Source: Crateriforma conspicua (GTDB taxonomy: Bacteria; Planctomycetota; Planctomycetia; Pirellulales; Pirellulaceae). Taken from it: a DNA stretch of 64,000 bases. This document shows positions 1 through 64,000 of this stretch, one piece after another. Under the pieces are notes generated by a model. It was not told where the DNA came from. It saw nothing but the letters and a program-made list of their open reading frames with translations, and did not search any database. A program made the translations under genes and the position numbers. Location of the stretch: the NCBI RefSeq assembly GCF_007752935.1, contig NZ_CP036319.1, positions 1,240,001 through 1,304,000 on the forward strand, given 5' to 3'. How positions within the stretch are numbered: position 1 is the stretch's first letter; each line of letters begins with the position of its first letter.

Positions 1-854
1 ACGACCACCGCCGAAACGGATGATTCGGCCAAGCCCGCCGTCTGGACCACGGACCCAATCCACAGCGTTTGCTCCCGGACGTCGCCACGCCAGGAGAACC
101 AGCTGCGGTGCATCGGGCACTGTTGCAGTGATTCGGTCTCGTCGATCAAAGGCTGCAATCGTGCGGCGGGAGCAAATTTGATTGCGGCCGATCGTGATTG
201 CACGGCGATAGGCACGAATTCGTCCCACCGCGGCGAATAGGCTTCCGGATGAACCGTGCGTCCGCCCGGCGTGGCTCGACGATCCGGATCGATATGCAGA
301 ACGCAGCGATCGTCCAGCGGAACCGATTGCACGTCTTGTTGCAGTGGACGGACCCAGTCCGACAGTCCCGATTGCGCGGCGTTTTGTTCCAACATGTGCA
401 GCAGGGTTTCGTCCTGATCGACCGCCAGGACGGGCGATTTCCATCGACGGTCCCTTGCGGCACGAGCCAATTCCAGTGTGTCGCCGCCCATGCCACAGCA
501 GGCGTCGACGATTCGACATTCCGGGCCGGCTGAATCAAGCAGCCAATTCGATTTGATTTTTGCAACTTGCGATGGCGTCGCCTGTTGCAACGATCTTTCG
601 GTGGCCCACCAAATGCCATCGCCGAACTTGCGTCTGGCTTTCGGTTGCAGCATGGCAACGGCGACGCATTGGTGAACCGCGTCGCCACCGAGCTGTTGCT
701 TCAGTTGACGAATCAATGCACCGGAGGCCGGGATATTCCCGTCGGGGTGCTGCTTACAAAGGGCGGCCAACGCTTGGTGAGCTTGTTCGGAAATCATGTT
801 GTTCGGGTCGTAACGGTGGTCGCAAACGCATCGGTCACGCAAGGTGGGTGACAT
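1..854 (-). CDS. THUMP-like class I SAM-dependent methyltransferase (3' end outside window)
   Basis: The minus strand is open from an ATG at 854 to the window edge, giving about 284 residues and no stop, so the C-terminus is missing. Near residue 117 the protein has DACCGMGGDTLELA, which matches the glycine-rich SAM-binding motif I. About 75 residues later it has HIDPDRRA, a DPxR-type motif seen in THUMP-like methyltransferases of the PG1098 type. An internal ATG near 796 is an alternative start. I infer an RNA- or nucleotide-directed methyltransferase; the substrate is not visible. Its 5' end faces the next gene divergently, so the two starts share about 145 bases of control region. Confidence 0.8.
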   Translation of the reverse strand, partial: MSPTLRDRCVCDHRYDPNNMISEQAHQALAALCKQHPDGNIPASGALIRQLKQQLGGDAVHQCVAVAMLQPKARRKFGDGIWWATERSLQQATPSQVAKIKSNWLLDSAGPECRIVDACCGMGGDTLELARAARDRRWKSPVLAVDQDETLLHMLEQNAAQSGLSDWVRPLQQDVQSVPLDDRCVLHIDPDRRATPGGRTVHPEAYSPRWDEFVPIAVQSRSAAIKFAPAARLQPLIDETESLQQCPMHRSWFSWRGDVREQTLWIGSVVQTAGLAESSVSAVV

Positions 855-998
855 GATTCACAGTCGCCGCGTCTTTGCTGCCGAAACAATTCGATGACCC
901 GCAGCGCCCGTTCGGCTGTGGATGATGCATCGTCCACGGACGCCCGTGCCGTCGTCTCCTCTCTCCCAACCTACTTCGTTCGTTGCAACGACATCGTC

Positions 999-1772
999 AT
1001 GTTCAAACGCACCAGGCTAGCAGCTCTTATCATCACCGCCGCCGGAACACCCTACGTGGTGACCGAAACCGACCTTGGTCGCGGTGCCTCCGATGCCGTC
1101 GTGCAAATGGTTTCGACGGACGGTTCGACGGTCAACTTTTCGGATGAATACGCGATCCATTCGCATCATGAGGTCGAAGCGTTGCGGGCGCAAGATCCAC
1201 AGCGATATCGCTATGAAGCGGATTTGACTCGCAAGCTTGGCGGATCATTGCCCGCCTTGGAAGACGACAATTCGCTGGTGGGCGGTCAGATCCCTGATCT
1301 GCGTGAAGTGCTGCGGTTCGACATCAATGATCGGTGGGTGATCGAGCGTTTCGCTCGCGTCAGCACGGTCTTGGCCGACACGCGATTGGAAGGCCTTCGT
1401 GTTCCAATCGTGACGGGGACCCAGGCAAGCGACATGGCCGGAACACTGACCTATTACTTCGATCACGGCGGAGTGCTTCAACGCATCCAATTGCACGGAT
1501 TTACCGGCGATCCTTCTCGGTTGATCCAAGCGATGACGCAGTTCTATGGCTTGCAGCCTGAACCGACTTTGGAAGCCGGTGTGTACACCAAACGCTGGAA
1601 CGGCATGCCGGTTCAGTTCTTGCGGCTCACTCACGCCCCCGTCGTTTACTCCGACGCGGTGCACCAGAAGTACACGGTGTTCATTGAACTGAACCAACCC
1701 AACTTGGGGTACGGGATCAGCGAAGAAGCACAGCGGATCATCCACGCCGATCGCAACACCGGACGTTGGTGA
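999..1772 (+). CDS. Signal-anchored planctomycete hypothetical protein
   Basis: The frame opens at 894, but the start at 999 gives a typical N-terminus: MFKRTR, then a short hydrophobic stretch (LAALIITAAGTPYVV). That yields 257 residues with a probable signal peptide or anchor. The rest is soluble and regular, with HHEVEALRAQDPQRYRYE near residue 46 and a C-terminal part rich in aromatic residues ending in NTGRW. I recall similar planctomycete proteins under a DUF label (possibly DUF6690) but cannot confirm it. No catalytic motif is visible, so no function is offered. It stands alone, divergent from the methyltransferase. Confidence 0.75.
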   Translation: MFKRTRLAALIITAAGTPYVVTETDLGRGASDAVVQMVSTDGSTVNFSDEYAIHSHHEVEALRAQDPQRYRYEADLTRKLGGSLPALEDDNSLVGGQIPDLREVLRFDINDRWVIERFARVSTVLADTRLEGLRVPIVTGTQASDMAGTLTYYFDHGGVLQRIQLHGFTGDPSRLIQAMTQFYGLQPEPTLEAGVYTKRWNGMPVQFLRLTHAPVVYSDAVHQKYTVFIELNQPNLGYGISEEAQRIIHADRNTGRW

Positions 1773-1904
1773 TCGCCGTTGTGGTGGGGCGGTTTTGGCC
1801 CAGTGGAGGTGCGGTCCTTTGTCGCTTTTCTTCAAGCTGAATCCGCATTGCAAACACTGAAGGTTCTCTCTGACTCCATACTTCGGTTACGGATGTGTTT
1901 TACC

Positions 1905-1935
1905 GCGTTAACGCCGGAACTAGGCGGTCTAGTTC
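1905..1935. promoter_or_regulatory. Two adjacent palindromes upstream of the GYF-like gene
   Basis: GCGTTAACGC (1905-1914) is a perfect 10-base palindrome. It is followed directly by GAACTAG (1917-1923), a 5-base spacer and CTAGTTC (1929-1935), a perfect 7-base dyad. Neither is followed by a T-run, so a terminator is unlikely. They lie about 120 bases before the small gene at 2055, and a dimeric regulator site is one reading. No regulator can be named. Confidence 0.3.
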
Positions 1936-2054
1936 GGTGTTAATGACCGATAGAAGGATCAGGGCCAATCAACGCTCGGTTCGGCGACGATCGCCGGGAT
2001 TTTGATTGCCGCGAAAGAAGAGAGAATCGTCTATCTAGCACAGGGTGATTTGCG

Positions 2055-2279
2055 ATGAGTGCTCAATGGTTCTACATGAAGCCTCGTTGGTTCCGCACGG
2101 CCAAGACAGTCGGCCCGATTTCGGAGTCGGATCTGTTGCACCGGATTGATGCCGGCAAGATTTTGCCGTCGACGATGTTGCGGAGTTGTAAGACTCGCGA
2201 AAAGTGGGTCCCGATGTCCAGCATCAAGCCGGCGTTGATCCGCTGGCGGAAACATCATCCCGATGCATCGCTGAACTAG
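2055..2279 (+). CDS. Small GYF_2-like domain protein
   Basis: This 74-residue protein has the pattern of a GYF_2 domain: QWFYMKP at the start, VGPISESDLLHRIDAGKI in the middle and KWVPMSSI near the end. Such domains are known as small interaction modules, often in planctomycete membrane or signalling proteins, and here the domain makes up the whole protein. There is no signal peptide or membrane segment. Start at the ATG at 2055, preceded by a weak AGGGTGA. The gene stands alone between gaps of about 280 and 230 bases; the gap to 2513 shows nothing I can name. Confidence 0.75.
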   Translation: MSAQWFYMKPRWFRTAKTVGPISESDLLHRIDAGKILPSTMLRSCKTREKWVPMSSIKPALIRWRKHHPDASLN

Positions 2280-2513
2280 ACGGCCGACACCCTTTCACGC
2301 AACTTCCGCGGCGCGACTTTGGCAAACGCCGACAGCCACCGCGGATTTTCTTCGGTGCCGATTCTGATTCGGGCATCGTCCCGCCAGAGGTTCGTCCGCA
2401 GTAAGATTTGGTGTTGCCCCCCTTGGTTGTCAGGCGGGGCCTGCGGACGGTGCGGAACGATCGACCTGATGGGGTAAAACCCTGTTCGATGCCATCGCCG
2501 CAGTTTCGATCCG

Positions 2514-4487
2514 GTGAACTTGCGGCGGGAACCGAGTCTGTTGATCAAGCGGTCCAAAACGGCAGCCGATTACGCGGCGATTGCCGTCGCTCCGGTCCTG
2601 ATCTTCTTGATGATCAGCGCGCTGACACTGTTCGTGTGCACGTTGTTGTACCGCGGCGGCTATTCCGGACGCGTCCAATGGGTCGTTCTGTTTTTTACGA
2701 TGGGATCGGTCGCGGTCGCGAGGTTGGCGATCGAGCAAGACCGCAAATACGCGATGGGCTACATGGTGGCTTTGTCGGCGGCCGGCGTGTTGGTGCTTTC
2801 GCAGTTCGTCGGATCCATCGTGGTCGGTTTCGTTCTGGTCGCACTGATCGTCTATCTCAGCGACCGCATTGTCTTCGATTGCACACTGATCGACGAATCC
2901 AAAGACAGCAGCGGCGAAGGGCTGATCGATAGCGGGCGACTGTTTTTTCAAAGTAGCGATTCGGCCAAGAAGGATCCGAAATCTTCCGTCGCCACCCAAC
3001 CGAATCAACGAAAGAAACGACGCACGCACCAACCCGGGCGGACCGTCATGTACTTGGCCCTGGCCGCGTTGCCGTTGTTCGGGTTGGGCCAAGTGTGGAT
3101 TTCGGATCCGCAAGCCTCCGCATCGGCGCAGACATTCCTGGGCGTCTATCTGTTTGCCGCGTTGGCTTTACTGATGACGACCAGCTTCTTGGGATTACGG
3201 CGTTACCTGCGACAACGCGGGGTGGACATGCCCGTCGATGTCACGGTGGGGTGGCTTGGCGGCGGTGCCTTGCTGGTGGCTGCGATCGTGGCCACCGCGT
3301 TCCTGTTGCCCACGCCGGGGCGAATCATCACGGGAGGCGACCCGCCCATCTCGCTTGCCGAAGCAAAGGACTTCGCCGCCAGTCGGTTCGGCTGGGGAAA
3401 GGAAGCCGCGAAGAAATCAACCGAAGGCAACGCATCGACATCCGAAGATCAAGATCCGGAAAAGGAAGTGGGCGGCCAGCGGCCAGAGAAAGGAGCGCCG
3501 GCGGGAAAGGTGGGTGACGGGGAATCGGGTGACGGGGAATCGGGTGACGGGGAATCGGGTGACGGGGAATCGGGTGACGGGGAATCGGGTGACGGGGAAT
3601 CGGGTGACGGGGAATCGGGTGACGGGGAGTCGGGTGACGGGGATTCAGGTGACGGTGAGTCAGGTGGCGAAGAGTCAGGTGGCGAAGAGTCAGGTGGCGA
3701 AGAGTCAGGTGGCGAAGAGTCAGGTGGAGAAGAGTCAGGTGGAGAAGAGTCAGGTGGAGAAGAGTCAGGTGGAGAAGAGTCAGGTGGAGAAGAGTCAGGT
3801 GGAGAAGAGTCAGGTGGCGAAGAGTCAGGTGGCGAAGAGTCAGGTGGCGAAGAGTCAGGTGGAGAAGAGTCAGGTGGAGAAGAGTCGGCGGAGGCAGATG
3901 CAAATCAGCGGGAGGCGAGTGATTCAAACGAATCGTCTTCGTCCGGCCAAAGCGGATCCAGCCAATCGTTTGGCGGCGTCACCTCGATGGTGCGTGGACT
4001 TTTGGATGCCGTGCGGTGGTTGCTACCGCTAGCGCTGTTGGCCTTTGTGGGCTTCTATCTGCTGCGGCATGGGCGTCGTTTTTGGGATTGGTTGACATCC
4101 CTTTTCGCTGGCCGATCGGACGCACCTGACGCGTTGGAGCAATTGCTGATCAACGACCCGACGGCTTCGCTCGAACCGCCGCGTCGATTTTCAGAGTTTC
4201 GCAATCCTCTGGGCCGCGACAATGATGCCGAGCGTATCATCGCCACCACCTTCGGCGCGGCCGACGCTTGGATGCGTGAAAACGTCTCGCCCCGTCGTGA
4301 TGACGAAACGCCCAGCGAATTTGCACATCGCTTGCGCCAACAGGCATCCCGGGACGCGAGACTGGCACCCTTGGTCGGGCCGTTCGGCCGAATCGTCGAT
4401 GCCTACAACCGACTGGCGTATGCAAAAACGCGGCCGAACGCCGATGACGTTCAAGCCGCGCGTGACTTGTGGATGCACCTGAGATAG
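2514..4487 (+). CDS. DUF4129-type membrane protein with 25 pentapeptide repeats
   Basis: A GTG at 2514 starts a 657-residue protein. The N-terminal third holds several membrane helices (for example residues 24-46, 60-77 and 82-115), then a charged linker, then further helices. Residues 334-458 are 25 tandem pentapeptides: 10 of GDGES type, then 15 of GGEES type. Another helix follows near 496-515. The C-terminal about 100 residues (DNDAERIIATTFGAADAWM, then DETPSEFAHRLR) resemble the DUF4129 domain that usually accompanies transglutaminase-like genes in bacteria. No transglutaminase gene is in this window, so the partner may be beyond the left edge or elsewhere. Function unknown. The gene converges with the giant surface protein, 39 bases apart. 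Confidence 0.8.
   Translation: MNLRREPSLLIKRSKTAADYAAIAVAPVLIFLMISALTLFVCTLLYRGGYSGRVQWVVLFFTMGSVAVARLAIEQDRKYAMGYMVALSAAGVLVLSQFVGSIVVGFVLVALIVYLSDRIVFDCTLIDESKDSSGEGLIDSGRLFFQSSDSAKKDPKSSVATQPNQRKKRRTHQPGRTVMYLALAALPLFGLGQVWISDPQASASAQTFLGVYLFAALALLMTTSFLGLRRYLRQRGVDMPVDVTVGWLGGGALLVAAIVATAFLLPTPGRIITGGDPPISLAEAKDFAASRFGWGKEAAKKSTEGNASTSEDQDPEKEVGGQRPEKGAPAGKVGDGESGDGESGDGESGDGESGDGESGDGESGDGESGDGESGDGDSGDGESGGEESGGEESGGEESGGEESGGEESGGEESGGEESGGEESGGEESGGEESGGEESGGEESGGEESGGEESGGEESAEADANQREASDSNESSSSGQSGSSQSFGGVTSMVRGLLDAVRWLLPLALLAFVGFYLLRHGRRFWDWLTSLFAGRSDAPDALEQLLINDPTASLEPPRRFSEFRNPLGRDNDAERIIATTFGAADAWMRENVSPRRDDETPSEFAHRLRQQASRDARLAPLVGPFGRIVDAYNRLAYAKTRPNADDVQAARDLWMHLR
3513..3887 (+). 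repeat. 15-base tandem repeat, 25 copies, inside the DUF4129-type gene
   Basis: Ten copies of GGTGACGGGGAATCG-like units are followed by fifteen of GGTGGCGAAGAGTCA or GGTGGAGAAGAGTCA. All keep a 15-base period and therefore the reading frame. Block structure is visible: the third-position variants GGC and GGA occur in runs of four, six, three and two copies, which suggests expansion by slippage or unequal exchange. The encoded linker is strongly acidic and Gly/Ser-rich. Confidence 0.97.
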
Positions 4488-4526
4488 ATTGGCCGGCGGT
4501 CGACGCCGACCCAATGCTTCAGCGAA

Positions 4527-7500
4527 TCAGAACTGGCCCAAGTCGTTCGCCAAGACGCTGATCAAATCATCGTCGTCATCGCCATCCGATGCGTTGTCGG
4601 AAGTCAGTTGCGGGACGGCAACGGAGTTATCGTTGGCTTCGCCGCCACCGACCACGCGAGTCGATCCGCCCAGTTCACTGAAGACTGCGTCGTTGTCGGA
4701 TTCCGATGCAGGCGTGACGACTGATGCGGTCCGCGGAGCGGCTTCGCCTTCGGCCGAACCACTTTGCGGTGTGCGATTCAGGTGGTTGATGACTCGCAGG
4801 GCGTCCAAAGCGGTGATGCGATTGTCGCCGGTCACGTCCGTGAAGTAGCGACTGGCCAAACCAGCCGATTCGCCTTCGGCACTGGATGAGCCGCGGCTGA
4901 TTTCGTTGATCACCAACAGGGCGTCGATGGCGGTCACATAGCCGTCATCATTGACATCGACAGGCATCGTCGAGTTCTGGCGAGGCGATTCGCCCTCGCC
5001 TCCGCCAATTGTGATCGAAGTCGAATCAAACGCGATCTGGGTCGTCGGGACGGGATTATCGCGTCGGAACAACAGCGTGTCGCTGAAGGGGAACGAATCG
5101 GCAGGCGAACTGGTGAAGGTTGCCGTGCCATCAGCGGTGGCTTCGAAGAACAGCGTGGCCAGACGACGCGGATCGGTGAAGCTGCTGGGCGACGGGTTGT
5201 TGTCTTGGTCGCTGGTGCCGAATTCATCAATCACGCCCGGGCGATCGATAAAGCCGGTCGCCGCGGTGCTGCTGAATCCGGTTGACGGGTTACCGTCTTC
5301 ATCGCCGTAGCGGACCGCAAAGCCCAGTCGGAAATCGATGTCCGTCTGACCGGCAAAGTCAGCGGGGTCCGTTGCCGGAGTGACCAGTCTTTGGCTGTAC
5401 AGCAAATCGGTGTAGGCGGCAAAGACGAACGTCGAATCCAGGGCGGATCGCAAGTCATCGACGTCAATTTGGACGCCGAACACGTCACCTACCTCGACCG
5501 ATTCGTCCGATGCAATTGGGTTGCCGTCGATATCCACGATCGCCAGATCGACACCGACCAAAAGGTCGTTCGCATTGATCGTTCCGACCGTCAGGTCGAC
5601 ACGTGCGGTGCTGCGGACGCCGTCGCCGGCGACAAATCCGTAGACGAATGAATCGAAGCCGGACGCATTCGTGTTGGAGGTGTAAAGGATGTAATCGTCG
5701 GTCAGGTCGCCCGGCGTGCCGTTGTCATTGATGCTGACGATGCCCTGTCCAGGAGCCGCTTCGATGGTCAATTCTTGAAGCGAATCCGTCGAACCGAAGC
5801 TGTCGTTGGCCAAGACATTCAAGCGGTTGGTCGCACCTGCGACGATGTCCGCATTGATGCTGTCCTTGGCGATTTGGATACCGCCTTGGTCGTTCAACTG
5901 GGCCAGGAAGGCATCGTCCACCGCGGTCGCAAACGGCTGGCCGTCGCTGACGATGTTCAGGCTGGTCGATCCCAGACGTTGTTGGCGAACCGGAACGGCG
6001 GTGTCGCTGAATACCAACACAGTTTCGCTGGTCAGTTCATCGGCGGGGTTTGCCACAAAGTCGGCCACGCCGGGCGCGACGGCTTTCAAACGCACGGTGA
6101 ACAGCGGGACGGCTTCGTCGTGTGTCTGCAGGTTCAGATCGGTTTGAACCGCGCCGATTTCGTTCATCAATCCCGGTGTATCAAAGTCACCTTGGGTGAA
6201 TGATCCGGTGCCATTGGGATTGCTGAAGATCGGACGACCATAAATGATGCCGGCTTCTTCGATCACCGAAACCAGTTGATCGTTGTAAAGCACGTCCAAG
6301 AATGCCGAAGCCAAACCTTCGGGATCACCCGCGACCGGGTTGGTCAGATCTTCGACGAAGACGGTCAGGTTGAATTCTTCGCCGACCTGAATGTCGGTGA
6401 TCGGATCACCGTTCAAGCCGGAGGTGACCAAGGTGAAGTCGACCACATCGTCGTTCAGGGCACCCGGCATGCTGTTGACGGTCACCGTGGCGGACGACAG
6501 GTTGCCCGAGGGGTCTTGCACCGTGTAGGTGAATTCTTCGGTGCCCGCAAAACCAGGCTGCGGGGTGTATCGAATCGACAGGCCGCCGCTGATGATCGAA
6601 ACGATACCGCCGGCCGAACCGGGGGTGACGCCGGTGATCGTCAGTCCGCCGGCGGTGCTGGCCAAGTCGTTGGCCAGGACGTTCAGCGGGCGATCGCTGC
6701 TGTTTTGTGGGACTTCGAACGTATCATCGACGGCGATCGGAACGTCCGATTGGAAGGTGACGTTCACGGTGACATTGGCAGTCTCCATATTGCCGAAGCT
6801 GTCACGCACGGTGTAGGTGAATTCTTCCTGGCCCAGGAATCCGTTTTGGGGGCTGTAGAAGATCGATTGGCCATCGCCGGCGACCACCACCGTGCCCTGG
6901 GTACCGGCGGTGTTGATGTTGACGATCTGTAGCGGGTTGCTGGCGGTTTGGAAATCGTTGGCCAGCACGTCCAGCGGGAACGCGTTGCTGTTACGAGGCA
7001 CGTTGAACGCGTCATCGACGGCAACGCCGCTGGTTTGGATCACGTCAAAGACATAATCTTCCACTTCACCACCGGCCGAGGTCCCGGTCGGTCCCAAGGT
7101 GGGTTCGGTCGCGTAGCGGAACCGTGCCGTGGTGCTGCCAACAGCGATGCTGCTGGGCACGTCAAAGGTCAGCGTGTGGGCACCGTCGGCCAGTTGCACG
7201 CCATTGACGATCTTTTCATTGGCATCGGCAAAATCGCCGTCTTGGTTCAGGTCGACCCAAGCATGCAGATAGCCAGCCAGTCCCGTGGTGTTCGTCACGT
7301 CGACGGTGATCGACGCTTGGTTGCCCGGACTGATCGGTCCGTTCAGCGACACGCCGTCTTCGTCATCGGCGCCGTCCAAGTCGTCGCCGTTGGCCAATGC
7401 GGTTTGGAAGACGCTGAAGTCACGGTCGACCAAGTCGCCCAGGTTCATACCGCTGATCAAACCGTGGGCGGCGGTGCCATAGCTGGCAGCCGCGTCGCTG

Positions 7501-9596
7501 TAGTCAAGCGATTGACGATAACCGAAATCGAAATTGCTTCCGTTGGTCACCAAGCCGTTGAAGGTGACTTCGTGTTCGCCGTCGGCCGGGTAGGTCAATT
7601 CCAAACCGGGTTCGGCAACGGCACGGACCGTGTAGGTGCCCGCGGCGGGGAAGTTCAGCGTGTAAGTCCCGTCGGCGCCGCTCTTGGCGTGCGGTTCGCC
7701 AAGGTCGGGACGGTCATCGCCGTCCAAGTCGGCATAGACATAGACACCGGGGAAAGCTCGTTCGCCGTCGTCCAGTTGGCCGTTTCCGTTGTCGTCATAG
7801 AACACGCGGCCGGTGAACGATTCGCCCACCGGAACGGCGCCAAAGTTCACGCCACCGACCGACTGGTTCAACGAAACGCTGACCGATCGGGCGGGTGAAG
7901 TGATCGGAGCCAAGGTGTCAGGGATCAGTGCCGTGACGTTGTACGTGCCGGGGGACACAAACAGACTGTAGGTCCCGTCCGCGGCGGTGACCGTCAACGG
8001 TTCCAGTTCATCACGTTCACCGTCGCCGTCGATGTCGGCGAAGACCGGCACGCCGCCGATTCCGGGTTCGTTGTTCAGCGATCCGTTACGATTTTGGTCG
8101 TTATAGACAGTGCCGGTGATGCTTCCACCCTGAGTGCCGGTGACCACGGTGTGGGCCAACGCTTCGGCCGAACGCTGATAACCGATCAGGATGCCTTCGG
8201 TGGTGCTGAATTGGTCGGTGACAAAGCCGAACGTGGTGTCATCGATGGTGCCGTAAATTTGGTCCGGTCCCACACCGGTGGCGACTTCGGCGCTGAAGGA
8301 TCCTGGGCCTTCATCCGAGATACTTCCGATCAGGTTGTCACCATTGGTGTGTTCCAACCCGAACAGGTGGCCTGCTTCGTGAGTGACCACAAACCCAAGA
8401 TACTGGGCGACGACGTCCAATTCGCTGGCCGTTGGGGCCACCGTAAAGGCCGTGGCGGCGGCGTAGATTTGGTCCAGCAAGACAAAGCCGGTGTCGCTGA
8501 GATCGAAGTTGCCGACGTCGGCGTACTGGGCCAGGCCGATGGTGGCAAAACCGCTGCTGGTCGAATCACCACCCACGATGATTCGAGTCACCAACGGGTT
8601 GTCAAAGCCGGGGTCGGCGTGGTCGCGACTGTTCAGCACGGTGACGGCGTATTGGCCCGGGACTCCGGTTTCATTGAAGTCGCCGTTGCCTCCGTTGGTC
8701 GCGATCGTACCCAGGCCGCGTTCGACTTCCGCCAAAACACCATCGATCAACTCGTTTTGCGAATCGATGTCACGGATGTCAATGTTCAACAGCGGGGCGG
8801 ATTCGGGCAGGCCCGGCAGATCGATCAAGTTGGGCGTCCCCAGCCCGAACATGGTGCCAGGGAAATAGCCACCGTTGAAATCGAGGTACAGAATCTGTTG
8901 CGCACCGACCGGCAAGCTTTCGGAGATCGGCCGGTGGACACGCAGCCCCGCGTCGTAGGACGACATCGTGCTGGACGGCGAAATCTGGATGTAATAGCGT
9001 CCGTCTTCCGGCACCACTTGTGCGGCGACCGCATTGCCCTGGGTCATCAGCGGTGAATTGTCCGGGCCGCCCAATCGCTGGGTGGTGGAACCGAACCAAA
9101 GGGCGCCGTTGTCATAGAACACGTTGAAACGGCCCGCGGCACCCAGGACGCTGATGTCCAAAATGTCACCGGCACGCAAGTCAACCGCGTAGAAATCGAT
9201 GTCCGTGGTCGTGTTGCCCTGGACCGTCGCCGAAACCGGCAAGGATCCTTGGACATCGATCACCGGTTCTTGTCCGGGAAGCGTGCCCAATGGCAACAAG
9301 GTCGCACTGGCGAAGGAGTCGTTCGATGCACCGCCCAGGTGTTCCGGTTCGTTCACCGTAAAGGCGGGAACCGTCCCCACGTTCATCGGCGTTTGCGGCG
9401 CGAACAAGGCGGGGTCGACCGTCGGGATGTCGACGACTTCCGCCGCCAAGAGTTGACGCTGTTCCAATCCTTCCATTAACAATCGTCGTGATCGCACCGA
9501 CGCTTGGCTGCCGGTCGCCTTGGCCCGGCGACGCTTCTTATTGATTCGCCGAGAAGTGTTGTCGGACAGCATTTTCGAATCACTTCGTTTGATCAT
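4527..9596 (-). CDS. Giant secreted surface protein: metzincin-like site, SdrD-B, GEVED, Ig-like and dockerin domains
   Basis: This 1689-residue protein opens with a long basic segment and GLEQRQLLAAE (43-53), a variant of the planctomycete LEPR-XLL export motif. A pre-peptidase-like region follows. HEAGHLFGLEH at 406-416 is a full metzincin zinc motif (HExxHxxGxxH). After it come two SdrD-B-like repeats rich in DxDGDG (about 495-700), a GEVED domain ending in GGEVEDYVFDV, two or more Ig-like/cadherin-like repeats with VLAND, and paired EF-hand-like loops of a type I dockerin (about 1540-1615). The Met-turn expected after the zinc motif reads NLIGSIS, so activity is uncertain. Its size and domains suggest a calcium-binding surface or matrix protein. 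It is monocistronic, with a long leader region upstream. Confidence 0.93.
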   Translation of the reverse strand: MIKRSDSKMLSDNTSRRINKKRRRAKATGSQASVRSRRLLMEGLEQRQLLAAEVVDIPTVDPALFAPQTPMNVGTVPAFTVNEPEHLGGASNDSFASATLLPLGTLPGQEPVIDVQGSLPVSATVQGNTTTDIDFYAVDLRAGDILDISVLGAAGRFNVFYDNGALWFGSTTQRLGGPDNSPLMTQGNAVAAQVVPEDGRYYIQISPSSTMSSYDAGLRVHRPISESLPVGAQQILYLDFNGGYFPGTMFGLGTPNLIDLPGLPESAPLLNIDIRDIDSQNELIDGVLAEVERGLGTIATNGGNGDFNETGVPGQYAVTVLNSRDHADPGFDNPLVTRIIVGGDSTSSGFATIGLAQYADVGNFDLSDTGFVLLDQIYAAATAFTVAPTASELDVVAQYLGFVVTHEAGHLFGLEHTNGDNLIGSISDEGPGSFSAEVATGVGPDQIYGTIDDTTFGFVTDQFSTTEGILIGYQRSAEALAHTVVTGTQGGSITGTVYNDQNRNGSLNNEPGIGGVPVFADIDGDGERDELEPLTVTAADGTYSLFVSPGTYNVTALIPDTLAPITSPARSVSVSLNQSVGGVNFGAVPVGESFTGRVFYDDNGNGQLDDGERAFPGVYVYADLDGDDRPDLGEPHAKSGADGTYTLNFPAAGTYTVRAVAEPGLELTYPADGEHEVTFNGLVTNGSNFDFGYRQSLDYSDAAASYGTAAHGLISGMNLGDLVDRDFSVFQTALANGDDLDGADDEDGVSLNGPISPGNQASITVDVTNTTGLAGYLHAWVDLNQDGDFADANEKIVNGVQLADGAHTLTFDVPSSIAVGSTTARFRYATEPTLGPTGTSAGGEVEDYVFDVIQTSGVAVDDAFNVPRNSNAFPLDVLANDFQTASNPLQIVNINTAGTQGTVVVAGDGQSIFYSPQNGFLGQEEFTYTVRDSFGNMETANVTVNVTFQSDVPIAVDDTFEVPQNSSDRPLNVLANDLASTAGGLTITGVTPGSAGGIVSIISGGLSIRYTPQPGFAGTEEFTYTVQDPSGNLSSATVTVNSMPGALNDDVVDFTLVTSGLNGDPITDIQVGEEFNLTVFVEDLTNPVAGDPEGLASAFLDVLYNDQLVSVIEEAGIIYGRPIFSNPNGTGSFTQGDFDTPGLMNEIGAVQTDLNLQTHDEAVPLFTVRLKAVAPGVADFVANPADELTSETVLVFSDTAVPVRQQRLGSTSLNIVSDGQPFATAVDDAFLAQLNDQGGIQIAKDSINADIVAGATNRLNVLANDSFGSTDSLQELTIEAAPGQGIVSINDNGTPGDLTDDYILYTSNTNASGFDSFVYGFVAGDGVRSTARVDLTVGTINANDLLVGVDLAIVDIDGNPIASDESVEVGDVFGVQIDVDDLRSALDSTFVFAAYTDLLYSQRLVTPATDPADFAGQTDIDFRLGFAVRYGDEDGNPSTGFSSTAATGFIDRPGVIDEFGTSDQDNNPSPSSFTDPRRLATLFFEATADGTATFTSSPADSFPFSDTLLFRRDNPVPTTQIAFDSTSITIGGGEGESPRQNSTMPVDVNDDGYVTAIDALLVINEISRGSSSAEGESAGLASRYFTDVTGDNRITALDALRVINHLNRTPQSGSAEGEAAPRTASVVTPASESDNDAVFSELGGSTRVVGGGEANDNSVAVPQLTSDNASDGDDDDDLISVLANDLGQF

Positions 9597-10081
9597 CGAG
9601 GGTCTCTACCAAGCGTCACGGCAAGGATCGGATTCAACGGCGGCTTCGTGGGGGCCGGTGAACCGGATTTGCCGATCGGGTCGCGATTGTGTGGAAGGGG
9701 GATAGGCCCGGAGTGCGGCGTCGATCAGTCCCGGTAAGGGAAACAGAGTGACCAGTGACATCGAATCACTGAGCGACTGTGGCACTTTGGGGTAGATGCA
9801 GTGGATAGAAAAGCGGTAAGGGCGATTCTAGTTGCACCCGTATTAGTGTCAACGAACAGCCTGAAGTCCGACGTAGTCGGCCGGCCAAAGTTCCCCGATC
9901 CACCGCTAAATCGGTGAATTCGTCACAACCTACACCCCCGCCGGGGTTCGGACCCGGTGGATCGGGGTGCGGGAATGCTCCCCGTCGTGGGGCATCTTTG
10001 GGCCAGACGCTGCAGGACATGCCGCGGCACTGACGAATACGGGGGCCAGTCTAATCCGCGGCGGCAACGCGTCGTGGCAAT
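9597..10081. other. Intergenic region with several inverted repeats
   Basis: There is no coding frame with convincing character here. CCGAC-gta-GTCGG lies near 9869-9881. A perfect 13-base inverted repeat, CCCCGATCCACCG (9893-9905) and CGGTGGATCGGGG (9955-9967), encloses 49 bases that themselves contain ACCG/CGGT. A CCCC/GGGG hairpin follows near 9976-9995. The region lies upstream of the giant gene and downstream of the BBP7 terminator. It could be a structured 5' leader or a small RNA; neither is proven. Confidence 0.4.
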
Positions 10082-10119
10082 AAAAAAGACGCGGCGACGG
10101 GAAAACCCGCGGCCGCGTC
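10082..10119 (-). terminator. Rho-independent terminator of the BBP7 gene
   Basis: Read on the minus strand, a 14-base stem (10119-10106 pairing with 10101-10088, one mismatch and one G-T pair) closes a TTTT loop and is followed by six T. It begins about 55 bases after the BBP7 stop codon. Confidence 0.9.
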
Positions 10120-10175
10120 GTTGGTTGGTGTCGGCGGTTCGTCGACGTCGGGGAGCGTCGGACGGTTTTCCGTTG

Positions 10176-11771
10176 CTACCAGATGTATTCGGTACCGAAG
10201 GAGAAGCCCTGGACGACCACCGAACCGATGTCCATGCCGGGGTCCACGCCGCTGGCGATGGGCGTGACGGCGAAGTTCTGCAGATAGTCGCCGTCCAGCG
10301 CTGCCCGGCCGACGTCGTCGATGGCGATCAGGTAATAAGCCGATCGGAAGGACCAGCTGTGGCTGAATCGATAGACCAACTTGGTCTGGAATTCGTACGC
10401 CAGGGTGCCCTTGTCGACGCTGCGGGCGAACGATTGGGTGCCCGCACCACCGTTGTTCAGCGAATTGGAGCTGACGGTCAGTTGCGAATCGATATCGTTC
10501 TTCATCCAGGCAAACTTGTTTTCGATGCCCAGGCTGACGCCCGGCATGACCATCCACCACAAGTCGCCGCCGATCTGAGCTCCGAACAGATTGTTCTTCA
10601 CGGCGTCGCTGCCGTTGAAGAAGTCGTTGGGCGATGCGGAGGCGTTCAGCGTGTTGATGCCCAGGCCGTTGTCGTATCGCAGGTAGCGAAGACCGAACAG
10701 CCACGATCCTTGGAAGCGACAGTAGGGTCCGACGGTGCGACGACGGTAGTTGAATTCACCGCTGTGGAAATCGCCCCACGACGAAGCCGCCTGCATGGTC
10801 GATCGGTCGACATCGTCCAGACCGCCGGGCGGGTCGGTGCCAAAATCGGTGATGTAGCTGTACAAGTCGGTTCCGTTGACCTGTGCGTAGCCGCCCCATT
10901 CTTGGCCGCCCATGTAGGTCAATTCCAAGTTACCGCCGGGGCCGAAGATCCAAGCACCGCTGATGCGAATGCCGGCTTCCAGGTCGCCACCATCCAGGTT
11001 GTCGGTGGTCAACACGGCGGGGCCGCCCAGGCCGGCACCTTGCCGCGTGATCACGCCGCCGTTGCCAAGGCTGCTGGTATTGCGTCCCAGGAACAGGGCT
11101 TCGACCGACACGTCGTACCAGCGTTGCGAACAGCAACCGCCGTCGGTGTAGGGGGCCATCCAAGCCACAACCGCGGCCGGATTGAACGTTCCCAAGTGGT
11201 ACCGAAGGGCGTCCCAAGTGCTGGTGTTGCAGCGTGGGATATTGCCCATCAAGCCGCCCGGCCCGCATGCCCCGCCGCCACAGGCACCACAGCCTGCACC
11301 GCCGCACATGCCACAGCCGCCGCCCATCGGGCCGCAACCCATGGGGCCACACCCCATGCCGCCGCCACAGGCACCGCAACCGCCGCCGCCGCACATGCCA
11401 CAGCCCATCATCGGGCCGCCGGCACAGCTTTGGCATCCCATGGAATCACAGGAATCGCAGCCGGAGTTCAGCCAGCCGGGGCCGCCCTGAAGCAATCCGA
11501 CTTGGCGGACGCCCGCCGGTCCCATGGGCTGCATGCCTCCCGCCGTCATGACACCGCTGGGAGCACCAGGGGCCATCATCAAGCCGGCCGGGCTGGCGAA
11601 TCCGCTGCCCAGGAAGTCCACTTCGGATGACGGGTCGGACGGATGTGACGCCGTTGCGGTGCTAAAGCAAGCCACGGCGATGACCGCCATGATCCCGCCG
11701 CCCAACCAACGACGAATCCGTTTCGGCTTCGCCACTCTGTTTAATCGTTTCTGTTGAGTCATTCGTTGCAT
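10176..11771 (-). CDS. BBP7-type outer-membrane beta-barrel protein with Gly/Cys-rich N-terminal region
   Basis: The open frame runs back to 12014, but the ATG at 11771 has GGAG nine bases before it and gives a basic stretch followed by a hydrophobic signal helix (GGGIMAVIAVACFSTATA). The mature part starts with about 90 residues very rich in Gly, Cys and Met (repeats such as GCGMCGG and GCGACGG). It then shows alternating aromatic/polar strands, FLGRN, GAWIFGPGGNLELTYMG and FSFGTEYIW at the extreme C-terminus. That terminal Trp/aromatic pattern fits an outer-membrane barrel; the layout matches the BBP7 family, a planctomycete paralogue group. Function is unknown. The Cys-rich segment is unusual for a barrel and may bind metal or be cross-linked. 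Confidence 0.85.
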   Translation of the reverse strand: MQRMTQQKRLNRVAKPKRIRRWLGGGIMAVIAVACFSTATASHPSDPSSEVDFLGSGFASPAGLMMAPGAPSGVMTAGGMQPMGPAGVRQVGLLQGGPGWLNSGCDSCDSMGCQSCAGGPMMGCGMCGGGGCGACGGGMGCGPMGCGPMGGGCGMCGGAGCGACGGGACGPGGLMGNIPRCNTSTWDALRYHLGTFNPAAVVAWMAPYTDGGCCSQRWYDVSVEALFLGRNTSSLGNGGVITRQGAGLGGPAVLTTDNLDGGDLEAGIRISGAWIFGPGGNLELTYMGGQEWGGYAQVNGTDLYSYITDFGTDPPGGLDDVDRSTMQAASSWGDFHSGEFNYRRRTVGPYCRFQGSWLFGLRYLRYDNGLGINTLNASASPNDFFNGSDAVKNNLFGAQIGGDLWWMVMPGVSLGIENKFAWMKNDIDSQLTVSSNSLNNGGAGTQSFARSVDKGTLAYEFQTKLVYRFSHSWSFRSAYYLIAIDDVGRAALDGDYLQNFAVTPIASGVDPGMDIGSVVVQGFSFGTEYIW

Positions 11772-12217
11772 CGCAAACGTCTCCGCGGCCACCGCCGCCA
11801 CAAATGTGCGCCCGGTCACGTCTTCGCCCAGCAGAGAATCACGTCGCAGCATGCACCGGCCACGCGGGCGTCGCCGAATCCGTTCAGCGATGCTCACGTG
11901 ACACAGGTCGTCACGAATGTTTCCCCCCTTGGCGAAGCCCCCGAAATCCGGAAGGCTTTTCCATACGACTGACGACAGGGACGCCGAGCACAGACCCACG
12001 TCCTGTGGGTGCACGTCGCGGCGGTTGCCGAATAATCGCTTCAGGCGGACTTATCGGCACGAACTGACCCCGAGATTCGGTTATTCCGCGAGATCCGGGT
12101 GGGAAAAGTTTTCCGGTCCTGCCAATCGCTCTTGTCGCCCGCCGTTAAAATCGTTACCGCCCGCCGCCGGGGCGAAGTGCGGCTGGTCTGAAATTTCGCC
12201 TGGAAACAAGCTGCTTG
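11772..12217. other. Divergent intergenic region
   Basis: These 446 bases separate the BBP7 start (minus) from the next plus-strand gene. A perfect ACCCAC-gtcct-GTGGGT hairpin lies at 11994-12010. GGAG at about 11780 serves the BBP7 start. I see no other gene; the open frames here continue neighbouring frames and lack coding character. Confidence 0.5.
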
Positions 12218-13996
12218 ATGACCCGTTCTGATCCGCTCCGTCCCGCCGAAAACGGTGCCCGCGAAACCCTGCGTCAGACCATCGATCGGCTCGGGCCGCC
12301 GCCACCAGCGGTCGCTCAGCGGTGGGTCCGCGATCTGGCCGATCGCGACCGATCGGATCCCGTTTTCGCGATTCATCCGCCGGGTAAAGATGCGTGGGAC
12401 CACTTGGCGATCCGGCGCGACGGCCGGCTGTCGGTCTCCGCCGACCTGGATGGTCCGGCCGACACGCAGCGTCCGATCGATGCTGCCGATTCCGGGCTGT
12501 GGTTGCAAAAGCTCGCCGAATCGCTGGGCGTGGCCGACTCCGCGGGGGATGCGACACCGATTTCAACGGCCGGATCGGCGGAACGCTTGTCCGCAGACAC
12601 CAAGCCGGCTGACGTTGCATTTCCGACGGACGACGACGCGTCGGATGCCAGTGACGAAAACTCGGCCGGCACCGACGATGCCCTGCCCTGGACGTTCGCT
12701 CAGTCGGGTGACGTAACGACGCCAACGACCGATGTTACGGACAGTGAATCGCCTGGAAAACGCCGAAAATCGTCCGCCGGGAAGTGGGGGGCTGCTGCGG
12801 CGGCGACGCTGGTGATCGCCGGTGTGGGCTACGTCGCCACACGACCCGCATCGCCGACGTCGGATTCCCAAACGCAACCGGCCGATGCCCGGGCGTCGAC
12901 CAACGCGATCGATTCGACCGACCCTGGGCCGGAGCCGCAGGAATCGATGGAGCTGGTCGAATCCTTTGACGAACCAGCGGCCGTCCCACGAACTTTGGAC
13001 TCGGCCGATGTGCCCGGTGACGATGACGACTTGACCGGGCAATTGCTGGCAGGCGGCCCGATACCGGGATTGGATCTAACGCCGCCCGCATTGAGTTCCA
13101 CTCCGACAGCCGAAGGCGACGACACCGCAACGCCGCCAGACCCGGCCGACACCATGGGGCTGAACGATCCCCTGTTGACCGGTCCCAATCTGTCGTCCAG
13201 CGGCGACGTGTTGCCCGATCCGGGAAACATGGGCCAAACGATGGGTGAATCGGTCGCCGATCCCACGGCATTGCCGCCGGACTGGGATGAAGAATCCGGT
13301 GTCGACGACGGCGATGAGATGCCACAGGATTCCGCCGACGATCTGCCCGTCGCTGCGACCGGAGGCGATGCCGAACCCGTCGATCCGATCGCCGTCGTGC
13401 TGGATTCGACCGACCAGACGCATGCTTTTGACATTTCCACCGCGGATCTGGATCGTGAAACCACGCTGGAAATCCAAGTGCGAACCCCCGATTCGGTCAG
13501 CCCGCATTGGGTGATGCCCATCGCAGACGCTTCGCCCCGGCGTTGCCGTGGTGTGGTGGCTTTATTCCCCAGCGATGCCGAAGTCCTGCCGGCCGCCGGG
13601 TTCGGCTTTCCCGTGCTGGCGGTCAGGCTGGATGTCCGAACCGGCAGCAAGATGAGTGTGCGGACACGGTATGCCGTTCGGCTGGGGCCGATGACGCCGT
13701 GGCTGGAAGTGACCACCGGCCAGATGGAGGCTTATGCCGCAACGGTGGCCAGCCAAGCGGTGCAGCTGGACCGGTTTCTGGCCCAGATTGATCGCATCGA
13801 AATGTCGTCGCTATCGGGCAGCCAGCGAGCGGAGATCCGGCAACGACGCGACACCGTCAAGCAGGCGTCGCAGCGGATCAGTGACTTGGGTGACCGCGTT
13901 GCCAAGCTGGTCACGCTGGTCCATGACGTCGCCGCCGAAGCGAAGATTGACGTCCGTGTGACGGGCAGCCAGGGCGAAATCTTGACGACCCAGTAG
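12218..13996 (+). CDS. Single-pass membrane hypothetical protein with long acidic periplasmic region
   Basis: Start at the ATG at 12218 (a TTG directly before it is also in frame), giving 592 residues. Residues 1-180 are polar and probably cytoplasmic, ending in a basic stretch (GKRRKSSAGK). A single membrane helix follows at about 190-208. A long Asp/Pro/Thr-rich, low-complexity stretch runs to about 390. The last 200 residues look folded, with alternating beta-like segments and then a predicted coiled region (QRAEIRQRRDTVKQASQRI). I recognise no family. The layout suggests an anchored envelope protein. It converges with the TPR lipoprotein, 30 bases apart. Confidence 0.75.
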   Translation: MTRSDPLRPAENGARETLRQTIDRLGPPPPAVAQRWVRDLADRDRSDPVFAIHPPGKDAWDHLAIRRDGRLSVSADLDGPADTQRPIDAADSGLWLQKLAESLGVADSAGDATPISTAGSAERLSADTKPADVAFPTDDDASDASDENSAGTDDALPWTFAQSGDVTTPTTDVTDSESPGKRRKSSAGKWGAAAAATLVIAGVGYVATRPASPTSDSQTQPADARASTNAIDSTDPGPEPQESMELVESFDEPAAVPRTLDSADVPGDDDDLTGQLLAGGPIPGLDLTPPALSSTPTAEGDDTATPPDPADTMGLNDPLLTGPNLSSSGDVLPDPGNMGQTMGESVADPTALPPDWDEESGVDDGDEMPQDSADDLPVAATGGDAEPVDPIAVVLDSTDQTHAFDISTADLDRETTLEIQVRTPDSVSPHWVMPIADASPRRCRGVVALFPSDAEVLPAAGFGFPVLAVRLDVRTGSKMSVRTRYAVRLGPMTPWLEVTTGQMEAYAATVASQAVQLDRFLAQIDRIEMSSLSGSQRAEIRQRRDTVKQASQRISDLGDRVAKLVTLVHDVAAEAKIDVRVTGSQGEILTTQ

Positions 13997-14026
13997 CCTG
14001 GTCCGTGCCGACCCAACAGCAGACGG

Positions 14027-15355
14027 TCAGCCCGGTGGCAAAGCGAATCCGCCTTCGGTCCCACCAGTGGCGGGCGACGGTTGCGATGCGGCCGGCGGCG
14101 CCTGAGTGTTCGCGGTCGGCGTGGTCGGAGCCGGTGCCGCTTGAGTCGTCGGAGCTTGAGCCGGTGCCGTCGGGGCGGCCGCTGGCTGCGGCGATGGCGT
14201 GGTGGCCGATGCCGGGACCGTCGTCACGCCGTAGGGCGAAATCCGGTACGTCGGCAATTGGCCTGTCGCATCGGTTTTCGGCGCGGAAACCGTCTGGGCA
14301 GGTGCGGCGGGCGCGGTCGCCGTGGGCGTCGCGGGTGCCGCAGCAATACGCGTTTCCGGATCGCTGGCTCCCGGCCATGACGGCTGTCCCGGCTGTGCGG
14401 GAGTGTTGCCGGGCGTTGTTCCACGCTGGATCTGGGCCAGCATTTCCTTGGAACGCTCGACGGCCTTTCGCGTGGACGGGTCAGCCGACTGATCCGCCTC
14501 GTACTTCATCGCCAGATTCAACTGTTGGGTTGCTTGGGGCACTTGCCCCTTGCGATAAAACAGGTACGCCATGTTGAAGTGGGCCACGGCCGGTTGATTG
14601 GCTTCCGCCAACGTCTTCATGGCGGCTGCGGGATCGCCTGATTCGAACTGGACGCTGGCCAGGTTGTTCACGTATCGCGACGTTCCCGGTGCCAGATTCA
14701 AGGCTTGTTGCAGCGTTTGGACCGCGGGGCCGTGCTGGCCCAACCGGCTAAGGGTCAGCCCCAAATCGTTGTACAGCCCGGCGTCCTTGGGGTTCTGCTG
14801 AATCGCTTGGTGAAAGTGTTTGGCCGCTTCGGTGTGGTTGTTTTGCCGGAAATGCAGCCGGGCAACGCTGGCCAGAGCCGCCGCATCCTTGGGATCGGTT
14901 TCCAAGGCTCGGTCGTACGCTTCCATCGCACGCTGGAAGTTCCCCGTCGATTCCCAAAGCTGACCGTTGGCCACATAGACTTCCGAACTGATATCGTCCG
15001 GCTCGTTGGTCAGGCTAAGCGGATCGTCTTCGGCAATCGTTTCACCATTGGCCTCGGCCTGATCGCGGGTGAACACACCGGTGATCGATTGTCCGGTCTT
15101 GCTCAATGCATTCCGCGTCGACGAACTGACCGTCGAAAAGACGTTCTTTTCCTCTTTCTTGGCAATCGCTTCGCTGCCGTCGAATCCGACCGGGGGTGCA
15201 CCGGTGGTGTCTTTTCGCGAAAACGGGTTCATCGATGCCAGCGACATGCCGCCGGTCGAACACCCGGTGCTTGCCACCGTGCCACAAGCCAACAGACAGG
15301 CCAGCCACGCACGGCGAACGCCGGTGCTGCGTTTGGTTGCAATAGTCTTCTTCAT
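14027..15355 (-). CDS. TPR lipoprotein
   Basis: From the ATG at 15355 (MKKTIATKR) the protein is 442 residues. It has a signal peptide ending in the lipobox ASTGC, so it is probably lipid-anchored. Residues about 120-300 hold several TPR units, for example NFQRAMEAYDRALETDPKDA, the next unit with NHTEAAKHFHQAI, and one with GQHGPAVQTLQQALNLAP. The last 120 residues are low-complexity, rich in Ala, Pro, Thr and Gln. TPR lipoproteins commonly act as scaffolds in envelope biogenesis; the partner is unknown here. The frame is open upstream to 15448, but that extension lacks protein character. Confidence 0.85.
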   Translation of the reverse strand: MKKTIATKRSTGVRRAWLACLLACGTVASTGCSTGGMSLASMNPFSRKDTTGAPPVGFDGSEAIAKKEEKNVFSTVSSSTRNALSKTGQSITGVFTRDQAEANGETIAEDDPLSLTNEPDDISSEVYVANGQLWESTGNFQRAMEAYDRALETDPKDAAALASVARLHFRQNNHTEAAKHFHQAIQQNPKDAGLYNDLGLTLSRLGQHGPAVQTLQQALNLAPGTSRYVNNLASVQFESGDPAAAMKTLAEANQPAVAHFNMAYLFYRKGQVPQATQQLNLAMKYEADQSADPSTRKAVERSKEMLAQIQRGTTPGNTPAQPGQPSWPGASDPETRIAAAPATPTATAPAAPAQTVSAPKTDATGQLPTYRISPYGVTTVPASATTPSPQPAAAPTAPAQAPTTQAAPAPTTPTANTQAPPAASQPSPATGGTEGGFALPPG

Positions 15356-15630
15356 GCGAATTCGATTCCCCGGGCGACGCGTCACCGCGAACGCTGCCCA
15401 TCCTGGATAACGTGGCGCGATTTGTACCGTTGGTAGGAATCGACGCAATCAGATTGATTCTTCAGCCTGAACGGGTTCTTTGTGCCAAGACGCGTGAGAA
15501 TTTTCCTGCGGTTTGATCACGCCGTCTGCGCGTCCACCGCCCGCACGGTCATGCCGAACCGTCACCCAGCGGGGTGGGCCGTGGAAACACAGCATCGACG
15601 GGCGCACCGCGTGAAACATCCACACAAACC
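15356..15630. other. Intergenic region upstream of the TPR lipoprotein
   Basis: About 275 bases without a credible gene, between the TPR lipoprotein start and the terminator of the next minus-strand gene. It presumably holds the lipoprotein promoter; I see no clear motif. Confidence 0.4.
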
Positions 15631-15678
15631 CAAAAAGGCCGCGACCGCGTTACCAAAACTGGGAAACGCGGCCGCGGC
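15631..15678 (-). terminator. Rho-independent terminator of the secreted hypothetical gene
   Basis: On the minus strand a 15-base GC-rich stem (15678-15664 with 15650-15636, one imperfect pair) is followed by five T. It lies about 45 bases beyond the stop of the gene at 15723. Confidence 0.88.
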
Positions 15679-15722
15679 CATGGTCGTCCGATCAAGACGT
15701 CTTGGTTGAACCCGTCACGCGA

Positions 15723-16373
15723 TCACGGGCCGGATGAACCACCACTTGCACCGGAGGCCGTGGTGATGCCCGATGTTCCCGCCGCCGTGGTCGACGGCAG
15801 GACAGGTGCGGGCAAGCGATTGAGCCATTCGCGGTGAATCTTTTCCGCCCAAGGTCCGGGAGCGGACGGCGGTTCGATGTGCGTCACCATGACTCGTGGC
15901 GGTGCACCGTTGAAGTGCAAACGCTGCAACATGTCGTGGACCGAAGTCACGCGGGCTTGCGTTTCTTGATCGTTTTCACCTTGCAAGACGTACACCGCGC
16001 GGCGTTGCTCGGGGGCCTGGGTCGCGATCCACTTGATACGCTCGCGTCCGGCCGCCAACAACGCACCATCACCCCGTCGGAACAGGTCGTGTCCGATCGT
16101 ATTGTGGGCCCGCCACCCGTTGTGTTTCATCACCTCAAACGGTGCCATCGTCTGTGCCGCGTCGACTTCGGTGAACGGTTCAGGCCAGGCACGGTTGCGG
16201 GCGTATTTGATGTGGAAGCTGTGCCAGAAACTGTGCCAATCCGCCGACGCGGTGGATGCACCCAGCACGATCAGCGTCAGCGGCAACAAGACACGCACTG
16301 TGCGGCGGGTCAATCCGATCCGTCCGAATCGTTGCGTCAAGACGGCGGCTTTGGCGGAGAACTGGGTTTTCAT
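15723..16373 (-). CDS. Secreted planctomycete hypothetical protein
   Basis: The ATG at 16373 gives 216 residues. A basic N-terminus is followed by a hydrophobic helix (VLLPLTLIVLGASTASA) with a plausible signal-peptidase site at ASA. The mature part starts DWHSFWHSFHIKYARNRAWP, followed by a region with ERIKWIATQAPEQRRAVYV near residue 110 and VMVTHIEPPSAPGP. The end is Gly/Ser/Thr-rich. The middle part, with its 'rename the paths by length' look (GENDQETQARVTSVHDML), vaguely recalls OmpA-like peptidoglycan-binding regions, but the key motif is missing, so this is only a guess. It is monocistronic with its own terminator. Confidence 0.72.
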   Translation of the reverse strand: MKTQFSAKAAVLTQRFGRIGLTRRTVRVLLPLTLIVLGASTASADWHSFWHSFHIKYARNRAWPEPFTEVDAAQTMAPFEVMKHNGWRAHNTIGHDLFRRGDGALLAAGRERIKWIATQAPEQRRAVYVLQGENDQETQARVTSVHDMLQRLHFNGAPPRVMVTHIEPPSAPGPWAEKIHREWLNRLPAPVLPSTTAAGTSGITTASGASGGSSGP

Positions 16374-16553
16374 ACCGCATCGATTCCGTTCGAGGGGTGG
16401 GTTGGGTCCAATCACCTACGTTCAAGCAATCGACCGGCGCGGGTGGCTACCTTTTCTAACAATCGAAATTCTGAAACCACGATCCGGTTGCCCGAGCGAA
16501 AAGTCGTAGTCAATCGGCACAGTTTCCCAGATGGGGGCCTGCGGACGAGGCGT

Positions 16554-16814
16554 TCACATGTCTTCCAGTGGCGTGACGACAATGCGTTGGTCAAAGAATT
16601 CGATGACATCACCGATCGACAACTGTTTACGTCGACGTGTTTCGACTTCGCCGTTGACCGTGACATCGCCCGATTGGATCAACTGTTTCGCTTCGCCACC
16701 GGTGCCGACCAACCCGCTGCGTTTCAGCACGTCGTCCAGCCGAATGATGCCGGCCGGGGGCACCGGTGTGGTTTCGGGCGGATCGGACCGTGGGGTGTCA
16801 TCAGAATCGGGCAT
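16554..16814 (-). CDS. Small S4-domain RNA-binding protein
   Basis: This 86-residue protein has a proline-rich N-terminus, then an S4 domain: IRLDDVLKRSGLVGTGGEAKQLIQSGDVTVNGEV pattern from about residue 23, followed by a basic RRRK and GDVIEFF. Family knowledge: small S4 proteins of the YbcJ/RqcP type bind structured RNA or ribosomes. Its ATG shares one base with the stop of the LRR gene upstream (TGATG), so the two are translationally coupled. Confidence 0.88.
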   Translation of the reverse strand: MPDSDDTPRSDPPETTPVPPAGIIRLDDVLKRSGLVGTGGEAKQLIQSGDVTVNGEVETRRRKQLSIGDVIEFFDQRIVVTPLEDM

Positions 16815-19600
16815 CAGCTGTCATCACGATCCGACGCATCCCGCGCGGGAAACTGGGATCGGTCCAAATCGGGCATGGAATATCCGGGCACTGAATCGTC
16901 GCGATCGTCGGGACGATGCAGCAGCCGCAAGAAGTCGTGCGATTCCAAAGCGTCGTCCAGCAACAGGTCCGGCTTCGCTAGACGCAGTGATTGCAAGGCT
17001 TCTTCGGACAAACCGCAACCCCGCAAATTGACCACCCGCAGCGCCGGATACTTCGCCAAGACGTCGATCGCGTTGGACGGCAACTTGCATTCGCTAAGGT
17101 CCAGATAACGCAATTCTTCCAATCCCGCAAAGCTTTCCAATGCGGGTGATCCGATGGGACGCCCCGCTTCGTCGATCCCGTCCAGATCCAATCCGCTTAA
17201 TCCAAGAGCCTTCAAACGTTCCAATCGTCCCAGTGCTTGAAGCATGGATTCCGACAGATCGGTCTTGGCCAGTCCCAGGCCCTGCAACTGTCCACAAGAC
17301 AACAGGTTGGGAATCGCGGCATCGCTGATCAGGCATTCATCCAGCACCAGCGTGTTCAACGATGCCGGGACGTCCCACGAATTCAAAAATTCATCGCCCA
17401 GCGGACAGCCCGTGATGTCAACCTGACGCAGCAGTTTCATCTGCTTCATGCCGCCAAACGAATCCGCCGCAGCGACCGGACGAATGATCGCCAGCCGTTT
17501 CATCTGATCGGCCTGCAAAACTTCGGACACCGACGTGTCATCGCAATTGGTGCCGCCACTGGCGAACCACTGCAAACCTTTGACACCGGAAATTTCGCAT
17601 TCGCACTGGTTCGGGATGCCCAGCCCGCCAAGCTCCGGAACGTCCTTGATGCGGACTTCGCGTGATTGGTCGGACAACAGCATCGGCGTTCGGAAACGCG
17701 GCAAACGCACCAAACCCAAAACCTGTGTCGGCATGGATTGGAAATCCCCGATGCGGATCTCGGCCAAATGCTCGTGATCGGAAAATGCCAGGGCGTTGGC
17801 CGCTTCGGGGCTGATCGTCAGCCGGACCAAACTGGCGAATGCGTGATTGATCCAGGCAAACGTTTTCGGAGTCAACGGAACAGCGGTCAGATTCAACTCT
17901 TGTAGCCCGATCATCGATTCCAGCGTTCGCATGCTGGCCAAATCGATTTGGGCGCCGGTCAAATCCAGCCGCTTGATGTTGACGTTGTAGGTCAGCGGTT
18001 CCAGCTTGACGTCGTCCAGTTTCATTCCCGGCAGCGCGACCTGTTCGGGATCCTTGAACTCGGCCAACGATTGCAGCAGTTTTTGCCGAACGTCACGATC
18101 GATCGGCGGAACATCCGCGTCGCGACTCAAGCCCGCTTTGGATCCAAGCAGAACCAAGTATTTCAAATCTTTGCACTTTTCGATTGTGAAGATCCCGATC
18201 GATTTTGCGTCCAAGACCAGCGATTCCAATCCGTCACAGTCGAACAGCGATGTGTTGGTGACCCAGGGGGCCAGCGGGCGTGATGGTTTGCCATCGGATC
18301 CGGCGGTCGTGATCTCCGGCGGACCGCTGGGGCCACGGAATCGGACGATCTTGCCCAAATCGACGTCGTCGACCGCGTAGACGCCACGGAAAACGCTCAG
18401 ATCACGGGCGCTAAAACTGATTCTTTGTCGAGGCGAAACCAGGATCGATTCCAACGTCGGACAGTCCGCCACGGACATCGAAAGCACATCGGGGTTGGTG
18501 CCATTTTTTCGCCGCAAAAGCGCGATGCGACGCAGGTTGCTCCATTCACGGACCTGAATGATCTCGCTGCCGTATTCGGGGCACTCCAGAATCAGTTCAC
18601 GAATCCGGCGACGCAACGATTTGACGTCGCCGATGCCGCCGTAGGTCGTGTCGGTCCCCAGCAAGCACAGGCGGCTGATGCGTTCGATCTGGCTTAACGG
18701 ACGCAGCGAATCGTCGCTAACCGGACAGTCGGACAAATTGATCTGCGAAAGGATTCGACAATTCGCCCAAGTCTCCAGCGTCTCCGGTGCAATGCCATGT
18801 TTTCGAACCGACAGGTCCTGCAGGTAACGCAGTGTCGGCAGCCTTCGAAGCTTGGCTTCGTCATAGGTGCCGCTGAACAACCGCAGCGAACGCAATTCAT
18901 TTTGCTGCAAAGCCAAGTCCAGCAGGTCGTCATCCGGCTTGGCCAAACTGGCCAAGACGATCCGCATTCGTGAACGTGCCAGAAAGTCCGGAGTGATCGG
19001 AGCGACGATCCTTGGCAAAAATGCCATTTGGACCACTTGCCCGCGTTCTCGCAACTTCTTGGCGGCCGATTGATCGGACAGGTAATGGGCGTGCAGCACC
19101 GCAAAATAGGCAAAGATGGCGATCGCCGCGGCTGCGGTGGCCACGGAATAGGTGGCTTTGCGTTTCCATCGTTTGGCGCGTCGTAGGTGTTGACGCCGTG
19201 GCCAAAAATACAAACCGACGGCGACCATCAGTGCGACGCCCACCAAAAAATCAGCGGCCAGTTTCAACAGGTTCCATTTACCGATCGATTGGGCGCCGAA
19301 GGAGTGACCCGAATAGAACGAGAACGGCCAGCCCGCTTTGGACGGTGGTTCCAGCGTGCTGACATTGATCGGAAACTCGATGGCCGATGCGTCGTACTGG
19401 CCTTCGGTCAACACGGCGACGTGCTGGAACGGCAAGTTCAAAATCACCAACAGTGCCAGTGTGACGGCCAAAGCAATCTCGAAAGCTGCCTTCTGATAAT
19501 CGCTGGCCGACGGGTCGAACCGGATCGGATTCTTCCAGCGGCGCCAACGAAATAGACTGGAACCTCGGCTCCTGCGGCGACGGCTGCGTCGACTACTCAT
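16814..19600 (-). CDS. Membrane-anchored leucine-rich-repeat protein
   Basis: 928 residues. The N-terminus is very basic (many Arg in the first 20), then three hydrophobic helices at about 39-58, 111-133 and 150-172. The remaining about 700 residues are irregular leucine-rich repeats, clear at the C-terminal end: LQGLGLAKTDLSESMLQAL, then LKALGLSGLDLDGIDEAG and LRYLDLSECKLPSNAIDVL. Such LRR membrane proteins are common in planctomycetes and are assumed to mediate protein contacts. There is no catalytic domain. It precedes the S4 gene with a one-base overlap. Confidence 0.85.
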   Translation of the reverse strand: MSSRRSRRRRSRGSSLFRWRRWKNPIRFDPSASDYQKAAFEIALAVTLALLVILNLPFQHVAVLTEGQYDASAIEFPINVSTLEPPSKAGWPFSFYSGHSFGAQSIGKWNLLKLAADFLVGVALMVAVGLYFWPRRQHLRRAKRWKRKATYSVATAAAAIAIFAYFAVLHAHYLSDQSAAKKLRERGQVVQMAFLPRIVAPITPDFLARSRMRIVLASLAKPDDDLLDLALQQNELRSLRLFSGTYDEAKLRRLPTLRYLQDLSVRKHGIAPETLETWANCRILSQINLSDCPVSDDSLRPLSQIERISRLCLLGTDTTYGGIGDVKSLRRRIRELILECPEYGSEIIQVREWSNLRRIALLRRKNGTNPDVLSMSVADCPTLESILVSPRQRISFSARDLSVFRGVYAVDDVDLGKIVRFRGPSGPPEITTAGSDGKPSRPLAPWVTNTSLFDCDGLESLVLDAKSIGIFTIEKCKDLKYLVLLGSKAGLSRDADVPPIDRDVRQKLLQSLAEFKDPEQVALPGMKLDDVKLEPLTYNVNIKRLDLTGAQIDLASMRTLESMIGLQELNLTAVPLTPKTFAWINHAFASLVRLTISPEAANALAFSDHEHLAEIRIGDFQSMPTQVLGLVRLPRFRTPMLLSDQSREVRIKDVPELGGLGIPNQCECEISGVKGLQWFASGGTNCDDTSVSEVLQADQMKRLAIIRPVAAADSFGGMKQMKLLRQVDITGCPLGDEFLNSWDVPASLNTLVLDECLISDAAIPNLLSCGQLQGLGLAKTDLSESMLQALGRLERLKALGLSGLDLDGIDEAGRPIGSPALESFAGLEELRYLDLSECKLPSNAIDVLAKYPALRVVNLRGCGLSEEALQSLRLAKPDLLLDDALESHDFLRLLHRPDDRDDSVPGYSMPDLDRSQFPARDASDRDDS

Positions 19601-19782
19601 CGCTAATTATTTAAACCCCATTTTCTTGGCTGCAACGGCCGCGTCCCTTGTCGCTCTGGCTGCGGATCGTCCGGCAGCTTAATTCATCGCGACTTACCTC
19701 GACCGGGGTAGTCGGGGATTGATGGGGTTCCTGGTGCGTTCGTTCGTGCGAACTTTCGGCCTGTGACGATTGTGACGCCGGC

Positions 19783-20487
19783 TCAAAGGCTGACCAGCCG
19801 TCCGTCGACCAATTCCATCTGGCTGTCCATGGATTCGGCCAGTTTTTCGCTGTGAGTCACGGTCACAAGAATGGCTCCGCTGGCTTTTTGAAGATCCAGT
19901 AAAAGCCGGGTGATGGTTTCCGCAGTCCGCCGATCCAGGTTCCCGGTGGGCTCATCGGCCAGAATCAACGACGGTTCCATCAGCAACGCGCGGGCGATCG
20001 CCACACGCTCGCGCTCGCCGCCGCTTAACTGACCGGGCAAGTGTCCCCGTCGATCGGCCAGTCCGACCGCATCCAGCAACTCAATCGCCTTGGTTTGCCG
20101 CGTATCGTCGACGCGCCCGGCGGCCAGTGTCGGCACCAAGACGTTTTCGATCACATTCAGGTGCGGCAACAAATGGTGGTCTTGGAAAACAAAGCCGATG
20201 TTTTGGTTTCGGAATGCCGCCAAAGGGCGCGGCGACAATTCCAAGGGTGCGCGGCCGGCGATCAGGAACTCGCCTGAATCCGGACGATCCAGCGTGCCCA
20301 GGATTTGCAGCAGCGTGCTTTTTCCGCTTCCACTGGGCCCAACGACGGCAACCGATTGACCAGCATCCAGCCGCATCGATAAGTCTTTCAAGACATGCAG
20401 CGGACCACTGGGGGTCGGATAGCTCTTGCACAGATCGCGGACGACAAGTTCGGATGTCGTCCGCGTCGTTGTGGGGTCATTGGACAT
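19783..20487 (-). CDS. LolD/MacB-type ABC transporter ATP-binding protein
   Basis: 234 residues with all ABC ATPase motifs: Walker [10 protein letters not shown] at 50-58, Q-loop region [14 protein letters not shown], signature [15 protein letters not shown], Walker [15 protein letters not shown] and a switch His (VTHSE). The PTGNLDRRT stretch is typical of the LolD/MacB/FtsE branch, which drives lipoprotein release or export with a permease partner. No permease gene lies in this window. Its start overlaps the prenyltransferase-like gene by 11 bases, so the two are co-transcribed. Planctomycetes often carry this gene pair with a permease downstream; here the LRR protein follows instead. Confidence 0.9.
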
Positions 20488-21466
20488 TCCGGTCCTCGGC
20501 GGATTGGGAATCCAGCCCTGTCATCGCGACCAACGATAACGTGGCCAGACCATAGAACGTGTATTCAACGTCGGCGGTTTGATCCAAGGCGAAACCGTGG
20601 AATCCGCCTTCGGCCTGCATCGACAATGCGTAGGCGTTGATTCTAGATAGTGATATCAGGTTGCGATGCCGGGCGGGATCCAGCCCCAGATCGATCAACG
20701 TGATCAGCCCCGTGCAGGTGCTCAGCAGATCCGCAAACGGGATGCGGGTATTGGCCGCCAGGCCGCCTTCGTCGGATTGTTGCTGGGCCAAGAATTCAAA
20801 CGTGTCCCCATGATCGGCGACCTCAAGCGAGTCCAACGCCTTCAACGTTCCGATCGCGGCAGCGGTCGGGTTCACACCGGCTCGTTTCGCCGCGCGAATC
20901 TCCAGAAAGCCGCCGTCGGGATGATGCTGTGAATGGATGAAGTCGATCACCCGGTCGGATTCGGGGACCGGGCGCTGCAACAGTTGGTAACAGAGCACGG
21001 ACAGGAACGTTTGATACGTGCTGCCGGCGCGGCCTTCGGGGCTCTTGGCGAAGCCACCGTCACTGGTCCGCAATTGACACAGCAATTGATCGACGTTGTT
21101 TCGCCATGTGTCATCATCGTCATCGATGACGACCACGCCGGAAGCCAGTTCCAGTACCGCCGCGGCGAAGATCAGCGAGATTAGATCCACGATCCCTTCG
21201 CGACCGGCCAAGCGTCCGCGCAAAAATTCCCCGCAACGTGATCCGATCGCTTCGTCCAAACGCCCCAGGATCCATAGTGAACGAACCGCGAATGCGGTGT
21301 AATAGGGATCGCTTTCGCCTTCGCGACCGCCGAACCCGCCATCGCTTTGTTGTTGGCGGACAAGCCAGTCGGCATGGCGATTTCGCAGCGATGCGTCCAG
21401 GTTTGCGGCACCCAAGGCAAGTCGCAGCGTCAGTTCGTGCAGATAGGTCGACGTGGGGCTGGACAA
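20477..21466 (-). CDS. Prenyltransferase/squalene-oxidase-repeat protein
   Basis: 329 residues built of repeats with the QW/prenyltransferase-beta pattern: QQQSDGGFGGREG at about 38-50, LRTSDGGFAKSPEGRAG at about 135, HHPDGGFLEIR, QQSDEGGLAAN and MQAEGGFHGFALD. The alpha-alpha toroid of protein prenyltransferase beta subunits and terpene cyclases uses these motifs. Bacteria lack classical protein farnesylation, so the substrate is unknown. Overlap with the ATPase gene suggests work in the same membrane-linked process. Confidence 0.85.
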   Translation of the reverse strand: MSSPTSTYLHELTLRLALGAANLDASLRNRHADWLVRQQQSDGGFGGREGESDPYYTAFAVRSLWILGRLDEAIGSRCGEFLRGRLAGREGIVDLISLIFAAAVLELASGVVVIDDDDDTWRNNVDQLLCQLRTSDGGFAKSPEGRAGSTYQTFLSVLCYQLLQRPVPESDRVIDFIHSQHHPDGGFLEIRAAKRAGVNPTAAAIGTLKALDSLEVADHGDTFEFLAQQQSDEGGLAANTRIPFADLLSTCTGLITLIDLGLDPARHRNLISLSRINAYALSMQAEGGFHGFALDQTADVEYTFYGLATLSLVAMTGLDSQSAEDRNVQ

Positions 21467-21599
21467 AACGCGGTCGATCAGCAGAGGAAGTTTTGATCAG
21501 ATCGGGCCGGGCGACTGTGGCGTCGTCGTCAAAGGTTCGCCGACATTTCGGCCGCCGTGAATGGACGATGCGGGACCGATCTTATTGGATGCCGGGGCC

Positions 21600-22193
21600 C
21601 TAAGCCGAACCCTGTGGGTTGAAATAGTCTGGGGCGGCTCCTTCCTTCCACTTGATGTTACAGCCCAGCGATGCCTTTTGGTCGGCATCGGGTTGCCGGC
21701 CGGCAAGCACCGCATCAAGGGCGGCCCGCAAATCACGCCCGGTCACCGGCACGTCGGATCCCGGCCGGCTGTCATCCATTTGTCCGCGATAGACCAACTT
21801 GTGATCGGCATCGAAGACAAAAAAATCAGGCGTGCAGGCGGCCGCATAAGCCTTGGCGACCGACTGATCGGCGTCGTAGGCATACGGGAATGCGTAGCCG
21901 CGATTGGCTTTTTCCGCCTTCATCGCCTCGGGGGAATCATCCGGATGTGCTTCCACGTCGTTGCTGCTGATCGCGACGACGCCCACGCCCTTGCCCAAAT
22001 AGTCGTCGGCCAATTGTTTCAAGCCATCGGCGACGTGTTTGACATAGGGGCAGTGATTGCACATGAACACGACCAACAACGCTTTGCTGTCGGCAAAATC
22101 TGACAGGCTGACCGTGCCGCCATCACATTCGGGCAACGTAAAGTCAGGGGCCGCTGTTCCCAGCGGCAACATCGTGCTTGCGGTGCGAACCAT
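21600..22193 (-). CDS. Thioredoxin-fold redoxin (AhpC/TSA-like)
   Basis: From the ATG at 22193 the protein has 197 residues and no signal peptide. A thioredoxin fold is shown by GTAAPDFTLPECDGG at 12-26, VVFMCNHCPYV with the CxxC pair C45/C48, and VAISSNDVEAHPDDSP. The cis-Pro loop reads TPDFFVFD. This is the broad family of peroxiredoxin/TlpA-like thiol oxidoreductases that start with a resolving CNHCPYVK motif. The longer frame to 22292 has no start-like context. It lies 104 bases downstream of fabI on the same strand, so co-transcription is possible. Confidence 0.87.
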   Translation of the reverse strand: MVRTASTMLPLGTAAPDFTLPECDGGTVSLSDFADSKALLVVFMCNHCPYVKHVADGLKQLADDYLGKGVGVVAISSNDVEAHPDDSPEAMKAEKANRGYAFPYAYDADQSVAKAYAAACTPDFFVFDADHKLVYRGQMDDSRPGSDVPVTGRDLRAALDAVLAGRQPDADQKASLGCNIKWKEGAAPDYFNPQGSA

Positions 22194-22297
22194 CGTCGTG
22201 AAACTCTTGAAGGTCAGAAGGAAACGAACGGGCGATACGAAGTCAATGAAACAAATCGTCGCACCGGAGCAACGCTGGGTCACCCGGTGCATGGGGA

Positions 22298-23140
22298 CTA
22301 TTGCTGACTACCTAGTTGATCCTGCATTTCCTTGACGCGGTACAACAATCGTCCGGGCGTTCCCATCGCATGGAATCCGCCGTCCAAGTGCAAGATGTCA
22401 CCACTGATGCCGTCGCTGTCATCGCTAAGCAGGAATGCGCCGGTGCGGCCGACTTCTTCGTGCGTGATGTTGCGGCCCATCGGCGCGATCTGCTCGTACA
22501 TCTGCAGCATTCCGTCGACACCTGCGGCGCGACCGGCCAAGGTGCGTACCGGACCGGCCGACAATGCGTTGACGCGGATCCCGTCAGGACCCAATTCATA
22601 ACACAGGTAACGGACCGTTGCGTCCAAGGCGGCTTTGCACACACCCATGACGTTGTAGCCGGGGACGCATTTTTCACCCCCATAGTATGTCATCGTCGCA
22701 ATGGCGCCGCCTTCGGTCATCAAAGGTCGCGCCGCCCGGGCGCACGCAATCAACGTATATACACTGGCGTCCATCGCCAGTTTGAAGCCGTCGCGACTGG
22801 AGTTGATCGTGTCACGTGCCAAGTCGTCGCGGTCGGCGAAAGCGATCGAATGCAGCATGAAATCGATTTTGCCGAACCGCTCCTTCGTTTCGTCGAAAAC
22901 TGTGCGGATGTCCTCGTCCTTTGTCGCGTCCATCGGCAGCAGGAAAGCCGCGTTCTCCTCCGGGTCGGTCAACTGGGCGACCCGACGTCGGTTTCGCTGA
23001 CGGTCGTCATCGGGGCGATCGGGCAGGTGGGTAAATCCACAAACGCCGCCCTGCTGCATGATCCGTTTTGCGATAGCCCAAGCGATCGAATGGTCGTTGG
23101 CTACCCCCAGAATCAGTCCTTTTTTCCCTTGAAATTGCAT
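22298..23140 (-). CDS. fabI: Enoyl-[acyl-carrier-protein] reductase (NADH)
   Basis: 280 residues of the FabI type. It reduces trans-2-enoyl-ACP in the last step of each fatty-acid elongation cycle, in the cytoplasm. The N-terminus GLILGVANDHSIAWAIAK is the FabI nucleotide-binding signature (a modified Rossmann motif). The catalytic pair is Tyr162 and Lys169 in YNVMGVCK (the Y-x6-K spacing peculiar to FabI), with a second Tyr about ten residues earlier in TYYGGEK. RVNALSAGPVRTLA is also diagnostic. It is divergent from the sigma-54 activator. Confidence 0.95.
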   Translation of the reverse strand: MQFQGKKGLILGVANDHSIAWAIAKRIMQQGGVCGFTHLPDRPDDDRQRNRRRVAQLTDPEENAAFLLPMDATKDEDIRTVFDETKERFGKIDFMLHSIAFADRDDLARDTINSSRDGFKLAMDASVYTLIACARAARPLMTEGGAIATMTYYGGEKCVPGYNVMGVCKAALDATVRYLCYELGPDGIRVNALSAGPVRTLAGRAAGVDGMLQMYEQIAPMGRNITHEEVGRTGAFLLSDDSDGISGDILHLDGGFHAMGTPGRLLYRVKEMQDQLGSQQ

Positions 23141-23348
23141 TAATTAAACGTCCCGGCAAACTGAAAATTCGATGGATCTCGGCCTCATCGGGCCTCGCGG
23201 TGGTTCAACAACATACCGATCCGATGTCGGTCTCGACCATCCGAGCGAATCGGAAAACCGGTCCAGATTGTTGCAATCGAATCAATCCTTGTCGCGACTA
23301 GGCCATCCTCGGTCGTCTCAGGCTCCCTTTTCTTGGCTCCTCATTGCT

Positions 23349-25460
23349 ATGCGTGATCGAATCGCCACACCGGCTTCTGCCCCCATGGCGGCCAGCGATT
23401 TCGCCGCTCACCGCTCGCGATTGTTGCGGACCGACGGCGCCGGCGGACATCCCCAAGGTGGCCAACCCCATCGTGCAGGCCGATCTATGTCACTTGTGAA
23501 TGCTGAAGGCGCAGCAGACCTTTTGGGTGCCCTGCTGGATATTCCCGACACGCAAGACGCGCGGTCGCGGTACCTTTCGAACGTGCTGACGGGATTTCGC
23601 GATTTTTTCGCGGTCCAAAGCGTCACGTTGGTCCTCGGACGCGACGGACGCTGGGAAGTCGACGCGACCGCGGGGACGACCGTCGAATCGGGTGATTCGA
23701 TGCGTTCGTTGGCCAACACCCTGCCCCTGACCCAGATCTCCGAAGCCGTGGATACCGGGCGGATCTCAGTCGACGATGACGTCTGTGTGGTCCCACTGTC
23801 CGAAGGGCCCGATTCCGCCCGCCAGTCCGCCGCCCTGGTCATTCATGGCGCGATCGATCGGGCGCGACAGGACATGATCGGTGACGCCGCGGCTTGGATG
23901 AGTCGCATGCTGGTTCATGTCGAGGCATCCCAGAATCACCGACGACGGATCGAGCAACAGAATCTGGTTCTGGAGGCGTCCGCCCGCTGGCAACAGTCCG
24001 AATCGGACGAAGCCCTGCTGAAGGCCATCGCCGACACCGCCTGTCAATTGCTGCACTGTGAACGCGCCAGCATCTTTTTGTGGGACCGGCGACGCGGCGT
24101 ATTGGTCGGGCGTCCCGCCCTGGGCATCAACGGGCAAACCTTGGAAGTCCCCGACAATGCGGGCATCGTCGGCGAAGTTTTACGGACGCGAAAGCCGTGT
24201 TTCTGGACCGACAAGTCGGACAAGGAAAACCGGGTCAATCGCAACATCGATGCTTCGTTGAACTTTCAGACCCGATCGTTGCTGGCCGTCCCGATGGTCG
24301 GTGAACGCGACCAAGTGCTGGGTGTTTTCGAGGTCATCAATCACCAACACGACTCCTTTGCCGACGCCGATGCGGCCTTGTTGACCGATTTGGCGGTTCA
24401 CGCGGCTGTCGCCATCACATCACTGCGAGTGAAAACGAAGTTGGCTAAGAGCCGCGATCGATTGCTGAAGGACGCCGCGTCGTCCTCGGTGATGATCGGC
24501 CAGCATGCCACGATTCGGGCGGTCCGCGAAAATGCGTCGAAAGTCGCCCAAAGCGATTTGGCCGTTCTGATCCGCGGCGACAACGGCACCGGTAAAGAAG
24601 TGGTGGCCCGAAACATCCACTTCCAAAGCGAACGTCGCGAAGGCCCCTTCATCGCGGTCAATTGTGCGGCCTTGGTCGAATCGTTGTTGGAAAGTGAATT
24701 GTTCGGCCACGAGGAAGGGGCGTTCACCGATGCCCGGCGGACTCGAGTCGGTCAATTCGAAGCGGCCAGCGGCGGCACCCTGTTCCTGGACGAAATCGGC
24801 GACATGTCCCTGGCCGGACAGGCCAAATTGCTGCGGGTGTTGGAAGAAAAGGTCATCGTCCGTGTCGGCGGCACCCAAACCATCCCCGTTGACGTCCGTG
24901 TCATCGCGGCCACCAATCAGCCGCTGGAAGATTTGATCCGCAATCAGCGTTTCCGCGAGGATTTGTTCTTTCGCTTGAACGTGGTTCCGATGAATCTGCC
25001 GCGATTGGTCGACCGTGGCGAAGATGTACTGATTTTGGCGGAACACTTTTTGAAACAGTTCCGCTACGAAGCAGGCCGCGTCGATCTGAAGCTAGCCGAC
25101 GACGCCAAGGTCGGCATGTTGCGTTACAGTTGGCCTGGCAACGTTCGCGAACTTCGCAACGCGATGGAACGTGCGTGCTATCTGTCGACCGGCGACGAAA
25201 TTTCGCTGCCCGATTTGGGGTTACGGGGCGGTCAAATCAATTCCCGCGGCGGCAGCAGCATGAACCGCCTGTTGGATGCCGGAAATGGCGAACTGGATCG
25301 GCTGACCGAAGCGACGCGGGAATTCCAGATTCGTCACATCAACGGGGTCATCGAATCGGTGGGAGGCAACATGACCGCCGCGGCGGAAAAGCTGGGGCTG
25401 CACCGATCCAACCTGTACCGAAAGATGCGCCAGCTCGGCATGTCGACCTCGGGCGGCTAA
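23349..25460 (+). CDS. GAF-domain sigma-54-dependent transcriptional activator with GAFTDA variant
   Basis: The start is uncertain: the frame opens at 23172, and ATG at 23349 or 23487 are the candidates; 23349 gives 703 residues. Two GAF-like regions lie in the first 370 residues, the second around [20 protein letters not shown]. The AAA+ domain has Walker A GDNGTGKE (410-417), GAFTDA (457-462), [12 protein letters not shown], and a C-terminal Fis-type helix-turn-helix ([20 protein letters not shown]). Such proteins open sigma-54 promoters; the GAF domains sense a small ligand or are phosphorylation-independent inputs. The usual GAFTGA loop has Asp in place of the second Gly, which may alter sigma-54 contact. 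Target genes unknown. Confidence 0.9.
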
Positions 25461-25510
25461 ACTCGCGGGGCCTTCATCACACGCCCCACACGATTTAACG
25501 GCATCGATCT

Positions 25511-26302
25511 GTGTCTTCACCGGCTGACGATTCCGCGTCTGAACCCATCGCCCCCAAGTTTCCATCACCCCAGCCGAAGCCGCAACGGCTGGGACCGCTG
25601 GACTGCATCGTGGTTGATGGTGGCCCGAAACCTTCGATCCCGGTCGTTTTGTGTCATGGGTATGGCGCGCCCGGGCACGATTTGGCTTCGCTTTCTGTGG
25701 AATGGTTGAATTTGTTGGGGGATCGCGGCGGCCATTTTCGGTTCGTCTTTCCCGCCGCTCCGTTGACGCTGGCCGAAATGGGGATGCCCGACGGACGTGC
25801 GTGGTGGCCACTGAACATGGCCCGTCTGCAACAGCTGGCCGGGGCGACCAGTCTGGACGGACTGTACGACGAAATCCCGCCGGGAATCGATCAAGCACGC
25901 GACGCACTGGCCCAAACGCTGGCGGAGGTTTTCAAATCGATCCAAAGCGACGCGGGCCGGCCTTGGGCGCTGGGCGGGTTTTCCCAGGGAGCCATGCTGA
26001 CCATGGACACGGCCCTGCGATCGGACGTCGGTCCACCGCCACTGTTGCTACAGTTCAGTGGGGCATTGATTTGTCGTCCACAGTGGACCCAGCACCTGGA
26101 CCGCCTGAACGCAAGTCGCGTATTGCAGTCGCACGGTCGCATGGATCCAATTCTGCCGTTCCAAGGTGCCCAGGCGTTGCATGAAATGTTGGCCGGTGCC
26201 GATGTCACGGCGACACTGCATTCCTTTGATGGGCCCCACACGATCGACATCGATGCGGTGGCTCAGTCGGCCGTCGCCTTGGCGGACTTGGTCGGCCGCT
26301 AA
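25511..26302 (+). CDS. Alpha/beta hydrolase, phospholipase/carboxylesterase type
   Basis: GTG start at 25511, 263 residues. The fold shows LCHGYGAPGHDLASL (oxyanion loop) near residue 48, the nucleophile elbow GFSQG with Ser158, Asp in SHGRMDPILPF, and the His in DGPHTIDID. This layout matches the carboxylesterase/acyl-protein thioesterase family, which cleaves short acyl or lysophospholipid esters. There is no signal peptide, so it is likely cytoplasmic. It follows the activator gene by 50 bases on the same strand. Confidence 0.88.
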   Translation: MSSPADDSASEPIAPKFPSPQPKPQRLGPLDCIVVDGGPKPSIPVVLCHGYGAPGHDLASLSVEWLNLLGDRGGHFRFVFPAAPLTLAEMGMPDGRAWWPLNMARLQQLAGATSLDGLYDEIPPGIDQARDALAQTLAEVFKSIQSDAGRPWALGGFSQGAMLTMDTALRSDVGPPPLLLQFSGALICRPQWTQHLDRLNASRVLQSHGRMDPILPFQGAQALHEMLAGADVTATLHSFDGPHTIDIDAVAQSAVALADLVGR

Positions 26303-26353
26303 GCATTGGATCAGACGCCAGCATTGGCGTGGTCGCTGGGAACACCGCCATCG

Positions 26354-26419
26354 CTCGGGCTCGTAACACTCGGGCCGTATGATTCGGGTCCTTATAACTC
26401 GGGCTCATGTCACCCGGGC
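26354..26419 (+). repeat. Five phased CTCGGGC-like units at 15-base spacing
   Basis: CTCGGGC or a one- or two-base variant starts at 26354, 26369, 26383, 26398 and 26413. The 7-8 base spacers are AT-richer (tcgtaaca, ccttataa, tcatgtca). The array lies about 50-110 bases before the DinB-like gene. It may be an operator array or the relic of a tandem duplication. Confidence 0.55.
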
Positions 26420-26465
26420 CGATCCGTGACGGGCTAGCTTCTATTTCCAGCCGAATGGCTGATCG

Positions 26466-27068
26466 ATGAATTTTCGGGCCGAAGAAATGAACACGATGAA
26501 TCGTCAAAGACCGGTGACATCGGGCCGTCCGATCGACGGCGATCTGGATCTCCAAGCCCACCGCGACTTGGTCGAAGGTTTTTCTGGTCAGTGCGTGATG
26601 GAATTGATGTCCGGACAATTGCACGAGATGTGTGAATTGGCCAGCGTTTTGTCGACCGATCGCTTGGACACCGTCGATCCGCCTTATCGATGGACGCTCC
26701 GCCAGATGTTTGCTCACTTGGTCGATGCCGAACGCATCTTCGGCGATCGGATGCTGCGGGTCGCGGCGGGTGATCGCACGGATTTGCCGTCCTGGGACCA
26801 GGATGCTTACGCCGACGCTCGATTCGGCCTGGGCAATTTCGGGCAACTGGTTACCGAACTCGGCCACCTTCGGCAAGCAAATTTGCTGCTGCTGCGACGG
26901 TTAACGCCCAAGGCATGGGACCAGCGGGGCAATGTCGGGGGCAGCCCGATCACGGTGCGAGGTCTGGCCTGGGTTTGCGCCGCCCACATGGACCACCATT
27001 TCAAGATTGTCCGGCAACGCGGTGACGTCGCTTCGCCCGACGACGAAGCCAAGACGGGTGGTTTTTGA
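26466..27068 (+). CDS. DinB-like four-helix-bundle protein
   Basis: Up to 200 residues (ATG at 26466; 26487 and 26496 are also in frame). It has the DinB/YfiT look: RWTLRQMFAHLVDAER in the middle with the first His ligand, then WVCAAHMDHHFKIVRQR, which supplies the other His ligands of a metal site. Members are metal-binding thiol transferases or unknown enzymes. No partner gene is obvious. Confidence 0.85.
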   Translation: MNFRAEEMNTMNRQRPVTSGRPIDGDLDLQAHRDLVEGFSGQCVMELMSGQLHEMCELASVLSTDRLDTVDPPYRWTLRQMFAHLVDAERIFGDRMLRVAAGDRTDLPSWDQDAYADARFGLGNFGQLVTELGHLRQANLLLLRRLTPKAWDQRGNVGGSPITVRGLAWVCAAHMDHHFKIVRQRGDVASPDDEAKTGGF

Positions 27069-27322
27069 GTGTTGGTAGTGGCGGAAATCACTGCTGGGCT
27101 ATTTGGCAAGTCGTTTTTGTGTCGCTGATTCTGTTTTCATCAAAAAATCTTGAGTCCACGCCCTGATTTCGTTGTTTGCGGTTCCGGTAGCCGTTAGGTT
27201 CGATGATTAGCGGTTTGATCAAGCCGCCCGATCGGTGGTCGGTACCGCTGTCCATCGATGGGTCATTAGCGGTCCCGGAATCGTGCCGGCCGCAACGTAA
27301 TTATTCAGCGGAGTTTAGATTC

Positions 27323-27493
27323 ATGCGGAAGTTTTTCTGTCTGTGTGCGGCAGCTTGTCTGACCGCGTTTGCCGTCGGTTGCAGCGAACCGGAGGCACAA
27401 GTGATGCCTGAACCCACGGCCGAGGAGGAGGCCAGGATCAATCAGGAAGAGATGGAAAACGAAGCACTGATGGAAGATCCCAGCGAACGCTAA
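27323..27493 (+). CDS. Very small secreted lipoprotein
   Basis: The frame opens at 27203, but the ATG at 27323 has GGAG nine bases before it and gives 56 residues: MRKFF, a hydrophobic stretch, then the lipobox AVGC. The mature part is only about 37 residues, mostly Glu, Met and Asn ([19 protein letters not shown]). Such small acidic lipoproteins are common in planctomycetes; function unknown. A strong terminator starts nine bases after the stop. Confidence 0.8.
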
Positions 27494-27501
27494 GTCACCA
27501 C

Positions 27502-27530
27502 AACGGTCCCCAAACGGGGACCGTTTTTTT
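27502..27530 (+). terminator. Rho-independent terminator after the small lipoprotein
   Basis: AACGGTCCCC (27502-27511), loop AAAC, then GGGGACCGTT (27516-27525), merging into a run of seven T to 27530. The stem is perfect. Confidence 0.95.
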
Positions 27531-27674
27531 GTGGACTGATCGACGCCACGTCGCGACGAGCGTCCAAGTGGATCGGCGAACCTGCCCGCGTTTTTCCAAG
27601 GTGTTCATCAGCGTCATGCATCTTGGTTTGCTTTTCCAATTGGGTCGGCGGTGTGTAGCGAGTTTTTTGTTTTC

Positions 27675-27696
27675 GGCCGATTCGGCCTCCTTTTTT
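27675..27696 (+). promoter_or_regulatory. Hairpin and T-run in the leader of the DUF1559 gene
   Basis: GGCCGA, one T, TCGGCC (27675-27687) then TCC and six T (27691-27696), 22 bases before the ATG at 27718. It resembles a weak terminator and could be an attenuator or a ribosome-access element. The short loop limits confidence. Confidence 0.35.
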
Positions 27697-27717
27697 CCTT
27701 ATCCAAAAGGTTTTCTT

Positions 27718-28899
27718 ATGCGTTCCAAAAACGCGTCAGCCGGCGGATTCACGCTGGTCGAACTTTTGGTGGTCATCGCCATCATTGGTGTTTTGGTCGG
27801 GCTGTTGTTGCCTGCGGTGCAGTCCGCACGCGAGGCGGCTCGTCGAATGAGTTGTAGCAATAACTGCAAGCAAATCGGGCTTGCGTTGCACAACTATCAT
27901 TCTGCGTTCAAAGGTTTTCCCAGCATGTCCCACGGGACATCCGGAAAGAAAAACACGACGTTTGGCAACGGGCACACCGGTGGTGCAAACTGGACCCACA
28001 ACGCTTTGCGATTGTCGTGGACGGTCACGTTGTTGCCATTCATGGAACAGCAACCGCTGTGGGATCAAATCTCACAGCCGTATCAAGATGCGAATCCTGG
28101 TGGAAACCCGCCGCCGAACAACATTTGGCCCGCGATGGGGCCGCGGTCCTGGGTTGGTCACTATGAACCATGGCGGACGCAGGTCAGCACCTATCGCTGT
28201 CCCACCGACTCCGGTGCACAGCGTGGTAACGAACGTGCCCGCTTGAATTACGCCGGCTGTGTCGGCGACGCGGTTCGCGGGACCCACGGTGGTTGGGGCG
28301 ATGAACGGAACCGCGGCTTTTTCCGTTGTCGTTACTGGCACAAGTTCCGTGACATGCTGGATGGTACCAGCAATGTGATCGCGATCGCCGAATTTGCAAC
28401 CGACGCCGGCATCCGCGAAGTCAACGCCGGGGCCGCCATTCGTGTCTCTGGTTTGGCATCGCGGACGATTCCGCAAACCTGTCGTGATGAGGTGGTGGAC
28501 CCGCAACGTCCACAGTTCTATCTGGCGACCGTGCAGCGTAGTGGCGTCGACCAGGGGACCGCCCGTGGCTTGCAGTGGAATGATGGGCTGCCGCACTTCA
28601 GCGGCTTCAACACCGTGATGGCACCCAATGGACCAAGTTGCCTTGGCAACGGAACCGGCACGTTTGGGATTTACACCGCCGGCAGCCGCCACCCCGGTGG
28701 TTGTCACGTGGTCATGGCCGATGGATCCGTCCACTTCATCAGCGACACCATTGATGCGGGGGATCAGACCAAGGGCCCCGTGTCGGCAACCGCAAGTGAT
28801 CCGAATCGCTCGCTTCCCGGTGACCCCAGCCCGTACGGCGTCTGGGGGGCACTTGGAACTCGGAACATGCGTGAAACGGTCTCCATCGATGATGCTTGA
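27718..28899 (+). CDS. DUF1559 protein with type IV prepilin N-terminus
   Basis: The ATG at 27718 (AAGG about 11 bases upstream) gives 393 residues. The N-terminus [18 protein letters not shown] is a prepilin cleavage site with its hydrophobic helix, and [17 protein letters not shown] continues the planctomycete DUF1559 pattern. The C-terminal part carries [17 protein letters not shown], a hallmark of the family. These proteins are hugely expanded in planctomycetes and are thought to form pseudopilus-like or secretion-associated structures. It lies alone between two terminators. Confidence 0.93.
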
Positions 28900-28954
28900 T
28901 TCACCAGGCGTCTAAACCCTGGGCGATGTCAGGGTAGCCGGTGTTGCAATAATG

Positions 28955-28998
28955 CCTCCGCTGTTTCGGATGATCCATCCATTCAGCGGAGGTTTTTT
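28955..28998 (+). terminator. Terminator after the DUF1559 gene
   Basis: CCTCCGCTG (28955-28963) pairs perfectly with CAGCGGAGG (28984-28992) across a 20-base loop and is followed by six T. It stands 55 bases after the stop codon. Confidence 0.85.
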
Positions 28999-29080
28999 CA
29001 TGCGCCCGGGCCGCACCCGATTGGTGGTGTTGGGTGGAAGGTGTTTTTGTTTCCGCGGATCGAAGGTGGAAGCTTTTTTA

Positions 29081-29872
29081 ATGCCCGAGGGTCATAAGAC
29101 GCACTATTTGGCACGGCAGCACGCCGACCTGTTGATCGGAAAAGCAATCGCGGTGTCCAGCCCGCAAGGACGATTTACCGACGACGCAAAACGTGTGGAC
29201 GGCAAAACGCTGGTCGACGTGCACGCCGCGGGCAAGCATCTGTTTTACGATTTTGAAAGTGAAGAAACCGTTCACATTCGTTTGGGACGTTACGGCACCT
29301 TTCGTTTCGGCACGTTGCCACCGCCGCCGCCACGCGGGCTGGTCCGTATGAGGATGGTATTCGATGAAGGGACCATCGATCTGAACGGTCCCAGTCGATG
29401 CCGAGTGATCGGACCGGAGGAAGTCCGGACAATCATCCGTGGGCTGGGGCCCGATCCGCTGGCCGGTGGAAAACGGCAAGACGTATGGGCGACGATTCGG
29501 GAAAGTGGCAAACCGATCGCGACGCTGCTGTTGGACCAATCCATCATTGCGGGCGTTGGCAACATCTTTCGCGCCGAAGCACTGTTCGAAGCGAAGGTGC
29601 ACCCGGCGGTTCCCGGCAACCAGTTGGACCCAAGGCAGTTCACGCGAATTTGGAAAGCTTTGCTGCGGATGATGAAAGTCGGCTTGAAGCACGGGCGGAT
29701 CATCAGCGTGACACGATCGGAAGTGGATCGCCCGTTGTCAAAATTGAACGATCGCCAGCGTTTCCGAGTGTATGCATGCGATCACTGCGGAGTCTGCGGC
29801 AGCGCGATTGCCACGACATCGATTGCATCGCGAAAGATCTACTTTTGTCCACACTGTCAGTCACAGGGGTAA
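29081..29872 (+). CDS. Fpg/Nei-family DNA glycosylase
   Basis: The real start is the ATG at 29081, because the mature chain must begin MPEG: Pro2 is the catalytic nucleophile and Glu3 the general acid. 263 residues. GKHLFYDFE with its Lys follows, then the H2TH region LLLDQSIIAGVGNIFRAEALF, and a C-terminal zinc finger with four Cys (YACDHCGVC and YFCPHC). The MPEGH start fits the Nei/endonuclease VIII side of the family, which removes oxidised bases and nicks DNA by beta,delta-elimination. The frame upstream to 28952 lies in the terminator and is not used. Confidence 0.93.
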   Translation: MPEGHKTHYLARQHADLLIGKAIAVSSPQGRFTDDAKRVDGKTLVDVHAAGKHLFYDFESEETVHIRLGRYGTFRFGTLPPPPPRGLVRMRMVFDEGTIDLNGPSRCRVIGPEEVRTIIRGLGPDPLAGGKRQDVWATIRESGKPIATLLLDQSIIAGVGNIFRAEALFEAKVHPAVPGNQLDPRQFTRIWKALLRMMKVGLKHGRIISVTRSEVDRPLSKLNDRQRFRVYACDHCGVCGSAIATTSIASRKIYFCPHCQSQG

Positions 29873-30010
29873 ACATTGGACGCCGCAATGACGCGAGGCG
29901 TCGGGGCGATTAAATTTGACGGTGGATTGGCGGATCGCACCTGCAGTGTCGGGGCGATTCGCGTCACGTCCGCGCCCCACCATGCATCCCACCCCACGAC
30001 TGAAATCAAC

Positions 30011-30868
30011 ATGACGCGTTCGACCTTCGCCGTTGCTATGACGGCCCTTGTGTGCTTTTCCGGATTCGATTCGCCGTCCCTTACGGCCCAGGACCAACCG
30101 GTTGTCCAGCGAGCGGTCGAGCCCGCTGAACCAGGACTGTTGATCGATGACGTGGATCCCGACAATCCGGCAATCGCGAAGCAAAAGGTTGAAATTCCCA
30201 AGGAAATTACCAAGTGGGAAGACGACATTGCAAAGCTGGAAAAGTTGGACGCCCAGTCGTCTGATCCGCCCGGTGCCATCTTGTTTATCGGCAGCAGCAG
30301 CGTCCGACGCTGGACCACGATTGACGAAGACATGGCACCGTACCTGCCCATTCGTCGTGGCTATGGCGGCGCTAGATACCGGGACTTGGCCCATTTCGCC
30401 ACACGATTGATCCGTCCGCATGATTACCGCGCCATTGTCATGTTTGTCGCCAACGACGTGTCGGGCGGGGACAACGATGCGACGGTGGATCAAATCGAAG
30501 GTTGGGTGGATTCCATTCTGGACGTTGCACAACAGCATTCGCCGGGCAAGCCCGTGTTCATTATCGAAATCACTCCGACGCCCAAGCGATGGTCGGTGTA
30601 CGCAAAGATTCGGCAAGTCAATGATCGCTTGCGCGAAATCTGTTTGACGCGACCGGACACGTATTTCATTGAAACCGCCGAACATTACTTGGATCGCCAC
30701 AACCAGCCCGTGATGCGTTTCTTTGATGACGATCGCTTGCACCTGAGCGACGAGGGGTATGATCTGTGGAGCAAACTGATTAGACGAAAGCTGGACGACG
30801 TGTTCCGTGATTTGGCGTTGAACGATCAGGAGGCCGCGGACTTGTCGGCACAGCACACTGGTTCATGA
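30011..30868 (+). CDS. Secreted SGNH/GDSL-like hydrolase
   Basis: From the ATG at 30011 the protein has 285 residues with a signal peptide (MTRSTFAVAMTALVCF, cleavage near LTAQDQ). SGNH blocks are visible: FIGSSSVRRW with the nucleophile Ser96, GYGGARYRDL, an Asn block FVANDVSGG, and DDRLHLSDEGY with the Asp-His pair near the end. Members cleave esters of lipids or sugars, including O-acetylated carbohydrates. Its stop overlaps the next start as ATGA, so the two are translated together. Confidence 0.88.
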   Translation: MTRSTFAVAMTALVCFSGFDSPSLTAQDQPVVQRAVEPAEPGLLIDDVDPDNPAIAKQKVEIPKEITKWEDDIAKLEKLDAQSSDPPGAILFIGSSSVRRWTTIDEDMAPYLPIRRGYGGARYRDLAHFATRLIRPHDYRAIVMFVANDVSGGDNDATVDQIEGWVDSILDVAQQHSPGKPVFIIEITPTPKRWSVYAKIRQVNDRLREICLTRPDTYFIETAEHYLDRHNQPVMRFFDDDRLHLSDEGYDLWSKLIRRKLDDVFRDLALNDQEAADLSAQHTGS

Positions 30869-31671
30869 TTTCATTGCAATCAGTTTTCGAAACGGACAGC
30901 CCGGTCGTTCTGGTGACCGGTAGTGGTTCGCCCCGTGTCGGGCGTGGGATCGCATCGTGGTTTGCCGACTGCGGTTGTCACATCGCGATCCACGCGAACC
31001 AAAGTGTCGCGCAGGCGGCGGAAGCTGCTGAAGACTTGAGCGATAAACACGGGATCGAGACGGCCGTCGTCCAAGGGTCACTGGAAGACGACACGACACC
31101 ACGCCAAATGGTTGACGCCGTGGTTTCGCGTTGGGGGCGCATCGACGTCTTGATCAATAGCGCGGCGATTTGGTCACCAACAAAGTTGGAAGATGTGACG
31201 CCCGCCGAAGTCCGTCGGTACTTTCAGGTCAACAGTGTCGGTACCTTCGAAACCGCCCGAGTCGCGGGGCTGCAGATGGCGGCACAGACCGCCGGCGGCG
31301 CGATCATCAACATCGGCGACTGGGCAACGTGTCGGCCGTATTTGGACCACGCGGCCTACTTTCCCAGCAAAGGGGCGATCGAGACGATGACACGCTCGCT
31401 GGCGGTCGAATTTGGACGTCGAAATGCACGCGTTCGAGTCAACGCGATTCTTCCCGGTCCCGTTTTGCTGGCCGACGATGTGTCCGATCAGGTTCGTCAA
31501 TCTCTGGTCGACAGCACGCTGGTCGGACGGGTCGGAACGCCGGACGATGTCGCCCACGCGGCGATGATGTTGTGTCAAAACACTTTCATCACCGGCGTCT
31601 GTCTGTCGGTCGACGGTGGCAAGACGGTGTTTGCCAACGACGGGCTGCAGACCGGCTACAACACCGGTTGA
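30865..31671 (+). CDS. Short-chain dehydrogenase/reductase, pteridine-reductase-like
   Basis: 268 residues. The cofactor loop is VLVTGSGSPRVGRGIASW near residue 14. The active site is Asp152 (NIGDWAT), Tyr165 and Lys169 (YFPSK): the usual catalytic Ser is replaced by Asp, which is the arrangement of pteridine reductase PTR1/FolM enzymes. RVNAILPGPVLL supports the fold. I infer reduction of a pterin or a related carbonyl compound, using NADPH. The ATGA overlap ties it to the SGNH hydrolase; the two reactions do not obviously connect. Confidence 0.87.
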   Translation: MISLQSVFETDSPVVLVTGSGSPRVGRGIASWFADCGCHIAIHANQSVAQAAEAAEDLSDKHGIETAVVQGSLEDDTTPRQMVDAVVSRWGRIDVLINSAAIWSPTKLEDVTPAEVRRYFQVNSVGTFETARVAGLQMAAQTAGGAIINIGDWATCRPYLDHAAYFPSKGAIETMTRSLAVEFGRRNARVRVNAILPGPVLLADDVSDQVRQSLVDSTLVGRVGTPDDVAHAAMMLCQNTFITGVCLSVDGGKTVFANDGLQTGYNTG

Positions 31672-32930
31672 TACGTGCCGACGGCCAAGTCCCGGAACAG
31701 TGTGTCTGGATCATCCGCGGTCGTCGCAACCATGCCCAGGCCCGGATGACAACCGACTTCGATGCGACCAAACATTGGCCTGCCCAAGGCATCCGCACCG
31801 GACAGGGTCGCCGCGCGAAGAATATCCTCCGGTGCAATGTCTTGTCGGTGGTTTAGCAAGAATCGGACTTCGGACCAGAGGTCCAAGTCTGGGTTGCTGG
31901 CACGTGAATCGGTTCCCAGCGCGATGCGAATTCCTTTTCCGATACAGCGATCCATGGGATGCGGGGCGTACCCAAAATAGTCGTGCGTTCGTGGGCAATA
32001 CACGATCGACAAATTGGGATGACCGGCGACGGTGTCCAGTTCTTGATCGGTCAGGTCGTTTCCATGGACCAACAACGCACGCGGTGCTTTGGTCAGCCTG
32101 TCGATCAGCGATCGATAGTCACCGTCGACGGTCGTATCGGGCCAGGGAAAAACGTCGTCCTGCCAAACCCCCATGCTGCGAAGGGCGTCGGCGAAAGCCC
32201 CGCCACCGTTTCGGATCAGTTCTCTTTCGTCCGGTGATTCCGCGACATGCATGGCCACCGGACGCGAAAGCGATGTTGCTTGATCGATCACTTGGCGGAT
32301 GCAATCACGACGCATGGAGTATGGTGCATGGGGGCTGAGCCCCGCGGTTGCGTCGTGTTCGATGAAGTTACACGCTGCGGCCCAGCGTTCTTCCATTCGC
32401 GAAGATGACAGCCCGATGACTTCGGCAAATCGAATGACGGTTGCCGGTGATGTGTCAATCGACGACGGCGGGCCGGAATTCGGATCGGTGGTCTCGGGAG
32501 GCGTGCCTAGAGGGTTCGGGGTCACGATGTCGCCGATCAAACGGACGCCGGCGTCAATCGATTCACGTAAACCGGTTTGCACGACGCAGGGTCTTTGGCT
32601 GACATCCGCGTCGAAGCGTCGGCGGGTGACCAAAGCGATCCAGGCGGACAAAGGTACGGTGGAACGCCCGTCGGAGCCGATGCCGATGGGTTCGGACAGA
32701 TCCGAAAACTCCAGATGCGTGTGGGCGTTGACCAGTCCGGGCATCAAGGCGGCATCGCCCAGATCGATCGCACAATGGGGAGGGCGTCCCGACCCGACTT
32801 CGATCACCGATCCGTCAACAACGCGGACCCAGCCGTCTTGAAAAGGCGGCCGGCTGATCGGCAGAATCCAGCGTGCCTGATACGTTCGATCGTCGGTCGT
32901 TGGAGCCGTGTTCAAGGGAAGGGTCGCCAT
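31656..32930 (-). CDS. Amidohydrolase-family metal-dependent deaminase/hydrolase
   Basis: 424 residues from the ATG at 32930 (a TTG at 32933 is possible). The metal site is NAHTHLEFS (His70, His72), a His in AMHVAESPDER, VHGND and the catalytic Asp in LGTDSRASN. This pattern is that of the ATZ/TRZ/SsnA/MtaD branch, which deaminates or dechlorinates heterocycles such as guanine, cytosine or methylthioadenosine. The substrate cannot be fixed. Its 3' end overlaps the SDR gene by 16 bases (convergent), and its start is only three bases from the next gene's start (divergent). Confidence 0.87.
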   Translation of the reverse strand: MATLPLNTAPTTDDRTYQARWILPISRPPFQDGWVRVVDGSVIEVGSGRPPHCAIDLGDAALMPGLVNAHTHLEFSDLSEPIGIGSDGRSTVPLSAWIALVTRRRFDADVSQRPCVVQTGLRESIDAGVRLIGDIVTPNPLGTPPETTDPNSGPPSSIDTSPATVIRFAEVIGLSSSRMEERWAAACNFIEHDATAGLSPHAPYSMRRDCIRQVIDQATSLSRPVAMHVAESPDERELIRNGGGAFADALRSMGVWQDDVFPWPDTTVDGDYRSLIDRLTKAPRALLVHGNDLTDQELDTVAGHPNLSIVYCPRTHDYFGYAPHPMDRCIGKGIRIALGTDSRASNPDLDLWSEVRFLLNHRQDIAPEDILRAATLSGADALGRPMFGRIEVGCHPGLGMVATTADDPDTLFRDLAVGTYQPVL

Positions 32931-32933
32931 CAA

Positions 32934-33608
32934 ATGAATTCGTGGATGTCCAGTCCCGACACAAAGGCGTCATTGCCGAGACGATTCTATGCGCGTGCCA
33001 CCGCGGACGTCGCACGCGGGTTGTTGGGGTGTGGTTACGCGGTGATCCGCGGCGGTCAATGGATCGGCGGGTTGATCGTCGAAACTGAAGCGTATTTAAG
33101 CCAACGGGATGCCGCCAGCCACAGTGCGCGTGGCCGAACACCATCCAACGCGGCCATGTTTGGGCCGCCCGGTTCGCTTTACGTTTATCCGATCCACGCG
33201 AAGCATTGTTCGAATCTGGTGACCGAGCCACAGGGGATTGGGGCCGCCGTTTTGATTCGTGCGATCGAACCGGTGTGGGGCTGCGAAACGATGCAGACGT
33301 TGCGTCGAACCGATGACCCGCGACGACTGACCCGCGGGCCGGCCATGCTGTGTCAGGCCATGATGCTGGACCGACGCGATGACGGCGTCGATGTGGTCCA
33401 CGACCCAAGCTGGAGAGTCTGGAGCGATGATCGGATCCAAGGAATCATCGAATCTCGTGTGATCGCAACCCGACGCATCGGCATTCGACGATCGGCCGAC
33501 CGGAAATTGCGATTCATCGTCGACGGAAATCGATTCGTCAGCGGCAAGGCGGGTGACCACAGGCGTCCACCCCGCGAAAGTCTGTTGGAATTGGCGGCGG
33601 ACCTTTGA
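32934..33608 (+). CDS. 3-methyladenine DNA glycosylase, AAG/MPG family
   Basis: 224 residues. Diagnostic motifs: GLIVETEAYLSQRDAASHSARGRT (with the catalytic Glu), FGPPGSLYVYPIHAKHC, and AVLIRAIEP, followed by LTRGPAMLCQAM. The enzyme excises alkylated purines. An ATG at 32946 is an alternative start. It begins three bases from the amidohydrolase start on the other strand, so both promoters must lie inside the opposing coding sequences or upstream of internal starts. Confidence 0.92.
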   Translation: MNSWMSSPDTKASLPRRFYARATADVARGLLGCGYAVIRGGQWIGGLIVETEAYLSQRDAASHSARGRTPSNAAMFGPPGSLYVYPIHAKHCSNLVTEPQGIGAAVLIRAIEPVWGCETMQTLRRTDDPRRLTRGPAMLCQAMMLDRRDDGVDVVHDPSWRVWSDDRIQGIIESRVIATRRIGIRRSADRKLRFIVDGNRFVSGKAGDHRRPPRESLLELAADL

Positions 33609-33696
33609 GTGCCCGCGGCCAACGCTTGATTTTCGCATGCTGACGGTTTGCAGTGCCCCAGCCAGCCTTTCATTGGCAAATCAATGAAGGGAACGC

Positions 33697-34518
33697 TCAG
33701 GCCGCCATGCGTTGGGGTTGTTCCGCGGCGACTTCTTGGGCCATCACTTCTTCGGCCAAGGCGCGATAGTCCGCCGCACCGTTGCTTTCGCCGCTGTACT
33801 GGAAAATCGACTGGCCGAAACTGGGGGCTTCGGCAAGACGGATGTTGCGGCGGATGCGAGTGTCAAAGAACTGGGCGTCTTGGAAGAAACGCCGCGAGCC
33901 GGTGTTGGCGGCAAAGAATTCGTCGATGTCCGTGCTGACTTCCGCGGCCAAGCGGGTATTCGAATCGTACATGCACAGCATCACGCCGGTCAGACGCAGT
34001 TGTGAATTCAGCCGACGCGAAACCACTTCGATCGTCCGCAACAACTTGCTAAGCCCGTGCAGCGCGAGGAAGTGTGGCTGCAGCGGCAAGAAGACTTCCC
34101 CCACAGCGACCAGCGCGTTGACCGTCAACACGCCAAGGCTGGGCGGGCAATCCAGAATGAAGTAATCGTACGGTTCTTCGTCCGCGTCCATTTTGTCACG
34201 CAGGATCATTTCCCTTCCGACTTCGCTGGCCAGTTCCAGTTCCGATGCGGCCAAATCCAAGTTGGCCGGCACGATCGAAAGATTGTCCGAAAGGTTGCGA
34301 CGCGCCTGGTCGATGGAAAGGTCACCGCACAGCACTTCGTACATGCTGGGGTCGCCATCCAGTGTGGTGATGCCCAGGTGCAACGATGCGTGCGCCTGGG
34401 GATCCAGGTCAAGGACACAGACGCGGCGTCCGGCTTCGGCCAAAGCGGCGGCCAGGTTCACCGAAGTCGTCGTTTTGCCGACGCCACCCTTTTGATTGAT
34501 CACGGCGATCGATCGCAT
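33697..34518 (-). CDS. ParA-family ATPase
   Basis: From the ATG at 34518 (GGGAG seven bases before it) the protein is 273 residues. The deviant Walker A KGGVGKTTT is at residues 10-18, followed by VCVLDLDPQAHASLHLG and LDCPPSLGVLTVNAL. This is a standard ParA/Soj ATPase for partition or protein positioning. No parB gene or parS-like site is visible here, so an orphan role is possible. The small gene upstream on the same strand is 53 bases away and probably belongs with it. Confidence 0.92.
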   Translation of the reverse strand: MRSIAVINQKGGVGKTTTSVNLAAALAEAGRRVCVLDLDPQAHASLHLGITTLDGDPSMYEVLCGDLSIDQARRNLSDNLSIVPANLDLAASELELASEVGREMILRDKMDADEEPYDYFILDCPPSLGVLTVNALVAVGEVFLPLQPHFLALHGLSKLLRTIEVVSRRLNSQLRLTGVMLCMYDSNTRLAAEVSTDIDEFFAANTGSRRFFQDAQFFDTRIRRNIRLAEAPSFGQSIFQYSGESNGAADYRALAEEVMAQEVAAEQPQRMAA

Positions 34519-34571
34519 GTTGGTCTCCCTGCAGTTTGGAATTGCGAGCGGTACGCTGCCCACTTGAAAGT

Positions 34572-35003
34572 TCAAGAAGCCCGCCGCCGGGACAGCTGTT
34601 GATAGGCTAATAGCACGTCGTACAGGTCCGCGTCGATACGAACCGGGTCGTCCGCGAAATCGTGCAGCCAAGATCGACCGTTTTCCGCGGCCTCCATCAA
34701 TAGCGGCATCAGGGTTTTGACGGACACCGAAACGGTCTTGGCTTCCGCGGTTCCGCTGACGCGGTCCAGTTCTTTTTCCAGACGTCGTATGTCGGCATCG
34801 GACAACAAACGCGGCGGATCGTCGTCGGGGACGTCGATTGGTGCGATGTCGGTTTGCCCAACCGGCGTTTCGCGTTCGTCATGGATCGCGGTCGGTTGGA
34901 CGGGACGTTCGGTATGGCTGGCGTCGTGACCCAGGGTCGAATCGGGCTTTGGCGGCAAAGCTTCGTCGTCGCCTTGGTACAGACGCAAATCGGGATTCGT
35001 CAT
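34572..35003 (-). CDS. Conserved hypothetical partner of the ParA-like ATPase
   Basis: 143 residues, acidic, no membrane segment. The first 70 residues are low-complexity with many Asp and Pro; the second half is helical (ADIRRLEKELDRVSG, then KTLMPLLMEAAENGRSWLHDF, and IDADLYDVLLAYQQLSR). I recognise no family. Position directly upstream of parA suggests a regulator or adaptor of that ATPase, but it does not resemble ParB. Confidence 0.72.
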   Translation of the reverse strand: MTNPDLRLYQGDDEALPPKPDSTLGHDASHTERPVQPTAIHDERETPVGQTDIAPIDVPDDDPPRLLSDADIRRLEKELDRVSGTAEAKTVSVSVKTLMPLLMEAAENGRSWLHDFADDPVRIDADLYDVLLAYQQLSRRRAS

Positions 35004-35528
35004 GGCGTTTATCGGAACTGGTTTCCCGGTCGTTCAAAACTGATGCATCCGGGGGCGCCGGCGATTGCTGCCTTGATGGCACAGTCGTGGCGATCCCCAT
35101 GCGGCGATCGGTCGTTGCCGCCGGTCGGGACGTGCCCGGGGCGACAACGGTGCGGCGACACCCGTTGGCGTCGCTGCCGCGGAGGCTAGCTACCAAACGG
35201 ACTTCGATGGTCGCTAGGGCTTCCTGGGTATTTCCCGAAAATGGTTGGTCGGCGGCCGTTTTTCACGCCCGGAATCAATAGTTTTTTTGTCCATCCTGCG
35301 GCCCGGTCTAGCCGCCAAACGTCGTTTTTTGCGGGGTTTCCGCACGCCGGCCGGTCGTGATCATTTGCCCCCGCGATCGCTCTTGGCTCGGTTTCACGGA
35401 TTCGACTAAACTTTTGCCGCAGACCTGCCGACCGGCCTGGTCCCCTGCGCAACGAACAAGCCGCATGATGTGGCTGGTGTACGGCGGGTCATCGGCGGCC
35501 GATGGTCGAAAAATTGGGAGGGATACCA
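35004..35528. other. Divergent intergenic region of 525 bases
   Basis: There are no convincing genes. It separates the small parA partner (minus) from the SbcD-like gene (plus). A TGCGG-N5-CCGCA hairpin lies at 35330-35344. A strong ribosome-binding site, GGGAGGG at 35516-35522, precedes the ATG at 35529 by six bases. Confidence 0.5.
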
Positions 35529-36788
35529 ATGCCGGGCGAATCATTTCGCTTCATTCACGCCAGCGACTTTCACCTCGAACGTCCTCTGGGCGATTTGGAT
35601 CAGCTGCCGCCGCATCTGCGGGACGCACTGGCCGACGCACCACGATCGGCTGCTGCCGCGGTCTTTGATGCGGCGACCGCCGACAACATCGACTTTTTGG
35701 TGCTGTGTGGTGATCTGGTGAATCCTTCCACCGCCGGCCCGCACGCAATGGCGTTGCTGCTGGACGGTTTTGAAAAGCTGCACGCCAAGAAGACACCGGT
35801 CTTTTGGAGCGCCGGGGTGGCCGACGACCCACAACGTTGGCCCGATGCCGCACCGTTGCCGCCCAATGTGACGTTGTTCCCCAAGGATCGCGCCATCGCG
35901 GTTCCGGTCCAGCGCAGCGGCCGAACCATCTGCCACGTCATCGGGCGCAGCAGCGACGGACGCAGCACGTTGCATGTCCCTGGCTATCGCATTGATCCCG
36001 TCGATGAATTTACGGTTGCCATCGGGCACGGATCCGCGGAGGCCGCGGCCCTGGCCGAAGGCCATTTTGATTACTGGGCGTTGGGTGGGCGACACAACCG
36101 ACAAGAAATCGAACAAGGGGCCAACGCCGCCGCCGTTCAGTGTGGAACACCACAGGGACGTTGCTTGCAGGAAACCGGACCGCACGGCTATTGCGTCGTC
36201 GATGTGGATTCGGACCAAACGACGCGGGTCCACCAAGTGGAATGCGATACGTTTCGATACTGTCACGAACAGATCGATGCATCGGAGGTGATTCAGGTCG
36301 GCACGCTGAAGAATCTGTTGGGCGAACGTATTGCCCGCCTGGCCCACGAAAACGGCGGACGTCAGTTGCTGATCGGCTGGGAAATCAACGTCGCCACCGC
36401 GGAGCATTTGTCGGCGATCGGCGATCCGGACGAAACGTTGCGTTGGCTGCGTCGCGAATACGGCCACGGAACACCGGCGGCTTGGTCGATTGCATTGACC
36501 GTCAATCCGCCCCGGCAGTTCCCCAAGTCTTGGAATGACGAAGACACGATTCTGGGCGACTTTTTGCGTGCCACAGCGAAGCATCGTGAAAACGACAGCC
36601 GCGAATTGAATTTGTTGCCGTTCACCGAAGAACATGAAATCGGCCAACCAGGCGGGTTGCCGACGACGACGTCCAGTCTGCTGGCGGAAATCGCTGCATC
36701 GGATCGCGGACGGTTGCTGGACCAGGCGACGCTGCTTGGTGTCGATTTGCTCAGAGGCGGGAAGCCCCAGTTGGTGCAAAAATCATGA
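35529..36788 (+). CDS. SbcD-like metallophosphoesterase (DNA repair nuclease subunit)
   Basis: 419 residues from the ATG at 35529 (strong GGGAGGG). Metal motifs: IHASDFHLE (Asp13, His15), VLCGDLVNPS and a GGRHNRQ block in the place of the usual GHxH. This is the calcineurin-like phosphoesterase fold of SbcD/Mre11 nucleases. Its stop overlaps the start of the next gene (ATGA), which encodes the matching SbcC-like ATPase, so I infer a two-subunit nuclease complex acting on DNA ends. Confidence 0.9.
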   Translation: MPGESFRFIHASDFHLERPLGDLDQLPPHLRDALADAPRSAAAAVFDAATADNIDFLVLCGDLVNPSTAGPHAMALLLDGFEKLHAKKTPVFWSAGVADDPQRWPDAAPLPPNVTLFPKDRAIAVPVQRSGRTICHVIGRSSDGRSTLHVPGYRIDPVDEFTVAIGHGSAEAAALAEGHFDYWALGGRHNRQEIEQGANAAAVQCGTPQGRCLQETGPHGYCVVDVDSDQTTRVHQVECDTFRYCHEQIDASEVIQVGTLKNLLGERIARLAHENGGRQLLIGWEINVATAEHLSAIGDPDETLRWLRREYGHGTPAAWSIALTVNPPRQFPKSWNDEDTILGDFLRATAKHRENDSRELNLLPFTEEHEIGQPGGLPTTTSSLLAEIAASDRGRLLDQATLLGVDLLRGGKPQLVQKS

Positions 36789-39700
36789 AGATCAAAGACA
36801 TCCAGATCGATGGTTTCGGTGTTTGGACCGGCCTTTCGGTCGACTCGATGCCCGAAGGCATGACGCTGTTTTACGGGCCCAACGAAGCCGGCAAGACGAC
36901 GCTGATGCAGTTCATCCGCGCGATGCTGTACGGCTTCACGCAAGAACGTCGCGAAAAATACTTGCCCCCGATCCATGGCGGCACCCCCGGCGGTGCGCTG
37001 CGTGTGACGGGCCCCGGCGGTGGCTATGAGATTCGCCGCACGTCACAGTTGACCGACAACAGCGCGACCGGTCGTCTGACGGTGACCGGCCAAGACGGCT
37101 TGTCACAGGGCCAGCATCGTCTGGGCAGTTTGTTGGGACAGATCGACGAGCCCATCTTTACCAACGTGTTTGCCATCGGCATTCGCGAACTTCAGGAACT
37201 GAGCACGCTGGACGGAACGGCCGCAGCGGACGAACTGTACAAACTGTCCAGTGGTTTGGATCGCGTGTCGCTGGTCGACGTGCTGCGCGGACTTCGTGCC
37301 GGTCGCCAAGACTTGGTCGGGCAATCAGGTGGCGAACAAGAACAGCAACAAAACCGACTGTTCGGCATGCTGAAACGCCGCGAAAACCTTCGCCGCGAAG
37401 TCGAACAACTGACGCGGCACAGTCGCCGCTGGACCGAATTGGCCAGCCAACGCCGCGCCCAACAGCATGAGATTGAACAGCTGTCCGAACGCATGGGCAG
37501 TTGGGAAAAGGAAGCCAAGTGCGTTGAAACCGCCACCAGCGTTCTGGATACGTGGCAGCAGCGTGACGCATTGCAGGAAGAGATCCGCCAGACCGAACTG
37601 CAAACCGAATTGCCCGACGAAGCACCCGGGCAGTTGGTCCAGATCGATGCGATGATGGACGAACGTCGCGCGAAGCTGGAGGAAATCAAAGCCAAGCGAC
37701 GCGAGGTTCGCGAGAAAGCTGAACAGTTGCCCGTCAGCCGGCGGATGTTGGAACTGCAAGGACGCATCGAAGCGGCCACCGAACAGGCGACGTGGGTCGA
37801 AGCACTTGAAGAACAAATCGAACGCCTGGATGCCCAGGTCGACAAGGCGCGGAAACAATTGGAATCCGATGCCGATCGGTTGGGGATCGACGAAGAAGAC
37901 CGCGCAGCGATCTGTCGTGGTGATCTGCATTGTTTGCCCGACTTGTCCAAGCAAACCTTGACGGCCTTGGCTGAGCCAGCCCGGAACGTTAAGGAAGCGA
38001 TGTATGCCCTGAAGCAGGCACGCAACGAAGGATTGGCTCATAAGAAAAAGGCCGACCAACTGCGTGAAGACTTGGACGAAGTCTTGCGTCGTGCGAATGC
38101 GAACAACTTGCAACAAGCGATCCGTCAACAGAACGATCGCATCAACGTGCTTCGCCAACGCATCCAATTGGGCGAACACCTGGACAAGCTGAAACGGCAC
38201 TATCGCGATCTGGAACGCGAGTCGGTCGACTTGGCCACCGACGAGGCATTGCCGGTCGATCGGATGCTATTGCTGGGCGTGCCGTTCTTTGCCGGCGGCG
38301 CGCTGTTGATGTATGGCTTGTTCCATCTGTTGAACATCCAAACGTTTGTGGCACAGCCGGACCCGACCTACGGGATGCTGTATCTGACGTTGGGCATGAT
38401 CGCGATGTTGATCTTCTACATGGGACGCGAAAATGGCCGCCGTGCCAATTCGTTGGACCTGGAGGATTGCGAACGTCAGATCGAATCGATTCGTCGCCAA
38501 ATCCGCGACCTGGAATCGGAAGCCAACGATGTCGATGCGTCGCTGCCGAGCAACGCCGAAAACTTGCAACAACGATTGCGTGATGCCGAATCTTTGGCCG
38601 CCGATCTGGACGCGGCCCTGCCGACCTACCACAGCCAAGCCGCCGCCGACCAAGCGTACAAGTCGGCGCGTTCGCGTGCATCCAAGGCTGCGGATGATTT
38701 GAAGGCGTCTCGCCGCGCATGGGCATCTACCTTGGAACGCCTGGGATTAAGCGAATCGATGTCGCCGCAAAGCGTTCGAAAGCTTGGCGATGGCTACGAA
38801 ACACTGCAGGCCAGCATCCGCCGCGTGGATGAGCTGAAGGCCGAACGTGAACAACGTCAACGTGAAATGCAAACGTTGGCAAAACGCATCGAAGACCTGT
38901 ACCTGGAAGCATTGGAAGTCCAACGCGAATCGGTCGATGAAGATGCGTTGATGTATGAGGATGACGAAGACGACAAGGCCCAACAGCAACGCATCGTCGC
39001 CCGGCCTCGCACCGGCCCGTTGGACCAGTTGAACCACTTGCAAGAAGAACTGTCGCGTCAGCGGCACTGGATCAAGCGTCGTCGAACGTTGAAAGACCAA
39101 GACGACCATTACAAGAAACAGCAGGCCGGACACGCTCGGGCAATCGAACGAGGCGAACAACAGCGTCGTGCGTTGTGGGCCAAATGTGGCGTGGCGACTG
39201 CCGAGCAGTTCTACGAGTTGGTCGACGCCAAGGCGCGTTTGCGTGAAATGCGAATCCAAATCAAAGAACTGGATCAACAAGTCCGCAAAATCATTGGCAC
39301 CCATGTCGACTATGACGAAGTGGCCACGGCGATCGACGGCGCGACCGCCCAAGACTTGGACAAGCGTTGGGAATCGTTGACGACGCGGATGACCGAGACG
39401 GAAGAACGCGTCGCTTTGCTGCGGACTCAGCAGGGTCAGCTGGCACAAGAAATGAAACAGCTGGGCGAAGACGGCCGCTTGACCGTGGCGCAATTGGAAC
39501 TGGAATGCCTGGATCGACAGATCGCATCGGCGACACGACGGTGGCAAACGCTGGCGATGGCCAGCAGTTTGTTGGAAGACGTTTGCAGCACGGTTGAACG
39601 TGAACGACAACCGGAAACCTTGCGCGAAGCATCATCGTTCTTGAGCCAATTGACCGACGGAAAGTACACGCGTATCTGGACGCCGCTGGGCACCAGCAAG

Positions 39701-40612
39701 CTGAAGATTGACGATGCCGAAGGCAACTCGTTGCCGCTGGAGGTGCTAAGCCGTGGGACGGGGGAAGCCGTGTTCATCGCATTGCGACTGTCACTCGCCG
39801 CCGCCTATTCACGCCGCGGCGTGATGTTGCCGTTGGTCTTGGACGACGTCCTGGTGAACTTTGACCGGGAACGCGCCGTCAGTGCCGCCCGCACGTTGAA
39901 GACGTTCGCGGAACTGGGCCACCAAGTAATGATGTTTACTTGTCACGACCACATCGTTGAAATCTTTCACGACATCGACGTGCAGGTCCGGCAATTGCCC
40001 ACGCAAGGCGAACCCGGTCGGGCGGAAGTCTTGCCGCCGCCGGTTTACGAAGAAGAACCGGTGGAATACGAGGAAGAAGAGATCACCGTCGCCGAGCCCG
40101 TGGTGGAATTGGAAGAAGAGCAGCCGGAGGTGGTCACGCCGCGAATTCAGTTCATCCAAAAGTCACTGAAGAAGCCTCAAACCAAAACGGTGGTTGTCGA
40201 AAAGCCTGTGCCGGTTCCCGTCGAACCGAAGGTGATTGTCCAACCGGCACCGCCGAAGCCCGAGCCCAAACCAGAACCGGCAAAGCCGCGTCCGTTACCC
40301 CAGCCGAAACCCGAACCCCGGCCCGAACCTGAGCCGGTGTACGAATACATCGAGGAAGTGGAGTACCTGGACGATGAACCAGAGTCCAGTTCCCTGGATT
40401 GGGCATGGTTCCAACGTGAACCCGCCGACGGTCGGATCGACGATGACGAAGCCGTGGCAGAAATCGCACGCAGCGAATGGGTGGGCGACGAATCATTGGC
40501 CGCCATGAATACCAATCGGCACGCCCGTCGTGACGTCGGTCAACCGGCACATCCCGGTGATGCACCGGGAGACGACGGATCGTGGTGGGACGGCGCCCGA
40601 GCGGCAAGCTGA
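36785..40612 (+). CDS. SbcC/YhaN-like ATPase with an internal membrane hairpin and acidic/Pro-rich tail
   Basis: 1275 residues. Walker A FYGPNEAGKTT at 29-39 and, at the far end, LSRGTGEAVFIALRLS with LPLVLDDVLVNFD give the split ABC head of the SMC/Rad50/SbcC type. Between them lie long coiled coils. Unusually, residues about 493-511 (VPFFAGGALLMYGLFHL) and 525-547 (PTYGMLYLTLGMIAMLIFYMG) are two hydrophobic segments, suggesting a membrane hairpin in place of the zinc hook. From about 1079 to the end, a Glu/Pro/Lys-rich tail with TonB-like PxP repeats is added. I infer a membrane-attached DNA-end or stress-related ATPase working with the SbcD-like subunit. Confidence 0.9.
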   Translation: MKIKDIQIDGFGVWTGLSVDSMPEGMTLFYGPNEAGKTTLMQFIRAMLYGFTQERREKYLPPIHGGTPGGALRVTGPGGGYEIRRTSQLTDNSATGRLTVTGQDGLSQGQHRLGSLLGQIDEPIFTNVFAIGIRELQELSTLDGTAAADELYKLSSGLDRVSLVDVLRGLRAGRQDLVGQSGGEQEQQQNRLFGMLKRRENLRREVEQLTRHSRRWTELASQRRAQQHEIEQLSERMGSWEKEAKCVETATSVLDTWQQRDALQEEIRQTELQTELPDEAPGQLVQIDAMMDERRAKLEEIKAKRREVREKAEQLPVSRRMLELQGRIEAATEQATWVEALEEQIERLDAQVDKARKQLESDADRLGIDEEDRAAICRGDLHCLPDLSKQTLTALAEPARNVKEAMYALKQARNEGLAHKKKADQLREDLDEVLRRANANNLQQAIRQQNDRINVLRQRIQLGEHLDKLKRHYRDLERESVDLATDEALPVDRMLLLGVPFFAGGALLMYGLFHLLNIQTFVAQPDPTYGMLYLTLGMIAMLIFYMGRENGRRANSLDLEDCERQIESIRRQIRDLESEANDVDASLPSNAENLQQRLRDAESLAADLDAALPTYHSQAAADQAYKSARSRASKAADDLKASRRAWASTLERLGLSESMSPQSVRKLGDGYETLQASIRRVDELKAEREQRQREMQTLAKRIEDLYLEALEVQRESVDEDALMYEDDEDDKAQQQRIVARPRTGPLDQLNHLQEELSRQRHWIKRRRTLKDQDDHYKKQQAGHARAIERGEQQRRALWAKCGVATAEQFYELVDAKARLREMRIQIKELDQQVRKIIGTHVDYDEVATAIDGATAQDLDKRWESLTTRMTETEERVALLRTQQGQLAQEMKQLGEDGRLTVAQLELECLDRQIASATRRWQTLAMASSLLEDVCSTVERERQPETLREASSFLSQLTDGKYTRIWTPLGTSKLKIDDAEGNSLPLEVLSRGTGEAVFIALRLSLAAAYSRRGVMLPLVLDDVLVNFDRERAVSAARTLKTFAELGHQVMMFTCHDHIVEIFHDIDVQVRQLPTQGEPGRAEVLPPPVYEEEPVEYEEEEITVAEPVVELEEEQPEVVTPRIQFIQKSLKKPQTKTVVVEKPVPVPVEPKVIVQPAPPKPEPKPEPAKPRPLPQPKPEPRPEPEPVYEYIEEVEYLDDEPESSSLDWAWFQREPADGRIDDDEAVAEIARSEWVGDESLAAMNTNRHARRDVGQPAHPGDAPGDDGSWWDGARAAS

Positions 40613-40642
40613 TCCGCGGAACAAACGATCGGCGGAAGTAGC

Positions 40643-40663
40643 AACCGGCGGACACTGCCGGTT
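40643..40663. terminator. Hairpin in the convergent gap, possible bidirectional terminator
   Basis: AACCGGC (40643-40649) pairs with GCCGGTT (40657-40663); a short T-run follows on the plus strand. It lies 30 bases after the SbcC-like stop and touches the stop of the opposing gene. Confidence 0.4.
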
Positions 40664-41823
40664 TAGATTCCCGCGTCGGGTTCGGCTTCCAGCGATTGGC
40701 GGACTTCGGCGTTGGCCGTCCAGTAGAAAACGGTCCCGATCGCCGCCATGATCACTTTGACCAACTCAAACACCAGCGCGACCAAGGTCCCCTTGGCTTC
40801 GGTGGGTGTGGCCGGGACGATCGTGTAAAGCCATTCCAAAGCCGCTTCGAACACGCCCAATCCCGCCGGCGTCAACGGCAATGCCGAAGCCAACATCCCG
40901 ATGGGAACGATCACAAAGTGTTCGGTAAAACTGGGCGGTGATGCGTACAAACCGCGAGCGATCAGATAGACACTGATCGCCAACATCGATTGCACGCCCA
41001 GGCTCATCACCACCGAGGCCCCAAACGCAAGCCGATGGTGATGAAACATTCGCAACGGTGGTCCGACGCGGGCGATGACTGGACCGACGATCGGCCAATT
41101 GCTGGCCCACCGCACCAGCGAATCGACGCCGCGACCGCCCAGGATCAGCACCATCAGCACTGCGGTGCCAGTCGCAATCAGCGCCGCGGTGACGATTTTG
41201 ATGTTCGTCAGATCGGCGTCACCGCTGGGGTTGGTGGTCAGCAATGCGGCGGCGACCAACAGCAACAGCCCGTACAGCCCGACGCCGCGATCGACCAACA
41301 CCGACGCGACCGCTTCGACGCGTTTGCCGGGACGACGCCGCGCAAGGAAGATCGCTTTGAACAGATCGCCGCCGACGCTGCCGGCGGAAACGAAGCTAAG
41401 CAGGAAGCAAATCGCCCCCAACCGGAAAGCTTCCAGCATTGTCAGGTTGATGCCTTGGGCACGGACCAGCAGGCACCAGCGGGCGAACGATAGCGACATC
41501 GCTCCGAGTGCGACCGCCAGGGCGGCAGCCAACAGCAGGAAATTTTTCGGCTGGTCGCGGATTTCGGCCCAATCTTCGGGCTTCACGCGATAGATCAGCA
41601 AATAGGCGATGATCGCCGCGGGAATCAGGAACTTGGCCCCCGTCATCAGCCCCGCGGTGATCAACGATCGACCGGCCGCGGGGCCATGTTGCTCGCCCGA
41701 CGTTTCTTCGTCGGCGGGATCCCCGGGCGGTCGTGGGGTGGGGGCGTCGGCCCGGGATTCGGGGCTGGCCTGTGCGTCCGGATTGTCCCGGGCGGTCGGT
41801 TCGATGGGGTCCAAGGCGTTCAT
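40663..41823 (-). CDS. Flippase-like (UPF0104/LPG-synthase TM) membrane protein
   Basis: From the ATG at 41823 it is 386 residues. A polar 55-residue N-terminus rich in Pro/Glu is followed by about eight hydrophobic helices. The signature GSVGGDLFKAIFLARR and SVLVDRGVGLY fit the lysylphosphatidylglycerol-synthase transmembrane region/UPF0104 flippase-like family, involved in moving lipids or lipid-linked sugars across the membrane. The substrate is unknown. The open frame upstream to 42528 runs antisense through the PVC protein and is rejected. Confidence 0.88.
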   Translation of the reverse strand: MNALDPIEPTARDNPDAQASPESRADAPTPRPPGDPADEETSGEQHGPAAGRSLITAGLMTGAKFLIPAAIIAYLLIYRVKPEDWAEIRDQPKNFLLLAAALAVALGAMSLSFARWCLLVRAQGINLTMLEAFRLGAICFLLSFVSAGSVGGDLFKAIFLARRRPGKRVEAVASVLVDRGVGLYGLLLLVAAALLTTNPSGDADLTNIKIVTAALIATGTAVLMVLILGGRGVDSLVRWASNWPIVGPVIARVGPPLRMFHHHRLAFGASVVMSLGVQSMLAISVYLIARGLYASPPSFTEHFVIVPIGMLASALPLTPAGLGVFEAALEWLYTIVPATPTEAKGTLVALVFELVKVIMAAIGTVFYWTANAEVRQSLEAEPDAGI

Positions 41824-42210
41824 CCGTCGAAGAATAGTTGGGTCACGGGAATCTGCCGAGGTGTCCCCCAGGTCAATCTTGCCAAATCGGCGTCCAGTTC
41901 CTATCCTGCGGGGCCACTGGGTTCCACGGCCTGATTCCGACCGCAACGTCGGCTTGCCCCGCACCGTCAGGCAGCCCCCCTTCGAACGCGTGTTTGTGTT
42001 CGTCGGTCCGCGTCGCAACGGACGACGCCGGCCTTTTCCGATCCGGCCTTTGGGCTTGTCGATCGCGGAGGACGGACGATCTGCGAAAGCCGTGGAAATG
42101 ACCGCTAAAACAGCCGGTTTTACGGCAAAATTCAAGGCAACCGGGTTCGTCAGGGCCTCGGATGCCGACCCAACGTCATTCCGAATCACTGTCCCTATCG
42201 AGACCGCCAA
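41824..42210. other. Divergent control region
   Basis: These 387 bases hold the starts of the flippase-like gene and the small basic protein. TAAAAC-agccg-GTTTTA at 42106-42122 is a perfect dyad about 90 bases before the small gene. I see no further gene. Confidence 0.45.
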
Positions 42211-42414
42211 ATGTCGATCGACCAAAGCCTGAAGGTGAAAGCCGGGGCCATCAAGTCCCGGAACGTTCTGACCCGTGCCGAGCGTGTCGCACGGCTGAAA
42301 CAACTGGACAAGTTTGACGAGAACGAAGCGATCGTGGGTATGCCCAAGGTTCGCGTCCAAAAGATCTCGCTGAAGAAGAAGAAGAAGGTCAAGAAGGCCG
42401 ACGACGACAAGTAG
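42211..42414 (+). CDS. PVC-group small basic protein
   Basis: 67 residues, very basic at the end (KKKKKVKKADDDK), with SRNVLTRAERVARLKQLDKF and AIVGMPKVRVQKIS. This matches the small basic protein restricted to Planctomycetes, Verrucomicrobia and Chlamydiae (TIGR04137), reported as a signature protein of that superphylum. It is predicted to interact with nucleic acid or ribosome; experimental function is unsettled as far as I know. It is a strong taxonomic marker. Confidence 0.9.
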   Translation: MSIDQSLKVKAGAIKSRNVLTRAERVARLKQLDKFDENEAIVGMPKVRVQKISLKKKKKVKKADDDK

Positions 42415-42507
42415 GCTGGGGTTGCGTCGTTCGGCCCAATCGCGGTACGCCCTTGTGTACCCTAGGCTGTTCGATTCGACTTCTGACCACTTCTCAAGGC
42501 CGGACCC

Positions 42508-43590
42508 ATGCCCGTCGCCGACGACCAAATTTCGGGGCTGCCAACTTCATCGAACGCCAGTGATGCTGCGGCGGCGGATTCTGCGTCCGCCCCTGATGTG
42601 TCATCCGGTGGCGGCCAGACTGCTCAGGTGACCAAGGCGTCGTCAGCAACTCCCGGTGATTCGGCCGACACCGATTCCGCGTCGGGCGTTCGTGATCCCC
42701 AGCGGCTGCCTTTGCCCGAAGCCACCCAGCCGCTGCAGGTGATGTGGCGGTATGTCATCGTTCTTTCCGCGGTTCATCTGATCGCGATGCTGGCGTTGAT
42801 CCCCTGGCTTTTCACTTGGTCCGGACTGTTCTTTGCCGTCGCCGGACACTTTGTCTTCGGCATGCTTGGGATCACGATCGGTTACCATCGGTTGCTGACC
42901 CACCGCGGATTCACCTGTCCGAAGTGGCTGGAACACGGATTGGCCCTGCTGGGCATCTGTAACTTGCAAGACAGCCCGGCGCGTTGGGTGGCCATCCACC
43001 GGATGCATCATCAGCACAGCGATCACCAACCCGATCCACACAGTCCACTGGCCAGTTTCTTGTGGGGCCATGTCGGTTGGGTCGTCTGTCGCCACAAAGA
43101 CTTGGACACCACGCGGCATTACGAACGCTATGTCCGTGATTTGCTGAAAGATCCGTTCTATCTGCGTTTGGAACGCGGCGACGTTTGGTTTCTGGTGTAT
43201 GTCGGGCACGCCCTTTTGTTGACTCTGATGGGTGGCGTTTGGGGATTGATCGCCAGTGGCGGATCTTGGGCCGAAGCCGGGCGTTACATGGCCAGTTGGT
43301 TCGTGTGGACCGTTGCGGTGCGAACCGTGTTTGTGTTGCACGGAACCTGGGCGGTCAACTCGTTCGCCCACTTCTTTGGCTACCGCAACTATGAAACCCG
43401 CGACGACAGTCGCAACAACTGGATGGTGGCCATCTTTACCCACGGCGAAGGCTGGCATAACAACCACCATGCTTCCCCGCGAGCCGCACGGCACGGTCAC
43501 AAGTGGTACGAATTTGACATGTCGTGGTGGGTCATCCGCACCTGGGAAATGATGGGCTTGGCCAAAGACGTGGTTCGTCCCAAACCCTGA
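42508..43590 (+). CDS. Acyl-CoA/acyl-lipid desaturase (delta-9 type)
   Basis: 360 residues. After a 75-residue low-complexity start come membrane helices and the three His boxes: GYHRLLTHRGF, HRMHHQHSDHQPDPH and EGWHNNHHASPRAARHGH. These bind a di-iron centre. The layout is that of stearoyl-CoA/acyl-lipid delta-9 desaturases, which introduce a cis double bond and tune membrane fluidity. The first 75 residues (rich in Ala, Ser and Asp) are not part of the family core. It is separate from the small basic protein by 93 bases. Confidence 0.93.
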   Translation: MPVADDQISGLPTSSNASDAAAADSASAPDVSSGGGQTAQVTKASSATPGDSADTDSASGVRDPQRLPLPEATQPLQVMWRYVIVLSAVHLIAMLALIPWLFTWSGLFFAVAGHFVFGMLGITIGYHRLLTHRGFTCPKWLEHGLALLGICNLQDSPARWVAIHRMHHQHSDHQPDPHSPLASFLWGHVGWVVCRHKDLDTTRHYERYVRDLLKDPFYLRLERGDVWFLVYVGHALLLTLMGGVWGLIASGGSWAEAGRYMASWFVWTVAVRTVFVLHGTWAVNSFAHFFGYRNYETRDDSRNNWMVAIFTHGEGWHNNHHASPRAARHGHKWYEFDMSWWVIRTWEMMGLAKDVVRPKP

Positions 43591-43615
43591 ACGCGATTTC
43601 CTTGCGACCCGCGAA

Positions 43616-44929
43616 TCAGGTGGTGGCCGGGCCCAGATCGATGGGTTTCTCTTCGGCCATTTCTTCGGTGACCTCGGTCTTATCCCAAAAACTCAGGGCA
43701 AAGATCACGGCCACCACACCGGCAAACACCGCTGGCATCAGCCAGAACATCGCGGCACCGGCTTCCCAACCCTCGGCGGTCGTGGCGTCCAACTTCACGA
43801 CGCTGTCGCCCCAAAACCCCGACACGTAGTTGCCGACCAACATGCCGGCACCATAAGTCAGCAAGCCGACCAAGGCCTGGGCGCTGGTCCGTGTTTCCGG
43901 CGGTGCAACGCGGTCGGTGTACAGTTGGCCGGTCACAAAGAAGAAGTCATAGCAGATGCCGTGCAGCATGATGCCCAGGATCAGCATCGCCGAATTCGAT
44001 GGCATCAGGCCGAACAAGACGTATCGCAACGCCCAAGCGATCATGCCGACCAGCAGCATCTTTTTGACGCCCAGTCGAGCCAAGAACACGGGCACCAACG
44101 CCATGAACACAATTTCGCTGACCTGACCCAGCGCCATCACGCCGCCGGTATCGTCGCCAAACGCCATCAGCTTCACGAAGTCGCCGGTTCGTGCGTAATA
44201 GAACGCCAGCGGGATGCAGATCAGGAACGAGCACAAAGCAAAAACCGCGTAGGACGGATTCTTCAGCAAACTGATCGCATCGAATCCCAACAGTTTGATG
44301 ATGTTGACCGGTTTGCCTTTGCCTTCCGGCGGCGACGAAGGCAATGTGAACGCATATATCCCGTAGATCAAACTGGCCGCAGCGGCCAGTTGAAACTGGA
44401 CCGCCGATCCGCCCGCGTCGTCGACGCCCGGAAGCACCTTCAGCGGAAAGATCCCAAAGAACGATTGGGACACCACCAGGCCGCCGACGATCCAACCAAT
44501 CGTTCCCCACAATCGGATCTTCGGGAAATCACGTTCCGGCGACGCCACATTCTGAAAGGTCAGTGTGTTGACCACCGCCAGCGTGGGCATGTAGCAGATG
44601 AAAAACGCCAACATGGCGACGAAGAACATCGTCGGCGAATCTTCGATCGTGCTGACCCAGTACAGCAAGCCCGCACCGGCCAAGTGCAAAATCGCCAGCA
44701 CGTGTTCCTTGTTCAGCAGGCGGTCGGCGACGAAGCCCACAATCAGCGGGGCACACAGGGCCGCCCAAGTCTGCGTCGCATAGATGTTGGCGACGATCGA
44801 ATTCAACGTGCCCTTTTCTTCGTACGCGGCGAACAGCTTGGTCAGATAACCGCCCATCGTGACAAAGAAAACGCCCCATACAAAAAATTGCAGGAACATC
44901 ATGATGCTTAGTCGGATCGGCTTGGACAT
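43616..44929 (-). CDS. MFS transporter, nucleoside:H+ symporter-like
   Basis: From the ATG at 44929 the protein is 437 residues with about 12 helices. MSKPIRLSIMMFLQFFVWGVFF and VTMGGYLTKLF at the start, then RLWGTIGWIVGG in the middle, match the NupG/XapB nucleoside permease branch of the major facilitator superfamily. Related proteins in planctomycetes are often annotated as sugar or nucleoside uptake carriers. The frame to 45133 is rejected because the N-terminal extension is basic and hydrophilic. Confidence 0.87.
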   Translation of the reverse strand: MSKPIRLSIMMFLQFFVWGVFFVTMGGYLTKLFAAYEEKGTLNSIVANIYATQTWAALCAPLIVGFVADRLLNKEHVLAILHLAGAGLLYWVSTIEDSPTMFFVAMLAFFICYMPTLAVVNTLTFQNVASPERDFPKIRLWGTIGWIVGGLVVSQSFFGIFPLKVLPGVDDAGGSAVQFQLAAAASLIYGIYAFTLPSSPPEGKGKPVNIIKLLGFDAISLLKNPSYAVFALCSFLICIPLAFYYARTGDFVKLMAFGDDTGGVMALGQVSEIVFMALVPVFLARLGVKKMLLVGMIAWALRYVLFGLMPSNSAMLILGIMLHGICYDFFFVTGQLYTDRVAPPETRTSAQALVGLLTYGAGMLVGNYVSGFWGDSVVKLDATTAEGWEAGAAMFWLMPAVFAGVVAVIFALSFWDKTEVTEEMAEEKPIDLGPATT

Positions 44930-45164
44930 GGCAGCGGATTCGTTGGGCAGATCGGAAAACGGAACGACTACGTTGATGCGAACAGCCGATGATTCTGGCA
45001 TTCGCGAAAGCGAATTGTAATCTGCATCCCGATCGCGGTGTCCCCACCCAAGTCGCGACATCCTGACGCCAAAGAATGTTTGACTCCTTTGACGTTTCCT
45101 AAATCCCCCGGCGGCGGCGCACCTGAACGACACCGGGCCCCGCGGGCATCGTCACGCGGGTCAT

Positions 45165-46592
45165 TTAGTGTCGCGTCAAACCCAATTGCTTGAGACGGCT
45201 GCGCAGGGTCGGGCGACTGATGCCCAGACGTGCACTGGCCTCGCTCAAGTTTCCTTGCGTCGCTTTCAACACTTGCTCGATCAACACGCGATCGACTTCA
45301 TCGTGAATGTCACTGCTGATGGAAAACGAACCGGCCGCCAAACGCGAAGCGATCAGCCGCGAAAGATCGCTTCGCCAATCTGACGATGACGGCGTGGTGA
45401 TGTCATGTTTCGGGTCGCGATGAAAGGACGGCGGCAAGAACGCCGGGACGATCACCGGCCCGCTGGCTTTCAACAGGGTTTGTTTGATCACGCCCTGCAA
45501 TTCACGAACGTTGCCGGGCCAATGATGCTGGCACAGTGACTGCATTGTTTCGGGCGCTATGCTGATGAACTCTTTGCCCAGTTGCCTGGCAAATGCAGAA
45601 AAAAAGTGTTCGATCATCAGGGGGACGTCATCGCCACGTTCCCGCATTGGTGGCAACCGAATCGTGAACTCGTTCAAGCGATAAAACAGATCGCTGCGGA
45701 AACTGCCGTCGCCGATAGCGGATTCCAGATCGCGGTTGGTCGCCGCCAGGATCCGCACATCGGTTTTGATGGGCTTCGATCCGCCGACCCGTTCGAATTC
45801 CTTTTCCTGCAGCACACGCAACAGCTTGGTTTGCATGACCGGTGACATGTCGCCGATTTCGTCCAAGAAAAGCGTGCCTTTGTCGCAAATCTCGAACTTG
45901 CCGATTCGCCGTTGGTCGGCACCAGTGAAGGCGCCCTTTTCATGCCCGAACAGTTCGCTTTCCAGCAGGTTCTCGGGAATTGCGGCACAGTTGATTGCAT
46001 GAAAGACTTGATCGTGTCGATGGCTGTGTTGATAAATCGCCCGTGCGACGACTTCCTTTCCGGTTCCCGTTTCGCCAAGGATCAATACCGCAACGTCCTT
46101 GGATGCGACACGACCGATGGAACGAAAGACTTCGACCATGGCGTCGCATCGGCCCAAGACCTGATCGGCCGCGGCAGTGTGCATCGGTTTGTCGCTGGGC
46201 AATACCGCCGGACGTCGTGCCATGCGACTGGTTTCCAACGCCGAATCGATCAACGGCAGAATCTCGTCCGGTTCGAACGGTTTGGTCACGTAGTCGAAGG
46301 CCCCGTTGCTCATCGCCGTGATTGCGGTTTCGGCCGTACCGTGACCGGTGATCAAGATGACAGGGATCCGGCGATCGATTTCACGCAGTTCGCTGGCTGC
46401 CGCCAGCCCGGATCGATCGGGCAATTGGATATCACACAGCACCGCATCGGGACGCGATTGACGGAAGATGTTGATCCCGTGTTCCGCAGTCGATGCGACC
46501 AACACCGTGTAATCAGGTTCCGGCAGGCACAGTTTCATGCACTGCAAAATCAGAGGGTCGTCGTCGATGACCAAGAGCGTGGGGGCAGTCAT
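45165..46592 (-). CDS. NtrC-type sigma-54 response regulator
   Basis: From the ATG at 46592 (46601 is also possible) the protein is 475 residues. The receiver domain has LLVIDDDPLI with the acidic pair, phospho-acceptor Asp54 (CDIQLPD) and a Lys in VTKPFEP. The AAA+ domain has GETGTGKE, a full GAFTGA loop and FLDEIGDM. The C-terminus is a Fis-type HTH (NLSEASARLGISRPTLRSRL). It must be the partner of the histidine kinase just upstream; the two form a two-component pair that activates sigma-54 promoters. Confidence 0.93.
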   Translation of the reverse strand: MTAPTLLVIDDDPLILQCMKLCLPEPDYTVLVASTAEHGINIFRQSRPDAVLCDIQLPDRSGLAAASELREIDRRIPVILITGHGTAETAITAMSNGAFDYVTKPFEPDEILPLIDSALETSRMARRPAVLPSDKPMHTAAADQVLGRCDAMVEVFRSIGRVASKDVAVLILGETGTGKEVVARAIYQHSHRHDQVFHAINCAAIPENLLESELFGHEKGAFTGADQRRIGKFEICDKGTLFLDEIGDMSPVMQTKLLRVLQEKEFERVGGSKPIKTDVRILAATNRDLESAIGDGSFRSDLFYRLNEFTIRLPPMRERGDDVPLMIEHFFSAFARQLGKEFISIAPETMQSLCQHHWPGNVRELQGVIKQTLLKASGPVIVPAFLPPSFHRDPKHDITTPSSSDWRSDLSRLIASRLAAGSFSISSDIHDEVDRVLIEQVLKATQGNLSEASARLGISRPTLRSRLKQLGLTRH

Positions 46593-46752
46593 GGCGTTCA
46601 TTCCGATTGAAATCGCATTTCGTAAGCGGTGATCGTTTGGTCGCAGTGCGGTCGATTCGTTGTCGGCACGGTGCAAGTGTTCGTGTGTGCGGTTTGTCGG
46701 GCGGTTCTTGTGTGCAATTCAAGGCGATGCCGGTTCGGCGGGCCGCTGTCGG

Positions 46753-48453
46753 TCAACGGGCGGGCAGCAGAACAGCGATGGTCGTGCCTTCGCCGGGCAC
46801 TGATTTCACCTCCACCGCACCCCGGTGGCTTTTGATGATGCCCAGCGAAGTGGAAAGGCCAAGCCCTGTGCCTTGGCCACGTTCCTTGGTCGAAAAGAAG
46901 GGCTCGAAAATCCGTTCGCGATTCTCCGGTGCAATCCCGTGTCCCGTGTCGCTGACTTCGATGCGAACGTAGCGTCCCGGTGGCAGTGGCGTGAACGAAA
47001 ACAACCGTTCCTTTGAGAATTCTTGAACTGAAGTCCGAATCGCCAGCGTGCCACCATCGGGCATCGCATCGCGTGCGTTGATGGCCAGATTCATCACCAC
47101 TTGACTGATCTCCGTTTCATCACCGTGGATCATCGGCATCGCATCGGCGACCTCCAAACGCAAGTTGATACTGGGTTTCAAGGTTCGCTGTAAAATCGTC
47201 TCGGTGTCGTGCAAAACGCCTGCCAGATCCAGGTCGACATGTTGACCTTCACCCCCGCGTGCGAAGGTCAGCAGTTGATCGATCAGCCCCGCAGCACGCG
47301 ATGCACCTTGGGTGATCGTGTCGATCAAGGCGTCTTGGTTGATCTTCGGATCATGCCGGGCCAGCATCTTGCTGCTCATCAGAATCGGCGTCAGTACGTT
47401 GTTCAAGTCATGGGCGATACCGCTTGCCAGCGTGCCCAGCGATTCCAAACGCTGGCGGCGACGGTCGACCGCTTGGAGCCGTTTGCGCTCGGCAAGGTCC
47501 AAATCCAAGACGACCACGCCATGGCATTGCCGACCGTCCATCACGCGAGTCCGTCGGCGTTCCAGATGGATCGATTTGCCGGCGGCGTTCTTCGCCCATA
47601 CCTCGCCGTTCCAATGCTTGGCCCGGTCGTAGTGTTGCAATCGGCCGGATGCCTGTTCGTCGTCGCCAAAGCCCAAATCAATGACGCTATCGGCATTCCT
47701 GCCGATCATCTGTTCCGCGGGAATCCCGAATAACTTTTCGGCGCCGGCGTTCCAATACACCACCGCACCACTGGGGTCTTCGATGTGAATCGGTTCAGGG
47801 ATCTCAGACAACAACGTCGTGTATCGCAATTGTTCTTTTCCGCTTTCGGATCGCAAACGCTTTTCAGCTTGCTGAGTCAAAAAAATCAACGCCAACAAAC
47901 CGATCATCACCAGTTGTCCATAAACCAATAGTGAACGGATAAGCGTCCGGTGCCGCGACAGCAATGGTTTGACGGATTCAATGTCTTGGTCAATCAAGTC
48001 GATCACGGCGTTGGCGTGGTCGCGGTTACGCTTCAACGTTTCGGTCGCCTCCAATTGATCGTCGCCCTGGACGGGATGCTGGATGATGCGGCGTACCGCT
48101 TGCAGACTGGCCTGTGCCGTATCGGAACCGAATCGAAGTGCGGACTCGGAAAGCGAATGCTGTTCCAAGTCGGCCAGACGCATCACATCGTCGCTAGCGT
48201 CGGACAACCGTTGCTGGGCCAACGCTCGGTCGACTTCATTGCCGGTCACGTGGAACCGCCAAACGCGTGTGGTTGCCGACGAAATCACCCGTTGAAAGTC
48301 GCCCAAAGTGTTGCGGTACATGCGAGCGGATTCGATTCGCCGTTCCAGCCGATCGGTGTCGTCGATCCGGCGGACCCCGATCCACAGCGATCCGAGGGTG
48401 TAAATCAAGGTCAAAGCGACCGATGCTGGAAATAGAAATCGTTCGGCGGACAT
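46753..48453 (-). CDS. Membrane sensor histidine kinase with PAS domain (NtrB-type)
   Basis: 566 residues. TM1 at about 7-26 and TM2 at about 176-194 flank a periplasmic region, compatible with a CHASE3-like sensor. A PAS domain follows (SEIPEPIHIEDPSGAVVYWN), then the HisKA box SGIAHDLNNVLTP with His348 and a HATPase domain with N (NLAINARDAMPDGG), G1 (DTGHGIAPE) and G2 (GTGLGLSTSLG). It precedes its regulator with about 160 bases between them. The signal is unknown. Confidence 0.92.
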   Translation of the reverse strand: MSAERFLFPASVALTLIYTLGSLWIGVRRIDDTDRLERRIESARMYRNTLGDFQRVISSATTRVWRFHVTGNEVDRALAQQRLSDASDDVMRLADLEQHSLSESALRFGSDTAQASLQAVRRIIQHPVQGDDQLEATETLKRNRDHANAVIDLIDQDIESVKPLLSRHRTLIRSLLVYGQLVMIGLLALIFLTQQAEKRLRSESGKEQLRYTTLLSEIPEPIHIEDPSGAVVYWNAGAEKLFGIPAEQMIGRNADSVIDLGFGDDEQASGRLQHYDRAKHWNGEVWAKNAAGKSIHLERRRTRVMDGRQCHGVVVLDLDLAERKRLQAVDRRRQRLESLGTLASGIAHDLNNVLTPILMSSKMLARHDPKINQDALIDTITQGASRAAGLIDQLLTFARGGEGQHVDLDLAGVLHDTETILQRTLKPSINLRLEVADAMPMIHGDETEISQVVMNLAINARDAMPDGGTLAIRTSVQEFSKERLFSFTPLPPGRYVRIEVSDTGHGIAPENRERIFEPFFSTKERGQGTGLGLSTSLGIIKSHRGAVEVKSVPGEGTTIAVLLPAR

Positions 48454-48627
48454 GCGCGATCCGAAGTGGACAAAACGGATTGGATTGATTCAGCGGGGTA
48501 CGGCGGCGGGAAATCTTCGCCGTGCGAATTGGGGCACACCGTTTGCCAGCACAGGAAATTGTCCCCGCTGATCGGTCCCGCGGTGATTCGGGCATTGGTC
48601 CATCAAAGTCCTTTCGCGATTTTCTTT

Positions 48628-48984
48628 ATGCTCAATTCGGAAGTCGATACGGCATCCAAAGCGGTGCTTTTCCGTCACGGCACACCATGGACCGGATGCG
48701 ATTGGGCCACGGAGTTCGGGCCGCTGAAGCTGAATCTTCAGTGCATCCGCAGCCGTCAGGCGCGGACGGTCGCCAGCGCGACTCGTGGATTGGAAGCCGA
48801 ACAGTGGCTCGCGGCGGCAAAATGGCTGGAAAAAGTCGAATCCGATGCAATCCGGGCGACGGAGCTTCGGCGACAGGCCGACCATGCGGATGGAAAAGGC
48901 GATGCGGGTGAAGCATTTTGGCTGCGCCGGGCGGCTGACGAGATCGAAGCGGAACATCGGCCGCATCAATCGGCCGGCCACTGA
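48628..48984 (+). CDS. Small hypothetical protein
   Basis: 118 residues from the ATG at 48628. The protein is acidic and helical towards the end (AEQWLAAAKWLEKVESDAI, then ADGKGDAGEAFWLRRAADEIE). It has no signal peptide or motif I recognise. The opposing minus frame over the same stretch looks worse, so this is the better call, but it remains a moderate one. It is divergent from the sensor kinase, with 174 bases between them. Confidence 0.5.
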   Translation: MLNSEVDTASKAVLFRHGTPWTGCDWATEFGPLKLNLQCIRSRQARTVASATRGLEAEQWLAAAKWLEKVESDAIRATELRRQADHADGKGDAGEAFWLRRAADEIEAEHRPHQSAGH

Positions 48985-49183
48985 GGGGGCCGGGATTCTG
49001 GACCGGCATTCTGGGGCGAAATTTTTGCGGCGATGAACGCAATTGTTAAAACACGCATCGGCAATGAATTTGCCAAAACGGAAACGAGTTTGCCAGATTC
49101 TGGCGTCGACCCTGTGCCGGACGTCTGCGAAGATTCGCTTCGCGTGACCAAAACGTAATGAATCGAAGTTTGATGGAATTGAG

Positions 49184-50224
49184 TTGAACGCGTTTTTGCA
49201 GTTGCTGCGTCTGTTGGTCCGTGAGCCGTCAGTCGTGGGTGTGGAAGAGGCATTTTTTCGAATCGTTCGCCGCGAGCTCGAAGAACTGTCCATCAAGGTC
49301 ACGCAATACTTTGGCGTTTTGGTGGCCGAAGGCGGGTGTCCCGACAGCCTGTATCTATCGGCGCATGTGGACCGTCACGGTTTGCTTTGCACCGGCCCCA
49401 ACGAATTTCAGTATGCGGCTTTCATCGCGGGCAATCGGGGCGAACTGAACGGCGATTCGATTTCCGAGCAATTCATGGAACTGATCGCAGGCCGTTTTCA
49501 TGGCGAACGTGTCAAAGCACATTCACCTCATACCGGGGTGTACTTGGGGCACGGCACGATCACCCAAGCCAACATTTGCCCGCGTCGTCGGAACTTGGTT
49601 TTTTCAGTCGACGGTTTGGAGTTCCTACAGCCCAACACGCCGGTGTCGTTCGTGGATCGGTTGGTCGTCGATGACCGAACGATCTCTGCACAGCTAGACA
49701 ATGTCGTTAGCGTTGCCATGTTGATCGACCTTTTCCGCCGTGGATATCAAGGCACCGCCTTCTTTACCGCCGGTGAAGAAGCCGGACGAAGCTGGCGTTT
49801 CTTGGCTGAATGGTTCCAACGAACCAACCAATCGACCAACCGGCTGATCGTTTTAGACACCAGTCCGTTTCCATCGCTCAATGATTTAGAACACCAAGAG
49901 GTCGTTCTCCGGTGGCGAGACGCCAATGCCGAGTTCGATCGACGGCTGACCCTGGAGCTCAAGCGATACTGTGACGAGATGTCGATCAATTATCGATTCA
50001 AAGACGAGTACATCGACCTGATGAACCAGTCACGGGACAGCCCCATGTCACTGGGCCGAACCGAATTGGGCCGATTGATGAACGCCATCCCGACGTCGGT
50101 CAGTGGCACGACGTTGCAGTTGCCCACGACGTCGTACCACACCCAAGCGGAAACCGCCACGCTGGCCGGTGTTCGTTCGATGCTGAAACTACTGGATCGG
50201 ATCGCCGGTCTGGAACAGCCTTGA
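49184..50224 (+). CDS. M42-like zinc peptidase/aminopeptidase-type protein
   Basis: TTG start at 49184, 346 residues; no ATG start is in frame nearby. The metal ligands of co-catalytic zinc peptidases are in place: His61-x-Asp63 (SAHVDRHG), Asp172 (AQLDN), Glu198-Glu199 (TAGEEAG), Asp225 (VLDTSPF) and His319 (TSYHTQAE). Spacing fits the M42/M20/M28 set, closest to M42. There is no signal peptide. It converges on the poly-gamma-glutamate operon with only 14 bases between, so I infer a role in trimming glutamyl peptides, unproven. Confidence 0.85.
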   Translation: MNAFLQLLRLLVREPSVVGVEEAFFRIVRRELEELSIKVTQYFGVLVAEGGCPDSLYLSAHVDRHGLLCTGPNEFQYAAFIAGNRGELNGDSISEQFMELIAGRFHGERVKAHSPHTGVYLGHGTITQANICPRRRNLVFSVDGLEFLQPNTPVSFVDRLVVDDRTISAQLDNVVSVAMLIDLFRRGYQGTAFFTAGEEAGRSWRFLAEWFQRTNQSTNRLIVLDTSPFPSLNDLEHQEVVLRWRDANAEFDRRLTLELKRYCDEMSINYRFKDEYIDLMNQSRDSPMSLGRTELGRLMNAIPTSVSGTTLQLPTTSYHTQAETATLAGVRSMLKLLDRIAGLEQP

Positions 50225-50238
50225 TCGTGTGGGTGGGG

Positions 50239-51384
50239 CTACAGCATCGGTTCCGCTGTAGCGTCTTTCTTGGGCGATTTGTTTAGCTTCAGCAGACGCG
50301 AACCGATATCGCTGCGGACAAACGCGTACATCATGATCGTCAACAGGCCCAGCAGTGATGCCGCCAGCGGCTTGCTGTATTCAATCGCTTCGAACACGCT
50401 GGCTTCACCGGGGGCGGGCGGTTCCAAAGGCGGTACGGGCATGCCGTATTTTTCGGCGATGTCGGCAATTTGCGCGAAGTGAATGACGGGGACGCCGCGA
50501 AGGATGAAACGCGGCATGATCCCATCGGTCTGGCGGATTTGTACGGGAGGAATCAAGTTCAGGCCTGGTGAAAACATCTGCTTGCCCAGCGTGCGACCGA
50601 CCGAAACCGTTCCGGCGCCGACGTTGATGTACGCTTTGATCGGCTGGCTGCCGGCGTGCTTGTCATACAGATTCATTCGTTCTTCCACGGACGCTTCGAA
50701 CGTCGTGGCCTCCAATAGGGACAGCCCGTTTCGTGAGATGCCCTCCTCGATTGCTTGACGTCCACCATCGCTCAATCCCAAGCCGCGGTCTTCAAAGCCG
50801 CCGATGGATGCCGCGATCGCACGTGACCGAAAGACGCCTTGGTCGACAAGGATTCGTTCCATATCGATCCACAACAGGTCGGGCAAATTGGCACCCCACT
50901 GGGATGCGGCGCCGCTGGTGATGATGATCGGTTTCAAATTCATCGTTTCCGCGGCCGCATAGACGCATGCGTTGATACCGGGGAACGATCCACTGACCCC
51001 GATTGCGATCGTGTCGCCGTTTTCGACGCCGGCGTCACGCAGCATTTGCACTGCGACGGCGGCAAAGTTGGGATTGATACTGGTCCGCTTGGCCGTGACA
51101 TCACCCGACAAACTGGTCACTTCGCTCATCGCGATGCCCAGCACACCACTGTGGACCAAGTCCATCGTTTCATCGATTTCGTGGCCACGTTCGATCCGGG
51201 CGTCATAGATGACGTCGTACGCTTGCGATGCAAGTTTCGCGGCAGCCAGCTTTTCATCAAAGTTCGGCTGACGTTGTTGGACACGAAAGTTTTCGACCAG
51301 GGTCAAACCGGCCAACGATGTCAAACCGATCAAGAACAGTCCGGTGCGTGAAACGGCTTTGGGACGCCAATAGACTTTTTTCAT
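50239..51384 (-). CDS. pgsW: Poly-gamma-glutamate system protein PgsW-like
   Basis: From the ATG at 51384 the protein has 381 residues. An N-terminal anchor (VSRTGLFLIGLTSLAGLTLV) is followed by a periplasmic body (IGVSGSFPGINACVYAAAET, then IGGFEDRGLGLSDGGRQAI) and a second helix near the C-terminus (ASLLGLLTIMMYAFV). This matches the poly-gamma-glutamate system protein found in PGA operons that lack pgsA/capA. It is the last gene of the pgsB-pgsC-pgsW operon and probably replaces PgsA in the membrane complex. Confidence 0.85.
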   Translation of the reverse strand: MKKVYWRPKAVSRTGLFLIGLTSLAGLTLVENFRVQQRQPNFDEKLAAAKLASQAYDVIYDARIERGHEIDETMDLVHSGVLGIAMSEVTSLSGDVTAKRTSINPNFAAVAVQMLRDAGVENGDTIAIGVSGSFPGINACVYAAAETMNLKPIIITSGAASQWGANLPDLLWIDMERILVDQGVFRSRAIAASIGGFEDRGLGLSDGGRQAIEEGISRNGLSLLEATTFEASVEERMNLYDKHAGSQPIKAYINVGAGTVSVGRTLGKQMFSPGLNLIPPVQIRQTDGIMPRFILRGVPVIHFAQIADIAEKYGMPVPPLEPPAPGEASVFEAIEYSKPLAASLLGLLTIMMYAFVRSDIGSRLLKLNKSPKKDATAEPML

Positions 51385-51490
51385 GGATGAATTTGGGGCA
51401 GGCAAATCGCCTGTGAATTTCTAACGAAGGTGGTGGATGAACGTAGGAGAGAAATCGATGCTTGCGTTCGCGTCTTCCGCGGTCACGGCA

Positions 51491-51979
51491 TCAAGCCAAG
51501 GCAGCGCCATAGATCAAAATCAGAACCATACGAATCGCGACCGACGCAGTGAAAAGTGCGGATATGGTTTCCAGCCATCCTTGACGATCCATCCAAATCG
51601 CGATCAGTCCAGGCAAGATATAGCCCACCACTTGTGCGGTCGCGTCGCCGGTCGCGAACAGATCAACACTGACCAAATGTTCTGTCGGCATCATGTCCAT
51701 CAATAGTCGAACACTGTATCCCATCAAAATCATCAGGACCGTCCGGCGACGACCAAAGATGATGATAAAGGTGCCCAGCGAGTGAACGATTAAGTACGTC
51801 GCCGCCGCGGCGACCAAGGTCAGGGCAACGTCCAGCGGTCGTCCCAGATTCAATGCAATGAAACCGGGGACGACCATACCGCCTGCGGCCAGACCGAAAA
51901 GCTCCGAGAAGATCAAGCTGATCACCAGGCCGACACCGACCGAGACCATCATTTGATCCGCAAATTCTGTCATCATCAT
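51491..51979 (-). CDS. pgsC: Poly-gamma-glutamate biosynthesis membrane protein PgsC/CapC
   Basis: From the ATG at 51979 (three ATG codons in a row) the protein has 162 residues and about five hydrophobic helices. SELFGLAAGGMVVPGFIAL and MLMGY-like segments fit PgsC/CapC, which forms the membrane part of the poly-gamma-glutamate ligase with PgsB. The longer frame to 52054 is rejected. It lies about 135 bases downstream of pgsB and about 105 bases upstream of pgsW. Confidence 0.9.
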   Translation of the reverse strand: MMMTEFADQMMVSVGVGLVISLIFSELFGLAAGGMVVPGFIALNLGRPLDVALTLVAAAATYLIVHSLGTFIIIFGRRRTVLMILMGYSVRLLMDMMPTEHLVSVDLFATGDATAQVVGYILPGLIAIWMDRQGWLETISALFTASVAIRMVLILIYGAALA

Positions 51980-52115
51980 GTTTGTGTTTATGCAGACGCT
52001 TTTCGTCTGCCTTTTGTATCGTGGAGATTGAAAAATTTGGTGGAAATCTGACATTGGCTCCGACGAATCGAAGACTTGGAGTCAACGTCACGCGTGTACG
52101 GATTGAACGACGCGG

Positions 52116-53312
52116 CTATTTCAATTCGCGTCGGATGCTGCGGTTGGCAAAGTGTCGAACCAAATCCAGGCCGATACCCGCAATGTTGGCCATACCCATG
52201 ACCAGGCTGCAGCGTTCGGATAATTCGACAATGATCTCGAACACTTGATCCACCGGTTGGTCTTCGGCAAAGACAAGCTTCATCGGATCCATGCCGGCCG
52301 ACGTCGCAGCGCGGGCGAAGATGTACGTACCGGTTCCGATCAATAAGTATTTGTCCGCCGGCGGCCATGATGCCACGACACGACCCAATTGATCGCTGCG
52401 ATCCGGACGGTCCAGTCGGCAGTTGAAGATCGCGATCCGACGATCGACACCCGGATATCGTTCCAGTGCCATTTCCCAAATGCGTTGGGTCGATTCCGGA
52501 TCATTGGCGGCAAAACCGTTGACGAAGTTGATCTGGCGATGAAAGAAGTCCATCTCATAGGCCAACATCGCGCCGGGATCGGGCGGGGATTCCCACATGC
52601 CGCGAAGTGCCACACCACGATCGACACCCAGGTCCTGGCACACTTTTAAAGCCAGCGCAACGTTTTCGGCGTGTTCGACATAACAGAATCCGGCCAGGTC
52701 CAACGGGGTAATGGTCGCCACGTCAGATTCGGTCACCGGGATCGTTTCGGTGCCACGGTCATCGGCCGCGGCTTGAAAGACGTCCAGGTGGTCACGTTCG
52801 GCGGTGTACAGCTTGGTTCCGACGGGCACCATGCCCGCAAGAGCTTTAGCGACGTCACGCTCGGTCGGCCCCATCACATCCAAGTGATCTTCACGCGCGT
52901 TGGTGATCACGCCGTGTGTTGCACGGACTAGTTTGTCTTCGCATAACCACTGCAGAAACGGTATCAACGCCATGCATTCAATCACCAAGGCCTGGCATTC
53001 CAATTCCACAGCGGTGCGAACGATTCGGATCTGTTCAATGACATTGGCACGCGACGGACGAAACACGGGGTATTCGGTCCCGTCGGGCAGAATCATTCGT
53101 GGCAGCGTCCCCGTGGTCTTGCAACAAGTGCGGATACCGCCGGCGCGTAGGCCTGCGGCGATCAGGCGGGCGACGCTTGATTTTCCCCGAGTTCCGTTGA
53201 CGTGGATGCGAATGGGAATCTGTTTCAGTGTTCGGCGGTGAACCAAAGATTCAACGACACCGCCGGCGATCACTGCGCCGGTGGTACCGAGCAGCGCAAG
53301 TTCGGCTGTCAC
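52116..53312 (-). CDS. pgsB: Poly-gamma-glutamate synthase PgsB/CapB
   Basis: A GTG at 53312 gives 398 residues, close to the family's usual length (about 390). The ATP site is NGTRGKSS (residues 39-46), as in the Mur-ligase-like amide ligases. Other family marks are KTTGTLPRMIL, ECMAL, ITNAREDHLDVMGPTERD, ESPPDPGAM, VNGFAANDPEST and FNCRLDRPDRSDQ. The enzyme joins gamma-linked glutamate residues using ATP. The frame stays open back to 53708, but that extension lacks protein character. Confidence 0.93.
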   Translation of the reverse strand: MTAELALLGTTGAVIAGGVVESLVHRRTLKQIPIRIHVNGTRGKSSVARLIAAGLRAGGIRTCCKTTGTLPRMILPDGTEYPVFRPSRANVIEQIRIVRTAVELECQALVIECMALIPFLQWLCEDKLVRATHGVITNAREDHLDVMGPTERDVAKALAGMVPVGTKLYTAERDHLDVFQAAADDRGTETIPVTESDVATITPLDLAGFCYVEHAENVALALKVCQDLGVDRGVALRGMWESPPDPGAMLAYEMDFFHRQINFVNGFAANDPESTQRIWEMALERYPGVDRRIAIFNCRLDRPDRSDQLGRVVASWPPADKYLLIGTGTYIFARAATSAGMDPMKLVFAEDQPVDQVFEIIVELSERCSLVMGMANIAGIGLDLVRHFANRSIRRELK

Positions 53313-53720
53313 GAATGAGGGATCCGATAAGCTTGAAAAGTGGGTGCGGCAATTGCCCGGATGCAACGTGGGGCAAACCGGAATGCCCGGACAAGTGACC
53401 GGTCCGAAAGCCAGGTTTGGCGACTGGACCGGCAGGCAAAAATCATGAACCGGGACGCTTTGCACCGGCCCGGTTGTTGCACAGCCAATCGCATCAGGCG
53501 TGCCAATTTTGTGATCGGACGCCGTGTGGATCGCAAGCGTCCTGCAATACGTCACTTTTAGGGCAATTTCAGAGCGATCGTGTGATCCGATTGCGTGACA
53601 AGTTGATGGCTTCGACGGCGGTGGCCCGGGAAGAGCGAAAGAAGTTTTCCAGGTTGGAAAGCCGTTTTCCAATGGCCGCCTTCGACTGAAAACGATAGTC
53701 ATCACCACCCATATGGACTC
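53313..53720. other. Divergent region upstream of pgsB
   Basis: 408 bases between the pgsB start and the next plus gene. A nested hairpin is visible at 53399-53432: CCGGTCC, four bases, GCCA, GGTT, TGGC, four bases, GGACCGG. The stretch is open in the pgsB frame, so it could belong to a longer protein, but its composition argues against that. Confidence 0.5.
53399..53432. promoter_or_regulatory. Nested hairpin in the pgsB leader
   Basis: CCGGTCC (53399-53405) pairs with GGACCGG (53426-53432), enclosing GCCA (53410-53413) and TGGC (53418-53421) around a GGTT loop, with matching 4-base internal loops. It lies about 87 bases before the pgsB GTG. It is a candidate leader structure or operator. 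Confidence 0.4.
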
Positions 53721-54299
53721 ATGATTTCACCCCATCCCATTCTTGATTTGACATGCACACTTTCACTGCACGATTTCAGCGTCGTGGACTACCAACACTT
53801 GCTTTCGGTATGCGAACAGCAACGACGAAACCGGTGGGTCGACAACGCCCGCGCGGTCTGCTTGATGCGATTGGAAAGGATCGACGAAGCTTTGGAAATC
53901 TTCCGTCGCATCGCCTTGAGCCCCGGCACTTGCGTCCTGCGTGGCGACTTGCCGGACGAGATCAAACTGAACTACGCTTCCGCCTTATTGGCGAAGGGGC
54001 AGTTGATCGGCGCCTTGGACGTATTGGATGAACTGGGGGATCCGAACCAGTGGATGGCGATTCAGATTCGTTGCGTCTTGTTGGATTGGGAAAAATCGCT
54101 TCCCTGGTGGAAAAGGATCCTTTGGCGAGCCGGACGTCTGGAGTTTGCCACACCGGTTTCGGTGGATTTTGAACTCGGCGTTTGGCCGCCCGCGGGAGTG
54201 TCGATTCCCGGGCGATCGATCGACCGTGCTGGCACCTCTGATGGGTTCGGTCGCATTACCGGTGACGACAAAGCGGATCCCGCATCCGTCCCGCTTTAA
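53721..54299 (+). CDS. TPR-like hypothetical protein
   Basis: 192 residues, no signal peptide. Helix pairs such as NARAVCLMRLERIDEALEIF and SALLAKGQLIGALDVLDEL read as two or three degenerate TPR units. The C-terminal part (WWKRILWRAG and a loop with PGRSIDRAG) has no family I know. It is divergent from pgsB and lies before the antiporter fragment and the kinase. A scaffold role is possible. Confidence 0.68.
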   Translation: MISPHPILDLTCTLSLHDFSVVDYQHLLSVCEQQRRNRWVDNARAVCLMRLERIDEALEIFRRIALSPGTCVLRGDLPDEIKLNYASALLAKGQLIGALDVLDELGDPNQWMAIQIRCVLLDWEKSLPWWKRILWRAGRLEFATPVSVDFELGVWPPAGVSIPGRSIDRAGTSDGFGRITGDDKADPASVPL

Positions 54300-54396
54300 C
54301 TGTCGGTGTGGCCGCGGTTTTTTTGATTCGCGTCATCCGAGGTGACCGTCATCTCACGTCGTTCATACCCAATCAAGACGCAAAGGAACTGTCCCG

Positions 54397-54516
54397 CTGA
54401 TTTCGTTTGTCTTTATCCTGATCGGATTGTTGTTGCTGGTCGGTGGCGGCGAGTTTTTGGTCCGTGGTGCGACGTCGATCGCAGCCGACATGAGGGTTTC
54501 AGCTCCGTGTCGATGA
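54397..54516 (+). pseudogene. 5' fragment of a CaCA-type Na+/Ca2+ antiporter gene
   Basis: A frame from a CTG at 54397 to a TGA at 54516 encodes about 39 residues. They include FILIGLLLLVGGGEFLVRG, then ATSIAADMRVSAP, which is the N-terminal helix and start of the first alpha-repeat of YrbG-type calcium/sodium antiporters. AAAGGA lies about 10 bases before the CTG, where an ATG would be expected. The rest of the gene is absent from this window, and the fragment is overlapped at its end by the kinase gene on the other strand. I call it a truncated remnant. Confidence 0.65.
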
Positions 54517-55332
54517 AGCAGCGGTGGCTGTCGCCCGTTTTCGCCGGGCGAATCGCATCGCCTTTTGACGTTGTCGTTTCCACGCGTCCAACATCGAACT
54601 GGCACTTCGATACCGATGCCTGGGATTCAGTTCCAGCGATTTGCGGATCACGTCAACGGCATCGCGGTGCAATCGCCGTCGCAAGTTTTCGGTTCCCGGA
54701 AGCGGCCACTGAAATGGATACTCCGCCCAGCGACCGGCAAAGATCCGGTGCGAAATCAGCCCAATTGAAAAAACATCGCTTCGCGGGGAAGGACGGCCCA
54801 TCGCCTGTTCGGGAGCCATGTAGCCGACCGTTCCCGTGCCCGCGCCGGTCATCGTTTTCGACCCGGCTTTGGCGATCCCAAAGTCTGTCAAACGCAATGT
54901 CTGGGCGCCGAATAGCAGCACGTTCTCGGGTTTAATGTCGCAGTGAACCACACCCGAATCGTGGGCATAGGCGACCGCGTCAAGCAGTTGGGTTACATAG
55001 CCGTACGCGGTTTCGAATCGGATCCGCTTTTGCAAGCGTTCTGCTAGGGTCTGGTCCGCCAGCGGTGTGACGATCACCAAGTGGCCTTCAATGATGCTGG
55101 CGTCTCGAATCGGCAGAATGCCGGGATGATCCAGCCGCATGGTCAAACGAACTTCGCGGCGAAAGTCATCCAACACGGCATCGTCATTGGCTGCATGGTG
55201 CAGCACTTTCAGCGCGACTTGTATTCCCAGCAGCGTGTCGGTTGCCGCGAACACCTCCGCAAAACCACCCGACCCGATACGCCAATTCAAACGGTATTTT
55301 CCCAGCCGAGATCCCACCCGAAGTCCGCCCAT
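54499..55332 (-). CDS. Serine/threonine protein kinase (short, Hanks type)
   Basis: From the ATG at 55332 the protein has 277 residues. Glycine loop IGSGGFAEVF (19-28), Lys42, catalytic loop VVHCDIKPENVLL, DFG and GYMAPEQ are present; the HRD motif reads HCD. The end is a basic tail (RQRQKAMRFARRKRATATAA) with no extracellular or membrane part, which is shorter than typical planctomycete kinases. It is divergent from the C39-like gene, sharing the dyad-rich control region. A longer frame to 55539 exists. Confidence 0.85.
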   Translation of the reverse strand: MGGLRVGSRLGKYRLNWRIGSGGFAEVFAATDTLLGIQVALKVLHHAANDDAVLDDFRREVRLTMRLDHPGILPIRDASIIEGHLVIVTPLADQTLAERLQKRIRFETAYGYVTQLLDAVAYAHDSGVVHCDIKPENVLLFGAQTLRLTDFGIAKAGSKTMTGAGTGTVGYMAPEQAMGRPSPRSDVFSIGLISHRIFAGRWAEYPFQWPLPGTENLRRRLHRDAVDVIRKSLELNPRHRYRSASSMLDAWKRQRQKAMRFARRKRATATAASSTRS

Positions 55333-55504
55333 TTTGCTTGGACGTCGGGAGGATCGCTTCGTGCTGGGGTTCCACGTCGTTGCGGACAAAGAATCAGTTC
55401 CTTCTTGCTGATTGGAAATTAATTTTCCACGGCCGTCCTCGTGGCATCGCGGTGGACAGCAAAAACAATGGGATTTGCGGCGACTTGTGGCGCCGCGGCA
55501 TCGT

Positions 55505-55523
55505 TTGGCACAGCGCGTGCCAA
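55505..55523. promoter_or_regulatory. Perfect dyad TTGGCAC-N5-GTGCCAA between kinase and amidoligase operon
   Basis: The arms lie at 55505-55511 and 55517-55523. Read in either direction it contains GG-N10-GC, as in a sigma-54 -24/-12 promoter (TGGCAC-N5-TTGC, one mismatch). It could therefore be a promoter, an operator or both. It lies about 100 bases before the first gene of the operon and about 170 before the kinase start. Confidence 0.45.
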
Positions 55524-55531
55524 TGGAGATG

Positions 55532-55553
55532 ACTGCCAATGTGTGATGGCAGT
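55532..55553. promoter_or_regulatory. Second dyad ACTGCCA-N8-TGGCAGT
   Basis: Perfect 7-base arms at 55532-55538 and 55547-55553. Its TGCCA/TGGCA core is shared with the dyad nine bases to the left, so one regulator may bind both. Confidence 0.4.
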
Positions 55554-55621
55554 TGCGCGACCCGACGGGTCGCTTTCATGTCGGTGCTTGTCGGCGACGA
55601 TCCACGAAGGAAATTCGTCCG

Positions 55622-56401
55622 TTGAATCTTTCGATTCCCATTCAAATCCGCCCCCAACCGACCGATGCAACCTGCGGTCCGGCCTGCTTATCGGCGGTCT
55701 ATCAATACTGGAATGTTCCCGTGGACCAATTGCCCAGCGTCGACCCGATGCCGGGATTACCCGGGGGCGGAACGCTGGCGGTTCACTTGGCGCTTGACGC
55801 GTTGCAACGGGATTTGGACGCAGCGATCACGACGTTCAACTTGCAGCTTTTCGATCCGACATGGTTTCACCATCAAGGAGAACCGTACTTCGGCGAATTC
55901 CTATGCGAGCGTCTGGAATTGCAGATGCGACGCAAGCGATTCGATAGCGAAGCGGATCAAGTTCGTTTGACATTGTCGACCGAAGCCTATGTGCGTTTCT
56001 TGCAGTTGGGCGGTCGATTAAGGATGCGTCCGCTGGAAGAAGTCCTGATCACCCGACCGCTTTCGCGGCGCATTCCCATTCTGTGCGGGCTGAGCGCGAC
56101 CTATCTTTACAACGAAGCGAGGGAACGCAGTGTGCAGCCCTTGTGCCCGATCGACGATCTGTCGCCGTCGTCAGTTCCCGATGACGTTGGGGGGTATCCG
56201 GTGGGGCACTTTGTCGTTTTGTACGGGTTTGACGCGGCCAGTGGCGAAGTCGAAATCGCCGATCCGATGCACGAAAACCCATTTACAGATTCGCACCATT
56301 ATCGTGCATCGTTTTCCACGTTGGCCGCTGCGTTGTTGTTGGGCATCGTGACGTATGACGCGAACCTATTGACGATCGCACCTCGAGACATCCGGTCATG
56401 A
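55622..56401 (+). CDS. C39-like cysteine peptidase, first gene of the amidoligase cluster
   Basis: A TTG at 55622 is preceded by AAGGA; the frame also opens at an ATG at 55553. 259 residues. The Gln12 and Cys18 of the papain-like site (PQPTDATCGPACL), His196 (GHFVVLYGF) and Asp214 (IADP) form a complete triad. This is the arrangement of C39-type or C39-like peptidases that cleave small peptides, often at glycine motifs, or act as transamidases. No ABC or membrane part is fused. Its stop overlaps the ATP-grasp start as ATGA. Confidence 0.85.
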   Translation: MNLSIPIQIRPQPTDATCGPACLSAVYQYWNVPVDQLPSVDPMPGLPGGGTLAVHLALDALQRDLDAAITTFNLQLFDPTWFHHQGEPYFGEFLCERLELQMRRKRFDSEADQVRLTLSTEAYVRFLQLGGRLRMRPLEEVLITRPLSRRIPILCGLSATYLYNEARERSVQPLCPIDDLSPSSVPDDVGGYPVGHFVVLYGFDAASGEVEIADPMHENPFTDSHHYRASFSTLAAALLLGIVTYDANLLTIAPRDIRS

Positions 56402-57870
56402 AGACGTTGTTGGTGTTGGATCCCGATGATGGATGGATCGCAAACGCGTTGGCCGAAAATCAGGACCGGTTACAGATCGTCACTCCGACGCAATATCTGT
56501 CCGGGGCGGTCACGTCCCGCGGTGACCGTGTTCGGGTGTGTAATCTGTGTCGCGGCTATCGCTATCAGTCGATGGGCTACTACGTTTCCTTGTTGGCCGA
56601 AGCGCGAGGTCACCGACCGTTTCCCGATGTGTTGACGATCGGTGACCTGTCACTTGCGCGTTCGGTTCGCATGGTGCCCGACGGACTGGAAGACCTGATT
56701 CAAAAGTCGTTGTCACCGTTGGCATCCGATGACTTTATCCTCAGCGTCTATTTTGGTGAAAACCTTGCCAAGCGATATGAACGACTCGCACGTTCTATCT
56801 ATTCCCAGTTCAACGCGCCGTTGATTCGCTGTCGTTTCAAACGACGCAAGAAAACTTGGCGTCTGGCGCAGGTGTCGGCGATCGCCGTCAGCGATGTTCC
56901 CGACAGCCATCGTGACTTCGTTGCCGAAGCCGCACGGCGACACTTTGACCGTGTTGCGGTTACCAAAGCCAACTATCGACCGCCCCGATACGATCTGGCG
57001 ATCCTTCACAACCCTGACGAAGGAGACCTGGCGCCATCGTGTGAAACGGCCCTGAAGCGTTTGATCAAAGCTGCCGCACGTGAAGACATGCGGGCCGAAT
57101 TGGTCACAGTAGCCGATGCGGGCCGATTGTTTGAATTCGATGCGTTGTTGATTCGTGAAACCACTTCGGTCAATCACCATACGTATCGACTGGCGCGTCG
57201 CGCGGAATCCGCGGGGATGGTGGTCATTGACGATCCCACATCCATTCTGCGTTGCACCAACAAAGTGTATCTGGCCGAGTTGATGCAGCGGGCCAAAATT
57301 CCCGCGCCACCCACGACCATCATCCATCGGTCCAACGCCCAGGATTGGATCCGACAAGCCGATTATCCGTGTGTTTTGAAACGTCCCGATAGTGCGTTTT
57401 CCCAAGGCGTATCCAAAGCCGAAAACGCGAACGAACTGGAACGTTTGCTGCATGAGTACCTGTCCGATTCCGAATTGGTCATCGCACAGCCATTCATGAA
57501 GACCGACTTTGATTGGCGGATCGGATTGTTGGATGGCGAAGCGTTGTTCGCCTGCAAGTACTACATGGCCAAGGGGCATTGGCAAATTGCCAAACACGGC
57601 GATGCCAGCGCCAAAACCCGCTTTGGAAAATGCGAAACGATTCCCGTTGAACTGGCGCCGAAAAAGTGCGTCATATTGGCCAAGAAAGCGGCGGGCTTGA
57701 TCGGAAACGGTTTTTACGGCGTCGACATCAAAGAATCGGACGGCGAATTCTATGTCATCGAAGTCAACGATAACCCGAACTTGGACGCCGGCGTGGAAGA
57801 CAAGGTCTTGGGCGTTGAATTGTACCGGCGGATCGTTCGATCTTTGGTTCGTCGCTTAAACCGCGAATAG
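56398..57870 (+). CDS. RLAN-RimK-like ATP-grasp ligase
   Basis: 490 residues. The first 180 are an RLAN-type N-terminal domain (CNLCRGYRYQSMGYYVSLLAEARG). The rest is a RimK-like ATP-grasp: IDDPTSILRCTNKVYLAEL, then VLKRPDSAFSQGV for the phosphate-binding and Lys region, and the metal-binding end FYVIEVNDNPNLDAG. Such ligases join a carboxylate to an amine with ATP, often adding amino acids to peptides. Coupled by ATGA to the C39-like gene and followed after 104 bases by the GCS2 gene. Confidence 0.9.
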   Translation: MKTLLVLDPDDGWIANALAENQDRLQIVTPTQYLSGAVTSRGDRVRVCNLCRGYRYQSMGYYVSLLAEARGHRPFPDVLTIGDLSLARSVRMVPDGLEDLIQKSLSPLASDDFILSVYFGENLAKRYERLARSIYSQFNAPLIRCRFKRRKKTWRLAQVSAIAVSDVPDSHRDFVAEAARRHFDRVAVTKANYRPPRYDLAILHNPDEGDLAPSCETALKRLIKAAAREDMRAELVTVADAGRLFEFDALLIRETTSVNHHTYRLARRAESAGMVVIDDPTSILRCTNKVYLAELMQRAKIPAPPTTIIHRSNAQDWIRQADYPCVLKRPDSAFSQGVSKAENANELERLLHEYLSDSELVIAQPFMKTDFDWRIGLLDGEALFACKYYMAKGHWQIAKHGDASAKTRFGKCETIPVELAPKKCVILAKKAAGLIGNGFYGVDIKESDGEFYVIEVNDNPNLDAGVEDKVLGVELYRRIVRSLVRRLNRE

Positions 57871-57974
57871 CCTGCCTTTTCCACCGCCATGCCGACTAGA
57901 CCCGCACGATACGGCGGGCGCGACTTGCTCGAACGAGTTTCCGAAAACATCAATCTTCTCTTTCAACTTCTTCT

Positions 57975-59207
57975 ATGACGCTACAATTCTTCGAAGCCTA
58001 TGGCATCGAGCTGGAATACATGTTGGTGGATGCTTCAACACTGGATGTTCGCCCGATGGCCGACACCGTGTTGGGAATGTTGAACGGTGGACAAATCACG
58101 GGTGATGTTAAGCGTGGCCCAGTGACTTGGTCCAACGAATTGGCGATGCACGTGCTGGAACTGAAAGTCGGTACGCCGAACAAACGCTTGGCAACGCTGG
58201 CGGGACAGTTTGAGCAGGCGATCATCGAGATCCGTGAAGTGCTGGAACGATGCCATTTGCGACTGCTGCCTACGGCGATGCACCCTTGGATGGACCCGCG
58301 TCGTGACGTCGTCCTGTGGCCACACGACTGCTACGAGATCTACCAAGGGTATGACCAGATCTTTGGATGCCGGTCTCACGGATGGGGCAACGTCCAGAGC
58401 GTGCATTTGAACGTGCCCTTCGACGGCGATGAGCAATTCCGGCGACTTCACGCGGCGGTCCGGTTGGTGATTCCCGTTCTGTCAGCCTTGACCGCTAGTT
58501 CACCGATCATCGGCGGCCAAGACACCGGGATCGCCGACAATCGAATGCAACAGTACTGTCGCCATTGCGATCTGATGCCCGCTTTGACTGGTTCGGTGGT
58601 GCCGGAAACGGTTCGCAGTGAGGCTGAATATGAACAAATGATTTTCCGGCCAATACGCGAAGCGGTCTCCAAATCCAAGTCGGCGTCGGTGATGGATCCG
58701 CAGTTCTTGAATGCTCGCGGAGCAATCGCACGATTCGACCGCGGGTCCATCGAGATTCGTGTCATGGACGTGCAAGAGTATCCGGGTGCGGACGTCGCTG
58801 TTTGCGCAGCGATCATCGCGGTGCTGCGGTTGTTGGTGGACGAGAAGTGGAGCAGTTTGGAGGAACAGGAACAGGTGGCCACGTCACGGTTGCGGTCCGT
58901 TTTGGACCGAGTGACGGTCGATGCGGAAATGGCCGTCATCGATGCGCCGGAGTATCTGAGGTGCTTTGCGATCGATGCCCCCAGTATTCGTGTGTCGGAT
59001 CTGTGGAAGCACTTGTTGGGGGTCGCGCGACGGGAAGATTCGATGGTGGACAATCTGTTTGCACCGCTGGAGATCATTCTGCGTGATGGAACACTGTCGA
59101 CCCGAATCCGGGCGGCGATCGACGGCGATGCCGATCCGGCAAACCTGCAAAACGTCTACGAACAGGTGGCCGATTGTCTGGACCGCTGGGAACCATTCCA
59201 GCCATGA
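57975..59207 (+). CDS. GCS2-type glutamate-cysteine-ligase-like amidoligase
   Basis: 410 residues. The N-terminus FEAYGIELEYMLVD has the GxExE metal-binding pattern of the glutamine synthetase/GCS2 fold. SVHLNVPF, and later GSIEIRVMDVQEYPGADV, are further marks. Members (YbdK/GCS2) form gamma-glutamyl or other amide bonds with ATP. Its stop overlaps the next gene's ATG as ATGA. I infer that it makes the first glutamyl-amide bond of the product, working with the ATP-grasp ligase. Confidence 0.88.
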   Translation: MTLQFFEAYGIELEYMLVDASTLDVRPMADTVLGMLNGGQITGDVKRGPVTWSNELAMHVLELKVGTPNKRLATLAGQFEQAIIEIREVLERCHLRLLPTAMHPWMDPRRDVVLWPHDCYEIYQGYDQIFGCRSHGWGNVQSVHLNVPFDGDEQFRRLHAAVRLVIPVLSALTASSPIIGGQDTGIADNRMQQYCRHCDLMPALTGSVVPETVRSEAEYEQMIFRPIREAVSKSKSASVMDPQFLNARGAIARFDRGSIEIRVMDVQEYPGADVAVCAAIIAVLRLLVDEKWSSLEEQEQVATSRLRSVLDRVTVDAEMAVIDAPEYLRCFAIDAPSIRVSDLWKHLLGVARREDSMVDNLFAPLEIILRDGTLSTRIRAAIDGDADPANLQNVYEQVADCLDRWEPFQP

Positions 59208-59968
59208 CGGGCCCCGCCGTGGTGAAGATTTTGGTCACTTGCGAACATGCGACGAATCGAGTGCCGCCGGAATTTTTCCGATGGTTAGATTCACCGGGAG
59301 CCCGGGCCGATTTGAGAAGCCATCGCGGGTACGATCCCGGCGCGGATGAAGCATCACGTGAACTAGCCGGGCGGTTGAAGTGTCACCGGATCGTCGGTCA
59401 GCAGTCGCGGCTGTTGATCGATTTGAATCGGTCCTTGGGCCACCAGGAGTTGTTCTCAAAGTACACCGTTGGTTTGGACCCGGCGATTAAAGAACGCGTC
59501 GTCGCCGACTATTACGAGCCGTATCGCCAACAGGTCCGTCAATGGATCGTCGATCAACCCAAAGGTTGTCCGGTCTTGCATCTGTCGGTCCACACGTTCA
59601 CGCCGCGATACCGTGGAAAACACCGACAAGTGGATGTCGGTCTGTTATACGATCCGAAGCGTGAAGCGGAACGTCAGTTGTGCCAAGACTGGGCGAGACG
59701 TTTCCGTCGGCAGCAGAGGCAACTGTGTGTCCGCATGAATCAGCCCTATCGCGGAATCGACGACGGGTTCACCACCTGTCTGCGTCAACTTGATTCGTCT
59801 CCGCAGTACGCGGGTGTTGAAATCGAGATCAACCACCGCTTTTTCAAACACAACGCTTCGCGGTTCTTGTCGATCGTGCGAAGTTTGGCGGACAGCCTGC
59901 GCGCAATCCCATCAATGCCCTGGGCTGGAGCAACGCCGCCCGTCGCGGTATCAACACAGCCCCACTGA
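59204..59968 (+). CDS. N-formylglutamate-amidohydrolase-like enzyme
   Basis: From the ATG at 59204 the protein has 254 residues. [11 protein letters not shown] at the start is the family's metal-site motif, [18 protein letters not shown] and [11 protein letters not shown] follow, and a His lies in [10 protein letters not shown]. Pfam knowledge: the NFGAH family hydrolyses N-acylated glutamate, and related proteins are found beside ligases. Coupled to the GCS2 gene by ATGA, so it may deacylate or trim the product. Confidence 0.88.
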
Positions 59969-60002
59969 ATGCAACGTGATCATTTCATCGCCCGGAAAGA
60001 AA

Positions 60003-61562
60003 ATGACCGATTCGATTGACCTGAACGAATATGAAACCCAGTTGATCGTTCGTCCGATGCAGATCCAGGACTACGATCGTCTGGTGGCGATGCAGTGCGC
60101 ATGCTTTCCGAACATGCATCCATGGGGACGCGACCAGATTGAATCGCAGTTGGCCATGTTTCCTGAAGGCCAAGTCGTGATTGAAATCGACGGGAAAGTG
60201 GTCGCGTCATCGTCCAGTCTGCGTCTGCGATACGACGATAACCTGGAATGGCACGATTGGAAAAAGTCGGCCGACGGCGGCTACATTCGAAACCATCAAC
60301 GCGACGGTGATGTGTTGTACGGGATCGAAATCATGGTCGACCCGCAATACCGTGGCATGCGGTTGTCGCGGCGTTTGTATGACGCACGTAAAGAATACTG
60401 CGTTGCAAACAACATCCAACGGATGATCGTCGGCGGACGGTTGCCGGGGTATCACTTGTGTGCCGACAAGATGAAGGCCAGTGAATACGTCGACCGGGTG
60501 ATGAAAAAGGCGATCTATGATCCGGTGTTGACGGCCCAAATCGCCAACGGGTTTTCCTTACAGGGATTGATCCCCAACTACTTACCGTCGGACAAGGAAA
60601 GTTGTGGTTATGCAACCTATTTGGAATGGCGAAATCTGAACTACGTGCCCAAATCAAAACGGGTGCTTCGCCGGATCGTCGATTCGGTTCGCATCGGCGC
60701 GGTTCAGTATGAAATGCGTGCGATCGACAGCTTTGATGACATCGCCAAACAGGTTCGCTACTTTGTGGATGTCGCGGGCGACTACAAGTGTGACTTTGTC
60801 TTGTTCCCCGAACTGTTTTCGGTCCAATTACTTTCCACGCTTCCCAACATGCGACCGGGCGAAGGCGCCAGACGGCTGGCCGAATTCACGCCGCAGTTGT
60901 TGGAACTGTTCGCGGACTTGGCCGTGTCTTATGACGTGAACTTGATTCCCGGTTCGCATTTAGTGTTGGAAGACGAACACCTTTACAACGTCGCGTTCTT
61001 GTGTCACCGCGACGGCAAGATTGACAAGCAATACAAGTTGCACATCACGCCGTCCGAACAACGTTGGTGGGGCGTCGAAGCGGGGAACGAACTTGGCGTC
61101 TTTGATACCGATTGCGGCAAGGTGTCGATCCAGATTTGTTACGACTGTGAGTTTCCGGAATTGGGGCGAATCGCGGCCGATCAAGGTGCCAACTTGATCT
61201 TTGTCCCGTTCAATACCGACACCCGCAGCGGATACCTGCGAGTCCGGCAGTGTGCGGCGGCACGCTGTATCGAGAACGAAGTCTTCGTCGCCATCGCCGG
61301 TTGTACGGGCAACCTGCCGTTTGTCGAAAATGCCGACATCCACTATGCGCAATCGGCGATTCTGACTCCGTGTGACGTCACCTTCGCGCGAGACGGGATC
61401 GGTGCCCAAGCGAACGAGAACATTGAAACGGTGATCATCCACGATGTGGATTTAGAACTGTTGCGTCGCCATCGAATCGGTGGGACGGTTCGCAACTGGA
61501 ACGATCGTCGAACCGATCTGTATGACGTCGTGGTGCGGACCCCCGGCGATGGATCAGCCTGA
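60003..61562 (+). CDS. GNAT acetyltransferase fused to a nitrilase/carbon-nitrogen hydrolase
   Basis: 519 residues from the ATG at 60003. Residues 10-200 form a GNAT domain, with [19 protein letters not shown] as the acetyl-CoA loop. A linker leads to a nitrilase-superfamily domain with the Glu-Lys-Cys triad: Glu270 (LFPELFSV), Lys345 (KQYKLHI) and Cys379 (ICYDCEFPE). Fused GNAT/C-N hydrolase proteins are known; the fusion suggests acylation and amide hydrolysis of one substrate. It lies 34 bases after the NFGAH-like gene as the last gene of the operon, and its end overlaps the next gene by nine bases (convergent). Confidence 0.92.
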
Positions 61563-62438
61563 CGCTTTTATCTGTTCCAAGACATCTTTGGTCGCGACCG
61601 GATCGATTTCCGGTAGTGGGCTGTCGTCCCGCGCGAAGAACATCAAGTGTTGCCAGGGAAGTTGGTTGTATTCACGGACCAACTTCAGCCCGTTGGCGTT
61701 GTATTCACGGATGATTTGCCGCTTGGACATTTTGTGAAGCGGTTTGATTGGAACCGTCGGGTCTTCCGCACGATATTCGAACAACGCGACGACGCCTTTG
61801 GGCTTCAGGCTTCGCCGAATCGACCACAGCATTGATTCGGGATGTGAGAATTCGTGATAGACGTCGACCATCAATAGCAAGTCGACTTGCCCGGCTGGAA
61901 GTTTGGGATCGTTGATGCGGCCCAGGATCGGTTGGACGTTATCGACGTCGGCGCGTCGTGAACGAGCGGCCAACTTTTGCAGCATCTGCGGTTGGATGTC
62001 GACGGCCAGCACACGTCCGTCGGGAGCAACATCGCGGGCCATCGGCAAGGTCCAAAAACCGTTGCCGCAACCCAGGTCGCACACCACCATGCCGGGTCGC
62101 AATTGAAGTTGGTCGAATCCTTCGCGGACGCTTTCTTCTTCTTCACGTTCGGGACGGATCAGCCAAGACGCACCACGATGGGACATCGGCTGGGCGACGA
62201 TGCGATCCAAATAAACCCGGCGGGCGGATTCCTTGGGCGGGGCATCGGACGTATCGGATGCGGATGGTGATTCAGACAACAGTGCGTCTTGTGCGACGCA
62301 CAAATGGGTGGACGCCGGCATCAGGGATGCGGTGAACAGCCACGCGGTGACCAAGAGAATGCGCGGCCGGCTATTCTTCCGAGGATGCCAATTCGAAGAC
62401 CGGCTGGAACGCTTCGTCAAAGTCATACACGTCATCAA
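61554..62438 (-). CDS. Exported class I SAM-dependent methyltransferase
   Basis: Up to 294 residues (ATG codons at 62438, 62435 and 62426). A hydrophobic signal stretch ([22 protein letters not shown]) is followed by Ser/Asp-rich linker and then the methyltransferase fold with [12 protein letters not shown] (motif I) and [13 protein letters not shown]. Many planctomycetes encode exported methyltransferase-like proteins, an unusual place for SAM chemistry. It may be a transferase with a different use. Its start overlaps the end of the Minf_1886-type gene by up to 68 bases in another frame. Confidence 0.85.
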
Positions 62439-62781
62439 AATCTTCCCGCCGGTCGGTATCGCTTTTCCGCATCTGTTCGATGCGGATCAGATTGTAGACG
62501 ACTTCGCCAAGATCACTGGTGGTGTAGACGCCCCAGCTGTTTAAAACGATTTTGGCCAAGTAGCCGTATTGTTCCAGCGAGTACAGTCGACAGGCTTCGC
62601 AAAGCTGTTGGCCGGTCAGATGGCGGACGTCGTCGGCGTCGGTGGGCATGTCGCCGATCCGGATCTGGTCGGCGTGTTCATGGGCGTACTGCAAGGATTC
62701 GCGGATGAACTGATAGGCTTCCAGTTTGAAACGTGGATCATCCTTTAACAGCTTGCGCATCGCTTGCAGTGGCGAAGTCAT
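62371..62781 (-). CDS. Minf_1886-type conserved protein (Planctomycetes/Verrucomicrobia)
   Basis: 136 residues. RYKLEAYQF-type start (DPRFKLEAYQFIRESLQYA), RHLTGQQLCEACRLYSLEQYGYLA and VLNSWGVYTTSDLGEVVYNLI match a small protein family restricted to planctomycetes and verrucomicrobia (TIGR04138). Function unknown. It is a useful lineage marker. It precedes the exported methyltransferase with overlap, and follows the RicT gene after about 100 bases. Confidence 0.9.
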   Translation of the reverse strand: MTSPLQAMRKLLKDDPRFKLEAYQFIRESLQYAHEHADQIRIGDMPTDADDVRHLTGQQLCEACRLYSLEQYGYLAKIVLNSWGVYTTSDLGEVVYNLIRIEQMRKSDTDRREDFDDVYDFDEAFQPVFELASSEE

Positions 62782-62883
62782 GATCGTGCGGGATCCGGCG
62801 GGTGAATGATGGGCGACGGCGATTTACCGTCGGTGGCGACCCACGTTAGCGTTTCTGGCACCGCGGGCGGAGGGGGGAATTCC

Positions 62884-63792
62884 CTATTTTTGCTGAACCG
62901 TCAACACGTCGCTGGCGTTGATCAGGATACGTCGGCGGTCTTCGGTGCTGACCAACAACTGCCCGCTCAGGATTTCCTGGTTCAATACCACCATGGTACC
63001 GTCGCGGGTGACCACCTGGCTGCCGACCGGCGGCAACGCATCGGCCAGGGATTGATAGGTTTCGAATTCGTAGCGCAGGCAGCACTTTAGACGGCCACAG
63101 CGGCCGGAAATTTTGTTCGGGTCCAGCGTTGCTTTTTGCAGCTTGGCCATCTTCATCGACACCGGCGGCATCTTGGTCAGATGGTTGGCACAGCAGATCG
63201 GACGTCCGCAATCGCCATAGTCGGCCAAGATCTTTGCTTCGTCTCGGACACCGATTTGCCGCATTTCGATCCGCGTCTGGAATTCTTTCGCCAGGTCGCG
63301 GACCAGCTGCCGAAAGTCGACTCGCTGTGGTGCGATGAAGTAGACCACGACACGTTCGCCGCCCAAAATTTGTTCGACGTCGACCAATTCCATCTGCAGG
63401 TCCAGTGCGTCGACGCACCGTTGGCACGTGGCCATGGCGGCATCGGTCAGCGTTTTCAGATAGGCCAGTTGTTTGCGGTCGTCGACGTCTTGCAGCCGCA
63501 AAATTCGCCCCTGCGTTGATTCCTGCATTGCCGCGATTGCGACCGGCGTCGCCTGGCACAGCACGGTACCCGATTCGGTCCCCCGATCGGTTCGCACGAT
63601 CACATCGTCGCCATATCCGAACGTGGTCTTGGCGGTCATCACCCCCAGCGTTCGCATCGTGCCGTATCGCACGACGTATTCCAGCGGCGCGGATGATTCA
63701 CCCGGCGGTGGATCGTTGGGGGGCGATGGCGGCGGGGGTGTGGGCATGCGCGTGCAGTGTGGGGCAGCGGGCGAATCGGCCGGCGCGGCCAA
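62884..63792 (-). CDS. RicT/PSP1-domain protein
   Basis: 302 residues (ATG at 63747 is an alternative start after a Pro-rich leader). The PSP1 C-terminal domain is clear: QIGVRDEAKILADYGDCGRPICC, then KISGRCGRLKCCLRYE. The conserved Cys residues are those thought to bind an iron-sulfur centre in RicT (YaaT), a partner of RNase Y in RNA maturation in Bacillus. Here the RicA/RicF partners are not visible. It is on the minus strand, ahead of the Minf_1886-type gene. Confidence 0.9.
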   Translation of the reverse strand: MAAPADSPAAPHCTRMPTPPPPSPPNDPPPGESSAPLEYVVRYGTMRTLGVMTAKTTFGYGDDVIVRTDRGTESGTVLCQATPVAIAAMQESTQGRILRLQDVDDRKQLAYLKTLTDAAMATCQRCVDALDLQMELVDVEQILGGERVVVYFIAPQRVDFRQLVRDLAKEFQTRIEMRQIGVRDEAKILADYGDCGRPICCANHLTKMPPVSMKMAKLQKATLDPNKISGRCGRLKCCLRYEFETYQSLADALPPVGSQVVTRDGTMVVLNQEILSGQLLVSTEDRRRILINASDVLTVQQK

Positions 63793-63855
63793 TCAGCGGC
63801 AAGACGGCATCGGTGGGCCGTCTTGCTGAGGCGGCCAGCGCGTCGGCGTTGCGTT

Positions 63856-64000
63856 TTAACGCTTGGCTTCGGCCAATGCCAGTAAAACATAGGCGGTGAC
63901 CAGTTGTCGGTCGCCCTCCATCCAGCGTTCGCTTTGGTCGTTGACCCAAGATCCGTCGGCCTGCTGGCTGGATTCCAACTGGTTGACCAATTCGGCACGC
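63856..64000 (-). CDS. C-terminal end of a prenyltransferase/squalene-cyclase-repeat protein (start outside window)
   Basis: About 48 residues are open from the window edge to a TAA at 63856. [19 protein letters not shown], then [15 protein letters not shown], is a QW-type repeat of the prenyltransferase/squalene-cyclase fold. It differs from the one at 20477. The beginning of the gene is beyond the right edge. Confidence 0.75.

Follow-up and report, generated by a model that had tools for sequence, protein, structure and literature searches.

A Rad50/SMC-type ATPase with a predicted membrane hairpin and a catalytically degenerate Mre11-fold partner in planctomycetes

The ATPase and its hydrophobic hairpin

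The window, that is, the whole stretch of 64,000 nucleotides of the Crateriforma conspicua genome analyzed here, carries on its forward strand two genes that overlap by ATGA. The second of them (36785..40612, +) is an ORF encoding a Rad50/SMC-type ATPase of 1,275 residues, the head of which matches AAA_27 (PF13514), the YhaN/SbcE-like family, with 52.4 bits against a Pfam cut-off of 22. Its Walker A (GPNEAGKT, 36875..36898, +), ABC signature (LSRGT, 39746..39760, +), and Walker B (LVLDD, 39833..39847, +) motifs are recognized in the sequence. Hereafter, we refer to its close relatives with a hairpin as type A and to the paralogous pair without a hairpin in these planctomycetes as type B; in all 35 type A ATPases, Walker A (pattern NExGK[ST]), signature, Walker B, and the TCH of the H-loop are intact. 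An AlphaFold model of residues 1–1081 (mean pLDDT 80.6, pTM only 0.41) resembles SMC and Rad50 structures in a structure search, which agrees with the SbcC-like ATPase proposed by a sequence-only reading of this locus. By its profile match and motifs, the protein belongs to the AAA_27 ATPases of the YhaN/SbcE kind.

Between the coiled-coil arms, where Rad50 and SbcC have their zinc hook, the same reading had pointed to two hydrophobic segments. These are indeed present, as a hairpin spanning residues 494–547, and no CxxC zinc hook occurs anywhere in the window ATPase sequence. Hydropathy and the AlphaFold model both delineate a first helix at residues 494–513 (38264..38323, +) and a second at residues 530–547 (38372..38425, +), the modeled helices extending over residues 491–515 and 527–586. 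The best 19-residue Kyte–Doolittle means are 1.92 for the first segment and a borderline 1.61 for the second; since the hydropathy maximum of shuffled ATPase cores averages 1.47 with a 99.9th percentile of 2.47, these values lie within chance, and we discarded the hydropathy maximum as proof of a membrane segment. The depletion of charge is more telling: only 1 of 54 hairpin residues is charged in the genus-mate L037, whose sequence there is that of the window, against 31% of D/E/K/R in the core, which by a rough calculation that takes residues as independent would be expected in fewer than 1e-4 of proteins; over the 35 type A proteins, the nearly charge-free stretch has a median length of about 53 residues.

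Comparison across planctomycetes, which the sequence-only reading had called for, recovered the same layout in 35 of 35 type A proteins and in none of the 20 of type B. At the hairpin position, hydropathy ranges from 1.72 to 2.70 in the former (35/35) versus 0.30 to 1.00 in the latter (20/20), and the top hairpin-less value reaches 1.51 (L093) when a wider stretch is scored. At equal distance from the P-loop, 14% of residues are charged in type A (n = 35) versus 38% in hairpin-less proteins (n = 30). Two glycines within the helices, Gly504 and Gly537, are conserved in at least 90% of cases. The hairpin is likewise found in all 75 of the named loci that reach this region; these named loci are the best 80 of 472 by similarity and partly repeat the other genomes compared (67 have a partner ORF, 75 reach the hairpin, and 73 have a complete tail). 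With regard to orientation, Lys and Arg amount to 2.0 per 15 residues before the hairpin and 2.7 after it for a protein average of about 2.1; because the flanks are thus near average, charge does not establish the orientation, and the positive-inside rule was set aside. Overall, these sequence patterns lend good support to a predicted membrane hairpin where Rad50 and SbcC would have the zinc hook, and insertion of the ATPase into the membrane via this predicted hairpin is likely.

An Mre11-fold partner with degenerate catalytic motifs

The upstream gene (35502..36788, +), which the sequence-only reading had left unmentioned and which is defined by its ORF, Pfam, and Foldseek, encodes a partner of 428 residues with an Mre11/SbcD fold and degenerate catalytic residues; its likelier start is at 35529 (MPGESF), as the nearest relatives have the same start. 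It matches the calcineurin-type phosphoesterase family PF00149 with 28.5 bits, and its structure model (pLDDT 87.3) has P. furiosus Mre11 (3dsd, E 4.2e-14) as best Foldseek match, the best 50 of 75 matches at E 0.001 all being Mre11 or SbcD, on their own or as part of complexes. Its motifs read SDFH, CGDL, AGVADD, IGHG, and LGGRH: AGVADD (35811..35828, +) replaces the catalytic GNHD by alignment, with loss of the Asn and of the catalytic His, and LGGRH (36081..36095, +) replaces GHxH, with loss of the first His. Of the eight active-site residues, which we take to be the catalytic His plus seven metal ligands, five are kept in the genus-mate L037, and the window partner has the same motifs. With five of eight retained, residual metal binding by the partner is possible.

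This degeneration is general in type A. None of the 34 type A partners compared has a complete GNHD or a complete GHxH, whereas all 20 type B partners have both motifs and indeed all eight active-site residues. Residue by residue, type A partners keep the motif I Asp in 30 cases and His in 22, the motif II Asp in 24, the motif III Asn and catalytic His in 1 each, the motif IV His in 12, and the motif V first and second His in 0 and 19 (n = 34 throughout); 10 of the 34 retain two or fewer of the eight. For the named partners (n = 67), the counts are 66 and 59 for the motif I Asp and His, 55 for the motif II Asp, 2 and 0 for the motif III Asn and catalytic His, 27 for the motif IV His, and 0 and 55 for the two His of motif V. 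By alignment, complete GNHD and GHxH are found in none of these 67 proteins; the letters GNHD do occur in three of them, but elsewhere in the protein. The proposal of a nuclease complex anchored in the membrane or envelope is thus not supported, both motifs being incomplete in 34 of 34 type A and 67 of 67 named partners. Judged by its alignment and structure model, the window partner has the Mre11 fold but lacks the catalytic His and the full set of metal ligands expected of Mre11/SbcD.

Sequencing error or pseudogene decay was considered as an explanation of the motif loss and rejected, given that all 34 type A partners share it and that dN/dS is about 0.03. Between the window and its genus-mate, dN/dS is 0.031 for the partner and 0.035 for the ATPase, within which the core (0.021) and the tail (0.139) differ. 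The codon comparison thus indicates a partner under strong purifying selection, not one in decay. Over 120 pairs from 16 genomes with both types, partner identity is lower in type A than in type B (0.334 vs. 0.417) and ATPase identity is higher (0.342 vs. 0.254), the type B ATPase value being possibly lowered by two deep subgroups and poorly alignable coils. These identities suggest that constraint shifted from the nuclease to the ATPase in type A.

Tail, neighborhood, and distribution of the pair

The ATPase ends in a Pro/Glu-rich and, from its composition, probably disordered tail of 200 residues (40010..40612, +). The sequence-only reading had described about 200 residues rich in Glu, Pro, and Lys, of which the length, the Glu (17%), and the Pro (17%) are borne out when Lys, at only 5%, is weak; this make-up is in any case not conserved, many relatives being merely acidic. 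It had also called the tail TonB-like. The likeness is one of composition, with 17 EP or KP dipeptides in the window tail, as a Pfam search with the window ATPase returned no TonB family at E 0.01. Moreover, were the hairpin inserted, its two membrane segments would lie between the halves of one head, and therefore this C-terminal tail would be on the ATPase side, where it could not reach across to the envelope as TonB does.

What recurs in the tail is aromatic. The window has a DWAWF motif (40397..40411, +) and a GSWWDG tip (40577..40594, +). DWxWF-like motifs recur in the tails of the nearest relatives, and WW lies within the last 30 residues of 13 of 31 type A tails, against a mean of 0.39 and a maximum of 3 in shuffles. 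This set derives from the 35 type A proteins after removal of L057 and L061 (<60 aa) and of L044 and L055 (end of sequence), the window replacing L037. Among named tails, 31 of 70 have the WW (shuffles: mean 0.85, maximum 5), these being related sequences from overlapping sets; more than half of the tails lack it. Tail length separates the two types (median 153 aa, at least 81 aa in 33 of 35 type A proteins vs. median 13.5, range 2–60, in type B), the 11 rows without a recognized H-loop giving no length. Long extensions of other make-up occur beside active partners (L136, L137, L141, L142, and Deinococcus L097), and 5 of 8 inactive relatives from other families have tails of 6–12 aa. The long tail is therefore, as far as sequence comparison goes, tied to the group of the window and not to catalytic loss itself.

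Other C-termini deserve mention in their own right. L118, from another family of the class, and L119 both go with an inactive partner and extend by 194 aa at the C-terminus, where a Pfam scan of L118 identified DUF4332; no paper on DUF4332 with planctomycetes was found in the open-licence literature. A loose QxxLF-like C-terminal pattern, which we presume from its consensus to resemble the sliding-clamp binding motif, is found in 6 of 30 hairpin-less ATPases (L075, L078, L082, L088, L089, and L091; shuffles: mean 0.17, maximum 2) and in 0 of 32 of type A.

Partner and ATPase genes are adjacent in 21 of 21 neighborhoods and form the sole content common to all, clusters of overlapping opposite-strand ORFs being ignored as shadows of this pair. 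In 5 of these 21, the flank holds a gene for a UvrD-type helicase, identified by Pfam in L152: in L152, L162, and L165 it adjoins the pair upstream, with the same orientation, in L159 it lies about 1.8 kb upstream, and in L154 it is on the opposite side. It is also upstream in 4 of the 80 named loci, although the flanks are short in many of these, and none was seen in the cluster of the window among the 21 neighborhoods examined. Such a neighbor fits a DNA-related role. In the window, a ParA-like ATPase gene (33697–34671, −) lies near the pair.

From a distribution perspective, a type B partner (at least 537 bits, next best 175) is present in 20 of the 40 related genomes, the window genome being without one; in 18 of the 40, that of the window included, the inactive type A pair is the sole strong match to the partner family, 5 of these 18 (G003, G021, G025, G033, and G034) having a further, weaker place of 51–109 bits. 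Type B occupies 21 places in 20 genomes, and the 20 proteins compared come from 19 of the 40 genomes also searched for type A, the place in G028 being left out. The type A genes of G010 and G017 were excluded (broken contigs), G006 had no type A gene, and G029 had type B only; both counts omit further ATPase matches, for example in G008, G016, G019, and G024. One second AAA_27 match is found in the window genome at about 5.82 Mb, near a GNHD phosphoesterase (L073 / L002). The SbcC model TIGR00618 matches 2 of the 40 related genomes (G003 and G011) and 11 of 14 controls at E 1e-10, and 0 of 40 and 1 of 14, respectively, above its strict cut-off.

At the scale of the phylum, the partner profile finds a match at 1e-15 in 39 of 159 genomes drawn. 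This survey listed 49 places, of which 40 were compared (duplicates, second gene pieces, G132, G058, and G175:C2 were omitted); together with 4 non-planctomycete pairs (n = 44), all eight active-site residues are found in 33 partners, 2 lack the catalytic His alone, and 9 have at most four residues. Planctomycetes combining the hairpin with an intact partner are present elsewhere in the phylum. To trace these combinations, we consider a head tree of 97 sequences, obtained by a quick search with 35 of 94 inner branches weak and no root inferred, which requires the inactive state to have changed at least three times and the hairpin at least twice. Its rows comprise 42 with hairpin and inactive partner, 19 with hairpin and active partner, 31 with neither hairpin nor inactivation, and a single one without hairpin and with an inactive partner (L132), 4 more being incomplete or missing only one residue. 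L132 is a second copy in genome G063, hairpin-less, with a 407-aa C-terminal extension. L127, L128, and L145 have lost only the catalytic His (GNAD, GNED) and lie near a fully degenerate locus on the tree; they could possibly represent intermediates of nuclease loss. Because relatives from Bacillota and Deinococcus have the hairpin, we infer that it is the ancestral condition, from which the hairpin-less form arose. The active paralogues lost the hairpin in about one event on the tree, and the link between hairpin and inactivity therefore does not represent many independent cases.

Relation to known complexes and candidate roles

Among known systems, the closest likeness is to SbcEF (YhaN/YhaO), with which the window pair shares an AAA_27 ATPase, a hairpin between the arms, and an Mre11-type gene directly upstream. 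The hairpin occurs in relatives from Listeria, Enterococcus, Latilactobacillus, and Deinococcus, and on this comparison is not new in itself. The pairs of the first three are apparently SbcE/YhaN with YhaO; an HD-domain gene follows in two of these three Bacillota loci (Listeria, Enterococcus, and Latilactobacillus), which presumably corresponds to the yhaONM order. The differences lie elsewhere: Bacillota partners (3/3) and that of Deinococcus keep the eight active-site residues, whereas the window pair has lost its catalytic residues, and Bacillota ATPase tails measure 0–8 aa against 200 aa in the window. Compared with Mre11–Rad50 and SbcCD, the pair shares the Rad50/SMC head with arms and the Mre11 fold of the partner, but it lacks the CxxC hook, has a hairpin instead, and has a degenerate partner. 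Type B pairs have the same two-gene layout and heads, but no hairpin, a short tail, and an intact active site. On these sequence comparisons, the window pair would be a new variant of SbcEF and not a member of SbcEF as a nuclease. In the open-licence literature, the titles and abstract openings among the matches listed mention no nuclease-dead or membrane-anchored complex of this kind. As for SbcEF itself, a 2025 paper uses this name for YhaN/YhaO (PMC12748557); in B. pumilus, yhaONM is described as a putative cluster for the repair of double-strand breaks and is placed in the LexA/SOS regulon (PMC3896406), and an interaction listing gives B. subtilis SbcE as an interactor of YabT/SpoIIE, YabT being a transmembrane kinase (PMC4205851).

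The layout, the fold (by model), the loss of catalytic residues, the purifying selection, and the recurrent tip can be read from the sequences themselves. On this basis, our main reading is that of a nuclease-dead, membrane-anchored SbcEF-like ATPase complex that would tether or sense DNA, to which we give a probability of roughly 0.5. The two genes would encode a derived SbcEF-type Mre11–Rad50-like complex, with the ATPase heads and the Mre11-fold subunit in the cytoplasm, coiled coils that may reach up to about 40 nm (300 arm residues at 0.15 nm, minus breaks), and the two-helix hairpin at the coiled-coil tip inserting into the inner membrane. The partner, its nuclease catalysis lost, would be retained for a role in structure or DNA binding; the whole would most likely work as an ATP-gated clamp, either keeping DNA close to the membrane or reporting on that DNA, and the flexible head-borne tail would recruit another protein via its aromatic tip. 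DNA tethering or signaling by the pair is here deduced from its family, and DNA binding and tail recruitment are postulated as well. A more specific version is put forward tentatively, with the odds slightly against it: that in planctomycetes a membrane-anchored Mre11–Rad50-like complex became, at least three times, a nuclease-dead, ATP-gated tether between chromosome and inner membrane, and that in the group of the window this tether would have gained a flexible arm with an aromatic tip and would be the sole complex of the family in nearly half of the related genomes.

Alternatively, the pair might be a regulatory scaffold, in which DNA ends or stalled forks are sensed by the inactive complex and the tail brings in an enzyme in trans, such as a helicase or a different nuclease, the membrane being a mere platform. 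The long type A tails with their recurrent aromatic tip speak for such recruitment, as does the UvrD-type helicase adjoining the pair in three neighborhoods; however, this neighbor is a minority feature with no instance seen in the cluster of the window, and long extensions also accompany active partners. We regard the scaffold as rather unlikely. Still harder to defend is the idea of the sequence-only reading, a working nuclease complex held at the membrane, which would here need a changed metal site: the Mre11 fold, the motif I and II residues still kept (Asp 30/34, His 22/34, and Asp 24/34), and the hairpins paired with intact partners elsewhere in the phylum would accommodate it, but the catalytic His persists in 1 of 34 partners, none of the 34 has the first His of motif V, and 10 keep at most two of the eight residues. 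Similarly improbable are soluble hydrophobic helices buried in a tip-to-tip dimerization zipper, an analogue of the hinge or hook, which the position at the arm tip, the second modeled helix continuing into the coiled coil, the moderate window hydropathy, and the average flanking charge would suit, but which sits poorly with some 53 nearly charge-free residues and with the entry "Membrane (SPI)" given to Staphylococcus haemolyticus YhaN in a surface-shaving table (PMC7137321).

Should the reading as a nuclease-dead, membrane-anchored complex be right, its interest would extend beyond this locus. Mre11–Rad50 complexes are regarded as nucleases whose tethering role is hard to separate, and here is a lineage in which the catalytic residues have been dropped while the ATPase is strongly selected and the predicted anchor kept, making the separation of nuclease and tethering functions testable. 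The pair also raises the question of how DNA ends are processed in these bacteria and, in a phylum with an unusual cell organization, offers a candidate link between chromosome and membrane.
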